Source: Caldifarciminota bacterium
GTDB lineage: Bacteria; Hydrothermota; Tepidihabitantia; SM23-42
DNA length: 41,265 nt
NCBI GenBank assembly: GCA_020355325.1
Contig: CP070664.1
Location: 2,280,296 to 2,321,560, forward strand
Direction: 5' to 3'
In this document: positions 1-41,265 of the stretch, in pieces
How positions within the stretch are numbered: position 1 is the first letter of the stretch
How the letters are laid out: each line of letters opens with the position of its first letter
The notes under the pieces: generated by a model
The model's input: the letters and a program-made list of their open reading frames with translations, nothing else
Database searches by the model: none
Told to the model about the DNA's origin: nothing
Made by a program: the position numbers and the translations under genes

Positions 1-1
1 C

Positions 2-553
2 TATGTAAAGGATGACTATAATAAGGCTCTTCAAGAATGTCAACAATCCCTGGACCTGAATCCAGAGTCAATAGAGGCGCATTGGATTCAGGGACGAGCT
101 TACGTCCAAAAACAAGCGTTTGATCAAGCCGAGGCCGAGGCACTAACTATTAAATTATTAATAGAAAAAACGAACATCGAGGAGTTGAAAACATATTACT
201 ACCATCTCGTTGGTGAGTTATTTTTGCATAAAGGATTGAACGACCAGGCTTTGGAAAATTTCAAGATGGCGACCGAAATCGAGTCTTTAGACAGAACATT
301 TTTTGTAAATGCCTTAGGAGAGGCCTATTTTAAGGTAGAAAAGTTGAATATGGCAGTAGAAAAACTCGAAGCAGTGCTCAAAATCAATCCGAATTATGCA
401 CAAACCCATTATCTGCTCGGTCTTGTTTACCAGGCAAAAGGCAGAAACGATAAAGCAAGAGAGCATTTTAAAAAATTTGTAGATATTTGGAAAGATGCTG
501 ATGAAAATCTTCCGCAGGTAATAGAAGTTAAGAAACAACTTAAAGAAGTATAA
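2..553 (+). CDS. TPR-repeat protein, 5'-truncated by window edge
   Basis: The reading frame is open from base 2, so the gene begins outside the window and about 183 C-terminal residues are seen. They form TPR-type helical pairs, with typical spacing of A-x-x-x-x-x-A/L-x-L-x-P positions such as ALQECQQSLDLNPES and AVEKLEAVLKINPN. The last 35 residues, including FVDIWKDADE, closely match the C-terminus of the 757-aa TolB/TPR protein at 7263-9536 (FLDIWKDADA), so this is probably the tail of a third member of that family. The TTG at 185 lies mid-repeat and is not a credible start. The role is inferred to be protein-protein scaffolding; no enzymatic domain is visible in this part. Confidence 0.85.
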   Translation, partial: YVKDDYNKALQECQQSLDLNPESIEAHWIQGRAYVQKQAFDQAEAEALTIKLLIEKTNIEELKTYYYHLVGELFLHKGLNDQALENFKMATEIESLDRTFFVNALGEAYFKVEKLNMAVEKLEAVLKINPNYAQTHYLLGLVYQAKGRNDKAREHFKKFVDIWKDADENLPQVIEVKKQLKEV

Positions 554-582
554 CGCTCCTGTCGAGAAGTATTAAGGAGAGG

Positions 583-592
583 AAAGGAGGTG
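583..592 (+). promoter_or_regulatory. Extended Shine-Dalgarno of the 65-aa ORF
   Basis: AAAGGAGGTGAT lies 6-8 nt before the ATG at 599 and matches the anti-SD end of 16S rRNA over its full length. This is the strongest reason to treat the short ORF that follows as translated. Confidence 0.75.
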
Positions 593-598
593 ATTTAA

Positions 599-796
599 AT
601 GCCGAAACTAACACCGGAAGATTGGAGAAAACTCAGAGAAAAACGCGTAGCCTTTACTGGATTGAGTGAACGTATCTTCGAATTACTGTTGGCTAAAATA
701 TATGAAGGCGCTAAGGATCCAGATCAAGTCGATGACACAGATGCACTCATGGTCTATCTGGCTCATGCAGAACCACCCATTCCACCAACAGGATAG
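599..796 (+). CDS. Small hypothetical protein, 65 aa
   Basis: A short acidic protein with the sequence pattern LTPEDWRKLREKR at the N-terminus and AEPPIPPTG at the end. No signal peptide, membrane segment or metal motif is visible, and I do not recognise the family. The start is fixed by a perfect SD ending 6 nt upstream. It lies 45 nt after the TPR gene on the same strand and may be co-transcribed with it. The central part (residues 20-50) looks helical. No function can be given. Confidence 0.6.
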   Translation: MPKLTPEDWRKLREKRVAFTGLSERIFELLLAKIYEGAKDPDQVDDTDALMVYLAHAEPPIPPTG

Positions 797-882
797 TGTC
801 GTAGTTACTCTTCAATGAAAGAATTATAAATTAAGACGAAAGCTCTTCTCCATCTGTTATCAAAAATAATGCGTTGATGCAC

Positions 883-910
883 TTGACTTTTGCCTACATT
901 CAAATATAGT
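883..910 (+). promoter_or_regulatory. Promoter of the 614-aa TolB/TPR gene
   Basis: TTGACT (883-888), a 16-bp spacer, then TATAGT (905-910). The predicted start of transcription is near 917, giving a leader of about 38 nt with a weak AAAAGGA before the ATG at 955. Confidence 0.65.
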
Positions 911-954
911 TATTTGTAGCATAATTTAAACGCAATAGTTTAAAAAGGATATAT

Positions 955-2799
955 ATGGATCCTATTACGCTCATCCTCACGATCGTAGGCATTATTGTAG
1001 CGATAATCTTCGGCTATCTACAGGTTATCGTTCCATTCACAAAAAAAGAAGTAAAGTTTGCCAAGAGATTTCCCTTTGTCGTAGGTGCAGAAGCGGCCGC
1101 TGAAAAAATCAAACCTCGACCAAAACGTGCTGCAGAAGGTTTTCAGAAGTTGAAGTCAATTGTTGTATTACCACTCGAGAATGTTGGCCAACCCGAGGAT
1201 GAGTACTTCGCCGTCGGTATTACTGAGGAAATCACCAGTCGTCTTGCTTTGGTGAGTGGACTCGGGGTCACTTCTCGCACCAGCGCTAACCAGTACGCGA
1301 AGACGAATAAAACAGTCAGACAAATCGGCGATGAACTTGGTGTCCAGTATGTCCTCGAAGGAACCGTACGTTGGGCTCGCGCTCCTAAGGGTACTGACCG
1401 AGTGCGGATCACACCGCAGCTTATACGGGTATCTGACGACACCCATCTCTGGGCTCAATCTTATGACCGCGTCCTCGACGATATTTTTGAGATTCAATCC
1501 GAGATTGCCCAGAACGTAGTCGACCAGCTGGGAGTCAAAATCTTAGAACCGGAGCGGCGAGCCGTTGATGCCAGGCCAACTGACAATCTTGAGGCTTATC
1601 AAGCCTATCTTCGCGCTCGTTACTTTGCGACACGCCCCCATTTTTCAGTGGATAATTGGGAAAAGGCGATAGAGTGTGCACAGCGGGCAGTAGAGCTCGA
1701 CCCCGATTTTGTACAGGCGTACGTGCAGTTGACTAAAGCGCATTCAGTTTTCTACTACTACTGGTACGATCATTCGGAAGAACGAAAGATAATGGCTAAG
1801 CAAGCCGCAGACCAGGCACTTGCTCTGGCACCCGATTCTCCACACGTTCACCTTGCTTTAGCCTATTACCATCTCTGGTGTTACAGAGATCCTAAGTGTG
1901 CTCTTCGTGCTCTCAGGGAGTTGGAACGTGCCGAGAAAGGCCTGCCCAATAGCGCAGAATTATTCGAAGCTAAAGCAGACGTCTTTCAACTCCAGGGCTA
2001 TTGGGATAAGGCCCTGGAGGCATATAAAAAAGCATTCGAACTCAATCCACGTGATGCCTCACTTCCGACCAGCATCGCACAAACCCTGTTGGTCACTCGA
2101 AGATATGTTCAGGCTTTGGAAACTTGCGATCAAGCGATTGCCCTTGCGCCGGATCAAGTATGGCCTTATTTTTATAAAACCTTCATATACTGGTGTTGGA
2201 ATGGTGACCTTAAAAAAGCGAGTGCTGTACTTAAGGGAGCGCCAAAGAAGCATGTCTGGATGCCGTGGGTATGGTATTGGCAAGAAATGTTTCAAGGAAA
2301 ATACCGCGAGGCGATTGAGCGTCTTTCATTAACAGATGGCGACTGGATTCGAATCAAAATTGGGGCACGACCGAAATCATTGTTCTCAGCGTATGCTTAC
2401 GAACTTCTGAATGAGCCTCACAATGCCCGCACTAACTATGAAACTGCCAAAACTATGCTCGAAGCCGAAGTCAAGAAACACCCAGATGACCCGCGCTACC
2501 ATAGCTCACTGGGAATTGCCTATGCTGCCCTCGACCAGAAAACAAAAGCAATCAAAGAAGGAATGCAGGCAGTAAAACTCTTACCCATTTCCAAGGACGC
2601 ATTTTACGGCATCCCATATGTCCAGGACCTTGCTCGTATCTACACAATCGTGGGAGAATATGATAAAGCCTTGGACCAGCTCGAATATCTGCTCTCGATT
2701 CCGTCCTGGCTTTCTGTTTCATGGGTCAAGGTTGACCCACGCTGGAATCCGGTCCGTGAACTACCCAGATTTCAAAAGCTATTGAAAAAATATTCCTAA
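955..2799 (+). CDS. Membrane-anchored TolB-like/TPR protein
   Basis: 614 aa. Residues 5-27 are a hydrophobic segment. The first 42 residues match the 757-aa protein at 7263 without gaps (29 of 42 identical), including FGYLQV and the juxtamembrane KRFPFV. Residues about 68-200 resemble the TolB-like N-terminal domain often found in front of TPRs in cyclase-type and signalling proteins (SIVVLPLENVG, then YVLEGTVR and HLWAQSYDR). Residues 205-610 are tandem TPRs such as AIECAQRAVELDPDF and ALEAYKKAFELNPRD. There is no cyclase or DNA-binding domain. It is inferred to be a membrane-tethered protein-interaction scaffold. It has its own promoter at 883. Confidence 0.85.
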   Translation: MDPITLILTIVGIIVAIIFGYLQVIVPFTKKEVKFAKRFPFVVGAEAAAEKIKPRPKRAAEGFQKLKSIVVLPLENVGQPEDEYFAVGITEEITSRLALVSGLGVTSRTSANQYAKTNKTVRQIGDELGVQYVLEGTVRWARAPKGTDRVRITPQLIRVSDDTHLWAQSYDRVLDDIFEIQSEIAQNVVDQLGVKILEPERRAVDARPTDNLEAYQAYLRARYFATRPHFSVDNWEKAIECAQRAVELDPDFVQAYVQLTKAHSVFYYYWYDHSEERKIMAKQAADQALALAPDSPHVHLALAYYHLWCYRDPKCALRALRELERAEKGLPNSAELFEAKADVFQLQGYWDKALEAYKKAFELNPRDASLPTSIAQTLLVTRRYVQALETCDQAIALAPDQVWPYFYKTFIYWCWNGDLKKASAVLKGAPKKHVWMPWVWYWQEMFQGKYREAIERLSLTDGDWIRIKIGARPKSLFSAYAYELLNEPHNARTNYETAKTMLEAEVKKHPDDPRYHSSLGIAYAALDQKTKAIKEGMQAVKLLPISKDAFYGIPYVQDLARIYTIVGEYDKALDQLEYLLSIPSWLSVSWVKVDPRWNPVRELPRFQKLLKKYS

Positions 2800-2868
2800 A
2801 TCACTGCTTCTTATACAGGCTATACAAAATATAGTTTTTTGTTAGTTGCGCTTGTCTATTAATGAGAC

Positions 2869-2896
2869 TTGACAATACTCGATGAACGGATATAAT
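2869..2896 (+). promoter_or_regulatory. Consensus promoter of the PurF-like gene
   Basis: TTGACA (2869-2874), a 16-bp spacer and TATAAT (2891-2896): both hexamers are perfect. The leader is about 64 nt and carries GGGAGAAAG before the ATG at 2967. Confidence 0.85.
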
Positions 2897-2966
2897 AGAG
2901 TGTATGAATAGAAATAATCCGCTACATATAGTGTTTTATTCCCTCAATATGGGAGAAAGTTCTTAA

Positions 2967-4373
2967 ATGAGCGGCATTGTCGGCATCATTACCAAAAAAG
3001 ATTGCAAGGAAGATTTGTTCTACGCAACCGACTACCACTCCCATCTCGGCACATCATATGGAGGCATCGCAATATCAGATGGTGCGGTTACAAACAAAAA
3101 AATTCACTCGATCGCCCGATCGCAATTTAAAGCACGTTTTATCGAAGATTTTGATTACCTCCATATGCAGGGGAATCGCGGAATCGGCGTCATTAGTGAC
3201 CGCGATACCCAACCACTAATCATGCGGCTCAGGTTTGGCGAGTATGCGATGTGTGGGGCTGGGTATATCGACAATCAAGATAAACTCGCAAGCCAGCTGA
3301 TTGATGAAGGTGTCGTATTTTCGGAGATGCCGAATGGTAAGGTCAATCAAATAGAATTAGTAGCAAAATTAATTAACAAGGGGAAGACCTTAAAAGATGG
3401 TATCGATTATATGTATACACAGATTGATGGCTCTATGTCTCTCCTTTTACTCGGTAAAGAAGGCATATATGCGGTACGTGATAAATATGGAAGAACTCCG
3501 TTAGTACTCGCCCAGAAAAATGGTGATAAAATTGTGGTATCCGAAACATGTTCATATAAAAATCTCGGGTTTGAAACCAAAAAGTATTTGGGACCAGGAG
3601 AGATCGTCCTCTTGCACGAAAAGGAGATTCAGCAAATAAAAAAACCGGGGAATGTATTACAGCTCTGTGCCTTTCTCTTTGTGTACGCTGGTTTTCCTGC
3701 CTCAGAATATGAAGAAAAAAATGTTGAGGAGTTCAGAGAATTATCCGGAAGAATCATTGCTCAAAAAGACAGCGTCAAGGTTGATTTGGTCGCAGGAATT
3801 GCAGATTCAGGGACTGCCTATGCCCATGGATATTCACACGAGTCTGGAATACCAGTAAAAATACCTCTCCTGAAATATACGCCTGGATGGGCGCGCAGCT
3901 ATGTGCCTCCATCACAAGAAACACGAGATTTAATAGCATTGATGAAACAGATAACAGCAGATGTGCTCATAAAAGGACAGAGAATCTTGATAACAGAAGA
4001 TTCAATCGTTAGGGGAACGCAGTTAAAAAATTTCTTGCTCGTTAAATTATGGAACGCCGGTGCTAAAGAGCTCCATGTGAGACCCGCTTGTCCCGCGCTC
4101 ATGTATCCATGCAAGTTTTTGTATTCCACACGAGAATTAGATGAACTCTTTGCACGACGAATACTGAAACAAATGTTTGGCAAACACATTCACGAGATAA
4201 ACCCTTATCTTGACCCTGATTCAAAGGACTACAACAAGATGATACAGGTGATGGAGAAGGACCTGAACGTCACGACCTTACGATATCAGAGGCTCGAGGA
4301 TATGCTTTCTGCAACCGGCTTGCCAAAAGAACATCTTTGCACATATTGTTGGACAGGAAAGACAATTTATTGA
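2967..4373 (+). CDS. PurF-like amidophosphoribosyltransferase homologue with degenerate glutaminase
   Basis: 468 aa in PurF layout: class II glutamine-amidotransferase fold (1-220) followed by a phosphoribosyltransferase domain. PurF makes 5-phosphoribosylamine from PRPP and glutamine. The PRPP loop is clear (ILITEDSIVRGTQ, 340-352, with E in place of the usual first D). Cysteines at 234, 382, 458 and 461 align with the four [4Fe-4S] ligands of the Bacillus-type enzyme. The glutaminase half is unusual: the N-terminus is MSG, so the nucleophile Cys is Ser, and the usual HVRYxT and HNGNL motifs read GVISDRDT and GAGYIDN. Either it is ammonia-dependent or it is a paralogue with another role. A strong promoter is present at 2869. 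No other purine gene is in the window. Confidence 0.8.
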   Translation: MSGIVGIITKKDCKEDLFYATDYHSHLGTSYGGIAISDGAVTNKKIHSIARSQFKARFIEDFDYLHMQGNRGIGVISDRDTQPLIMRLRFGEYAMCGAGYIDNQDKLASQLIDEGVVFSEMPNGKVNQIELVAKLINKGKTLKDGIDYMYTQIDGSMSLLLLGKEGIYAVRDKYGRTPLVLAQKNGDKIVVSETCSYKNLGFETKKYLGPGEIVLLHEKEIQQIKKPGNVLQLCAFLFVYAGFPASEYEEKNVEEFRELSGRIIAQKDSVKVDLVAGIADSGTAYAHGYSHESGIPVKIPLLKYTPGWARSYVPPSQETRDLIALMKQITADVLIKGQRILITEDSIVRGTQLKNFLLVKLWNAGAKELHVRPACPALMYPCKFLYSTRELDELFARRILKQMFGKHIHEINPYLDPDSKDYNKMIQVMEKDLNVTTLRYQRLEDMLSATGLPKEHLCTYCWTGKTIY

Positions 4374-4414
4374 ATGAAATAATGATATTGTAATAAAATA
4401 AGGAGGTCGTAACA

Positions 4415-4993
4415 ATGGCGAAATCACTGAAAGGAACAAAAACAGAAAAAAATTTGTTGGCCGCTTTTGCCGGTGAGTCACAGGCCAGAAATAGGTACAC
4501 CTATTTCGCTTCTGCAGCGAGAAAAGAAGGATTTGAACAGATTGCTGCCATCTTTCTTGAGACAGCCGATAATGAGAAAGAACACGCCAAGGTATTCTTC
4601 AAGTACCTTGAAGGTGGCGATGTCGAAATTACTGCTGGTTATCCAGCAGGTGTGATAAAGGACACCAAATCTAATCTTGAAGCGGCTGCCGCAGGTGAAA
4701 ACATGGAATGGACAACGCTCTACGCCGATTTTGGCAAAATCGCCAAAGACGAAGGTTTTCCAGAAATAGCTCAGTCATTCGAACAGATTGCCAAGGTCGA
4801 GAAGTTTCATGAGGCGAGATACAGAAAACTCATCAGCAATATTGCAAATAAAGAAGTATTTAAGAAGAAAAAATCCGTAAAATGGCATTGCAGAAACTGC
4901 GGCTATATCTATGAGGGTACTGAGCCGCCAAAGCAGTGCCCAGCCTGCAAGCATCCGCAGTCATTTTATGAGGTGTTGGCTGAGAATTATTAA
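4415..4993 (+). CDS. rbr: Rubrerythrin
   Basis: 192 aa, the usual length. It is a cytoplasmic non-heme diiron peroxidase that reduces H2O2 in anaerobes. The four-helix diiron domain has ligands E21, E54/H57 (NEKEH), E95/E98 (GENME) and E129/H132 (VEKFH). The C-terminal rubredoxin-type domain has C159/C162 (CRNC) and C175/C178 (CPAC). AAGGAGG lies 8 nt before the ATG. It converges on the AhpF-like reductase gene and is separated from it by an inverted-repeat element. The pairing suggests a shared peroxide-defence role, although the actual electron donor cannot be read from sequence. Confidence 0.95.
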
Positions 4994-5003
4994 TTACGAA
5001 CAT

Positions 5004-5125
5004 AAAAGGAGACAGGCGATTTTTTCAGTCGTTTCTCTTTGCTACTCCATAAGTTTTTTTAAATATCTTTATTAGAGTCTTTCAGATAAAAGACTTAACT
5101 TATAAAAAGCAGCCTGTCCCCTTTT
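5004..5125. repeat. Inverted-repeat element (MITE/REP-like), copy 1
   Basis: Terminal inverted repeats AAAAGGAGACAGGC (5004-5017) and GCCTGTCCCCTTTT (5112-5125) pair with one mismatch and enclose an AT-rich core. The core shares GTCGTTT-CTCTT and ATTAGAGT with copy 2 at 9535-9658, and the length is nearly the same (122 versus 124 bp). It fills the gap between two convergent genes and could act as a two-way terminator hairpin. Confidence 0.75.
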
Positions 5126-5127
5126 AA

Positions 5128-6795
5128 TTATTCCCAAGCCTCTGCCTTAGGTTGAATCAGTTTTTTGTCCAGAAGATACTTATAGGCAGAAACAGCTGCC
5201 TTTGCTCCCTCACCCGCAGCAACGATGATCTGTTTTTCCGGCACATCAGTACAATCACCAGCAGCAAAGAATCCCGGAATAGAAGTGCTGTTGTCTTTAT
5301 TTACTGGTATTTCACCACGCTCATTCAACTGAACAAAGTCCTTGACCGCATCGGTGTTCGGCGTCAAACCAATCTCGAGAAAGACGCCATCGACCTGCAA
5401 GTCTGTGGTTTCTTTCCCCTCAATAGCACGAAGCCGAACGCCTGTCAATTTCTCTTCTCCCAAAAATGCTTGGATCACCATGTTCGTGTAGAATTTCACA
5501 TTTTTCGCCTTCTTGACCTCATCAACTAATGAGGTGTCTGCCTTAAATGAATCCCTTCGATGCACAAGATAAACCTCCGTTGCAAAACCAACGAGGTCGC
5601 GCGCCGCAGTAAAGGCAGAATTAGCACCACCCACAACCGCAACTTTTTTACCCTTGTATAAAGGCGCATCACAGGTAGCACAGAATCCAATACCATGACC
5701 GATGAATTTATCCTCACCCGGAACACCGAGCCTGCGGTACTCCTTACCCGTACTGAAAATCACTGAGTTGCCTTTGAATTCGGTGTCTTTCTCTGTTTTT
5801 ACGAAGAATGTAGTACCTTTCTTCTCTACCTGCACCACATTTTCACCGACGCTCTCTGCTATCGCATACTGCTCCATGTGATAGGTAAACTGTTCTACCA
5901 GTTCTTTCCCACCAATAGCTGGCAATCCCAGATAGTTATCGACCGAGGCAGTATAGGTTATCTGTCCTCCAAGTTCTTTTGCCATGACGAGCACGTTCAT
6001 CTCTTTGCGGGCAGCATATACCGCTGCAGACATTGCTGCTGGTCCACCTCCAACAATTATTGTGTCATATATCTGTCCTGGTTCTGGTTTTCGCACGTGA
6101 CGATGTCCACTCGATTCGCGTATCATCTGCTCGACGCGTTTATATTCCTCAGGGTCAACCGCTTTCAAGACTTCCAGGTAGACTGCCTGAACGGGTTGTG
6201 CACCGACAAAGGCGTTTGTTTCATTGATGACCGTTCTGGGTGTTTCATACACACTATACCGTTCAGCCAATTCTGGAAATTCTGCGGCATCGACCATATC
6301 CGCCTGAATATTATCATTCACCATAGCGAGTTGCTGGGCAGCGTGTACTGCTTGCGGACAGTAGGGACAGGTCAACGTCACCATCACCTCAATGTGAACC
6401 GGTTTCTTTATAGCCTTAATGAAGCTCTCAAAATCGGTATGGAGACCGGATTTTCCTGCTCCTACCATCATGATTGCATGCATGAGCGAGGTGAACTCGT
6501 GTCCCGCAGTCAACCCATAGAACCGAAGACCATAATCCTTCTCCCCCATTGCGACTGTTGCTGGCGTCTTATCAATATTGTATTTAGTGACCTGCTCTTT
6601 ATCCTTTGTGAAGTCATAAACGTGAAGTTTTAAATTCTCAGACAGCACGGTTATCTCTTCAAGGAGTTCCTGCTGTTTTTGACAGAGCTGGCAATCTTTT
6701 TTCTGGGTAAAATAAACAAATGTCACTGGATTTGGTAATTTATTCAATATTCCTACTACTTCTTTTTTTGTTTTTTCATCAATTAACTTCGCCAT
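5128..6795 (-). CDS. AhpF-like thioredoxin reductase fused to a two-domain glutaredoxin/PDO module
   Basis: 555 aa. Two thioredoxin folds (1-120 and 130-225) each carry a CxxC: CQLC (35-38) and CPYC (143-146). AhpF usually lacks the first pair, so this half resembles a protein disulfide oxidoreductase. The rest is a thioredoxin-reductase-type flavoprotein with the FAD loop GGGPAA (249-254), redox CATC (372-375), nucleotide loop GGANSA (389-394) and HRRDSF, which suggests NADPH use. Electrons should flow NAD(P)H to FAD to CATC to the N-terminal CxxC pairs and then to a peroxiredoxin or other disulfide. There is no SD: the ATG lies 5 nt after a perfect -10 box, so the message is probably leaderless. 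Confidence 0.9.
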   Translation of the reverse strand: MAKLIDEKTKKEVVGILNKLPNPVTFVYFTQKKDCQLCQKQQELLEEITVLSENLKLHVYDFTKDKEQVTKYNIDKTPATVAMGEKDYGLRFYGLTAGHEFTSLMHAIMMVGAGKSGLHTDFESFIKAIKKPVHIEVMVTLTCPYCPQAVHAAQQLAMVNDNIQADMVDAAEFPELAERYSVYETPRTVINETNAFVGAQPVQAVYLEVLKAVDPEEYKRVEQMIRESSGHRHVRKPEPGQIYDTIIVGGGPAAMSAAVYAARKEMNVLVMAKELGGQITYTASVDNYLGLPAIGGKELVEQFTYHMEQYAIAESVGENVVQVEKKGTTFFVKTEKDTEFKGNSVIFSTGKEYRRLGVPGEDKFIGHGIGFCATCDAPLYKGKKVAVVGGANSAFTAARDLVGFATEVYLVHRRDSFKADTSLVDEVKKAKNVKFYTNMVIQAFLGEEKLTGVRLRAIEGKETTDLQVDGVFLEIGLTPNTDAVKDFVQLNERGEIPVNKDNSTSIPGFFAAGDCTDVPEKQIIVAAGEGAKAAVSAYKYLLDKKLIQPKAEAWE

Positions 6796-6800
6796 AGATG

Positions 6801-6828
6801 ATTATACCATACATACATACATTGTCAA
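6801..6828 (-). promoter_or_regulatory. Promoter of the AhpF-like gene (leaderless)
   Basis: On the minus strand TTGACA (6823-6828), a 16-bp spacer and TATAAT (6801-6806) are perfect. Only CATCT separates the -10 from the ATG at 6795, so transcription should start at or next to the A of the ATG. Confidence 0.85.
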
Positions 6829-6847
6829 TGTGCGCCTGAACAGGGGC

Positions 6848-6875
6848 TTGACTTTCATGCCAGTCATATTATACT
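6848..6875 (+). promoter_or_regulatory. Promoter of the glutaredoxin pseudogene
   Basis: TTGACT (6848-6853), 16 bp, TATACT (6870-6875). It is divergent from the AhpF-like promoter, with only 19 bp between the two -35 boxes, so the two genes may once have been co-regulated. Confidence 0.65.
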
Positions 6876-6906
6876 CTATTATACATTCGTAAGAGAGGAG
6901 GAAACA

Positions 6907-7197
6907 ATCGAGAAAAACGATTTAACACACGTTGAAGGAAAGAATAAAGGTTACGTCGTTGCCTACACGTTGAGCACCTGTATATGGTGTAAAAGGATGA
7001 AAAAGCTCTTGAACGATCTTGGTATAGATTACTACTACATAGATGTTGACCTTTTGGAAGGATAAAAAAAAGAGCAGGCCAGAAAAGAAGTGTTACACTG
7101 GAATCCTGAGGGTTCATACCCTACAATAGTCATCGACAACAAAAAGAGCATCAATGGCTACAAACCAGAGGAGGTCAAAGAGTTATTTGGGAAATAA
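6907..7197 (+). pseudogene. Broken glutaredoxin-family gene
   Basis: Translation from 6907 gives a glutaredoxin fold: VVAYTLSTCIWCKRMKKLL with a CIWC redox pair, then DYYYIDVDLLEG, SYPTIVIDN (the cis-Pro loop) and a final GYKPEEVKELFGK. Two lesions are visible. The codon placed correctly after the SD (GAGAGGAGG at 6893-6901) is ATC, not ATG. An in-frame TAA at 7063-7065 interrupts the protein where relatives usually have Glu after DLLEG. The frame is the same before and after the stop, so this is a substitution rather than an indel. It lies head to head with the AhpF-like reductase, a natural partner. A sequencing error could explain one lesion but less easily both. Confidence 0.75.
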
Positions 7198-7262
7198 AAA
7201 GTAAATTTCCGAGAGGAAATTTGTAGTAAAAAAATTTAAAATAATTATTTTGAGGAAATAAT

Positions 7263-9536
7263 ATGGATATCTTATCTATCACACTCACAATTATTGGCAT
7301 TATCATCGCAATAATTTTCGGCTATCTACAGGTCGTTGTTCCGTTCATAAAAAGAGAGGTAAGACTTTCAAAACGCTTTCCCTTTGTAGAAACTGCTGAG
7401 GCAGTACCAGCAGCAGAACCCCGCAAAAAGCGAAGAAAGAAGAGGCGTAAACGCAGGTCCCTCATCCCCATTTTCGCAATTGGTGTCATTGTACTTATTA
7501 TCGTTCTCATAAAGGTCTTAGTATTACAGACAACGTCGTTGCCGCCGAGACCAATAGCCGTAATGACCTTTGAGAATCTTACTGGCGAAAGAAGTCTCGA
7601 CTATCTGTGTAAAGCCATTCCCAATCTTCTCATCACCAATCTTGAGCAGTCCCGGCATCTCAGCGTCATGACCTGGGAGCGTATGCACGACTTATTAGAG
7701 GCCGTGGGTAAAGAAGATGTTGAATTGATTGATGAAGATTTAGGCTTTGAGCTCTGTCGTATGGATGGCATAGAAACGATTGTCCTGGGAAGTTTCACCA
7801 AGGCTGGCGATATCGTGGTGACTGATGTCAAGGTATTGGACGTCACGACCAAGAAACTGCTCAAGACAACGAGTTCTAAGGGCGAGGGTGTTGCCAGCAT
7901 ATTAAAAGTGCAAATTGACGAATTGAGCAGGGAAATCTCTCGGGGAGTAGGTCTGTCTGAACGTAAGGTTAAGATAACTAAGTTACAGATTGCCGAAGTG
8001 ACAACCTCCTCGATGGATGCCTACAATTATTTTTTGCGCGGCAGAGAGGAATACCAAAAGCTTTATTATGATGATGCACGTAGGTTTCTCGAGAAAGCAA
8101 TCGAACTCGATTCGACGTTTGCCTCTGCTTACCTCTTTCTCGCGAGTACATACAGATTCCTAAATGACTACAAAGCAAGTAATAAAACTATCGAAAAAGC
8201 CAAGGAATTCTCGGATAAAACAACAGAGAAAGAGAAACTCTATATCGAGGCACTCTATGCGTTCATGATAGAAGACAATCCAGAAAAAAGATTTCGTATC
8301 CTCAAACAATTAGCGGCGAAATATCCAAGAGAAAAGCGGGTGCACGACCGCTTGGGATGGTATTACCGAAGTAAAGATTTATTCCATAGAGCGATAGAAG
8401 AGTTTAACAAAACGCTGGAGCTTGACCCGAACTACGGAGAAGCCTTAAATGGACTTGCTTATACGTATGCCGATATAGGCGACTATGCTCAGGCAATCGA
8501 ATATTTTAAACAGTATGCAGCTGTATCGCCTGGTGATGCCAATCCATTCGATTCCATGGGCGAGCTCTATTTTCGAATGGGACAGCTTGATAATGCACTC
8601 GCAAAATTCAAAGAAGCAATAGAGGTTAAATCAGACTTTATGTCGAGTCTGAAAATTGCCTACATCTATGCGTTAATAGAAAATTATGATGAGGCAATGA
8701 AATGGACCGACCACTATATTACCACGGCACCGTCCTCAGGTATACGAGCAGGTGCTTATTGGCAAAAAGCATTCTATAACTACTTGTTGGGGAAATTTGA
8801 TCAGGCCTTAAACCGTCTCGACATGGCCGAAGATCTTTCGGAACCAATCGAATGGGAGTTTGGAAGGATGGCTGTAGACTGGTTTAGGGCGTACGTGTAC
8901 TACGATATGAAAAAATATGCGTTGAGTCGAAACTACTTCAAGGATTCTTATGCCTATGATCCTAACTCACCATTCTATACGGTCAGCTACAATTTCAACA
9001 TGGGTTTGATAGATTTGAAGCAAGAAAAATTTAATTCGGCAAGGGCATGGCTTGCGTTAATCAAATCTTTACTACCTCACGTAGAAATAGGGGAGGAAGA
9101 TCTTGCGCTATTCCTTCATGATCTTCTCTATGCGGAAGTATTGCTCGCGCAAGACTCACTTGAAAAAGCCATCTCGGTATTTGAAAAAACATCTAAATTA
9201 ATAAAGGTAGATCTACCCACTGGGCCTTTTACGTCTGTATACAACGGACTCCCTCATAAGGACGTAGTAGCCAGGGTTTATTATAAAAAAGGCGACATAG
9301 ACAGAGCTATCCTCGAATACGAGCAGCTGATTGACTCTGATCCAGATAAGAGAGGACGGGCTCTTATTCGTCCTACCTGGCGCTATTCATTAGCCAAATT
9401 GTATGAAGAAAAGGGTTTGAAAACAAAAGCAATTGCAGAATACGAAAAATTTCTCGACATTTGGAAAGACGCCGATGCCGACCGACCAGAAAAAATCGAC
9501 GCCAAGAAACGCCTGGCAAAGTTAAAAGCAAGATAA
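7263..9536 (+). CDS. Membrane TolB-like/TPR protein, 757 aa
   Basis: Paralogue of the 614-aa protein at 955. It has the same N-terminal module (membrane segment 5-27, KRFPFV at 38-42). A strongly basic stretch follows (53-65, RKKRRKKRRKRR), then a second membrane segment (67-89). Residues 97-225 are TolB-like (IAVMTFENLTGERSLDYL, then ETIVLGSFTKAGD). Residues 230-750 are about a dozen TPRs, for example AIEEFNKTLELDPNYGEALNGLAY. The two membrane segments with a basic loop predict a hairpin that places the TPR part in one compartment; which one is not certain. The C-terminus FLDIWKDADADRPEK matches the truncated gene at the left edge. The stop codon overlaps inverted-repeat copy 2. Confidence 0.88.
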   Translation: MDILSITLTIIGIIIAIIFGYLQVVVPFIKREVRLSKRFPFVETAEAVPAAEPRKKRRKKRRKRRSLIPIFAIGVIVLIIVLIKVLVLQTTSLPPRPIAVMTFENLTGERSLDYLCKAIPNLLITNLEQSRHLSVMTWERMHDLLEAVGKEDVELIDEDLGFELCRMDGIETIVLGSFTKAGDIVVTDVKVLDVTTKKLLKTTSSKGEGVASILKVQIDELSREISRGVGLSERKVKITKLQIAEVTTSSMDAYNYFLRGREEYQKLYYDDARRFLEKAIELDSTFASAYLFLASTYRFLNDYKASNKTIEKAKEFSDKTTEKEKLYIEALYAFMIEDNPEKRFRILKQLAAKYPREKRVHDRLGWYYRSKDLFHRAIEEFNKTLELDPNYGEALNGLAYTYADIGDYAQAIEYFKQYAAVSPGDANPFDSMGELYFRMGQLDNALAKFKEAIEVKSDFMSSLKIAYIYALIENYDEAMKWTDHYITTAPSSGIRAGAYWQKAFYNYLLGKFDQALNRLDMAEDLSEPIEWEFGRMAVDWFRAYVYYDMKKYALSRNYFKDSYAYDPNSPFYTVSYNFNMGLIDLKQEKFNSARAWLALIKSLLPHVEIGEEDLALFLHDLLYAEVLLAQDSLEKAISVFEKTSKLIKVDLPTGPFTSVYNGLPHKDVVARVYYKKGDIDRAILEYEQLIDSDPDKRGRALIRPTWRYSLAKLYEEKGLKTKAIAEYEKFLDIWKDADADRPEKIDAKKRLAKLKAR

Positions 9537-9658
9537 AAGGGACAGGCTACTTTTATGGTCGTTTTCTCTTATCATTCTACACGTCTTTTAGACACGACTA
9601 TTAGAGTTCGATTTTCTGAAATCAAAACCGTGGCTCTTAAAAGTAGCCTGTCCCTTTT
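9535..9658. repeat. Inverted-repeat element (MITE/REP-like), copy 2
   Basis: Left end AAAAGGGACAGGCTACTTTT (9535 on) and right end to 9658 pair over 21 of 22 bases. The 80-bp core resembles copy 1. It starts inside the TAA of the upstream gene, so it supplies the stop codon context, and ends just before the SD of the SHOCT gene. RNA from this DNA would fold into a long hairpin. Confidence 0.85.
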
Positions 9659-9676
9659 ACAGACAAGGAGGAATAT

Positions 9677-9967
9677 ATGAAAACATTAATGACATTTTTA
9701 TTAACCGTTATTGGATTATCATCGTGTGTATATCCCACGCGGCACATGATGGATTGGCCCCATACGTTTTATGGATTTGGAGGCATTGCTATGTGGATCA
9801 TTGTGATAGCACTCGTTGCTGTCATCATCTATCTTGCCATTCAAAAAGAAAAGGCGCTCAAAACCGAAGAAAAGGAAACACCACTCGATATACTCAAAAA
9901 GAGGTATGCGAAAGGAGAAATAACAAAGAAAGAGTTTGATTCAATGAAAAAAGAGCTGGAGAAGTAG
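9677..9967 (+). CDS. SHOCT-domain lipoprotein/membrane protein
   Basis: 96 aa. An N-terminal signal with lipobox LSSC (C17) suggests lipid attachment. A membrane segment lies at about 35-56 (GGIAMWIIVIALVAVIIYLA). Residues 69-96 form a SHOCT motif (PLDILKKRYAKGEITKKEF), a short C-terminal domain common in small membrane proteins and thought to mediate oligomerisation. GGAGG is 6 nt before the ATG at 9677. Many such proteins have this architecture without a known function. It lies between inverted-repeat copy 2 and the FG-GAP gene. Confidence 0.85.
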   Translation: MKTLMTFLLTVIGLSSCVYPTRHMMDWPHTFYGFGGIAMWIIVIALVAVIIYLAIQKEKALKTEEKETPLDILKKRYAKGEITKKEFDSMKKELEK

Positions 9968-10028
9968 TTAACAGGATATTTGATTGTTTTAAGAAGACTT
10001 TTCTGTTTCTATTCCACTAAGGAGGTGT

Positions 10029-11741
10029 ATGAAGTCAATATTCGCGGTGCTTATTTTTTTATGTGCAATCGGTACTGCATTCGCTGAAATACCGTTATCT
10101 AATTCACCATTCTGGATTTCGAGTGATACTGACTATTCGACTGGTGGCGCGCTCTATGATGTCACGATGGATGGTTGGATTGATTACTGCACGGGTAACG
10201 GCAACGACATGGACTCCAATACCAATGCAGTATATGTTAACCAGGTTGGAACACTGGAGACGAATGCGTCATGGCGTTCGAACGAGAGTGGCTATTTTTC
10301 TCATATCTATATTGGAGACGTGGACAACGACGGTTTGCCTGATATGGCTGTCGCGTATCTGGGTGCCGGTGTTTCGAATCAAGGACCCACGAGCATTTAT
10401 AGAAATGAAGGAAGCGGACTCAATCAGACTGCATGGTGGACATCGATAGATCAGTACAATTCTTTTGACTGTGTGTTTGGCGATATAGACCTCGATGCAG
10501 ACCTCGACCTCGCGGTCGTAGCAGGTGATGCCTATTCTGGACTTCAGTCACCAACACGGGTCTACCGCAACAACAGTGGGATAATTGAAACATCCCCTTA
10601 TTGGACATCTGCCGATTCTTCACCGAGCAATGCCTGTCGGTGGGTAGACCTGGATAATGATGGCTACCTCGACCTCGTTGTCGGATACCGGCATAGACTT
10701 GCTGTTTTTAAGAATGTAGATGGAACATTAGCCGACACCGCTGACTGGACAACAGATGAACCAGGGTGGATTTTGAGGATTGCAATAGGCGATTACGACA
10801 ACGATGGATATAAAGATGTTGCGGTTGCCTGTAACGGTCAACTGGGCGATGATTCGAGCCGCATCGAAGTATACAGGAATAATGGAGGTACTCTCGAAAC
10901 GCCTCCAGCATTCATCATGTTGACCTCAACACTCTACTGCTCATGCGTTGAGTGGGGCGATGTTAATAATGATGGATGGCTTGACCTGGCAGCTGGTGGT
11001 TGGTGGGAGCCAGTCGTGGTTTTTGAAAACAACGAAGGCATAATCGACACCATACCAACATGGTCATGGGATGGCGGTTACAATTTGGTCTGTGAGACTG
11101 TTATGTGGGGAGATGTAGGAAATAGATTTTTAGATACCGTGAGTGATTTCAAGAGTGGTGATGGCGTGAGAAAACTATTTTATTTTGAGCACCATCCTAT
11201 TCAATCATTCCAGGAAGTTAGGGTAAATGACACACTCGTGCCGTTATCAGATTTTACTTTTGACCCATTGACTGGATGGATATCATTGAAATATGCACCG
11301 CCTGCAGGAACTGGTAATATTGAAATTATTTATACCTACAGCCAGTATCCAGACCTGGGCGTGACAAACTGGACTCCTTTTGCTGGTAATTATCTCTTTA
11401 ACAATACTACAGTTGGAATAGAAGAACACATCGCTCGATTGCCACTGCCAAACATTCATCTCACCGTATACCCCAACCCATTCTCTGATAAGACAACGAT
11501 AAAATTCAGCATAAAGCATGGGATAGAATCCGCCTCAGACGCAATAGAGCTCAATATCTATGATGTAACAGGTCGCCTGGTTAAAAGTTTTTCACGCCTT
11601 ACGCTCTACGCCCAACGCCCTACGCTCATTTCCTGGCATGGTACCGATAACTTCGGTAGACAACTCTCGAATGGGATTTATTTTGTTGAAGCCATAATTT
11701 GTAATAATGTTGTTCGAGAAAAAATCGTTATTATACGATAA
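10029..11741 (+). CDS. Secreted FG-GAP/VCBS repeat protein with C-terminal sorting tail
   Basis: 570 aa. A signal peptide (1-19, ending AFA) is followed by at least five FG-GAP/VCBS beta-propeller blades, each with a calcium-type DxDxDG motif: DVDNDGLPDMAVAYLG, DIDLDADLDLAVVAGD, DLDNDGYLDLVVGYR, DYDNDGYKDVAVACNG and DVNNDGWLDLAAGGW. The last 90 residues are a FlgD/type IX-like tail (VYPNPFSDKTTIKFSI, ELNIYDVTGRLVK, NGIYFVE). Proteins of this sort are exported to the cell surface or medium. The tail contains the 10-residue stretch RLTLYAQRPT, encoded by a heptamer array also found in the gene at 15155. GGAGG precedes the ATG closely. Confidence 0.88.
   Translation: MKSIFAVLIFLCAIGTAFAEIPLSNSPFWISSDTDYSTGGALYDVTMDGWIDYCTGNGNDMDSNTNAVYVNQVGTLETNASWRSNESGYFSHIYIGDVDNDGLPDMAVAYLGAGVSNQGPTSIYRNEGSGLNQTAWWTSIDQYNSFDCVFGDIDLDADLDLAVVAGDAYSGLQSPTRVYRNNSGIIETSPYWTSADSSPSNACRWVDLDNDGYLDLVVGYRHRLAVFKNVDGTLADTADWTTDEPGWILRIAIGDYDNDGYKDVAVACNGQLGDDSSRIEVYRNNGGTLETPPAFIMLTSTLYCSCVEWGDVNNDGWLDLAAGGWWEPVVVFENNEGIIDTIPTWSWDGGYNLVCETVMWGDVGNRFLDTVSDFKSGDGVRKLFYFEHHPIQSFQEVRVNDTLVPLSDFTFDPLTGWISLKYAPPAGTGNIEIIYTYSQYPDLGVTNWTPFAGNYLFNNTTVGIEEHIARLPLPNIHLTVYPNPFSDKTTIKFSIKHGIESASDAIELNIYDVTGRLVKSFSRLTLYAQRPTLISWHGTDNFGRQLSNGIYFVEAIICNNVVREKIVIIR
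11593..11627 (+). repeat. Heptamer array inside the FG-GAP sorting tail
   Basis: About five degenerate 7-nt units of pattern CGCYYWA (CGCCTTA, CGCTCTA, CGCCCAA, CGCCCTA, CGCTC). The first 32 bases (11593-11624) are identical to the complement of 15272-15303. The array is in frame and encodes RLTLYAQRPT. Confidence 0.8.
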
Positions 11742-11788
11742 AAAACAGAAGCTCAGTCCTTTTAAAAAGCTGGGTTGCGGGGTGTTAT

Positions 11789-12301
11789 ATGAAAGTAGCA
11801 GTTCTTGTTGAGGATTATTATCAAGTGTTAGAGGTGTGGTATCCCTATTTGAGACTGCGCGAAGAGGGGATACAGACAGTCCTCGTAGGAACAGGCAGAC
11901 AAGAGGAATACAAGAGTAAAGACGGGTATCCTGCAAAGCAGGAGTTGTCGATAAAGAATGCAAAAACAAGTGATTTTGCGGGTGTAGTTATTCCTGGTGG
12001 ATATGCTCCAGATTTATTACGTAGATATCCAGAGGTCAATAAATTTGTGAGAGACATATATAATGAAGGAAAATGTGTCGCAGCGATATGTCATGCAGGA
12101 TGGGTACTGATTTCAGCCGGCATACTAAAAGGTAAAAAAGCTACATCGTTTTTCGCTATAAAAGATGATATGATCAGCGCTGGAGCAAAATTTCTTGATA
12201 AAGAAGTCGTTGTGGATGGCAATCTCATTACATCACGACATCCATATGATCTGCCAGCTTTTTGTCGGGAGATAATAAAGTTCTTACAAGGGGAGAAATA
12301 A
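11789..12301 (+). CDS. DJ-1/PfpI family protein
   Basis: 170 aa, the usual length for the PfpI/YhbO group of cytoplasmic proteins assigned protease, deglycase or glyoxalase-type activity. Features: MKVAVLVED start strand, E15 in the position of the conserved Glu, VVIPGGYAPD (67-75), and the nucleophile elbow AAICHAGW with C101 and adjacent H102, followed by a C-terminal SRHPYDLPAF. GGGGTG lies before the ATG. It has the same direction as the FG-GAP gene, 47 nt upstream, but no link in function is evident. Confidence 0.9.
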   Translation: MKVAVLVEDYYQVLEVWYPYLRLREEGIQTVLVGTGRQEEYKSKDGYPAKQELSIKNAKTSDFAGVVIPGGYAPDLLRRYPEVNKFVRDIYNEGKCVAAICHAGWVLISAGILKGKKATSFFAIKDDMISAGAKFLDKEVVVDGNLITSRHPYDLPAFCREIIKFLQGEK

Positions 12302-12343
12302 ATAAGATATAGAAAATTACTTCACTCTTAAAAATAATGTAGA

Positions 12344-12859
12344 ATGGCTGAAAAAAATTGGCAACAGGAAGCCTGGGATTTGATTTATAAACAGAAAGAC
12401 ATCAAAAGAGCTATTGAGTACCTCGATAACGTTATTGAACAGCATCCTCAAAATGACGAGGCTCTCGCCATCAAAGCGAATGCCCTTAATCAGCTTGCCA
12501 GTGACACCAAGACATGGGACTTCAGTCGTGAAGCACTGAAATGTGCTGAGAAAGCTATCGAGATTAATCCACGTAATGACACGGCTCTTTTCAACAAAGC
12601 GTGGTCTTTGTGCGATTTAGGTAACCCACAAGAAGCTTTGGAATGCACCATTAAGGCACTGGAGGTCAATCCTAAAAATATATACACATGGTATAACAAA
12701 GCGTGGGCGCACTACTTACTTCACGAGATTGAAAAAGCACTGGAATGTTGTAATAAAATAATAGAAATTGACCCTCACTTCACTGATTTAGCAGAAGCTT
12801 TAAAAAGTCGCATCGAAACCAGGGAATTCCCTGACCATTTAGCGCAATTCAAGAAATGA
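12344..12859 (+). CDS. Soluble TPR protein
   Basis: 171 aa made of about four TPRs (AIEYLDNVIEQHPQND, ALKCAEKAIEINPRND, ALECTIKALEVNPKN, ALECCNKIIEIDPHF) without signal or membrane segment. The TGA stop overlaps the ATG of the NAD synthetase gene (ATGA, 12856-12859), so the two are translationally coupled. There is no clear SD before the ATG at 12344. Its role is inferred to be a protein-binding adaptor. Confidence 0.88.
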   Translation: MAEKNWQQEAWDLIYKQKDIKRAIEYLDNVIEQHPQNDEALAIKANALNQLASDTKTWDFSREALKCAEKAIEINPRNDTALFNKAWSLCDLGNPQEALECTIKALEVNPKNIYTWYNKAWAHYLLHEIEKALECCNKIIEIDPHFTDLAEALKSRIETREFPDHLAQFKK

Positions 12860-13716
12860 AGGATACAGCTAAAAACCTGCACCATTTTGTAGCCGATCTT
12901 AAAAATTCTCTTGAAACATTAAAAAAAGATGGTGCGGTGATTGGTGTTTCAGGTGGCGTTGATTCAGCTACTGTATTGAAACTTCTTGAACAATGTTTAC
13001 CCAAAGAAAACATCCTGCCCCTCATCCTTCCCGATAGAGACAGCAATCCAAGATGTATACGCTTAGCAGAGAAGTTGTGCCGGGGATATACATATAAAAA
13101 AATATCAATTACTCCTCTTTTGCAAAAACTGGGCGTTTATCGTGAATTCGGTAACTATTTTTTTATTCCACGCAGGGTAAAAGAGAAATATGTCAAAAAG
13201 AAATATGAGCACTACGGAAAAAATCTCTATTTACGCTATTTACAGGATGATGTCGATGCTGAGCTCCGTAAGGCAATCGGCTACATCAGAATCAAGAATC
13301 GGATTCGTATGGCAATTATGTATCATTATGCCGAGATTAATAATTATGCAGTTATTGGTACAGTCAACAAAACCGAGTACCTGCTCGGTCTCTTCGTGCC
13401 ATTCGGTGATGGGGCAGCAGATCTCATGCCGCTCTTTAATATCTACAAGACCGAAACATGCGATATTGCACGCGCCTTAGAAATTCCCGATGAAATCTTG
13501 GTTCAAGCACCATCACCTGATCTAATTCCGGGATTAACCGACGAAATGATTCTGGGCATGAGTTATGAAAAAGTCGATGAAATTCTCAAAATGCATGTAG
13601 AAAAGAAGGGTAAACTTCCTGAAACAGAGGAGACAAAATACGTCATGGACGTATACGAACACGCAAAAAATCTACGTGATTATTTTTTCCAAAAAGGGGA
13701 CAGGCTACTTTTATAG
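12856..13716 (+). CDS. nadE: NH3-dependent NAD+ synthetase
   Basis: 286 aa. It converts nicotinic acid adenine dinucleotide, ATP and ammonia to NAD+ in the cytoplasm. The ATP-pyrophosphatase loop SGGVDS is at 32-37. Further family motifs are GTVNKTEYLLG, FGDGAADLMPLFNIYKT and APSPDLIPGLTDE. No glutaminase domain is attached, so it should use ammonia. The length fits the family, but the last residues KGDRLLL are encoded by the end of a mobile inverted repeat (from 13691), so the native C-terminus has been replaced. It is translationally coupled to the TPR gene upstream. Confidence 0.92.
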   Translation: MKDTAKNLHHFVADLKNSLETLKKDGAVIGVSGGVDSATVLKLLEQCLPKENILPLILPDRDSNPRCIRLAEKLCRGYTYKKISITPLLQKLGVYREFGNYFFIPRRVKEKYVKKKYEHYGKNLYLRYLQDDVDAELRKAIGYIRIKNRIRMAIMYHYAEINNYAVIGTVNKTEYLLGLFVPFGDGAADLMPLFNIYKTETCDIARALEIPDEILVQAPSPDLIPGLTDEMILGMSYEKVDEILKMHVEKKGKLPETEETKYVMDVYEHAKNLRDYFFQKGDRLLL

Positions 13717-13717
13717 G
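13691..13717. repeat. Solo end of the inverted-repeat element, copy 3
   Basis: AAAAAGGGGACAGGCTACTT (13691 on) followed by TTATAGG matches the left ends of copies 1 and 2 over about 22 bases. No right end is found nearby. It forms the last codons and the stop of nadE. Confidence 0.75.
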
Positions 13718-13732
13718 ACAAATGGCCAAATG

Positions 13733-13807
13733 GGGTCACTGAGTCATTCTCTCGACTCTGCTCGAGACCCATGGTAGGTCATTAAGTTATTGGGTCACTG
13801 GATTATT
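13733..13807. repeat. Degenerate 8-nt period array
   Basis: Units of pattern RGGTCAYT-RAGTYATT: GGGTCACTGAGTCATT (13733-13748), AGGTCATTAAGTTATT (13776-13791) and, directly next to it, GGGTCACTGGATTATT (13792-13807). The 249-bp gap between nadE and the glycosyltransferase otherwise shows only AT-rich sequence. Confidence 0.6.
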
Positions 13808-13965
13808 TACCCAATATGCGTGTACCACTTTTTAACATTTGACATCATAAGTAATTTGATTATACTTACACTTAGGGGTGTAGAAAAAGACACCGCTTTC
13901 TGGTAACTCGAAATTATCTGTCGCACTATTTTAAGAAAAATACTTAAGGGAAAGCATTTATAATT

Positions 13966-15138
13966 ATGGTCAGAAAAATCTTATATATTAATAATGAAAA
14001 GGAAATAGAATACGGAGCCCATTTCATTAATAGCCTGATAGTCAAAAAATTGAGGACAAATGGGTATATGGTTGATAGCATGTATCCCAAAGAAAGTATT
14101 AACTTATTTTCAAAATCACTTAGTGGTATTAGTGATATCTTATTTTATTATTCATTAATTCGCAAAAGAAAACAAATTAACAAATATGACGTTATTCAAG
14201 GGACGACATACACACCTTTAGCATTTTTAGATAATGGAGTTCCTGTTGTTTCCCTTTTCGGATCAACAACTCATGGGTTTCTTAAACACGTACCGTCTTT
14301 AAAAAAACTTGATAGAGAAAGTAGATATTTAGTCAAAATATTTAATGGATTAAAAAAGTATAACGTCGTCGACAGTCTTGTACCATCGATTAAATCATTA
14401 AAAGATATAAGCAAAATTGAAATCTTTGTAGCAAAAAAGAGCGCGGTTGTAATTTCAACTTCAGAAATAGTCAAACGTGAACTGATAAGAAACGGCATCC
14501 CAAAAAAGAAAATTACTTTGGTTCATAATGCCATAGAAGATTTTTGGTTTAAGACAAAAAAGGCACGGAAAGTCAAGCCGATTGCGGAACTTGTTTATCT
14601 CGGCCGCATGGGCGATGACCCATTTACTGTAAAATTGAAAGGAATTGACAGACTCGGTTATATTCTCAAGGCATTTCCAGGTTTGCGAAAAACCGTTATC
14701 GGCATGTGCTCTCGGGTTGATGAGTATCATCTTGTTTTCTCACAATTTCCTGAAGCCATCACCCATTTGAGCGTCAAAAAGAAAAAAATCCCGAAGATTT
14801 TACAAAAACATTATGGGGACATCTATATAAATCCGGGGAGGTATGAGGGGTTTTGCCTCAGTCTTATTGAAGCAATGTCTCAGGGGTTGGTGCCGATAAC
14901 ATTTCCGACAGGCGTGGCACCCGAAATAATACAGCATGGGCGTAACGGCTATCTGGTCAACAAAATTACTGAGATGGTTAAAACAATTAACCATCTCATG
15001 AGAAAAAAAGCCCTGAGAACACGGATGGCAAAAGAAGCAGTACGCACATCACGGCATTTCAAAGCCGATAAAATTATTAAACAATATATTAACGTATATC
15101 AAACCTTAGAAAATAAAGAGAGCCTTCGCAAAAATTAA
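13966..15138 (+). CDS. Glycosyltransferase, GT4-like
   Basis: 390 aa with two Rossmann halves and no signal peptide. The C-terminal half shows GT-B/GT4 features: LVYLGRMGDD, KGIDRLG, and the sugar-nucleotide site YEGFCLSLIEAMSQGLVPI with the EX7E arrangement, then GVAPEIIQHGRNGYLV. It should transfer a sugar from an NDP- or lipid-linked donor, probably in cell-envelope polysaccharide synthesis; donor and acceptor cannot be inferred. There is no neighbouring polysaccharide gene. The first half is markedly AT-rich with many AAA/ATT codons compared with flanking genes, a possible sign of transfer. No good SD is present (AAGGG lies 15 nt upstream). Confidence 0.85.
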   Translation: MVRKILYINNEKEIEYGAHFINSLIVKKLRTNGYMVDSMYPKESINLFSKSLSGISDILFYYSLIRKRKQINKYDVIQGTTYTPLAFLDNGVPVVSLFGSTTHGFLKHVPSLKKLDRESRYLVKIFNGLKKYNVVDSLVPSIKSLKDISKIEIFVAKKSAVVISTSEIVKRELIRNGIPKKKITLVHNAIEDFWFKTKKARKVKPIAELVYLGRMGDDPFTVKLKGIDRLGYILKAFPGLRKTVIGMCSRVDEYHLVFSQFPEAITHLSVKKKKIPKILQKHYGDIYINPGRYEGFCLSLIEAMSQGLVPITFPTGVAPEIIQHGRNGYLVNKITEMVKTINHLMRKKALRTRMAKEAVRTSRHFKADKIIKQYINVYQTLENKESLRKN

Positions 15139-15154
15139 ATACGCTCTAAACCTC

Positions 15155-16618
15155 CTATCGTATCAGTAACATCTTTTTACTCAAAACTTCGTCGCCGACC
15201 TGGAGGCGGTAGATGTAGACGCCTGAACTGACGGGCTGACCGGAATTATCTCGACCATCCCATGAAATGAACGTAGGGCGTTGGGCGTAGAGCGTAAGGC
15301 GTGGAAAATTTCTGACCAAGCGTCCTGTTGCGTCATAGATGTTCAACTCTATTCCACCTGAGGCGGACTCTCCCCTATACCCTATGCTGAATTGTATAGT
15401 CGTTCTGTCACTGAATGGATTTGGATAGTTCTGCCACAAAAAGCCTTGGCCCGGCCTCGTGTCTTTTGGGGTTTCATCAATCCCTGTCGGCACGTCGAGC
15501 AGTAGGGCGCGGTCTGGTCCACCGTAGGCGCCCATGTCATTCCTCAATAGTCCCATCGAAGGCCATTCGGCATATCCTGGATTCACAGGATCTTCGGGGT
15601 CGTTGTAGAGTCCGCTCGTATCTCCCGCATCGATACAGGGTGAGCTGTTAGATAAATAGAGGTTAGTCGCTGCGAAGAGCGGATCCGCGTTGATATTTCC
15701 TTCGCCTTCCCAAATAGTATCCTGTATGTCGCAATACGTAACCGTGACCGACCCACCAGCACGGAGAATCTGTAATTGTGCATTTCCCCAAATAATATTG
15801 TTATGAAGTGTAGCATCAGTTACCCATAATCGTAAACCTCCACCAGTTGCTGAACCACCAGGTGTATTATAAACAATTGTATTGTTTTCGATGAGCTTTG
15901 GGTAAGAACCATTTGCGTACGACCAGATTCCACCACCACCACCATACGCACCTTCCGCATCATTTGACGCGATGACATTATTTTTGACGATTGCGCCGGT
16001 ATAGTTCAAAACAATACCACCACCATAGCGTGCTGAATTATAGGCAATAATATTGTTCTGAATACGAGGATTTCCATCCCCAATACGAATGGCTCCGCCA
16101 CCGGTGCTTGTTACTCCTGCCGTATTTGTTATATGGTTATCCCGAATAATGTTATATTCGATTCGCGGAGACAGGTATTGAATTAAAATGCCACCGCCTT
16201 CTCGATACCAGCCTGCGCCGTGTTCGTCGAACCATCTGGTGCCACCGCCACCACTCAAGGTAAATCCGATGAGTGCTGCAGATGTATCTGCCACAGTACC
16301 GGGGTCATCGCTCACAATCAATACACAACTCGCCGTGTCTGGATAAAAGGGATTGCTTCCATCAATAATCGTTGAATCAACATACATAGTGTTGCCATCG
16401 AGGATGAAGTGACTGGCAACGACAATTCCTTTTTCACGGAAGTTGATGTTTTCCTGATACGTGCCTTGTGCTACGAGCACGGTATCACCCTCGTTTGCCG
16501 CATCGATACCTGCCTGTATCGTTGATTGATTGCCTGGCACTTGAATAATCGTGGCAAAGCCAGGTAGGCAAATCCACATCGTACATAAGAGCATCAAAAA
16601 GAGTCGCTTTAATAACAT
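15155..16618 (-). CDS. Secreted right-handed beta-helix protein with sorting tail
   Basis: 487 aa from the ATG at 16618, chosen because AAAAAGGAGGTATATCA precedes it and the signal peptide MLLKRLFLMLLCTMWICLPG starts there; a longer upstream frame is not plausible. After the signal comes IQVPGNQSTIQAGIDAANEG, the standard opening of parallel beta-helix surface proteins. Then come repeated coils (RIEYNIIRDNHI, RIQNNIIAYNSARYGGG, AIVKNNVIASNDA, KLIENNTIVYNTPGG). The last 90 residues are a FlgD/type IX-like tail (LWQNYPNPFSDRTTIQF, ELNIYDATGRLVR, SSGVYIYRL). It is probably a polysaccharide-binding or structural surface protein. It lies 94 nt downstream of the esterase gene. Confidence 0.88.
   Translation of the reverse strand: MLLKRLFLMLLCTMWICLPGFATIIQVPGNQSTIQAGIDAANEGDTVLVAQGTYQENINFREKGIVVASHFILDGNTMYVDSTIIDGSNPFYPDTASCVLIVSDDPGTVADTSAALIGFTLSGGGGTRWFDEHGAGWYREGGGILIQYLSPRIEYNIIRDNHITNTAGVTSTGGGAIRIGDGNPRIQNNIIAYNSARYGGGIVLNYTGAIVKNNVIASNDAEGAYGGGGGIWSYANGSYPKLIENNTIVYNTPGGSATGGGLRLWVTDATLHNNIIWGNAQLQILRAGGSVTVTYCDIQDTIWEGEGNINADPLFAATNLYLSNSSPCIDAGDTSGLYNDPEDPVNPGYAEWPSMGLLRNDMGAYGGPDRALLLDVPTGIDETPKDTRPGQGFLWQNYPNPFSDRTTIQFSIGYRGESASGGIELNIYDATGRLVRNFPRLTLYAQRPTFISWDGRDNSGQPVSSGVYIYRLQVGDEVLSKKMLLIR
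15270..15303 (-). repeat. Heptamer array inside the beta-helix sorting tail
   Basis: Complement of 15272-15303 equals 11593-11624 over 32 of 32 bases. It encodes the same RLTLYAQRPT in the same place of the tail. Confidence 0.8.
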
Positions 16619-16712
16619 GATATACCTCCTTTTTTTCTCTGCGCTCTTGCGTCTCTGGTCTACACGTGTGCAACAGCACGAAGAATGAAGCACAATATGA
16701 AACCTCATCGGT

Positions 16713-17864
16713 TTATTGAAGAGTACGGGTATCAAATTGCAACGTCCGTGAAAACATTGGCAACATATGCTCTTCAATTCTCTCGCGCACTTTGTTGCTG
16801 TGACCGCCCTCAAATGCTATCAATGTATGAGGTATCTCTGCACCATCGAGTAGTTTTCCAAAATAGACACAGCCCTCTGGAATCCACTCATAGTAGTCAT
16901 TGATACCATAATCAATCATGATGGCTTTGAGTCTCAATAAATTATCATGGTAACGTTTTACCTTGTCGGCAAGACCTCCAAAGCCATTTCTATACTTTTC
17001 CCATAGCACACTGTCCAGTACAATATCTGTTCCACTCTGGCGATATGGGTAATCAATGTAAGGCGCTTTTTTATGCGGGTTAGGTGAAAACGCTGCACCA
17101 TACGCATACTCAAAGGCTCTGTCATCATCACCCTCGACAATAGCAAGGTGAGCCATGAAGGACAGAAAGGCTACTATCGCTTCATCTTCGGTCATCACTT
17201 CGAATTCCCTTTCTTTTTTGAGGTATCTTCGTATGGTCGTCCCGGATGCGAACATGATATTCTTCGACAGACCATTCTCATCAAAGAGTCCTGGACACAA
17301 CGCATACGTTGCACCGAACACGTCGGGATGGAGCATTGCCAGATTGAGTGCACCAAATCCACCCATTGAGTGGCCAGCGATACCACGTGCGCCCGCATGA
17401 GGCAGTGTCCTGTAATGGCTGTCGACATAGCCTACAACCTCTTTCACAATGAAGTCTTCCCAATTTCCAGTAACGGATGAATTGACATAAAAACTGCCCA
17501 TCATGAAGGTGACTCCATTTGGAATAACAACAATCATCTCCTTTATCGCTCCCTCGCGTATCAGCTTGTCCATCGAGTTCTGCAAAAGGAAACCCTGGAA
17601 CACACCATATCTGGTGAAGTATATAATCGGAGTGCCAAATCCAGGAAGGAAATAAACCACTGGATATTGAGTGTTCGATGTTGTATACGACGGCGGTAGA
17701 TAAATTACGATTGGCTGCTCTGTCGGAATGCTTACTATATTATTTGCGAGCGAAGGTGCGGGAACATTTATCTCGACGAGCTGACCTTCTGCTGTCTGTG
17801 CTCTTAGATGAAATGCTATAGAAGTGAGTACTACAACGTAGAGAAAAAACCTGATTATCTTCAT
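16713..17864 (-). CDS. Exported alpha/beta-hydrolase esterase (esterase D/Ag85-like)
   Basis: 383 aa. A signal peptide (1-22, ending HLRAQ) directs export. The family pattern is IVIYLPPSY, YPVVYFLPGFG, an oxyanion region, and the nucleophile elbow GIAGHSMGGFGALNLA with S166. Later come YGINDYYEW and FEGGHSNKV, which supply the likely Asp and His (around residue 360). It hydrolyses an ester; the natural substrate (acylated carbohydrate, lipid or xenobiotic) is unknown. Its ATG overlaps the TGA of the TetR-type gene (17861-17864), so the regulator and esterase are coupled and the regulator probably controls it. Confidence 0.88.
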   Translation of the reverse strand: MKIIRFFLYVVVLTSIAFHLRAQTAEGQLVEINVPAPSLANNIVSIPTEQPIVIYLPPSYTTSNTQYPVVYFLPGFGTPIIYFTRYGVFQGFLLQNSMDKLIREGAIKEMIVVIPNGVTFMMGSFYVNSSVTGNWEDFIVKEVVGYVDSHYRTLPHAGARGIAGHSMGGFGALNLAMLHPDVFGATYALCPGLFDENGLSKNIMFASGTTIRRYLKKEREFEVMTEDEAIVAFLSFMAHLAIVEGDDDRAFEYAYGAAFSPNPHKKAPYIDYPYRQSGTDIVLDSVLWEKYRNGFGGLADKVKRYHDNLLRLKAIMIDYGINDYYEWIPEGCVYFGKLLDGAEIPHTLIAFEGGHSNKVRERIEEHMLPMFSRTLQFDTRTLQ

Positions 17865-18739
17865 GCTATCTCTCCTCCCATTCTATTCCTCCTGGTCTTT
17901 TTTATATAATCTTTCCATGCAGGATTTTTGGCGAGAACAGCACGTGCGGTCTGCTGTGCAGCCTTACGGTTCAGTACTTGTGTCTTTTCAAAAAAAGTTA
18001 TCATCGTGTTCAGCACTTCGTTGAATGGTCTGATCGTGCCGTCTTCGCGGGCACAGTATTTACAATAAATTTTACTCATATCACCCATTGGAAAGTCCTC
18101 TGCAGAATGGAAAATCATTCCACAGCTCTGGCACAGCTTTTTTTCTTCTAATAATCCCTCCTCATGCCTTTCTTCTTTCGGACGAGAAGTGCTGCTAAAG
18201 GAAAGCAAGCGTTGAATGAACTTCTCTGATATTTTCTTTTTATCGAACATGTAGTCACCAAAGAATGATAAATAAATGAGTGCACCCTGCCACAGGATGG
18301 TTCGGACAAGACCATTATCAGTCCACTTATTAAATGCCTCAACCAAATAGTAATTGATGACCGACAAGAGTGAGAGCACTTCTTGTTTGGTTCTGTCGTT
18401 GAATTTCGAAAATCCAGAGAAAAGGGCCTTGAACAATGCCCAATTTGTGCGTACCGCTTCAACGTGTACCGAAAGAAATGCTTCTAAATTATTGGCATTC
18501 TTATAAGCCTCATAGAGCGCATCCGTCATTCTCTTGACCAAACGCTTCACCACCGCCAGCACGAGTTCATCACGATTTTTGAAATGAAAGAATATCGTGC
18601 CGTGTGCGATCCCTGCCTTTCGTGCAATAGCAAAGGTCGATGCCTTAAAATCGGTGTTCACAAACGTGGCTTCAGCAATATCCAGAAGCCTCTCCCTCGT
18701 GGCTAGCTTCGCCTCACTCCGCTTTGTGCTCTTTCTCAT
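17861..18739 (-). CDS. TetR-type regulator fused to a zinc-ribbon domain
   Basis: 292 aa from the ATG at 18739, preceded by GAAAGGAGGTTT. An upstream frame to 18781 would run through the operators and is rejected. Residues 12-65 are the TetR HTH (LLDIAEATF, AIARKAGIAHGTIFFHFKNRDEL). Residues 66-185 are the helical ligand/dimer part. At about 201-232 there is a zinc-ribbon-like unit with C203/C206 (CQSC) and C226/C229 (CKYC), similar to the small putative zinc-ribbon family, followed by a helical tail. Two palindromes overlap its own promoter, so autorepression is likely. The esterase follows by a 4-nt overlap. The fusion is uncommon, and the extra domain may sense metal or redox state. Confidence 0.88.
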   Translation of the reverse strand: MRKSTKRSEAKLATRERLLDIAEATFVNTDFKASTFAIARKAGIAHGTIFFHFKNRDELVLAVVKRLVKRMTDALYEAYKNANNLEAFLSVHVEAVRTNWALFKALFSGFSKFNDRTKQEVLSLLSVINYYLVEAFNKWTDNGLVRTILWQGALIYLSFFGDYMFDKKKISEKFIQRLLSFSSTSRPKEERHEEGLLEEKKLCQSCGMIFHSAEDFPMGDMSKIYCKYCAREDGTIRPFNEVLNTMITFFEKTQVLNRKAAQQTARAVLAKNPAWKDYIKKTRRNRMGGEIA

Positions 18740-18751
18740 AAACCTCCTTTC

Positions 18752-18780
18752 TGAGTATATACTCATTGAGTATATACTCA
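18752..18780 (-). promoter_or_regulatory. Twin palindromic operator
   Basis: TGAGTATATACTCA is a perfect 14-bp palindrome and occurs twice, at 18752-18765 and 18767-18780, separated by one base. The pair lies directly downstream of the -10 box and covers the expected transcription start, the usual place for a TetR repressor. Confidence 0.85.
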
Positions 18781-18808
18781 ATTATAATGAAAATTTGCCA
18801 TTTGTCAA
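18781..18808 (-). promoter_or_regulatory. Consensus promoter of the TetR-esterase operon
   Basis: Minus strand TTGACA (18803-18808), 16-bp spacer, TATAAT (18781-18786). Both hexamers are perfect, and the operators abut the -10. Confidence 0.88.
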
Positions 18809-18861
18809 GGGGTAACTTACACGATCGATGGGTTTTGCCTACATTGTCAAATGTGAAGATT

Positions 18862-18878
18862 TGACCCCTACGGGGTCA
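18862..18878. repeat. Short perfect hairpin
   Basis: TGACCCCTACGGGGTCA: a 7-bp stem with a TAC loop. It sits at the 3' end of the TPR pseudogene and provides its stop codon. It may be part of a dispersed palindromic element. Confidence 0.4.
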
Positions 18879-19200
18879 TGCATTCTCTGATTTTATGCTG
18901 TAATTTTATGTCTTTATACAACTGCAGTGTTCTATCAAAGTATTCTTTTACCGAGTCCTCAGGGTACAGACCCTCTGCTGCCCCTTTTTTCAACATCTTG
19001 GCGTACTCTAAATAAGCATCGCCGAGCGATTTTTTAAGGTTGAGTACTTTAACATCTCAATCGCTTTTTTGAAATTCTCCTCGGCTTTTGCCAAAATCCA
19101 ACGCAGTCGTATATATCTTTCCATAGACAAGATAACACGTTGCCCTGTTTGACTGTGAATCGAGTTCATCAGCGAGTTCCAATGCAACCTAATCTGAAAT
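18868..19200 (-). pseudogene. Decayed TPR-protein C-terminus
   Basis: Three minus-strand reading frames in succession give TPR-like peptides: ALELADELDSQSNRATCYLV then GKIYTTALDFGK (about 19092-19185), AEENFKKAIEMLK (about 19045-19085), then LKKSLGDAYLEYAKMLKKGA with YPEDSVKEYFDRTLQLYKDI, ending at TAG 18868-18870. At least two frameshifts separate them. This looks like the tail of a TPR protein of the cyclase/kinase-associated kind. The start has been lost, and nothing recognisable lies between 19200 and 19330. Confidence 0.6.
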
Positions 19201-19339
19201 TTTACGTATTACTTAGTAAAACAGCTCATGGAGAGAGGGATGGGTCACATCGTAACTATCGAGGCGTGGTATGAGATTGTGGCCTTTGTACTGTTATTAC
19301 CTGTGCGAACGTGGTATTAACATTTTTTGATAAGTTGAT

Positions 19340-19359
19340 GTCCTGTTCCTAAACAGGAC
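19340..19359. other. Hairpin upstream of the DUF4097-like gene
   Basis: GTCCTGTTCCTAAACAGGAC forms an 8-bp stem with a 4-nt loop, 36 nt before the ATG at 19396 and likely within its leader. Function unknown. Confidence 0.4.
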
Positions 19360-19395
19360 AAGTCTGAGATTGAGAACAATTTAAAAGGAGGTAAA

Positions 19396-20274
19396 ATGAT
19401 GCATGTTTTGACTATGGTCTTCGTGTTAGTACAGATGGGTCCTGCAGCGATTCCTGTGTCTGAACTCGCAATGGCAGGAATCAATTTCTTGTATGAGGAG
19501 CAAGAAGAATTCCGCGAAACCTATACGGTTGACCCAGGCACAAGATTAGAGGTCCACAACGCAAACGGAGAAATTACAGTAAGCACATGGAATAAGAATG
19601 TAGTCGAGGTCTATGCGTTGAAAAAAACACGATATGGCAAGGACGAGTTGAAGAAGGTGAACATCGACGTTAGCACAGATGATAAGATCACCGTAAGAAC
19701 AGAATATCTTGAAAAGAATGCCCGCGTATCAGTCGAGTATACAATTCATGTGCCATCAAACGTTGAAATCGATCGACTCGAGACATCAAACGGGGAAATA
19801 ACGCTCACAGGAACGAAAGGTGACGCACGACTGATAACCTCCAATGGCGAAATTTATGTAAAAGATGTAACGGGTTCAGTAGAGGCAGAGACCTCCAATG
19901 GAGAAATAATTATTGAAGGCACGACCGCAGCTGTGAGTGCGGTAACCTCAAATGGAGAAATAACCATTAAGAGAGCAAAGAGCATTGTCGAGGCAGTGAC
20001 CTCGAATGGGAATATAGAAGCTGAGATTCTACATATCCCAGACAAAGGCAGTACGATTGAAACGAGTAATGGTTCTATAAAACTGTATTTAAAAGATGGC
20101 CTGGATGCTGACATGAGACTTACAACATCACTCGGCAGCGTGTCCGTGCATGATATAGACCTATTGGTCAGCAATCAATCAAAAACATATCTAAAGGGTA
20201 AAATCGGTAATGGTGGCGCTCTCATAAAAGCCACAACATCACTCGGCGAAATAGATGTGTATCAGATGAAATAA
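19396..20274 (+). CDS. DUF4097-like beta-solenoid repeat protein
   Basis: 292 aa. The N-terminus is a hydrophobic segment (MMHVLTMVFVLVQMGPAAIP) that may act as a signal peptide. The body is a beta-repeat with TSNGEI or TSNG/TSLG returning about every 18 residues: ETSNGEITLTG, ITSNGEIYVKD, ETSNGEIIIEG, VTSNGEITIKR, VTSNGNIEAE, ETSNGSIKLY, TTSLGSVSVHD, TTSLGEIDVY. This is the pattern of the DUF4097 (putative adhesin) family, which forms a right-handed beta-solenoid, often in the periplasm or on the cell surface. AAAAGGAGGT precedes the ATG. A terminator hairpin follows at 20298. Function unknown. Confidence 0.82.
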   Translation: MMHVLTMVFVLVQMGPAAIPVSELAMAGINFLYEEQEEFRETYTVDPGTRLEVHNANGEITVSTWNKNVVEVYALKKTRYGKDELKKVNIDVSTDDKITVRTEYLEKNARVSVEYTIHVPSNVEIDRLETSNGEITLTGTKGDARLITSNGEIYVKDVTGSVEAETSNGEIIIEGTTAAVSAVTSNGEITIKRAKSIVEAVTSNGNIEAEILHIPDKGSTIETSNGSIKLYLKDGLDADMRLTTSLGSVSVHDIDLLVSNQSKTYLKGKIGNGGALIKATTSLGEIDVYQMK

Positions 20275-20297
20275 AAAAATTCGCGCGTTACCTTGAC

Positions 20298-20340
20298 ACC
20301 CCCACAGCTGTGAAACACACTGTGGGGGTTATCATTTCTA
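20298..20340 (+). terminator. Terminator-like hairpin after the DUF4097-like gene
   Basis: ACCCCCACAG (20298-20307) pairs perfectly with CTGTGGGGGT (20320-20329), and a moderately T-rich stretch follows (TATCATTTCT). Confidence 0.65.
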
Positions 20341-20387
20341 CGATTCAATAAATAAACTCATTATTTAATAGTGCATCTGTCTCTGCG

Positions 20388-20415
20388 TTGACAACGAGTC
20401 GATTTTGTGTAAAGT
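20388..20415 (+). promoter_or_regulatory. Promoter of the DHOD-like gene
   Basis: TTGACA (20388-20393), 16 bp, TAAAGT (20410-20415). This predicts a leader of about 140 nt, which holds a TTCCAGA/TCTGGAA pairing but no riboswitch I recognise. Confidence 0.6.
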
Positions 20416-20562
20416 TATATATAATTAACAAAGAAATTCCGCCCGCTATAGGCAAATAAACGAAGTACAGTGAGATTTTTCCAGAAGATGATTTATTATC
20501 TGGAAGAGATTTCTTAATCAGTAGTAGTTCAAGAGGTATGAATTTTAATAAGGAGGTAAAGA

Positions 20563-21546
20563 ATGGCAGATCTTTCAACGAACTACGTGGGATTACAATT
20601 ACATAATCCTATAATCGTAGCGAGTTGTAGCTTAGTCAATACCGTCGAAGGAGTCCAACAATGCGCAGATGCCGGTGCGGGCGCTGTTGTGCTCAAGTCT
20701 CTCTTTGAAGAACAGCTCGAAGCTGATACCAAAGCGTTACAACAAAACGTCTGGCTTGCCGGGCATGCTGAGGCATTTGATTATGTTCGGAATATGGGCA
20801 TAGAACTCGGATCACAGGACTATCTAAAATTGGTAGAAGGAGCAAAAAAGAAACTTTCCATTCCTGTTATTGCAAGTCTCAACTGTATAACACCCACGTG
20901 GTGGACTGATTACGCAAAGAGAATCGAGCATGCCGGAGCCGATGCCCTGGAGCTCAATATCGCCGTATTACCGAGTAACACGAATCGCACCAGTAACGAA
21001 ATAGAACATCTGTATTGCGATATTTTAGAGGCAGTAAAACAGAGTGTGAAGATACCCATCGCAGTGAAAATCGGTCCTTATTTCACGTCAATCGCACGGA
21101 TGGCACACGAGCTCTGCAATCGTGGTGCATCGGCCTTGGTTCTCTTTAATCGTTTCTATCAACTCGACATCAATATCGAGACCCTTGCGCTTGTACCTGG
21201 TTACCGATTAAGCTCGCGTGAGGAAATGAGTCTGTCCCTCCGCTGGATTTCATTACTTGCTGGACGGGTGAAGTGCGACCTCGCTGCTACGACTGGGGTT
21301 CATGACGGAATCGGCGTCATAAAACAGTTGCTCGCCGGAGCCACGGCTGTGCAGGTCTGTTCTACCCTCTATCTCAATGGTGTAAAGTATATTGAAACGA
21401 TACTGACCCAACTAGGAGAGTGGATGGATCAGCATACATTCGGTTCTATCAATCAAATAAAGGGCAAGCTCAGTCAAGTGGAGAGCGATCGTCCTGAATT
21501 TTATGAACGACTGCAGTACATCAAGGCGCTCGTCGGTATTGAGTAA
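20563..21546 (+). CDS. Dihydroorotate dehydrogenase-like flavoprotein
   Basis: 327 aa, a TIM barrel of the DHOD/FMN-oxidoreductase superfamily. Visible: YVGLQLHNPIIVASC at the N-terminus, VVLKSLFEEQ, IPVIASLNCI, ALELNIAVLP, IPIAVKIGPYF and the phosphate-binding end DLAATTGVHDG then GATAVQVCSTLYLNG. True class 1 enzymes have NLSCPN with the catalytic Cys after the ELN strand; here it reads ELNIAVLPSN, so the base is missing and orotate formation is doubtful. This is the group usually named dihydroorotate dehydrogenase-like. AAGGAGGT precedes the ATG. It is separated from the methyltransferase operon by a promoter, so joint function is not implied. Confidence 0.82.
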   Translation: MADLSTNYVGLQLHNPIIVASCSLVNTVEGVQQCADAGAGAVVLKSLFEEQLEADTKALQQNVWLAGHAEAFDYVRNMGIELGSQDYLKLVEGAKKKLSIPVIASLNCITPTWWTDYAKRIEHAGADALELNIAVLPSNTNRTSNEIEHLYCDILEAVKQSVKIPIAVKIGPYFTSIARMAHELCNRGASALVLFNRFYQLDINIETLALVPGYRLSSREEMSLSLRWISLLAGRVKCDLAATTGVHDGIGVIKQLLAGATAVQVCSTLYLNGVKYIETILTQLGEWMDQHTFGSINQIKGKLSQVESDRPEFYERLQYIKALVGIE

Positions 21547-21594
21547 GCATTAGCTTATGTGCTCTTTACATGGTTAAATCGAACACAGGTGTTG

Positions 21595-21622
21595 TTGACA
21601 TTATTTAAAAATATCTTATAAT
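21595..21622 (+). promoter_or_regulatory. Consensus promoter of the corrinoid methyltransferase operon
   Basis: TTGACA (21595-21600), 16 bp, TATAAT (21617-21622). The start should be near 21629, giving a leader of about 170 nt before the ATG at 21801. Confidence 0.85.
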
Positions 21623-21644
21623 AATTTTGTATGATAAACTACGC

Positions 21645-21783
21645 GTTGAACAGAAAAGAAAAATATGATCCCGCCCTTTTTTCAGAGAGATTGCGATGTT
21701 CTGACCTCGCCACATCGCTTGGCGGGTCGAGAATTCTCGTTCAACAGGACTCAACCCCACACCTTTATTATGGGTGCGGGGTT
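21645..21783 (+). ncRNA. Candidate structured 5' leader (unknown cis-regulatory RNA)
   Basis: Nested pairings are visible by eye. An outer stem GTTGAAC/GTTCAAC (21645-21651 with 21739-21745) encloses CCCGCC/GGCGGG (21670-21675 with 21721-21726). Inside that is GCGATGT/ACATCGC (21693-21699 with 21712-21718, 12-nt loop). The palindrome CGAGAATTCTCG (21728-21739) competes with the outer stem. A separate 11-bp hairpin with one mismatch (21753-21764 with 21772-21783) ends just before the SD AAAGGAG. It does not match cobalamin, SAM or THF riboswitch motifs I know. The leader position and structure suggest regulation, but the element is inferred from pairing only. Confidence 0.45.
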
Positions 21784-21800
21784 AGCAAAGGAGTTTATAC

Positions 21801-23261
21801 ATGAGACCGGTCGTAAGATTCTTGAGTGATGGATTGGTTGAAAGAATAGTGGAAGAGGCAAGAGAGGTTCTTTGTAAACTCGGTGTACAAATTTACAACG
21901 TGAATATTCTTACACGATTGGCAGATTATGGTGCACACGTCGATACAGAGAAAATGCACACACTCCTTACAGACGAAATTATTGATATGGCGTTGTCAAC
22001 GGTCCCCCGATCGTTCAAGCTCTATAATATTCTTGGTCACGAAACGCACAATTTTTCGGGTTACAATGTGTATTTCACACCGGGTTCTGCTGCGCTGTAT
22101 ATCCTGGACTCCAAGACGAAAAAAACTCGCAAGCCGAAAACAGATGATTACATCATGTATGCGAAGCTTATAAGCCGACTGGAAAACATCGCTTCTCAAA
22201 GCACAGCATTTATTCCCGAAGATGTTCACGAAAAAATCTCGGATAGCTACAGGCTTTACCTGAGCCTCCTCTTCTGTGAAAAACCAATTATCACAGGGGC
22301 ATTTACGGCAGGAGCATTCGCAATCATGAAAGACCTCCAGCTCGCCATTCGTGGTACAAGACAAGAACTCGCCGCAAAACCGCTCACAATATTCTCCTGC
22401 TGCCCAACGTCACCGATAAAATGGAGTGATGTGACGTCGCAGAATGTCGTCGATTGTGCTCGTTACTCGATTCCGGTAGAATTCGTTTCTATGCCATTAT
22501 CAGGATTCATGGCTCCGGTGACCCTTGTTGGCACACTGGTGCAGCACACCGCTGAGACCTTGAGTGGGATTGTCATAAGCCAGCTCACAAATCCAGGAAC
22601 TCCTGTTCTCTATGGTGGCTCTCCTGCTATATTTGATGTTCGATACGAAACCACCCCCATGGGTGCAGTTGAGACACAAATGCTCGACTGTGCATTTAAC
22701 GAGATTGGAAAATACATAGGTATTCCAACCCAGGGTTACATTTCACTGAGTGATGCAAAACAACTCGATTCTCAGGCAGGGCTCGAATCGTCGATGGGTG
22801 CAACCCTCGCTGCACTTTCTGGCATCAATAACATATCAGGACCAGGAATGCTCGACTTTGAAAACTGTCAGAGTTTTGAAAAGCTCGTTCTCGACAACGA
22901 AATCTGTGGAATGGCGCTTCGTATGATAGAGGGAATCGAACCGAAAGAAGACTTCCCTTCGGTACCGCATTTAGAGGAACTCATAAAGGAAAAACACCTT
23001 TTGATATCGAACCATACGCGTCGCCATTTCAAGAAAGAATTTTATATCCCAGGGCCTACTATTGATCGAGCAAGTAGAAAACGATGGCAAGAGGAAGGAA
23101 GTGTGACGCTTTGGGAGAGGGCACACAGAGAAGTGGAAAAACATGTGCGTGAGTACACGCCGTCGAGAATTCCAGATACTACGAAAAAAGACCTCACAAA
23201 ATTGATGGAGATAGAAGCCCGTCGTTATGGTATGAACCGTCTTCCTCAAATATCTCCATGA
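21801..23261 (+). CDS. MttB-family (trimethylamine-type) corrinoid methyltransferase, non-pyrrolysine
   Basis: 486 aa, matching the MttB/COG5598 family in length and pattern: FTPGSAALYILD, the GTPVLYGGSPAIFDV strand, PTQGYISLSDAKQLDSQAG and FEKLVLDNEICGMALRMIEG. Members move a methyl group from a methylated amine or betaine onto a corrinoid protein. There is no in-frame amber codon, so it belongs to the non-Pyl (MtgB-like) branch whose known members use quaternary amines such as glycine betaine; the substrate here is unknown. AAAGGAG lies 9 nt before the ATG. It is the first gene of a tight operon; its TGA overlaps the next ATG (23258-23261). Confidence 0.9.
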   Translation: MRPVVRFLSDGLVERIVEEAREVLCKLGVQIYNVNILTRLADYGAHVDTEKMHTLLTDEIIDMALSTVPRSFKLYNILGHETHNFSGYNVYFTPGSAALYILDSKTKKTRKPKTDDYIMYAKLISRLENIASQSTAFIPEDVHEKISDSYRLYLSLLFCEKPIITGAFTAGAFAIMKDLQLAIRGTRQELAAKPLTIFSCCPTSPIKWSDVTSQNVVDCARYSIPVEFVSMPLSGFMAPVTLVGTLVQHTAETLSGIVISQLTNPGTPVLYGGSPAIFDVRYETTPMGAVETQMLDCAFNEIGKYIGIPTQGYISLSDAKQLDSQAGLESSMGATLAALSGINNISGPGMLDFENCQSFEKLVLDNEICGMALRMIEGIEPKEDFPSVPHLEELIKEKHLLISNHTRRHFKKEFYIPGPTIDRASRKRWQEEGSVTLWERAHREVEKHVREYTPSRIPDTTKKDLTKLMEIEARRYGMNRLPQISP

Positions 23262-23992
23262 GAGAGATCATCGAAATCCCGCTTGACAAGGTCAAGCCGC
23301 ACAGGACTGATGTTTTAAGAACACAGGGTGTTACACCAGGCAAAGATACTTCTCATAACGTAGAAAAACCTCTCAGAAAAGCAATAGAATTATTCCTCGA
23401 GTATGCTCATCCAGTCGGTGTCCTTGGTGATATACCACTCCCTCAATTTGAAGATGTCTATAAAGGTGATGGAAAAAATGAAACGAGTACGCCACTCGAC
23501 GAAATCTTCAAGAAAGCAGAAGCCCTGGCGCTCTTTGCAGTCACTATAGGAGAAGAGATAAGTCAGAAGATATCTCAGCTTTTCAAAAAAAATGAACTCG
23601 TTCTTGGCAGTATGTTGGACGGCGCTGCCTCGGTCGGAGTTGACAACACAGCCGATTTCATCGAAAACCATTTTTTAACGATGCTCATTAAAAGAGGAGC
23701 AGCGACGAGTGCGACAGCAGTGCTACGATATAGTCCAGGTTATTGTGGATGGCATATGAGCGGGCAGAAAAAACTCTTTACCTACCTCAAGCCAGAGGAC
23801 ATCGGCATATCACTCTTGGATAGCTTTCTCATGAGGCCTTTAAAATCCATTTCAGGAGTATTGATTGCTGGACCGAGAGAAATCCACGTGTTCGAGGACT
23901 CATATCCGTTCTGCGCTGAATGTAAAACACATTCGTGCCGCGAGCGAATAGAGGCACTCTTCAAAGAATCACGGTACAATAATAGGGTGTAG
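23258..23992 (+). CDS. MetH-type cobalamin reactivation-domain protein
   Basis: 244 aa, corresponding to the C-terminal activation domain of methionine synthase as a free-standing protein (known also from Thermotoga). In MetH this domain binds SAM and, with a reduced flavodoxin, re-methylates oxidised cob(II)alamin. Visible signature: VLRYSPGYCGWHMSGQKKLF (155-174), then GISLLDSFLMRPLKSISGVL. A Cys cluster near the end (C219, C222, C227) is extra and of unknown use. Amine methyltransferase systems normally use the ATP-dependent iron-sulfur activator RamA instead, so this points to methionine-synthase chemistry. It overlaps the mttB-like stop by 4 nt and ends 1 nt before the corrinoid gene. 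Confidence 0.88.
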   Translation: MREIIEIPLDKVKPHRTDVLRTQGVTPGKDTSHNVEKPLRKAIELFLEYAHPVGVLGDIPLPQFEDVYKGDGKNETSTPLDEIFKKAEALALFAVTIGEEISQKISQLFKKNELVLGSMLDGAASVGVDNTADFIENHFLTMLIKRGAATSATAVLRYSPGYCGWHMSGQKKLFTYLKPEDIGISLLDSFLMRPLKSISGVLIAGPREIHVFEDSYPFCAECKTHSCRERIEALFKESRYNNRV

Positions 23993-23993
23993 T

Positions 23994-24632
23994 ATGGATA
24001 CAGTACACAATATATCGGTGAGTCTGCAATCGGGTGATTATGAAAGAGTTTCTGCTTTCACAAAACAGGCACTTGAAAAAAACATACCACCAAAAGAGAT
24101 ACTCGATAGAGGCTTGATTAGTGGTATGAATATCGTCGGTGAAAAATACAAAACACATGAAATCTTTCTTCCCGATGTGCTTCTTGCCGCGAAGGCGATG
24201 TATGCAGGCATGGATATTTTAAAACCATTATTTATTGAAGAGGGAATACCTACAATGAGTACGGTTGTAATAGGTTCGGTTCAAGGCGACTTGCATGACA
24301 TCGGAAAGAATCTTGTTGGCATCATGCTCAAGGGTGCTGGCTTTGAGGTCATCGACCTCGGCAACAATGTTGCTCCTGAAAAATTTATCGAAACTGCAAA
24401 GACTCATCATGCCTCTGTTATTGCGATGTCTGCTCTCCTCACGACGACAATGCCGGTTATGAAAAGAGTTGTTGAACTATTGAGAAGAGAAAGACTCAAG
24501 GGAAAGATTAAGACCATCATTGGTGGGGCGCCGGTTACCGAAGCCTTTGCTCGAGAGATCGGTGCAGATGCATATGGGTATGATAGTGCACACGCGGTTG
24601 ATGCCGTGAAACGACTCGTAGGAAGAACTTGA
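23994..24632 (+). CDS. Corrinoid (B12-binding) methyl-carrier protein
   Basis: 212 aa, the usual size of MtbC/MttC/MtgC-type carriers. An N-terminal helical cap (1-85, YKTHEIFLPDVLLAAKAMYA) precedes a Rossmann-type B12 domain with GDLHDIGKNLV: D99-x-H101-xx-G104, where H101 is the lower axial cobalt ligand. VIDLGNNV, SALLTTTM and IIGGAPVTEAFA then form the rest of the pocket. It shuttles the methyl group between the MttB-like enzyme and an acceptor enzyme. GGTGT before the ATG is a weak SD; translation is probably coupled to the preceding gene. Confidence 0.93.
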   Translation: MDTVHNISVSLQSGDYERVSAFTKQALEKNIPPKEILDRGLISGMNIVGEKYKTHEIFLPDVLLAAKAMYAGMDILKPLFIEEGIPTMSTVVIGSVQGDLHDIGKNLVGIMLKGAGFEVIDLGNNVAPEKFIETAKTHHASVIAMSALLTTTMPVMKRVVELLRRERLKGKIKTIIGGAPVTEAFAREIGADAYGYDSAHAVDAVKRLVGRT

Positions 24633-24683
24633 GAAACGCTGACAGGAAGACAACGAGAAAGGGGTATGTATGAAACACAGTGT

Positions 24684-24738
24684 CACGGAGACAAGGAAAA
24701 GTAAGAAAGGGAGACTTGGAGATACGGAGAAAGGGAGC
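24684..24738. repeat. Purine-rich octamer array
   Basis: Four adjacent 8-nt units of pattern NNNGGAGA: AAGGGAGA (24707), CTTGGAGA (24715), TACGGAGA (24723) and AAGGGAGC (24731). Looser units (CACGGAGA, CAAGGAAA) lie just before. It fills the 129-nt gap between the corrinoid gene and the homocysteine methyltransferase. Confidence 0.65.
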
Positions 24739-24761
24739 ATCTTTTAAAATAGAAATTTGGT

Positions 24762-25652
24762 ATGAAAAAGTTTCTTGAGCGGATTGAAGATGGTGAGGTG
24801 CTCGTCGGTGATGGTGCAATGGGTACCATGCTCATGGAACGTGGTCTGAAACCAGGAGACCCACCGGAGTCTTTCAATCTAACACATCCTGAGATCGTAC
24901 AGGAGATTGCCAGTCTGTACCTCGATGCAGGAGCAGACATAATCCAGACCAATACGTTTGGAGGCTCGCCGCTCAAGCTTTCATTCTACGGGTTCGAGGG
25001 CAAAACAGAAGAAATCAACAGGAACGGTGTTCGCGCAGTACGTGTAGCTATCAACGATCGTGCCTACATCTCAGGGTCCTGCGGACCATCAGGAAAATTT
25101 CTGAAACCATATGGTGATATTGAACCCGACGAGATGTACCGCAATTTTGAACGACAGGTCCGCGCGCTCATCGATGCCAGTGTTGACATCATATGCATAG
25201 AGACGATGACCGACTTGCATGAAATAACACTCGCTATCGAAGCAACAAAAACCATCTCACCGGACACGCCAGTTATGGCAACGATGACGTTCGATGCAAC
25301 ACCACGAGGTTTTTACACGATAATGGGTGTCAGTATAAAAGACGCATCACGAGGACTCGAGCGGGCTGGCGCCAATATCATAGGTTCAAACTGTGGCAAT
25401 GGCATCGAGAACATGATAAAGATTGCAAAAGAATTCAAGCAATACACAGATTTGCCAATCGTCATTCAGTCGAATGCTGGAATACCAGAGATACATGGTA
25501 CGACAACAATATATCCTGAAACTCCTGATTTTACGGCAAAAAAGGCAAGGGATCTCCTCTCCATTGGCGTATCAATCATCGGAGGCTGCTGCGGAACAAC
25601 ACCTGAGCACATTAAGGCACTCAGAGCCATGGTTGATGCCTCTCATACATAG
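24762..25652 (+). CDS. Homocysteine S-methyltransferase (MetH N-terminal domain type)
   Basis: 296 aa, equal to the homocysteine-binding barrel of cobalamin methionine synthase. Visible: VLVGDGAMGTMLMERGL (13-29), QTNTFGGSPLKL, YISGSCGPSGKFL. The zinc thiolate site that activates homocysteine is C211 (GSNCGNG) with C276/C277 (GGCCGTTP). There is no pterin, B12 or activation domain attached, and no THF-binding protein is in the window. Together with the three genes upstream it would form a distributed methionine synthase. The product would be L-methionine; the cytoplasmic methyl donor is the corrinoid protein. No good SD is near the ATG, and the 129-nt gap leaves open separate transcription. 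Confidence 0.92.
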   Translation: MKKFLERIEDGEVLVGDGAMGTMLMERGLKPGDPPESFNLTHPEIVQEIASLYLDAGADIIQTNTFGGSPLKLSFYGFEGKTEEINRNGVRAVRVAINDRAYISGSCGPSGKFLKPYGDIEPDEMYRNFERQVRALIDASVDIICIETMTDLHEITLAIEATKTISPDTPVMATMTFDATPRGFYTIMGVSIKDASRGLERAGANIIGSNCGNGIENMIKIAKEFKQYTDLPIVIQSNAGIPEIHGTTTIYPETPDFTAKKARDLLSIGVSIIGGCCGTTPEHIKALRAMVDASHT

Positions 25653-25745
25653 CATGGCCTGACTTCGAGCGATCGTCCTTTCATACCCTCTATCGACAGC
25701 TGTTCGTTGACTCTCGCCAGAGTATAAAAATGTATTATTTGCTGG

Positions 25746-25773
25746 TTGACAATGCCCAATAAATCAATATAAT
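25746..25773 (+). promoter_or_regulatory. Promoter of the 149-aa gene (leaderless)
   Basis: TTGACA (25746-25751), 16 bp, TATAAT (25768-25773). The ATG at 25781 is 7 nt further on, at the expected transcription start. An ATG at 25772 lies inside the -10 box and cannot be the start. Confidence 0.8.
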
Positions 25774-25780
25774 GAAGCTT

Positions 25781-26230
25781 ATGGTAATGCGCTATCAAAA
25801 GAGAAAGGAACGAAATCGGGTCGTTGTCCATTTTAAGGACGGGAAGCTGCTCAAAGGACAGACCTCTGACTTTGTACCGGCACAGGAAACATTTCACATT
25901 ACATCAGAACAGGAGTATGATAAAGGTCGCACGTACGAAATTAAATGTGCTGAACTGAAGGCGATTTTCTTCGTCAAAACACTCGAAGGAAATCACAGTT
26001 ATGTCGAAAAGAAAAATTTCAGTGAAGTTGATGCCTCTGGTCGTCGAGGTTTGAAAATTAAGGTCGAATTCTCCGACGGCGAGGTAATTCGAGGCATGAG
26101 TTTTGATTATAGTAAAAAGTTTAATGGCTTCTTTATCATGCCGATTGATCCTCGGAGTAACAACGGTAAAATTTATGTGATAGCAGACGACCTGCGCAAT
26201 ATAAAAACCGGCATTGCGGCTGAAGATTAG
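25781..26230 (+). CDS. Hypothetical protein with two beta-barrel-like repeats
   Basis: 149 aa from the leaderless ATG at 25781. Two similar halves are seen: VVVHFKDGKLLKGQTSDF...LKAIFFVKTLEGN (12-70) and LKIKVEFSDGEVIRGMSFDY...YVIADDLRNIKTG (90-145). Each starts with a strand-DG-strand unit (FKDGKLLKG, FSDGEVIRG) and ends in a strand that lists a partner, as in small SH3-like or PilZ-neighbour domains. It resembles the family now called DUF6982, but I am not certain. No catalytic motif, signal or membrane segment is seen. The stop is TAG, and the same frame stays open for 109 codons beyond it. Confidence 0.75.
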   Translation: MVMRYQKRKERNRVVVHFKDGKLLKGQTSDFVPAQETFHITSEQEYDKGRTYEIKCAELKAIFFVKTLEGNHSYVEKKNFSEVDASGRRGLKIKVEFSDGEVIRGMSFDYSKKFNGFFIMPIDPRSNNGKIYVIADDLRNIKTGIAAED

Positions 26231-26557
26231 GTACCGTCTCAGTACCACACGAACACAGAGTCAGGAATTACTCGACTCGATTCTTACAAGGTTAGGTACG
26301 TTATTACAAAAGCACGCATAACAAAGAAAGGTAAAATACGAGAAGGACCGGCGACTCGCTCACGTATTCCTGCGGAAAATATTATTCCACACGATGCAAA
26401 GAAACTTCCTTTTTCTACAGATTCATATGAGTTTTATTTCTATAAAAAGCGGAAGAAAGTAACGCTCTATATCAAAATAAGAGAGTATTATCCTCGCATT
26501 TTCGAAATCCCTCTCAGCAAACTTGAAGAGCTGGTAAATTATTTAAAAAGAGATTAA
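26231..26557 (+). pseudogene. Start-less open frame, probable gene remnant or readthrough extension
   Basis: The frame of the preceding gene continues after its TAG for about 108 codons to TAA 26555-26557. The later part looks like real protein: YVITKARITKKGKIREGP, SYEFYFYKKRKKVTLYIKIR, then FEIPLSKLEELVNYLKRD. There is no ATG, GTG or TTG anywhere in this frame before it, so it is not a normal gene. Options are a gene that lost its start, low-level TAG readthrough, or an ATT/other rare start near 26300. Upstream 26231-26281 shows no promoter or SD. Confidence 0.4.
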
Positions 26558-26576
26558 CTCATGCAAAGGAGGTATA

Positions 26577-26774
26577 GTGGATAAACCTTTTTTCTGTCCG
26601 TTTAATAATAAAGATTGTCCGGCAATGAACATGAATGTTGATTGGAACTGTCCATTAGCAATGAGACGAACGCCAGAGGCCCAACCGACCTGTTCCTTTT
26701 ATGAAATAGCTACACAATTTATTCGTCTTAGCGACTATGTCTATGAAATAAATGGTAAATTACAAAGTACGTAG
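26577..26774 (+). CDS. Small cysteine-containing hypothetical protein, 65 aa
   Basis: GTG start at 26577, supported by AAAGGAGG 5 nt upstream. The N-terminal half holds four Cys (FFCPFNNKDCPAMNM, DWNCPLAMRR, PTCSFYEIA), possibly a metal or disulfide site. The C-terminal half is helical (ATQFIRLSDYVYEINGKL). No signal peptide. Family not recognised. It ends 24 nt before the transporter gene and may be co-transcribed with it. Confidence 0.6.
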   Translation: MDKPFFCPFNNKDCPAMNMNVDWNCPLAMRRTPEAQPTCSFYEIATQFIRLSDYVYEINGKLQST

Positions 26775-26798
26775 AATATTTCAGCTGCTACACGATCC

Positions 26799-27758
26799 AT
26801 GTCATACTCATCCAATAACATTATGAAGACGCATAATCATAGAATCAAGAACGCCTTCACTGAACATTTATTTGAGTACCGCTCAGTACATAGTAAAAAA
26901 CTTATCCTATCACTTTCGATTACTTTTTTTGTAATGATTCTTGAACTCATCGGTGGATTTCTCACACGCAGTATTGCCTTGATAAGTGACGCCGGTCATA
27001 TGTTTACACACTGCTTCGCAATCGGTATTAGTCTCGTGGCCATTATGATTGCGAAAAGGCCTCCATGCCATCATCGCACATTTGGCCTGTATCGAGCGGA
27101 AATATTAGCTGCACTCATAAATGGTTTGTTCTTGTTGCTCATCGTCGGTGTAATCGTATACGAAGCCATTCAGAGAATTATACATCCGGCTGACGTGCTC
27201 ACGCTCCATATGCTAATGATTGCACTCATCGGACTGACCGTAAACGTAGCAAGTATTTTTATCCTCCATGGTAGTCATACGAAGAATCTTAATATTAAGG
27301 GCGTCTTCTATCATATGGTTGCCGATGCTGCATCATCAGTAGGAATTGTCATAGCGGCGATCATCATATATTACACAGGCCTGAACATTATTGATCCACT
27401 CGTCAGTCTTGGCATAGCGGCAGTCATTATCTATTGGGCATGGGGTATATTAAAAGAATCGGCAATAATTCTATTAGAAATGGCACCGACCGGGTTGAAT
27501 GTCGATACCATCAGTAGTGATCTCAAGTCTCAATTTTCTGAAATAAAAGAACTATATAATGTACACATCTGGACAATAACGGCTGATTTGCTCGTCTTTT
27601 CCGCTCATATAAGTCTCGATGATACACGTGCGCTGCCTATCGACCAACACAAACTCATTACTGAAATAAATAATTATCTCCATACAAAATATCATATCAT
27701 TGAATCCACTATTCAGATAGCGGCTGAAGGAGAAGGTGAGGTTTGTAGGATTTCTTAG
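26799..27758 (+). CDS. Cation diffusion facilitator (CzcD/ZitB-like)
   Basis: 319 aa with six membrane segments (about residues 34-54, 60-80, 100-120, 130-150, 165-190 and 195-215) and a cytoplasmic C-terminal domain. It exports divalent metal, typically Zn2+, by H+ antiport. Signature: ALISDAGHMFTH in TM2 and HMVADAASSVGI in TM5. TM5 keeps the HxxxD zinc pair, but TM2 has HMFTH where most zinc members have HxxxD, so one Asp is His. The short N-terminal His-rich stretch is brief (MKTHNHR). The ATG at 26823 is an alternative start; neither has a clear SD. It follows the 65-aa gene. Confidence 0.92.
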   Translation: MSYSSNNIMKTHNHRIKNAFTEHLFEYRSVHSKKLILSLSITFFVMILELIGGFLTRSIALISDAGHMFTHCFAIGISLVAIMIAKRPPCHHRTFGLYRAEILAALINGLFLLLIVGVIVYEAIQRIIHPADVLTLHMLMIALIGLTVNVASIFILHGSHTKNLNIKGVFYHMVADAASSVGIVIAAIIIYYTGLNIIDPLVSLGIAAVIIYWAWGILKESAIILLEMAPTGLNVDTISSDLKSQFSEIKELYNVHIWTITADLLVFSAHISLDDTRALPIDQHKLITEINNYLHTKYHIIESTIQIAAEGEGEVCRIS

Positions 27759-27841
27759 AATTGTATATCCGTAGGTATACTCTTTAAAATTTTCTAAAAA
27801 ACATACGAGGGGACATCAACGAAAAGAATGAAATTTAGCTC

Positions 27842-27869
27842 TTGACAAATGAATCAAAATATATACACT
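27842..27869 (+). promoter_or_regulatory. Promoter of the cold-shock gene
   Basis: TTGACA (27842-27847), 16 bp, TACACT (27864-27869). The predicted leader is about 65 nt. Confidence 0.75.
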
Positions 27870-27940
27870 AATGCGAGCCTTAACCGTAGAGGTTCACTCT
27901 TATTATGGGAGTAAGGGTAGTAGTGCTCGAAAGGAGAAAT

Positions 27941-28144
27941 ATGGTATACGGTAAAGTAAAGTGGTTCGATGGTAAGAAAGGCTATGGGTTCATTGAGAAA
28001 GAAGACGGTTCAGGCGATGTCTTCGTCCACTATTCTGATATAATCGGTGAAGGCTATCGCTCGCTTCATGAAGGCGATAGAGTTAAGTTTGAGATAACCA
28101 AATCTCCCAAAGGGGATAAAGCCTCACAAGTCGAACGTGCATAA
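27941..28144 (+). CDS. csp: Cold-shock protein, CspA family
   Basis: 67 aa, standard length, from the ATG at 27941 preceded by AAAGGAG; an ATG at 27905 would add 12 residues without an SD and is rejected. An OB-fold with both nucleic-acid-binding motifs: KGYGFIEKE (RNP1) and VFVHYSDI (RNP2), after the start GKVKWFDGKKG. It binds single-stranded RNA/DNA and melts structures during cold or growth shifts. It is a single-gene unit with its own promoter and a strong terminator directly after the stop. Confidence 0.95.
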   Translation: MVYGKVKWFDGKKGYGFIEKEDGSGDVFVHYSDIIGEGYRSLHEGDRVKFEITKSPKGDKASQVERA

Positions 28145-28145
28145 G

Positions 28146-28170
28146 AAAAGCCCCCGCACGGGGGCTTTTT
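28146..28170 (+). terminator. Rho-independent terminator of csp
   Basis: AAAAGCCCCC, a GCAC loop and GGGGGCTTTT form a perfect stem followed by T5. Confidence 0.92.
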
Positions 28171-28243
28171 CATTACTCAGTATGTTCTCACCTTTTTCGA
28201 ACTCTGATTGTAACGTCAACAAAAAGTAAGATGTGCAGGGGTA

Positions 28244-28765
28244 TTATTTCGATCTTACCATCGTCGTTTTAACTAAACGTAAATTTTTCTTTATTTTCAC
28301 ATACCCGGACAAAATATAACGATAACTGGTCTTACCAAATTTCTTGGTTATCAAGAGTCTTCGTCTTCCCGAAGACGACACTTGTGCTCCCCGAGAAGAC
28401 CGTACCGCAACGACGATTTCAGCGAGCGTGGGTTCCGACATGAAAGACCTTTTATCTTCCCGAGAGAAGCCAAATGAAATTTTGCCAGTCTCTTCAACAT
28501 GGGTGTGATAGGCGCCGAGCCATCTCTTTTTAAAGAGTGAGGCGAGCTGCCTGCCTCTCTTTACGAAATCATCAGGATTATAGGTAATACCGGTGCGCCC
28601 CTTTTTCCCTCCTTTATAAAAGACTGCTTTTGTTATTCGTATGTCTTTGTTATGTATGGTGCCAAACAAGAAACCCATCCTTTCCTGTTTGTAGAGCGTC
28701 TCATAGCCAATATCTGCTTGGTAACAAAGATAATCTATGACACGTTTTCTGAGTTCGATTTTCAT
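28244..28765 (-). CDS. JAMM/MPN metalloprotease-like protein
   Basis: 173 aa from the ATG at 28765 (a TTG at 28777 would add four residues). JAB1/MPN-type core: ERMGFLFGTI (E28, the catalytic Glu), then WLGAYHTHV (H87-T-H89) and SREDKRSF (S101, D104), giving the E...HxH...SxxD zinc arrangement. The loop between the second His and the Asp is 14 residues rather than the usual 10. Prokaryotic JAMM enzymes cleave isopeptide or cysteine-linked bonds in ubiquitin-like, sulfur-carrier or DNA-repair contexts. No ubiquitin-like partner is encoded nearby. It is the last gene of a three-gene minus-strand operon, so its substrate may be linked to the membrane proteins upstream. Confidence 0.8.
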   Translation of the reverse strand: MKIELRKRVIDYLCYQADIGYETLYKQERMGFLFGTIHNKDIRITKAVFYKGGKKGRTGITYNPDDFVKRGRQLASLFKKRWLGAYHTHVEETGKISFGFSREDKRSFMSEPTLAEIVVAVRSSRGAQVSSSGRRRLLITKKFGKTSYRYILSGYVKIKKNLRLVKTTMVRSK

Positions 28766-28806
28766 ATTTTTATACAATAATCAAAATGAGTAATGGATAA
28801 AATGTG

Positions 28807-29910
28807 CTACAGCAACTCGATGATTATGAGAATGATATCGATAATAAAGAGAACTACAATGGCTGTTTCTAGAATAACCATCCGTTTTGTTTGTGTCCTT
28901 TCCCATGATGCGGTGTAGAGTGATTCGATCGTGGCGAGTTTTCCTCGAACGGCTGACTTCCAGTGTTCTAAATAAAACCGTTTTGATGCAGTCGTATATA
29001 TCTTTGCCAAGTACAAGTCACCGATAAGTTTGAGATAATTTTCGAGCCGGTCAACAATTTCGGAAATATCAAGTTTTATCTGTGATAGTTTTTTCAGGGT
29101 TCCAGAAAAAGGGGAAATGCTAAATCTCGCAGGAACGAGCGTATCGTATGCGTCGTCAATGATCGTATCCAAAATATCGTCATAGAGGCGCAATTCGAGC
29201 AGCTGAATAACCGCGAATTCTATGACATCGGGTATATCATAGCTTTTCTCAGGATCAAAAATAAATGCTGTGCTCCAGTCAATTAATGTAAGGTCCCCTT
29301 CACGATAGGAAAGGGGATTTTTCAACGCCTCATCTATTTCGTTTCGGCTGAGATTCCTATCCGTCCTGAGAAGCTGCGCGAGAGCAGTACTATATTCGTT
29401 GAGAAGAACTGCCGCACCGATGTCTGGGTTAAAACCATGAACCATGAAGATAGTGTATTCTTCCCAATCATCCAAGAAATTACTTCTCGGCTCTACAATA
29501 CTCGATAAAATATCAGACCGAATTTTTTTAAATTCTTTCATGACCTTATCTCGGAGGGTCTTATTCTCAATCAATGTAAAGTTGAGCGATTGCAGTTGAT
29601 TCAAACTTCCAGAAATTGGAAAGACAAAACGCACCGTGATGACTCCAAAGTCATAAATTTTAGCGTCAATCGAAACAGTAAATTCCTTGCCATCGATAGA
29701 CATTCGTTTCTTTCCCAGGCGAATGAGCAGCGGTGGTGTTTTGTATTGAATGTATGGCGGCATGAGCCGAGTAAAGGAAAGAAAAGACTGCTGGGTACGT
29801 TTGCCGCGCACCCGTTCTAAACCCGACAGCCGAATCTCGTATCCGACGTCATAACAATAGTAGACCATAGCAGTACCCTCGGTAATGGTCAGTGCTTGCT
29901 GTAGAGACAC
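28807..29910 (-). CDS. RMD1/YagE (DUF155)-like membrane-anchored protein
   Basis: 367 aa. A soluble body ends in a single hydrophobic C-terminal segment (about 344-367, MVILETAIVVLFIIDIILII). The order of elements resembles the DUF155/RMD1 family: a beta-rich N-terminal half (TVSIDAKIYDFGVITVRFVF), YTIFMVHGF, a central helical stretch, then FYLEHWKSAVRGKLATIESL and the tail TQTKRMVILETAIVVL. In eukaryotes RMD1-type proteins act in mitochondria and meiosis; the bacterial role is unknown. It starts 2 nt after the stop of the 211-aa gene and lies about 40 nt before the JAMM gene, so the three form one transcript. Confidence 0.6.
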   Translation of the reverse strand: MSLQQALTITEGTAMVYYCYDVGYEIRLSGLERVRGKRTQQSFLSFTRLMPPYIQYKTPPLLIRLGKKRMSIDGKEFTVSIDAKIYDFGVITVRFVFPISGSLNQLQSLNFTLIENKTLRDKVMKEFKKIRSDILSSIVEPRSNFLDDWEEYTIFMVHGFNPDIGAAVLLNEYSTALAQLLRTDRNLSRNEIDEALKNPLSYREGDLTLIDWSTAFIFDPEKSYDIPDVIEFAVIQLLELRLYDDILDTIIDDAYDTLVPARFSISPFSGTLKKLSQIKLDISEIVDRLENYLKLIGDLYLAKIYTTASKRFYLEHWKSAVRGKLATIESLYTASWERTQTKRMVILETAIVVLFIIDIILIIIELL

Positions 29911-29912
29911 GG

Positions 29913-30548
29913 CTATTGATTCTTTTTCAATACCCCAGTTCTTAAAATAAATCCTGTATCATTGATATAAATCAAGAATGTGTCTTTGGCTGGATATTGA
30001 AAGGCGCCAATCCCATACGCCGCATCGACAAACGGTATGCGTTGGCCATGCTTTAATAAAAACTTCCAAATTGTTTCCTCAGGATATATTTGATACTCGC
30101 TGACTGTTTTATCTTGTAGTGTATCCCACCTTCCTCTAAAACGCGTAACTCGATAATAGGCACCAGCCCCGAGCCATCTCACGAGTACACTCCACCGTAA
30201 GATGTATCCTTCAACCATCCACTGATCTCCATGAAGATTAAAGAAGTAATCCCTATCTCTTTTTTCATCAAAAAAGTATACACGTATATCTCCATTTGTC
30301 TTTTCTGCATATACCTTCCCTATTCGTTCTTCATGCGTATATCTCGAGAAGGTTTGAAGAAACAGCGACAAGAATATGAAAGAGGAACCAAAGCCGATGA
30401 GTATCAGAAATAAGAGCAGGGAAAAGATAAATTTTTTAATAGTTATTCTTTTCTTGAATAACTTCACAAGGCTGGATATAAGAATCACGAGTGAGATTAT
30501 TGCAAGTACTATACCGAGAATTCCTGTGATGAGGATGAATTTATCCAT
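29913..30548 (-). CDS. Two-TM membrane protein with exposed C-terminal domain
   Basis: 211 aa. Membrane segments at about 5-28 and 38-66, then a soluble domain with SRYTHEERIGKVYAEKTNGD, FFNLHGDQWMVEGYILRW and YRVTRFRGRWDTL. This order (strand, GDQW-EG-ILRW, YR-RFRGRW) occurs in uncharacterised proteins often labelled multidrug transporter, but nothing here supports a transport function. The ATG lies 5 nt after a TATAAT box and has no SD, so it is probably leaderless. First gene of the operon with the RMD1-like and JAMM genes. Confidence 0.75.
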   Translation of the reverse strand: MDKFILITGILGIVLAIISLVILISSLVKLFKKRITIKKFIFSLLLFLILIGFGSSFIFLSLFLQTFSRYTHEERIGKVYAEKTNGDIRVYFFDEKRDRDYFFNLHGDQWMVEGYILRWSVLVRWLGAGAYYRVTRFRGRWDTLQDKTVSEYQIYPEETIWKFLLKHGQRIPFVDAAYGIGAFQYPAKDTFLIYINDTGFILRTGVLKKNQ

Positions 30549-30553
30549 TATGC

Positions 30554-30582
30554 ATTATACAGCGCATGTCAACCAAAGTCAA
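30554..30582 (-). promoter_or_regulatory. Promoter of the membrane/RMD1-like/JAMM operon (leaderless)
   Basis: Minus strand TTGACT (30577-30582), 17-bp spacer, TATAAT (30554-30559), then GCATA and the ATG at 30548. Confidence 0.78.
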
Positions 30583-30620
30583 GATATATCAAACCGGTGA
30601 TGACAAAGAGATGATGATGA

Positions 30621-32342
30621 TTAATATAATTTTGTACGGAATCGCATCTGAATGGTCCAATTCTCATAGACCGGGAGAAGTGGCAATTTGATATCTTTTC
30701 TCCACACCTTCTTCCCTCCGCTAAGCATCCGCTCTACTCTGAAGACATAGATGCCTTCAGCCGTCTCGCAGATTTCATGCCTCCCCTTCTCTGCGCCGAA
30801 TACTGCCCTGGCAAAGTGATCCATGGCTCGCGGGTATAGAATCTCCTGGTGTGCAAAACGCTTCACCTGTAGAGCCTGTTCCCGTATGGCAGCAGAATCT
30901 TCTTCCCACGGTAAAAACGTATAAGAAACCACTCTCCTCGGTGGTTCAATGAGCTCATCACCGAGCGGAAAGACAGCCTTATCCAATGACTGGAACGCAG
31001 CTTCATCTTTACGAATCTGCTCTATGAAGTCTTCACGGCTCATATTCATCCTTGCAAGGTCTCGTTCTGGGTTTAAAGACATCGAGAGTAAGAAAGCCGA
31101 AAACTCGAGGTCGTCACCCCAGCTAACATATGCTTCACCATCTTCCACCAAACACGGATTCGCCGAATCTGTAAAAACGTTATCTACGACAGAATAACGT
31201 GTCGTGTCAATGAGAGTACTGTCAATCGTTCCCTGTACCTTCAATTTTTTTACATCGACCATCGTGTCGATGTTTGTGTAATCAAAGTAGCAGACACCTT
31301 GACCCAGTTTCTGATTAACCGCCTCTTCTTGCCAGAACGCCTCGGCCTCCATATGAGGCCAGAGAAAACCTATGCCGAAAACAGCATCGCGCCGGTGTGT
31401 GAGTCCGAAGTCCACAAAATCTGTGAAGAGCCTTATGTCCTGGGTATAGGACATCACCACCGGAAAGTCGAGAACCTCTCCCCATCTCCACCACCCCTGA
31501 GCAAATCGGTATTGTGCAAGACTCGGATTCGCAAAAACTGCGGCTGAGAGAACACAATTTTTGTTGAGCGCATTCTTTTCGATGCTTCGACGTACATGCT
31601 CAACCGTTTGAAAAATCGTCTGTTCCTTCGTTTGATTCAAAAGCGAGTAGTGCCACACCATCCAGCGAAGGTAAAATGAAAGCCGAGGATAGCGCGTGAG
31701 GTTGAGCCAGCGCAGTGTATCTGCCTCAAGACCCGCAAAAATCATCGCCTCATCAGTATCTGGAAGTCCCCACAATGTACCCGGGTAGCGGATAAAGTCG
31801 AGATGAATTCCATCAACAGGGTATTTTCTCGCTATCTCGCCACAAACACTCGCAAGGTATTCTCGTACCTCGTGTTGATATGGATCGAGAAAAAGTCCTT
31901 CGAGTCCGAAGCTTTCCCACTGTTGGTGCGTGTAGTGAGCCATGCGCCTCTTGTGTACGTCTGTTAAAAACCACTCTGGATGCGAATAGAGCACATGACT
32001 CATCGAATCTGGTGGTTCATCCAAAGACCATACCAGGAGTGCATTCACCCATGCATGGACGCGTATAGGTTTACTGCGTACGGTCCGAATGAGCGAATCG
32101 AGCGGATCATACTCCGGTTCAGAGACACGTGAAAGATACTGACTTCGCGGCAATATATCAGAGTCGTAATATGCGTAGCCTGCAATCACGACCTGGGCAT
32201 AGATGTCAGTGACACCAAGTTCTGTAGCACGTTCAACTACTTTAAACATCGAGTCGCCATGAGCAATGGATGATGCCCTCACCCAAAGTCCGTGTTGGAA
32301 TTCATTGAATGCTACGCACGTTAGTAAAAGGCTCACGAACAT
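30621..32342 (-). CDS. Glycosyl-hydrolase-like protein, GHL10/DUF187 type
   Basis: 573 aa with a short signal-like N-terminus (MFVSLLLTCVAFNEF), then a TIM-barrel region as in COG1649/GHL10: GLWVRASSIAHGD, VTDIYAQVVIAGYAYYDSDI, RVHAWVNALLVW, GLFLDPYQHEVREYLASV and VDGIHLDFIRYPGTLWGLP. The DGIHLDFIRYP motif carries the likely acidic residue. The family hydrolyses or binds surface or wall polysaccharides. The last 150 residues do not match the barrel and may bind substrate. The ATG is 7 nt after a TACTAT -10 box and lacks an SD, so leaderless translation is likely. Confidence 0.82.
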   Translation of the reverse strand: MFVSLLLTCVAFNEFQHGLWVRASSIAHGDSMFKVVERATELGVTDIYAQVVIAGYAYYDSDILPRSQYLSRVSEPEYDPLDSLIRTVRSKPIRVHAWVNALLVWSLDEPPDSMSHVLYSHPEWFLTDVHKRRMAHYTHQQWESFGLEGLFLDPYQHEVREYLASVCGEIARKYPVDGIHLDFIRYPGTLWGLPDTDEAMIFAGLEADTLRWLNLTRYPRLSFYLRWMVWHYSLLNQTKEQTIFQTVEHVRRSIEKNALNKNCVLSAAVFANPSLAQYRFAQGWWRWGEVLDFPVVMSYTQDIRLFTDFVDFGLTHRRDAVFGIGFLWPHMEAEAFWQEEAVNQKLGQGVCYFDYTNIDTMVDVKKLKVQGTIDSTLIDTTRYSVVDNVFTDSANPCLVEDGEAYVSWGDDLEFSAFLLSMSLNPERDLARMNMSREDFIEQIRKDEAAFQSLDKAVFPLGDELIEPPRRVVSYTFLPWEEDSAAIREQALQVKRFAHQEILYPRAMDHFARAVFGAEKGRHEICETAEGIYVFRVERMLSGGKKVWRKDIKLPLLPVYENWTIQMRFRTKLY

Positions 32343-32349
32343 TTCTTAA

Positions 32350-32377
32350 ATAGTAATCGTTTACCATGAAAAATCAA
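32350..32377 (-). promoter_or_regulatory. Promoter of the GHL10-like gene (leaderless)
   Basis: Minus strand TTGATT (32372-32377), 16 bp, TACTAT (32350-32355), then 7 nt to the ATG at 32342. Confidence 0.62.
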
Positions 32378-32619
32378 GAGGTCTTGAAATCAATATCACT
32401 CTTTATACATACAACATGGTTTCGACTCTTATGCGAGAAATTGTGAAGATACAAATGTGCAGGGCAATCCGACACTACATCCCATCCTCGTGGTACCAAT
32501 AATACCTGGTTTTTTAACGTGCTGTACCGTCGATGAATGTGTGGAACACGAATGATTTCTTCCATTGAAGTCTGGTTCGAGTTTTGTCGAAAAGCTACTC
32601 TGTTAACAGAGACACAGAT
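32378..32619. other. Intergenic stretch between cysK and the GHL10-like gene
   Basis: It holds a minus-strand ORF of 63 codons (32374-32565; starts MEEIIRVPHIHRRYS, contains VLLVPRGWDVV). It has no SD or near -10, so its coding status is doubtful. CTCTGTTAACAGAG (32598-32611) is a perfect 14-bp palindrome just after the cysK stop, followed on the minus strand by a short T-run, and may be a weak terminator. Confidence 0.4.
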
Positions 32620-33567
32620 CTAGTGCCTAAATTCTTCCACCGAAAAATATCTCAAACCAGTATCGGGTATTATTGTTACAATGACTTCGCCTCTCTTCAT
32701 TTTTTTTCCTAGTTGCAGCGAAGCAAAAACGTTGGCACCACTCGAAAAGCCGGCCATAATACCTTCTTCTTTCCACAGTCGGCGGGTGGTTGCAATGGCC
32801 TCATCATCACTAACCTTGCTAATCTCATGTGCCAATTCAACATCCATAACTTCAGGAATAAATCCTTCACCAATACCCTGAATTTTGTGGTGTCCTGGCT
32901 CACAACCTGACATAACCGCTGAACCATATGGTTCGACACATACCCTTCTAATTTCAGGCAATTTTTCCTTGAGTATCCTAGCAACACCGGTAAACGTTCC
33001 ACCGGTGCCGCACGCTGCTACGAATGCATGAAATCTTCCTTCAGTCTGCTCCAGTATTTCGGTCGCCGTCGTTTCGGCGTGGGCCTTTGGATTATCTTCA
33101 TTCGTAAATTGGTTTGGTATGAATGAATTTGGATGCATAGTGGCAAGTTCTTCGGCACGTGCTACAACACGTTCCATATCATCTTTGGTTACTCCTTTCT
33201 TCATATCTACACATTTAATCAACTCAACTTTACCACCAAGAAGCTCCACAATCATTCTCCGTTCCTTGCTTACGGCTTCAGGCATTACCGCAATCATGGT
33301 GTAACCTTTCAACGCGCAGACCAGAGCCAAAGAGATACCGGTATTTCCTGACGTTGGTTCTATAATCACGGCTCCTTTGCTAATTTTATTGCGCTTCTCT
33401 GCTTCCTCCAGCATTTTAAGAGCGATTCTGTCTTTCACGCTTCCACTCGGATTGAAAAATTCTAGTTTCCCCCAAATTTCGGCCGGAATATCTCTCGATA
33501 GTCGCTTCAGGTTTACCATCGGCGTAGAACCAATGAGTTCCAACACACTCTCAACAGGTCTGTTCAT
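32620..33567 (-). CDS. cysK: Cysteine synthase (O-acetylserine sulfhydrylase)
   Basis: 315 aa, standard length. A PLP enzyme that makes cysteine from O-acetylserine and sulfide in the cytoplasm. Schiff-base lysine K45 lies in NPSGSVKDRIALKML; the substrate loop is PTSGNTG (71-77); the phosphate-binding loop is CGTGGTFTG; and GEGF...GVS-type features such as GIMAGFSSGANVFA follow. GAGGAGGTACAGAT precedes the ATG. Cystathionine beta-synthase-like activity cannot be excluded, but no regulatory CBS domain is present. A leader of about 198 nt separates the promoter at 33772 from the gene. Confidence 0.95.
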   Translation of the reverse strand: MNRPVESVLELIGSTPMVNLKRLSRDIPAEIWGKLEFFNPSGSVKDRIALKMLEEAEKRNKISKGAVIIEPTSGNTGISLALVCALKGYTMIAVMPEAVSKERRMIVELLGGKVELIKCVDMKKGVTKDDMERVVARAEELATMHPNSFIPNQFTNEDNPKAHAETTATEILEQTEGRFHAFVAACGTGGTFTGVARILKEKLPEIRRVCVEPYGSAVMSGCEPGHHKIQGIGEGFIPEVMDVELAHEISKVSDDEAIATTRRLWKEEGIMAGFSSGANVFASLQLGKKMKRGEVIVTIIPDTGLRYFSVEEFRH

Positions 33568-33771
33568 ATCTGTACCTCCTCATAGATTTTTCGAGCCCAA
33601 TGAAAGTCTTGCATAAAATCATTTTTTTTCCACCGTGAACCTTCACGCAGGTACCTGGATCAGTACAAAACTCTTACGCCTTGTAAATAGCACTCCTGCA
33701 TACGTTGTTCTCATGTCAACAACACACAATATCACTCATTCACCAAACCGGATATGGCAACATACATATTT

Positions 33772-33800
33772 ATTATAATACGCGCATTCACAAAAGTCAA
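33772..33800 (-). promoter_or_regulatory. Promoter and long leader of cysK
   Basis: Minus strand TTGACT (33795-33800), 17 bp, TATAAT (33772-33777). The transcript should start near 33765, about 198 nt before the ATG. The leader contains a GTTGTT/AACAAC hairpin (loop GACATGAG) and a CGTGA-AGGT-TCACG hairpin. I see no T-box or SAM-riboswitch signature. The rest of the gap, 33801-34010, shows nothing recognisable. Confidence 0.6.
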
Positions 33801-34010
33801 GGAATAAGCGAATTACATTTCATACTGCTCTCATTTCTGACATAAAAATCCGATGATGGCCAGAGAATCAACGGCTAGGACATGCACATGAAACCAGTAC
33901 CCACGGCAGTACATAACCTCTAAAGAATACCGTTATATTACATGACAAACATTTACATACGTCGAATCTCTGTATTTTATCAATTGTCTAAACGCCGAGA
34001 TGAGGGAATA

Positions 34011-34652
34011 CTATCGATAAAGGTCCTCAAGCAATGCGAGAAATCTCGTGAGATTTTTAACCGAAAGCTTGGCTCTTGTCTTATAGCCTATAACCACGCA
34101 ACCAGCACGCTTACCCGCCTGCATATCAGTCAAGGTGTCACCGACGAAGAGTGTGTTGCGCGGTGCGACCTTCAAATGTTGACACGCTCGCACCAGCATA
34201 TCTGGAGCAGGTTTCGGATTTTCAACGTCATCGGCAGTAATCACGACTTCAAAAAACTTCTCAAGACGTGTGTTCTTCAATATTTTTGTAACGATGTCTC
34301 GATGCGAATTTGTGACGCAGCCGAGCTTTAAGCGCATTCTCTTCATTTTTTGCAAAACCTGTCGTGCATATGGGTCTACTTCGAGATATGATATGTACTC
34401 GTCAAAGTGCCGAGAGAAATAGTTCTTCACTTCGGCGACAGTTCGTTCGGGCATAAAGATGCGCACGTCTTCTTCTGTACTTTGGCCCCAGTGTTGTCGG
34501 AACACTCTTTGAGAGATAGGCTTATGCCCAAAGTGTTTCAACGCGTCATTAAACTGGCGATACCAGGCGTGATAACTATCAATCAACACACCATCGAGGT
34601 CAAATAAGACCGCCTGAACATTTTTTTGTCTGGCATCGTTCCTGTACGTCAT
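34011..34652 (-). CDS. HAD-superfamily hydrolase, phosphoglycolate-phosphatase-like
   Basis: 213 aa from the ATG at 34652; an upstream TTG/ATG (34691/34679) overlaps the promoter and is rejected. HAD motifs: I LFDLDGVL (nucleophile D18, D20), II VTNSH, III K in NPKPAPDML and IV FVGDTLTDMQAGKRAG. The helical C1 cap (about 30-90, WYRQFNDALKHFGH) puts it in the Gph/PGMB-like group. It hydrolyses a phosphate monoester; the substrate is not certain. A TACAAT box lies 10 nt before the ATG, and no SD is seen. Confidence 0.88.
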   Translation of the reverse strand: MTYRNDARQKNVQAVLFDLDGVLIDSYHAWYRQFNDALKHFGHKPISQRVFRQHWGQSTEEDVRIFMPERTVAEVKNYFSRHFDEYISYLEVDPYARQVLQKMKRMRLKLGCVTNSHRDIVTKILKNTRLEKFFEVVITADDVENPKPAPDMLVRACQHLKVAPRNTLFVGDTLTDMQAGKRAGCVVIGYKTRAKLSVKNLTRFLALLEDLYR

Positions 34653-34662
34653 CGAGTCGAGT

Positions 34663-34691
34663 ATTGTACCTCGCTCCATGCTCTGCGTCAA
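34663..34691 (-). promoter_or_regulatory. Promoter of the HAD gene
   Basis: Minus strand TTGACG (34686-34691), 17 bp, TACAAT (34663-34668), 10 nt before the chosen ATG. It supports 34652 rather than 34691 as the start. Confidence 0.5.
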
Positions 34692-34724
34692 TGAGTTCTT
34701 TCATTTTCTCGAGGCGATTCCATA

Positions 34725-34752
34725 TTGACATCGAAGAAGCGAGCTCTATAAT
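34725..34752 (+). promoter_or_regulatory. Promoter of the alpha-2-macroglobulin gene
   Basis: TTGACA (34725-34730), 16 bp, TATAAT (34747-34752). The leader is about 60 nt with AAGGAGG before the ATG at 34820. Confidence 0.85.
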
Positions 34753-34819
34753 AAATTTAATAACATTCGATGGGAATATATTTTGAAATAGATTGTATTA
34801 TAAACTATAAGGAGGCATC

Positions 34820-37800
34820 ATGACGAGAGTGTTATTCATAAGTCTCATAATCGTATCGCTCGGGCTCGTCTATGGGATTACGTTCTTTGGATCGAGCGAT
34901 GAGTTGAATCTCAATATCCCGATTGAGAATATGAAAGGAATGACTGGTACGTGCCGTGTTGAAGTGTTAGACCCGGAGGATAATATCGTTGGAACTGCTT
35001 ATCGCTTTATCTACATATACAAAGACTACTATTCCCTCCCCATGAATGTGCACCTCAAGAAAAAGGTTGAGGATTATGATCTCCTACGCGTCAGGGTAAC
35101 GTTTAAGAACCTCGAACGTGTATATTCCTTCTATCAACTACAAGACAGAATGGTTGTAAAGATTCTCGGCCAGCGCGAATTTATGCGCGGAACACCGATC
35201 ACCTATCGCGTCATCCTCCGTAATCAGCGGACAAACGAACCACTCGCGGGAGCCAAAGTAAAAATTACCCTCAAGGCAGATAAAGATACGAAGAAAGTGT
35301 TTGAGGGCAGGACTGATGGAACAGGAAGTTGCAATCCGACCTTTCAAATTACCGAGGCAATACATGAAGCCGAGGTTCAATTTGAGGTTACGTCTCACCT
35401 TGGTAAGGATAGCTATAGTACACACATAAAAATTGTGAGTGGTAATCTCACCTATCTCGTTACCGACAAGCCGATCTATCAACCAGGACAGACAATCCAC
35501 ATGCGCACACTCTCACTGCGCAAACCAGATCTCGACGCCATCAAAGGAACAGCCTTAACATTTGAAGTGGAAGACAGTAAAGGCAATAAAATATTCAAGA
35601 AGGTAATTACAACCGATGACTTTGGTACTGGTTATGCTCAATTACTTCTCGCCGATGAGGTTAATTTTGGAAACTACACCATACGGGCAACGCTCGATGG
35701 TGAGAAGATCGAAAAGACCGTAAAGGTCGAACGATATGTGCTCCCTAAGTTCAAGATTGTATTGAAAACAGATAAAGAGTTCTACCTTCCTGGTGAACGT
35801 ATGGATGGAAATATTGATGTCCAATACTTCTTTGGAAAACCGGTTGTGGATGGTAAGGTTAAAATCACAACCCATAAATACGATATCGGTTTCCAAAAAG
35901 AGGCAATGCTTGAGGGGACGACTGATAAAAATGGTATGTATCACTTTGTATACACACTTCCCGATTATTTCGTTGGCGAACCACTCGAAAAGGGCGACGC
36001 ATTCATCCGACTCGACATCGAGGTCATTGATAAAGCAAACCACAGTGAGAAAGTTTCTTTGAAGAAAAAGATCGTTCAGGATGTTATAACGTTGTCCATA
36101 GTCCCTGAGGGAGGTATGCTGAGACCGAATCTCGAGAATCGCATCTACGTCCTCGCACAGTATCCAGATGGTACGCCGTGTGTGGCACAGGTAAAGATCG
36201 ATATCGATGGTAAGAAGATGTTTTCTGAAACCGATGAGTATGGCGTTGCAGAATTTATTTATACGCCAAAAAATGCAGAGACTGAAATTTCGGTGACGGC
36301 AAAAGACAATCGAGGTGAAACAGCGCGTATAACAAAAAATTTCTCGCTCGATATTGAACGCGATCAAATAATCATGAGAATGGCACGCGGCATCTATACC
36401 GTCGGGCAATCCATTGATCTACAATTCCTCACCACGAAGCGGAGCGGCAGGGCATACCTCGACATCATCAGAGATAATCAGACCGTGCTCACGAAATCGA
36501 TTGATATCCAGAATGGCTCGGGTAACTACAGACTGAATCTGACGCCAGATATATCTGGCTCAATCTGGCTTCACGCCTATATCGTAACGCCGGGCAGTAA
36601 TATCGTTCGAGATACTCGGTTCTGTTATGTCCATGCTGCAAACGACCTGTTTATTGATGTAAAGGGTGACAAGAATGAATATATACCGGGCGAAGATGGA
36701 GAAATCATATTTCATGTTACGGACAAAGACGGCAGGCCGAAGGTCGCCGCGCTCTGCGTCGCGATTGTCGATGAGGCAGTCTTTGCTGTTTCTGAATTGC
36801 AGCCGGGATTAGAAAAAGTCTATTTTACGCTGGAAAAGGAGATTTTAGAACCGCGTTATGAGATTCATGGGTTTGAGCCGGAAAAGATCGTGCGAAAACC
36901 TGGTATCAAACCTCGTGCTGAAAATGTCATGTTTTCGACACTCACGCCAAAAGAGCCATTTCCAGTAGACTATACGACACCACAGGAGGTTCATGAGAAG
37001 ATACTACGAACATTCATACAACGACTAACACAGACGAGAGACAAAATACAAAGAGCGATCAACACGTACTATACACGACACAAGCAGTATCCAAAGAGCA
37101 GAGATGGTCTGGAGACGTTAATCGACGAGGGATTCTTGGATGAAAAGGATTTACGTGATCCATGGGCACGAACATATCGGATTGCTACAACTGATGAATA
37201 TTTTTACTGGTTCACCATTGTCTCTGCTGGACCCGACGGCGTCTTTGATAACGAAGACGACATCAATGAGCTGGGATGGCGAGTGTTCAAGGGTGAGATT
37301 ATGGTGGATGAAGCACGCATAGCATTACCGCAGGCTGCAGCTGGAGTCTTAGCACCAGAAAAGGAAGGAGCTCCACGCGATAAGAAGGCGAGACCCGGTG
37401 AGGAACCGCGTATCCGTGAATTTTTTCCCGAGACCTTTATCTTCGAGCCAACACTCATAACCGATGTCAGCGGTCGAGCAAAACTATCTGTCGCCATGCC
37501 TGATGCAATAACAACCTGGCGTGTTACAACATTTGCATCCTCAAAAAACGGAGAATTGGGATCGACCTTATCACAGATTCGCGTATTTCAAGACTTCTTT
37601 GTCGACATAGATTTGCCCATCGCACTAACCGAGGGCGATGAAATATCCATACCGGTTGCAGTATACAATTATCTGCCCAAGGAGCAAGAAATTAAAGTCG
37701 TCTTACAAGCAGAGGAATGGTTTGACATTCTTGAAAAGAGCGAAGTCACAAAGCGACTCAAGAAAGATGAGGTATCGGTCGTCTACTTCCCGATAAAAGT

Positions 37801-39502
37801 GAAAAAGATCGGCTACTACTCAATGCTCGTGAAGGCCTATGGCGAGGTGAAGTCAGATGCAATCAAGCGTATGATCGCAGTACTGCCCGATGGTAAGCGA
37901 TTCGAGGACGTGATCTCTGATCGACTCGAAGGAACCGTAACAAAGAGTGTAACATTTCCGAAGAATACAATACGAGATGCCAATACACTCATATTGAAGA
38001 TATTTCCGGGTATCTATTCACAAGTTGTCGAGGGACTCGACAATCTCCTCCGGGTACCATTTGGCTGCTTTGAACAGACGACATCGGTCACCTATCCGAA
38101 TATACTTATATTGAATTATTTGAGGCAGACAGAACAGGTTAAACCGGAGACCGAGATGACTGCAGAAGAATATATCAGCATTGGGTATCAGCGACTTCTG
38201 TCTTATGAGGTTACAGGTGGTGGTTTTTCCTGGTTTGGTGACGCCCCGGCAAATAAAATCCTCACTGCATATGGGTTGATGGAATTTAATGACATGGCAA
38301 AAGTGTATGAAATTGACGAGCGCATTATTGAGCGGACCGCACAATGGTTGATCAATCAGCAGAACAATGATGGCTCATGGTCTCCAGACGAGCAGTATTT
38401 GCATGCTGAATCCTGGGCTAAAATCCAGAAGAGCGAAATTCTTCCCACTGCCTACATCTGCTGGGCATTAGGTGAAATTGGCGAACGAGGAACGGCTGTC
38501 TCAAAGGGGCTCTCATTCCTCGAGAACAACCTCAAAGCAGTAACCGATCCCTATGTACTGGCCCTCGTTGCCAATGCCTTTATCGCAGTCGAACCAAAGG
38601 GCGAGACGACCGTGGAAGTTCTCAAGAAACTCGTGAGTATGGCAAAAGAAGAAGACGACGCTATCTATTGGGAATCAGATATTCCATCCATCACGTTCTC
38701 GCGGGGCAAGGGTGCAGACATCGAGGCGACAGGGCTTGCTGCCTTCGCCCTCATACAATCTGGTAAATATAGTGATGTTGTTACCAAGACATTGACGTTC
38801 CTCATTCGTTCCAAGAGTGCTGGTGGGATGTGGTATACGACACAGGGAACAATTATTGCCTTACGTTCATTCGTTGCAGCACTCGGTGGCGTAGTAGAAG
38901 ATATTGATGCACGAATTACAATCGTGATGAATAATAAAAGAGTAAAAGAATTGAGTATCAATAAAGAAAATGCAGATTTGATGCATCAGATTGACCTGAC
39001 CGATTATCTCGGCAAAGATAATACCGTTGAAATCAGTGTGAACGGCCAAGGCAGTTTCCTGTACGAACTCACACGTGCATACTACATACCATGGAGAGAC
39101 CTGCCAAAACCAGCGCAGCCAATGTTCACCATCGATGTCGATTACGACCGCACGAAGCTCTCAATCAATGATATTGTTAATGTCGGCGTGTCAATCAAAC
39201 TGAATCGACCCGGGACTGCACAAATGGTGATGGTTGATCTTGGAATACCACCAGGTTTTGAGATTCAAACGCCGACCTTGGATGAGTTGGTTGGTAAAAA
39301 GATTCAAAAGTATACTATTACATCACGTCAGCTCATTATCTATTTAGACGAAGTCACTTCTCGTGTGCCGGTTCAATTATCCTACAGTATCAAGGCAAAG
39401 TATCCAATAAAGGCGCAGGTTCGCGCATCCAGGGTATACGAATACTACAATACATCAGACGAAGGATTGGAAGAACCCTTTGAAATGCAGGTATCACTGT
39501 AG
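34820..39502 (+). CDS. Alpha-2-macroglobulin family protein with inserted pseudopilin-like domain
   Basis: 1560 aa. Signal peptide 1-19; no lipobox Cys is seen. Residues 20-710 are macroglobulin (MG) beta-sandwich domains (GNLTYLVTDKPIYQPGQTIHMR, YVLPKFKIVLKTDKEFYLPG). About 728-816 resemble a type II secretion GspG pseudopilin C-terminal domain (RAINTYYTRHKQYPKSRDGL, LRDPWARTY, SAGPDGVFDNEDDIN), where the protease bait segment normally lies. FFPETFIFEP and then AMPDAITTWRVTTFA open the A2M core. The thioester GCFEQ is intact (C1083, Q1086), followed by the helical thioester domain and a C-terminal MG/receptor-like domain. It traps attacking proteases or binds targets outside the inner membrane. 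No PBP1C gene is adjacent. Its own promoter and terminator flank it. Confidence 0.92.
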   Translation: MTRVLFISLIIVSLGLVYGITFFGSSDELNLNIPIENMKGMTGTCRVEVLDPEDNIVGTAYRFIYIYKDYYSLPMNVHLKKKVEDYDLLRVRVTFKNLERVYSFYQLQDRMVVKILGQREFMRGTPITYRVILRNQRTNEPLAGAKVKITLKADKDTKKVFEGRTDGTGSCNPTFQITEAIHEAEVQFEVTSHLGKDSYSTHIKIVSGNLTYLVTDKPIYQPGQTIHMRTLSLRKPDLDAIKGTALTFEVEDSKGNKIFKKVITTDDFGTGYAQLLLADEVNFGNYTIRATLDGEKIEKTVKVERYVLPKFKIVLKTDKEFYLPGERMDGNIDVQYFFGKPVVDGKVKITTHKYDIGFQKEAMLEGTTDKNGMYHFVYTLPDYFVGEPLEKGDAFIRLDIEVIDKANHSEKVSLKKKIVQDVITLSIVPEGGMLRPNLENRIYVLAQYPDGTPCVAQVKIDIDGKKMFSETDEYGVAEFIYTPKNAETEISVTAKDNRGETARITKNFSLDIERDQIIMRMARGIYTVGQSIDLQFLTTKRSGRAYLDIIRDNQTVLTKSIDIQNGSGNYRLNLTPDISGSIWLHAYIVTPGSNIVRDTRFCYVHAANDLFIDVKGDKNEYIPGEDGEIIFHVTDKDGRPKVAALCVAIVDEAVFAVSELQPGLEKVYFTLEKEILEPRYEIHGFEPEKIVRKPGIKPRAENVMFSTLTPKEPFPVDYTTPQEVHEKILRTFIQRLTQTRDKIQRAINTYYTRHKQYPKSRDGLETLIDEGFLDEKDLRDPWARTYRIATTDEYFYWFTIVSAGPDGVFDNEDDINELGWRVFKGEIMVDEARIALPQAAAGVLAPEKEGAPRDKKARPGEEPRIREFFPETFIFEPTLITDVSGRAKLSVAMPDAITTWRVTTFASSKNGELGSTLSQIRVFQDFFVDIDLPIALTEGDEISIPVAVYNYLPKEQEIKVVLQAEEWFDILEKSEVTKRLKKDEVSVVYFPIKVKKIGYYSMLVKAYGEVKSDAIKRMIAVLPDGKRFEDVISDRLEGTVTKSVTFPKNTIRDANTLILKIFPGIYSQVVEGLDNLLRVPFGCFEQTTSVTYPNILILNYLRQTEQVKPETEMTAEEYISIGYQRLLSYEVTGGGFSWFGDAPANKILTAYGLMEFNDMAKVYEIDERIIERTAQWLINQQNNDGSWSPDEQYLHAESWAKIQKSEILPTAYICWALGEIGERGTAVSKGLSFLENNLKAVTDPYVLALVANAFIAVEPKGETTVEVLKKLVSMAKEEDDAIYWESDIPSITFSRGKGADIEATGLAAFALIQSGKYSDVVTKTLTFLIRSKSAGGMWYTTQGTIIALRSFVAALGGVVEDIDARITIVMNNKRVKELSINKENADLMHQIDLTDYLGKDNTVEISVNGQGSFLYELTRAYYIPWRDLPKPAQPMFTIDVDYDRTKLSINDIVNVGVSIKLNRPGTAQMVMVDLGIPPGFEIQTPTLDELVGKKIQKYTITSRQLIIYLDEVTSRVPVQLSYSIKAKYPIKAQVRASRVYEYYNTSDEGLEEPFEMQVSL

Positions 39503-39520
39503 CACACACCTCAATACCTC

Positions 39521-39555
39521 AAACCCCCTCACTTCTCTTTCTTGAGGGGGTTTTT
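39521..39555 (+). terminator. Rho-independent terminator of the A2M gene
   Basis: AAACCCCCTCA (39521-39531) pairs with TGAGGGGGTTT (39543-39553) across an 11-nt loop, followed by a T-run. Confidence 0.92.
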
Positions 39556-39666
39556 GATTCTACGTGCTGTTTTCGAAAAGCATAACAGTTTCGTCATAAC
39601 GACAAACGTCCAACGAAACGGGTTTCGTTACCGAAAAACGTATAACGATGCCTGTATTATCAACCA

Positions 39667-39694
39667 TTGACTTCTCTTACATAATAGATAGACT
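39667..39694 (+). promoter_or_regulatory. Promoter of the MFS gene (leaderless)
   Basis: TTGACT (39667-39672), 16 bp, TAGACT (39689-39694), then CTTGCA and the GTG at 39701. Confidence 0.62.
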
Positions 39695-39700
39695 CTTGCA

Positions 39701-41107
39701 GTGTTCGGCCTATTACGGAAACGCGGTGTTCTTTTTTTAGGACTCTCTAATACCGTCTCGCAGCTGGGTGATCGCCTCACCTATATGGCGATCGTTACCT
39801 TAATTGGCACAATAGCACCGGGCCGCATCTCTGCATTCAGCGAGTTTTCTGCTACCTTTACATTACCCATTATTATTCTCTCCCCTTTTGTCGGCGTCGT
39901 CATCGATCACAGCAACAAACAGAGAATCATGCTACGCTGTCACTTAATACAATCATTGTTAATCTTTATAGCACCAACGTTTATTATGCTAACGCGCAGT
40001 ATGACACCGATATGGATACTCGTCGTTCTCTTTTACTCATTAGAGGTCTTTAATAACACATCACGAAACTGTGTCGTGCCAGATTTGGTAGACTACGGCG
40101 ACTTAGTTCCAGCCAATTCTATCATCAATACATTATCACGATTTGCTACATTTATCGGAATGGTCGGTGGTGGTTATCTTATTGCAAAAATCGGCTGGCG
40201 ATATGGATTTTATGTCAATGCTACGACGCATCTCATTGCGGGCACACTCGTACTCGGCATGGGTGCGCGGATTCTCTTTGAACCAGTGAGAAAATTAAAA
40301 TTTTCTCTCACCAGGGAATTGAGGAAATCATTTAATCTATTTCTGGCCGATTTAAAAGAGTTGGGCATTTTACTGACAAAAGACCGGATGGTTATTTTTG
40401 TCATGCTCTCCGTCCTTATTTTGCCCTTTGTTGCCGCGGTTGCTCATACTGTATTAGTTTTTCTTGTACAACAGCAATTCGAACTCGGTACTGCCGGCGT
40501 TGGAATCTTCGGTGGCATCATCGGCGTCGGTATGCTCAATGGTGCTGTACTGATGGGTCATATTGGTAAGCGAAGAATAAGTTTGGGCGAACTCCTTATA
40601 TATACCATTTCAATCGTTGCACTTTTCTTCGTTCAAAACAGGTTTGGATTTGGTAACAGTGTGACAATTAGTATCGTTGCTGCTGCTGTGCTCGTGTGTC
40701 GGGTGGTGATGGGATATTTTGGAGAAAGAGTAAGCAGGGGTATGATAATTTTATATAGCGTCGCTATACTCGCGGTGTCGCTTTTTGCTGGTCCATTTTT
40801 CGTCACACCCCATTTTATCTATGTTGTCGCCTTTGTTTCGGGTGCCATCTTCTCATTTATCGGTATCTCACAGGATACCATATTGCAGGAAGATGTTATG
40901 AAAGACATCAGGGGTCGTATATTCGCAACCAAGGAATTTCTTTTAAACCTAACATTATTGTGTTCTGCAATGCTTGTTGGCATCGCATCACATTTCTTAA
41001 AGCCCTATACCATCATACGGTGTGCCGGTGCTGTTCTCTTTGTCGTACTCGCCTTCGCTGTACTCGTGTATAGATCAATCCCTTACGAGATACGCTCTAA
41101 ATTATGA
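39701..41107 (+). CDS. MFS transporter (MFS_3/EntS-like exporter)
   Basis: 468 aa with about 12 membrane segments, starting FLGLSNTVSQLGDRLTYMAI in TM1 and including SPFVGVVIDHSNKQRIML, the MFS loop after TM2, and VGGGYLIAKIGWRYGFYVNA. The pattern fits the drug/siderophore-exporter group with no C-terminal soluble domain. The substrate cannot be told. The start is GTG at 39701, 6 nt after a TAGACT -10 box with no SD, so it is probably leaderless; a later start would cut TM1. The stop (TGA, 41105-41107) lies just upstream of the tRNA promoter. Confidence 0.88.
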   Translation: MFGLLRKRGVLFLGLSNTVSQLGDRLTYMAIVTLIGTIAPGRISAFSEFSATFTLPIIILSPFVGVVIDHSNKQRIMLRCHLIQSLLIFIAPTFIMLTRSMTPIWILVVLFYSLEVFNNTSRNCVVPDLVDYGDLVPANSIINTLSRFATFIGMVGGGYLIAKIGWRYGFYVNATTHLIAGTLVLGMGARILFEPVRKLKFSLTRELRKSFNLFLADLKELGILLTKDRMVIFVMLSVLILPFVAAVAHTVLVFLVQQQFELGTAGVGIFGGIIGVGMLNGAVLMGHIGKRRISLGELLIYTISIVALFFVQNRFGFGNSVTISIVAAAVLVCRVVMGYFGERVSRGMIILYSVAILAVSLFAGPFFVTPHFIYVVAFVSGAIFSFIGISQDTILQEDVMKDIRGRIFATKEFLLNLTLLCSAMLVGIASHFLKPYTIIRCAGAVLFVVLAFAVLVYRSIPYEIRSKL

Positions 41108-41121
41108 ATCTGGGATCAGGC

Positions 41122-41149
41122 TTGACAGAGATGACGGTGTTAATATAAT
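41122..41149 (+). promoter_or_regulatory. Promoter of tRNA-Pro
   Basis: TTGACA (41122-41127), 16 bp, TATAAT (41144-41149), with the tRNA beginning 9 nt after the last base of the -10. Confidence 0.88.
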
Positions 41150-41157
41150 AATGTCAT

Positions 41158-41232
41158 CGGGGCGTGGCGCAGTTGGTTTAGCGCGCCAGCTTGGGGTGCT
41201 GGAGGTCGTCGGTTCAAATCCGATCGCCCCGA
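41158..41232 (+). tRNA. tRNA-Pro(GGG)
   Basis: Acceptor stem CGGGGCG/CGCCCCG, D stem GCGC/GCGC, anticodon stem CCAGC/GCTGG with loop TTGGGGT (anticodon GGG at 41193-41195), T arm with TTCAAAT, discriminator A. CCA is not encoded. A T-run follows at about 41234. Confidence 0.95.
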
Positions 41233-41265
41233 TATTTTTTTAAATCCTCAATCCAAAGCTATAAA

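Follow-up and report, generated by a model that had tools for sequence, protein, structure and literature searches.

Putative distributed, folate-independent, corrinoid-dependent methionine synthase encoded by a four-gene cassette in uncultured bacteria

What supplies the methyl group of methionine when the modules of a B12-dependent methionine synthase are encoded as separate proteins and an MttB-family methyltransferase stands in place of the pterin-binding module? The question is raised by four plus-strand genes that lie in series at 21801-25652 in the open reading frame list of the window, by which we mean the whole stretch of DNA analysed (41,265 nucleotides), part of a 2.85 Mb single-contig genome. 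In order, they encode an MttB-like protein, a MetH-activation-like protein that we label React, a corrinoid carrier, and a homocysteine methyltransferase, and a promoter lies upstream of the first:

21595..21622, + strand: perfect sigma-70-type promoter (TTGACA-N16-TATAAT) that precedes the first gene by about 180 nt
21801..23261, + strand: non-pyrrolysine MttB-family methyltransferase, 486 aa (PF06253, 240 bits)
23258..23992, + strand: stand-alone MetH activation-fold protein (React), 244 aa, putative corrinoid reactivator (PF02965, 37 bits)
23994..24632, + strand: corrinoid carrier, 212 aa (PF02310 with cap PF02607)
24762..25652, + strand: MetH-type homocysteine S-methyltransferase barrel, 296 aa (PF02574, 230 bits)

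Each of the four proteins scores above its Pfam cut-off in profile searches, and a Pfam search of the cassette finds no pterin-binding module (PF00809). A sequence-only reading of this DNA had described the modules of MetH as separate proteins in a row of four genes with no pterin module among them, and Pfam matches, residues, and gene order bear this out. The first and second genes overlap by 4 nt, the second and third are 1 nt apart, and the third and fourth are separated by 129 nt. Perfect TTGACA-N16-TATAAT sites occur seven times in the window against 0.02 expected, and the next one after the cassette lies at 25746-25773, just past the fourth gene. Because the cassette has its own promoter upstream and the next promoter comes only after it, the four genes probably form a single transcript, and the overlap and 1-nt gap, the perfect promoter, and a gene order kept across phyla together argue that the arrangement is not due to chance. 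Two neighbors, a DHOD-like gene upstream (20563-21546) and a DUF6982 gene downstream, were considered as further members and rejected because neither is a conserved neighbor. Beside the cassettes examined we saw no SAM or cobalamin riboswitch (Rfam) and no betaine transporter, and no donor-specific transporter is linked to the cassette.

The assignment of the first protein to a non-pyrrolysine branch of the MttB family, also made in the sequence-only reading, is upheld by its PF06253 match, by alignment, and by structure. It scores 346 bits against the model for pyrrolysine-containing MttB (TIGR02369), under the cut-off of 525; Leu316 aligns with the Pyl334 site of Methanosarcina barkeri MttB, with no in-frame stop, and Met231 and Gly95 align with Met249 and Gly110 of that enzyme. 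Met249, Gly110, and the pyrrolysine site are known as active-site residues from the structure of MttB (PMC9842639). The nearest solved structures are MtgB (2qne, 9yce) and MttB (7xcl), and in Foldseek comparisons the predicted structure is about as close to M. barkeri MttB as to Desulfitobacterium hafniense MtgB (26-28% identity, TM about 0.83-0.85). PYLIS_3 Rfam matches in the mttB genes of relatives were considered as a sign of pyrrolysine and rejected, as the frames are open and have no stop at the site. The clade to which the cassette MttB belongs is distinct from characterised members of the family, and the plasmid-borne MttB-family proteins of roseobacters are 25-28% identical to it. Among the four cassette proteins MttB is the most conserved and the slowest evolving (mean pairwise distance 0.30), and the pairwise distances of the four are correlated (r 0.63-0.82), which suggests that the enzyme acts on one specific substrate. 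No genome in our 80-genome set encodes a second PF06253 protein.

The carrier and the barrel have the residues expected of a methyl relay. The cobalt-ligand motif of the carrier, D99-x-H101-x-x-G104, is present in 63/63 homologues; its best NCBIfam model is MtgC (NF047996, 214 bits, below the cut-off), and it scores 143 bits against MetH (TIGR02082). In the barrel the zinc ligands C211, C276, and C277 and also Glu147 are kept in 51/51 homologues. Its closest relatives are the homocysteine modules of MetH and YitJ, with an E value of 2.7e-52 against Thermotoga maritima MetH (1q7m) and only about 1e-22 against BHMT. These family memberships suggest a cycle in which the MttB-family enzyme would methylate the Co(I) of the carrier. 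The putative donor is a small methylated nitrogen compound, probably a quaternary amine of the betaine or choline type. The methyl-Co(III) carrier would then dock on the zinc barrel, where activated homocysteine would be converted to methionine with return of Co(I); we infer this methionine-forming step from the MetH-type residues, all of which are kept.

Carrier that becomes oxidised to Co(II) would be rescued to Co(I) by React. The AlphaFold model of React (pLDDT 95) matches TM0269 (1j6r) with a Foldseek E value of 5e-13, MetH activation domains come next (6bm5, E 1.6e-8), and the match to 1j6r/TM0269 is found by sequence as well. RamA (PF14574) is missing from the window's genome and, within its family, occurs in 0/13 genomes with the cassette against 5/10 without it (Fisher P 0.007). 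The fold match and the absence of PF14574 from the genome agree with the earlier view that the reactivator is of the MetH kind and not RamA. The further label "SAM-type" fits the fold, and the SPGY loop is kept, but the label fits the residues less well: React R157 aligns with an arginine common to MetH activation domains, which we take to contact SAM in Escherichia coli MetH, and only about half of the homologues have Arg there. Four cysteines, by contrast, are invariant in 63/63 real homologues (a count that leaves out one row, L080, an assembly gap artefact): C163 in an SPGYCGW loop and, toward the C terminus, C219-x2-C222-x4-C227. A divergent stand-alone relative of React, in genome G072, ends in CSRCNFKNC and its gene adjoins a homocysteine methyltransferase gene. 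Given that the four cysteines, unlike the MetH arginine, are kept in every homologue, React probably carries a metal or Fe-S centre with a redox role, and it probably works at least partly by electron transfer rather than purely by SAM-driven reductive methylation. What is new here is the set of four invariant cysteines in a reactivator that has often lost the MetH arginine, where RamA is absent.

The cassette is widely conserved as a unit. An MttB of the cassette type is found in 21 genomes of the 80-genome set, and all four genes occur together in 15 of the 20 relatives, not counting the window. The other five comprise three truncated at contig ends or at a gap, one without a detectable React, and one in which the genes are unlinked (G072, 49% identity); in G022 the cassette only seems to be lost, as the assembly has a run of N there. 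In the GTDB species collection there are at least 570 confirmed MttB relatives. The best 80 of these are 66-79% identical, are nearly all labelled as MAGs, and come from Stahlbacteria/WOR-3, Cloacimonadota, Zixibacteria, Phycisphaerae, Aminicenantes, Bacteroidetes, Fermentibacteria/Aegiribacteria, Neomarinimicrobia, KSB1, Myxococcota, and Acidobacteria; among the window's own relatives, which are MAGs, the labels are candidate division WOR-3, Stahlbacteria, or TA06. Of 60 informative named loci, each with at least 3 kb downstream, 44 have the four genes linked (42 in the order of the window, two with React first), and a homocysteine methyltransferase gene is present in 48; the sequence-only reading had counted an absence of such linkage against itself. 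Sources of the linked loci include WOR-3/Stahlbacteria, Zixibacteria, Phycisphaerae, Aminicenantes, Bacteroidetes, and Fermentibacteria. About ten phyla of uncultured bacteria thus keep the four genes side by side. Flanking genes are conserved only within one genus, and since nothing else is conserved around the cassette outside that genus, it looks like a self-sufficient unit.

Whether the cassette makes methionine without folate can be judged from what else the genomes encode. The window's genome has a 773 aa metH with homocysteine, pterin, and B12 modules and no activation domain; the neighbor of this metH is an MTHFR gene. Methionine can thus be reached there without the cassette, which would operate alongside a folate-dependent metH/MTHFR pair. 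Its only PF00809 matches are FolP and the pterin module within metH. The sequence-only reading had counted a full metH or metE together with an mtgA-type gene in the same genome against itself; the metH is there, but a stand-alone pterin methyltransferase gene (mtgA/acsE) was not found in the genome. It had also asked whether cassette genomes lack metE and pterin-module metH. The MetE-type domain PF01717 (MetE/Mes) is absent from the window's genome and from all family genomes searched, and metH is missing from seven of the 13 family cassette genomes, though kept in six, against none missing from the ten genomes without the cassette (Fisher P 0.007, with the fragmentary G007 scored as having metH); these absences come from MAGs and may be gaps, and losses within one genus are not independent. 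Among genomes at least 90% complete, metH is lost in 5/9 with the cassette and 0/4 without it, a difference that is not significant (P 0.098).

Five sister genomes, several of them near-complete (G005, G018, and G020, which are single contigs, and G021 and G048), have the cassette and no metH, MTHFR, or PF01717 gene. Their sole PF00809 protein is of the FolP type, identified by NCBIfam in all except G021, where gene neighborhood and synteny were used. A further genome, G016, lacks metH and keeps the MTHFR gene. Within the family, loss of metH or MTHFR is seen only where the cassette is present, except for one missing MTHFR in G008. In two complete Zixibacteria chromosomes (G081 and G082), the cassette barrel is the only PF02574 protein and there is no PF01717. 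All five cassette-only genomes have proteins of the homocysteine/cystathionine PLP family. Many class mates, on the other hand, have no recognisable methionine synthase at all, so methionine auxotrophy is possible in the cassette-only genomes too. The sister cassette genomes without metH and MTHFR make it likely that methionine can be formed independently of folate, and in some of them the cassette appears, from gene content, to be the only methionine synthase. The earlier reading is thus supported in part, as the window's own genome retains a pterin metH and MTHFR. Methyl-THF as a hidden donor is disfavored, since the cassette is carried by genomes that have no MTHFR and no pterin methyltransferase. 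Taking these observations together, we think it rather probable that the cassette is a distributed, folate-independent, corrinoid-dependent methionine synthase with a putative methyl donor.

Three other readings have to be weighed against this one. The cassette could be mainly catabolic, with MttB demethylating an osmolyte and homocysteine, by way of methionine and SAM, taking over from tetrahydrofolate as the methyl sink. The MttB-family enzymes whose function is known are catabolic (PMC12478193, PMC8604678), the nearest NCBIfam model of the carrier is MtgC, and metH accompanies the cassette in 6/13 family genomes. However, there is one MttB per genome, genes for a folate acceptor, for RamA, or for further demethylation steps do not adjoin it, and, bar the MTHFR of G008, metH and MTHFR have been lost in the family only together with the cassette's presence; we consider a mainly catabolic role unlikely. 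Less likely still is an ordinary split MetH. Methyl-THF would then remain the donor, by way of a pterin protein from another locus such as the metH of the genome, with the MttB-like protein as an accessory. A pterin protein of this sort is at hand in the window's genome, which also has an MTHFR gene, and Ruegeria and Phaeobacter have a separate pterin subunit (PMC12478193, PMC5764234). This arrangement does not sit well with the five cassette genomes that have no MTHFR and only a FolP-type pterin protein, nor with MttB being the most conserved of the four proteins.

Equally improbable, in our judgment, is a different flow of methyl groups, in which the barrel would use another thiol, or an amine would accept methyl groups drawn from methionine or some other methylated sulfur compound. 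Corrinoid methyl transfers are reversible, and PF02574 members vary in substrate. Among other corrinoid gene clusters there are some that process methyl-selenium or methyl-sulfur compounds (PMC10418091). Yet the barrel is nearest to the MetH and YitJ homocysteine modules and has all of their ligands. Transfer of a methyl group from methionine to an amine is, in addition, energetically unfavorable.

The synthase that we favor resembles several known systems in part. Closest is MtgBCDE of Ruegeria, in which a PF06253 enzyme and a homocysteine subunit are coupled through one corrinoid carrier, the pterin subunit MtgD is essential for both methionine formation and demethylation, and a RamA-like protein and DUF1638 are the predicted reactivators (PMC12478193); the system of Phaeobacter inhibens is similar (PMC5764234). 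Both the cassette and MtgBCDE have the PF06253, carrier, and PF02574 functions on separate proteins, and classical MetH is often absent alongside them, but the cassette has no pterin subunit and no RamA, forms one compact operon, and has a reactivator of MetH fold. The split MetH of T. maritima (TM0268/TM0269) shares the homocysteine/zinc module, the B12 module, and the activation-fold protein, and the cassette has MttB in place of its pterin module. React differs from TM0269 in a C-terminal extension with three cysteines and in the cysteine of the SPGY loop: in the 1j6r alignment Gly stands opposite C163, and the match does not extend to the C-terminal cysteine segment. The MtgB/MttB demethylase systems of Desulfitobacterium and Methanosarcina likewise pair an MttB-family enzyme with a cognate corrinoid protein, but their methyl acceptor is THF or coenzyme M and their reactivator is RamA, whereas the acceptor in the cassette would be the homocysteine barrel. 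The core methionine synthases MesA-MesD are also folate-free, and MesA-MesC are thought to draw methyl from corrinoid proteins (PMC7857596); Mes proteins are MetE-family members (PF01717), in contrast to the cassette barrel, which is of the MetH N-terminal family and has a donor enzyme of its own. BHMT shares the PF02574 barrel and possibly the net betaine-to-homocysteine reaction, but works as a single enzyme by direct transfer without B12; linkage to a corrinoid carrier and a sequence far closer to MetH argue against such a transfer by the cassette barrel. In the literature searched, which largely left out preprints and subscription papers, we found neither a described four-gene set of this kind nor a cysteine-bearing MetH reactivator. 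The statement that no such system is described thus holds for the exact set, with the qualification that MtgBCDE already joins a PF06253 enzyme to a homocysteine subunit, together with a pterin subunit.

A broader proposal, which we advance tentatively and which may well not hold in full, is that the cassette represents a widespread folate-free route from methylated amines to homocysteine by a four-protein B12 machine, replacing MetH and MTHFR in several uncultured phyla, with React as a cysteine-ligated, probably iron-sulfur, redox protein. If true, corrinoid reactivation would have a mechanism apart from SAM-driven MetH and ATP-driven RamA, and a folate-independent, B12-dependent synthase would exist on the MetH barrel, as opposed to the MetE barrel of the known Mes enzymes. 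Genome tools that look for MetH, MetE, or MTHFR would miscall such bacteria as methionine auxotrophs. Many uncultured, mostly sediment bacteria would obtain their methionine, and hence SAM, from the methyl groups of osmolytes without methyl-folate, and their methionine supply would be tied to the availability of betaine or methylamines.

The window carries seven perfect TTGACA-N16-TATAAT promoters against 0.02 expected, and a gene for a fused regulator:

Window 2869, 6801, 18781, 21595 (preceding the four-gene cassette), 25746 (following it), 34725 and 41122: perfect TTGACA-N16-TATAAT
Window 17861-18781: TetR-type regulator N-terminus (PF00440) fused to a putative zinc ribbon (PF12674)

Perfect TTGACA/TATAAT pairs with an N17 spacer number zero in the window, and the related loci (175 kb) hold another 11 perfect promoters, all 11 with N16. 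Between the end of the 6801 promoter and a start codon lie 6 nt, a spacing as in leaderless mRNA, and a tRNA lies 8 nt downstream of the promoter at 41122.

Within non-pyrrolysine mttB genes at six loci (L083, L089, L098, L111, L124 and L141), the Rfam pyrrolysine insertion element PYLIS_3 scores above cut-off, so this model mirrors mttB sequence similarity. In the related genome G069 (contig 97, L165:105-566), the cassette is interrupted by an ORF, transposase-like by eye, that splits the MttB gene from the reactivator gene.

Three further loci hold homocysteine methyltransferase or metH genes:

L052:5922-6837 (own genome, C1:119 kb): homocysteine S-methyltransferase gene, the third in this genome, broken across two reading frames
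L051:5329-7650 and 4340-5176 (own genome, C1:482-486 kb): metH that lacks the activation domain, and adjoining methylene-THF reductase gene (MTHFR)
L161:5864-7534 (related genome G072, contig 57): two-gene unit of homocysteine methyltransferase and short PF02965 protein

The split gene is probably a pseudogene or a sequencing error; sister genomes such as G004 have it in a single frame. The ATP-driven corrinoid reactivator RamA is absent from the own genome, and the cassette reactivator is a candidate for reactivating its metH. In G072, the short PF02965 protein ends in CSRCNFKNC, and neither MttB nor carrier adjoins the unit; from this arrangement, the cysteine-bearing reactivator may range more widely than the four-gene cassette.

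What the first reader, a model, noticed from the sequence alone, without database searches (positions are those of the whole stretch)
37001..37264. Type II pseudopilin-like domain inserted at the bait position of an alpha-2-macroglobulin
Residues about 728-816 have the GspG C-terminal pattern: AINTYY..H..YP, GLETLIDEGFL, LRDPWARTY, then SAGPDGVF with NEDDIN, the usual calcium-loop end. They sit between the MG domains and FFPETF, where the protease-cleavable bait segment normally is. A folded, possibly calcium-binding module there would change how the trap is triggered. The similarity is clear by eye; the functional meaning is inferred.
Basis: partly seen in the sequence, partly recalled or inferred. 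Interest (0 to 1): 0.72.

Follow-up and report, generated by a model that had tools for sequence, protein, structure and literature searches.

The report
Pilin-like module beside bacterial macroglobulin bait
A bacterial protease-trapping protein, a relative of our own alpha-2-macroglobulin and complement C3, carries a folded piece of a secretion pilus inserted right beside the "bait" that springs the trap, and many related bacteria carry one to three such pieces in the same place.

Summary
The ORF at 34820-39502 is a complete thioester alpha-2-macroglobulin (A2M) from a WOR-3/Stahlbacteria-type genome. Residues 720-816 form a T2SSG/GspG-like domain. Pfam PF08334 scores above its cut-off. An AlphaFold model of the region, searched against the PDB, hits GspG/PulG/EpsG first. 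The acidic calcium-loop pattern is kept in 27 of 28 WOR-3 modules. The module is not a chance match: it recurs across WOR-3, in Acidobacteria (one, or three in tandem) and in Planctomycetes (one or two). Where the slot is mapped, it always lies between the two halves of MG6. YfhM-like A2Ms lack it.

The interpretation needs one correction. The module does not replace the bait. A hypervariable linker of 45-61 residues, predicted disordered and 26% identical across WOR-3, follows it, then the conserved plug (RxxFFP). The order MG6-LNK-module-bait-plug matches complement C3, with a pilin fold where C3 has anaphylatoxin. So the trap is probably triggered normally by linker cleavage, with the module as a folded guard or ligand. 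Calcium gating is untested.

In passing: planctomycete relatives either put 2-8 membrane helices in this slot, or encode UGA (probable selenocysteine) at the thioester cysteine (12 cases).

The parts
34820..39502 (+). A2M gene, 1560 aa, signal-like N-terminus
   Evidence: Pfam MG2, MG3, BRD, A2M, TED, A2M_recep all over cut-off
35735..35752 (+). YVLPKF (residues 306-311), MG2-MG3 linker; matches the conserved channel motif of animal A2Ms
   Evidence: motif role from PMC9156758
36656..36799 (+). MG6 first half (MG6-beta, residues 613-660)
   Evidence: profile and alignment
36800..36964 (+). N-flank (residues 661-715), LNK-like, 75% identical across WOR-3
   Evidence: low pLDDT
36977..37267 (+). 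Pseudopilin-like (T2SSG/GspG) module, residues 720-816
37223..37267 (+). Calcium-loop-like end SAGPDGVFDNEDDIN (residues 802-816)
   Evidence: acidic pattern kept in 27/28 WOR-3 and 37/41 other modules
37271..37393 (+). Hypervariable, probably disordered linker (residues 818-858), the likely true bait
   Evidence: 26% identity, variable length, pLDDT under 50
37400..37438 (+). Plug / alpha'NT EEPRIREFFPETF (861-873), leading into the MG6 second half
   Evidence: plug role from PMC9352918 and PMC9156758
37433..37705 (+). Pfam A2M domain (residues 872-962): MG6 second half and start of MG7
   Evidence: 88 bits against cut-off 21
38015..38869 (+). Thioester domain (TED), residues 1066-1350
   Evidence: 177.8 bits
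38063..38077 (+). Thioester motif GCFEQ (1082-1086)
39215..39463 (+). A2M receptor-binding-like (MG8) domain, residues 1466-1548
   Evidence: 51.4 bits against 21.7

Best explanation
The gene encodes a secreted thioester A2M of the CD109/A2M-like type. Shown by sequence and model: a headless pseudopilin domain (GspG fold without the membrane-spanning prepilin helix) is inserted in the MG6 slot between the LNK-like segment and a hypervariable, probably disordered linker, and the plug, channel and thioester motifs are intact. Inferred: the linker after the module is the bait. Protease cleavage there lets the plug retract from the MG2-MG3 channel, the thioester domain swings out, and the protease is captured covalently. 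Inferred: the module stays on the LNK side as a folded, protease-resistant, probably calcium-stabilised guard. It confines cutting to the linker and keeps a long insert compact, in the position that the anaphylatoxin domain has in C3. Its own surface may serve as a ligand or docking face.
For: All A2M domains are over Pfam cut-offs. The module's identity is shown by profile, sequence, model and two structural searches. The module and its acidic loop are under constraint (54-56%, loop 70%) while the next 41 residues are not (26%), and the plug is at 76%. The linker has pLDDT under 50 and the module core 78-90. Modules lie in the MG6 slot in WOR-3, Acidobacteria and Planctomycetes and nowhere else in the full-length proteins read. 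Harwood et al. 2022 (PMC9352918): the trigger is plug retraction from the channel; lengthening the wild-type bait by 10-20 residues disfavours the native state; nicks in a closed disulfide loop do not trigger. PMC9156758: in complement proteins the bait is replaced by an anaphylatoxin domain in the same insert of MG6. PMC6692295: PulG without calcium misfolds near its calcium site.
Against: No biochemistry. The model of residues 515-1030 has pTM 0.35, so the placement of the module against the MG domains is unknown. Flanks on both sides of the module are poorly predicted, so cleavage on the N-side is not excluded. Calcium binding is inferred from sequence only; one WOR-3 module has Asn for the first Asp, and the relative L027 has lost the loop. 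Planctomycete relatives with membrane helices in the same slot show that a soluble pilin fold is not needed there.
Confidence: 0.55

Rival explanations
1. Calcium-gated bait: the module itself is the sensor. With calcium it is folded and a nick within it is silent, as with a closed disulfide loop; when calcium is lost it unfolds and becomes the cut site.
For: Acidic loop conserved in 27/28 WOR-3 and 37/41 other modules; calcium dependence of PulG; silent nicks in closed loops in engineered A2M.
Against: A separate hypervariable linker already looks like the bait. Calcium binding by the module is not shown. L027 keeps the module without the loop.
Confidence: 0.15
2. Docking or address module: the pilin-like surface holds the trap near a pilus, pseudopilus or envelope structure, so that trapping happens where it is useful.
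For: The own genome has type IV pilus-type ATPases and a short prepilin-like gene. In planctomycetes the same slot holds 2-8 membrane helices instead, one with a pilin-type DUF1559 start, which suggests that anchoring is one use of the slot.
Against: The module lacks the pilin N-terminal helix that makes filament contacts. No full-length GspG-type hit outside the A2M was found in the own genome, and few in the phylum.
Confidence: 0.15
3. Anaphylatoxin-like released fragment: double cleavage frees the module as a soluble signal.
For: Same order as in C3; both flanks are poorly predicted.
Against: The N-flank is 75% identical across WOR-3, not bait-like. No processing site or receptor is known.
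Confidence: 0.07
4. Neutral passenger: the slot tolerates inserts and the module has no role of its own.
For: The slot also holds CarboxypepD_reg domains and membrane helices in relatives.
Against: The module is kept with 54-56% identity and its loop with 70% among proteins that are 63-76% identical overall, and it recurs in three phyla.
Confidence: 0.08

Closest known systems
Metazoan CD109 / alpha-2-macroglobulin / A2ML1
   Same: MG domains, A2M, TED, receptor-binding domain, GC.EQ thioester, YVLP channel motif, plug; best PDB sequence match is CD109 (E 8.5e-76)
   Different: Their slot holds LNK and a short bait with no folded module; this protein adds a pseudopilin domain
Complement C3/C4/C5
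   Same: A folded domain between LNK and alpha'NT in the MG6 slot, followed by the scissile segment and plug
   Different: C3 has an all-helical anaphylatoxin domain; here a pilin alpha/beta fold. No C-terminal C345C domain was reported by Pfam. Processing unknown
Bacterial A2M of the YfhM/ECAM type
   Same: Bacterial, thioester, bait in the equivalent MG domain
   Different: Distant (E 8e-7), bMG models below cut-off, slot of 41-110 aa without module, separate part of the tree
Type II secretion major pseudopilin GspG/PulG/EpsG (T2SSG)
   Same: Fold, DPW motif, SAGPDG...DDI loop
   Different: No prepilin leader or hydrophobic helix, embedded in an A2M; TIGR01710 far below its cut-off

Membership tests
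Alpha-2-macroglobulin superfamily | MG2, MG3, BRD, A2M, TED and receptor-binding domains | tested here: met
   All over Pfam cut-offs
Alpha-2-macroglobulin superfamily | Internal thioester motif GC.EQ | tested here: met
   GCFEQ at 1082-1086
Alpha-2-macroglobulin superfamily | Disordered, hypervariable bait in MG6 followed by a conserved plug | tested here: met
   Sequence and model level only: linker 818-858, plug 861-871
Alpha-2-macroglobulin superfamily | Protease capture on bait cleavage | not testable with these tools
   Needs biochemistry
T2SSG domain family (PF08334) | Profile match over the curated cut-off | tested here: met
   29.6-36.9 bits against 21
T2SSG domain family (PF08334) | GspG fold | tested here: met
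   Foldseek 3g20 probability 1.00; VIA-align Z 7.3-7.6 for five GspG chains
GspG major pseudopilin (TIGR01710) | Equivalog model over its cut-off | tested here: not met
   14.5-21.1 against 88.85 bits
GspG major pseudopilin (TIGR01710) | Prepilin leader and hydrophobic N-terminal helix | tested here: not met
   The residues before the module are polar and conserved, and no WOR-3 slot reached the hydrophobicity threshold
GspG major pseudopilin (TIGR01710) | Calcium binding | not testable with these tools
   Only the acidic loop pattern was counted
Complement C3/C4/C5 | Anaphylatoxin domain in the MG6 slot | tested here: not met
   The slot holds a T2SSG fold; no ANA match by Pfam
YfhM-type bacterial A2M | bMG-type domains over cut-off | tested here: not met
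   bMG3 19.6/34.9 and bMG10 15.8/26.2 bits

The most novel reading that the evidence does not exclude
In one large bacterial branch of the A2M superfamily the MG6 slot is a socket for pilin-derived parts: one to three soluble pseudopilin modules, or a bundle of 2-8 membrane helices. These parts place or gate the trap beside a separate hypervariable bait. This would be a bacterial, independently evolved counterpart of the anaphylatoxin arrangement of complement, possibly switched by calcium or by membrane and pilus contact.
Probability: 0.35. Interest if true: 0.85.

Novelty: new variant of a known kind. Interest (0 to 1): 0.7.

Why it matters
How bait cleavage triggers A2M and complement is still being worked out. 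A natural family with a folded module, or three in tandem, just before the bait gives ready-made test material for the plug-in-channel model, which has been probed mainly with engineered baits and mutants. It also shows pilin domains in a protein that is not a filament subunit, and a bacterial parallel to complement's folded slot domain. Searches of the held paper library found no description of such a module, and none of a selenocysteine A2M, but the library holds only open-licence papers, so priority is not proven.

Tried and rejected
Chance match: rejected, because profile, sequence, model and two structural searches agree and the module recurs in three phyla. Assembly or frame artefact: rejected, open frame in many independent genomes. 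Module replaces the bait: set aside, because a hypervariable linker follows it. True secretion GspG fused to A2M: rejected by TIGR01710 and the missing prepilin helix. tblastn of the region in plasmids and phages: no match. Chloroflexi sample: the A2Ms seen there have slots of 41-103 aa without module. The model of residues 515-1030 could not place the module (pTM 0.35). Rfam gave no match in ten UGA loci, so no known SECIS family; folding energies were used instead. The 2009 and 2017 papers on GspG/PulG calcium were not held, so the exact ligands were not mapped. A VIA-align Z of 7.6 alone would be middling; it is trusted because the five top rows are all GspG/PulG/EpsG and Foldseek and Pfam agree.

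Full report
What is there. The window lies in a 2.85-Mb single-contig genome (G000). Named relatives of the protein are Candidatus Stahlbacteria and candidate division WOR-3 MAGs at 66-76% identity. The ORF at 34820-39502 (+) encodes 1560 aa. Pfam finds MG2, MG3, the bait-region domain, A2M, the thioester domain and the receptor-binding domain, all over their cut-offs. The closest solved proteins are human CD109 (E 8.5e-76) and A2M (E 6e-68); E. coli YfhM is far off (E 8e-7). The thioester GCFEQ (1082-1086), the MG2-MG3 channel motif YVLPKF (306-311) and the plug IREFFP (865-870) are present. The roles of channel and plug are taken from PMC9156758 and PMC9352918.

The reported stretch. Pfam T2SSG matches 741-814 (29.6 bits in the whole protein, 36.9 bits for the stretch alone, cut-off 21). 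Sequence search of the PDB returns GspG proteins first. AlphaFold, with an alignment of six sequences, gives a 29-residue helix (726-754), a second helix and short strands, with block-mean pLDDT 78-90 over about residues 730-810. Foldseek over the PDB puts EHEC GspG first with probability 1.00 and shows nothing else above 0.11. VIA-align puts GspG of V. cholerae, V. vulnificus and E. coli, and PulG, on top (Z 7.3-7.6), followed by type IV pilins. The module lacks the prepilin leader and hydrophobic helix, and the GspG equivalog model is far below its cut-off. It is a GspG-fold domain, not a secretion pseudopilin.

Not chance, and not only here. In the window's family and order the module is in every relative whose bait region was recovered in full, at the same place. 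In that phylum the stronger T2SSG matches lie almost only in A2M-sized frames. The own genome's second match is a 114-aa prepilin-like ORF without the calcium loop, and its second, YfhM-like A2M (1955 aa) gave no T2SSG match. With a module profile iterated on the collected loci, modules were found in 60 distinct A2M sequences (counted). WOR-3 has one each. Acidobacteria have one (for example L137-L140, L150) or three in tandem (L142-L146, L148, L149). Planctomycetes have one or two (for example L037, L079, L151-L154). Where the slot boundaries could be mapped, all lie between the MG6 halves, and none lies after MG7 begins. Most of these loci cover only about 1.5 kb on either side of the match, so the statement about the rest of the protein rests on the full-length ORFs. 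On a tree of MG7 and thioester domains, 23 sequences, among them the YfhM-like ones, with short slots and no module split from the other 77 with full support; two changes of state (module or short slot) suffice (quick tree, rooted at midpoint, so gain cannot be told from loss).

Where the bait is. Mean pairwise identity across 18 WOR-3 proteins is 73% for MG6-beta, 75% for the N-flank (661-715), 56% and 54% for the two parts of the module (70% in its loop), 26% for residues 818-858, 76% for the plug region and 75-76% for MG6-alpha, MG7 and the thioester domain. The linker varies from 45 to 61 aa as counted to the plug and has pLDDT under 50. It is enriched in Met (4.8-fold), Lys, Ala, Glu and Pro. 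A bait should look like this. So the module stands before the bait, as the anaphylatoxin domain stands before the alpha'NT plug in C3 (PMC9156758).

How it most likely works. Shown for other A2Ms (PMC9352918): cleavage breaks bait continuity, the plug retracts, the channel collapses. Added length in the bait harms formation of the native state, and a nick in a closed disulfide loop does not trigger. Inferred here: a folded module adds about 97 residues while adding little slack, keeps protease away from the LNK side and leaves the linker as cut site. The acidic loop is kept (27/28 WOR-3, 37/41 other modules that reach the end of the profile; these were found with a profile that contains the loop, so the figure is biased upward). 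PulG without calcium misfolds near its calcium site (PMC6692295). Calcium gating is therefore possible, but nothing here tests it.

What else the slot holds. Nine planctomycete A2Ms with a long slot and no detected module have hydrophobic segments there and none elsewhere in the stretch read: 2, 4, 6 or 8 in eight of them, one clear segment in the ninth (L074). An even number would keep both halves of the A2M on one side of a membrane. In L089 the last segment continues into a DUF1559 (pilin-type) start, over the Pfam cut-off. Module and membrane helices did not occur together. A CarboxypepD_reg domain also occurs in the slot (L144). So the slot is a site of repeated domain insertion in this branch, and pilin-derived parts are common guests.

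A second oddity in relatives. Twelve distinct A2Ms, eleven from planctomycete genomes and one from a MAG filed as Chloroflexi, have an in-frame TGA exactly at the thioester cysteine (G-TGA-F/M-E-Q) with an open frame on both sides. No TAA or TAG was seen there. All twelve genomes have SelB or SelA over cut-off (SelB in the five tested; SelA in the other seven), and nine have a tRNA-Sec at 67-81 bits. The 63 nt from TGA on fold better than shuffles (mean z -1.83, n=12), unlike Cys relatives (mean z -0.04, n=17; one-sided p 0.0016). Rfam has no match. The likely reading is selenocysteine, that is a selenoester trap. The window's own protein has cysteine.

Limits. No experiment was run; the model of residues 515-1030 does not place the module; the phyla were sampled, not counted; the paper library is incomplete.

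Noticed in passing
L151 (G273:C225), L152 (G311:C112), L153 (G161:C60), L154 (G187:C107), L155 (G231:C153); also L072, L086, L088, L090, L094, L096, L100: In-frame TGA exactly at the thioester cysteine (G-TGA-F/M-E-Q) in 12 distinct A2Ms, with SelA or SelB in all 12 genomes and on average a better-than-shuffled stem-loop after the codon: probable selenocysteine, a selenoester macroglobulin.
   Followed up: partly
L074, L075, L086-L091, L107 (bait slot between the MG6 halves): Planctomycete A2Ms with 2, 4, 6 or 8 hydrophobic membrane-like helices inside the bait slot instead of a pseudopilin module; in L089 the last helix runs into a DUF1559 pilin-type start.
   Followed up: partly
L142-L146, L148, L149: Acidobacterial A2Ms of about 2000 aa with three pseudopilin modules in tandem in the bait slot; in L144 a CarboxypepD_reg domain follows.
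   Followed up: partly
L141, L142, L148: Two or more large A2M genes next to each other in acidobacterial genomes, each with modules in the slot.
   Followed up: no
window 37271-37393: The bait-like linker is 4.8-fold enriched in Met across WOR-3 relatives, with no Cys and little Tyr.
   Followed up: no
window 34725-34752: Perfect sigma-70-type match TTGACA-16-TATAAT upstream of the A2M gene (12 of 12).
   Followed up: no
L036 / L072 (MAG filed as Chloroflexi, genome G147): Its A2M fragment has the planctomycete-like TGA thioester codon while the other Chloroflexi A2Ms sampled differ; transfer or a mixed bin.
   Followed up: no
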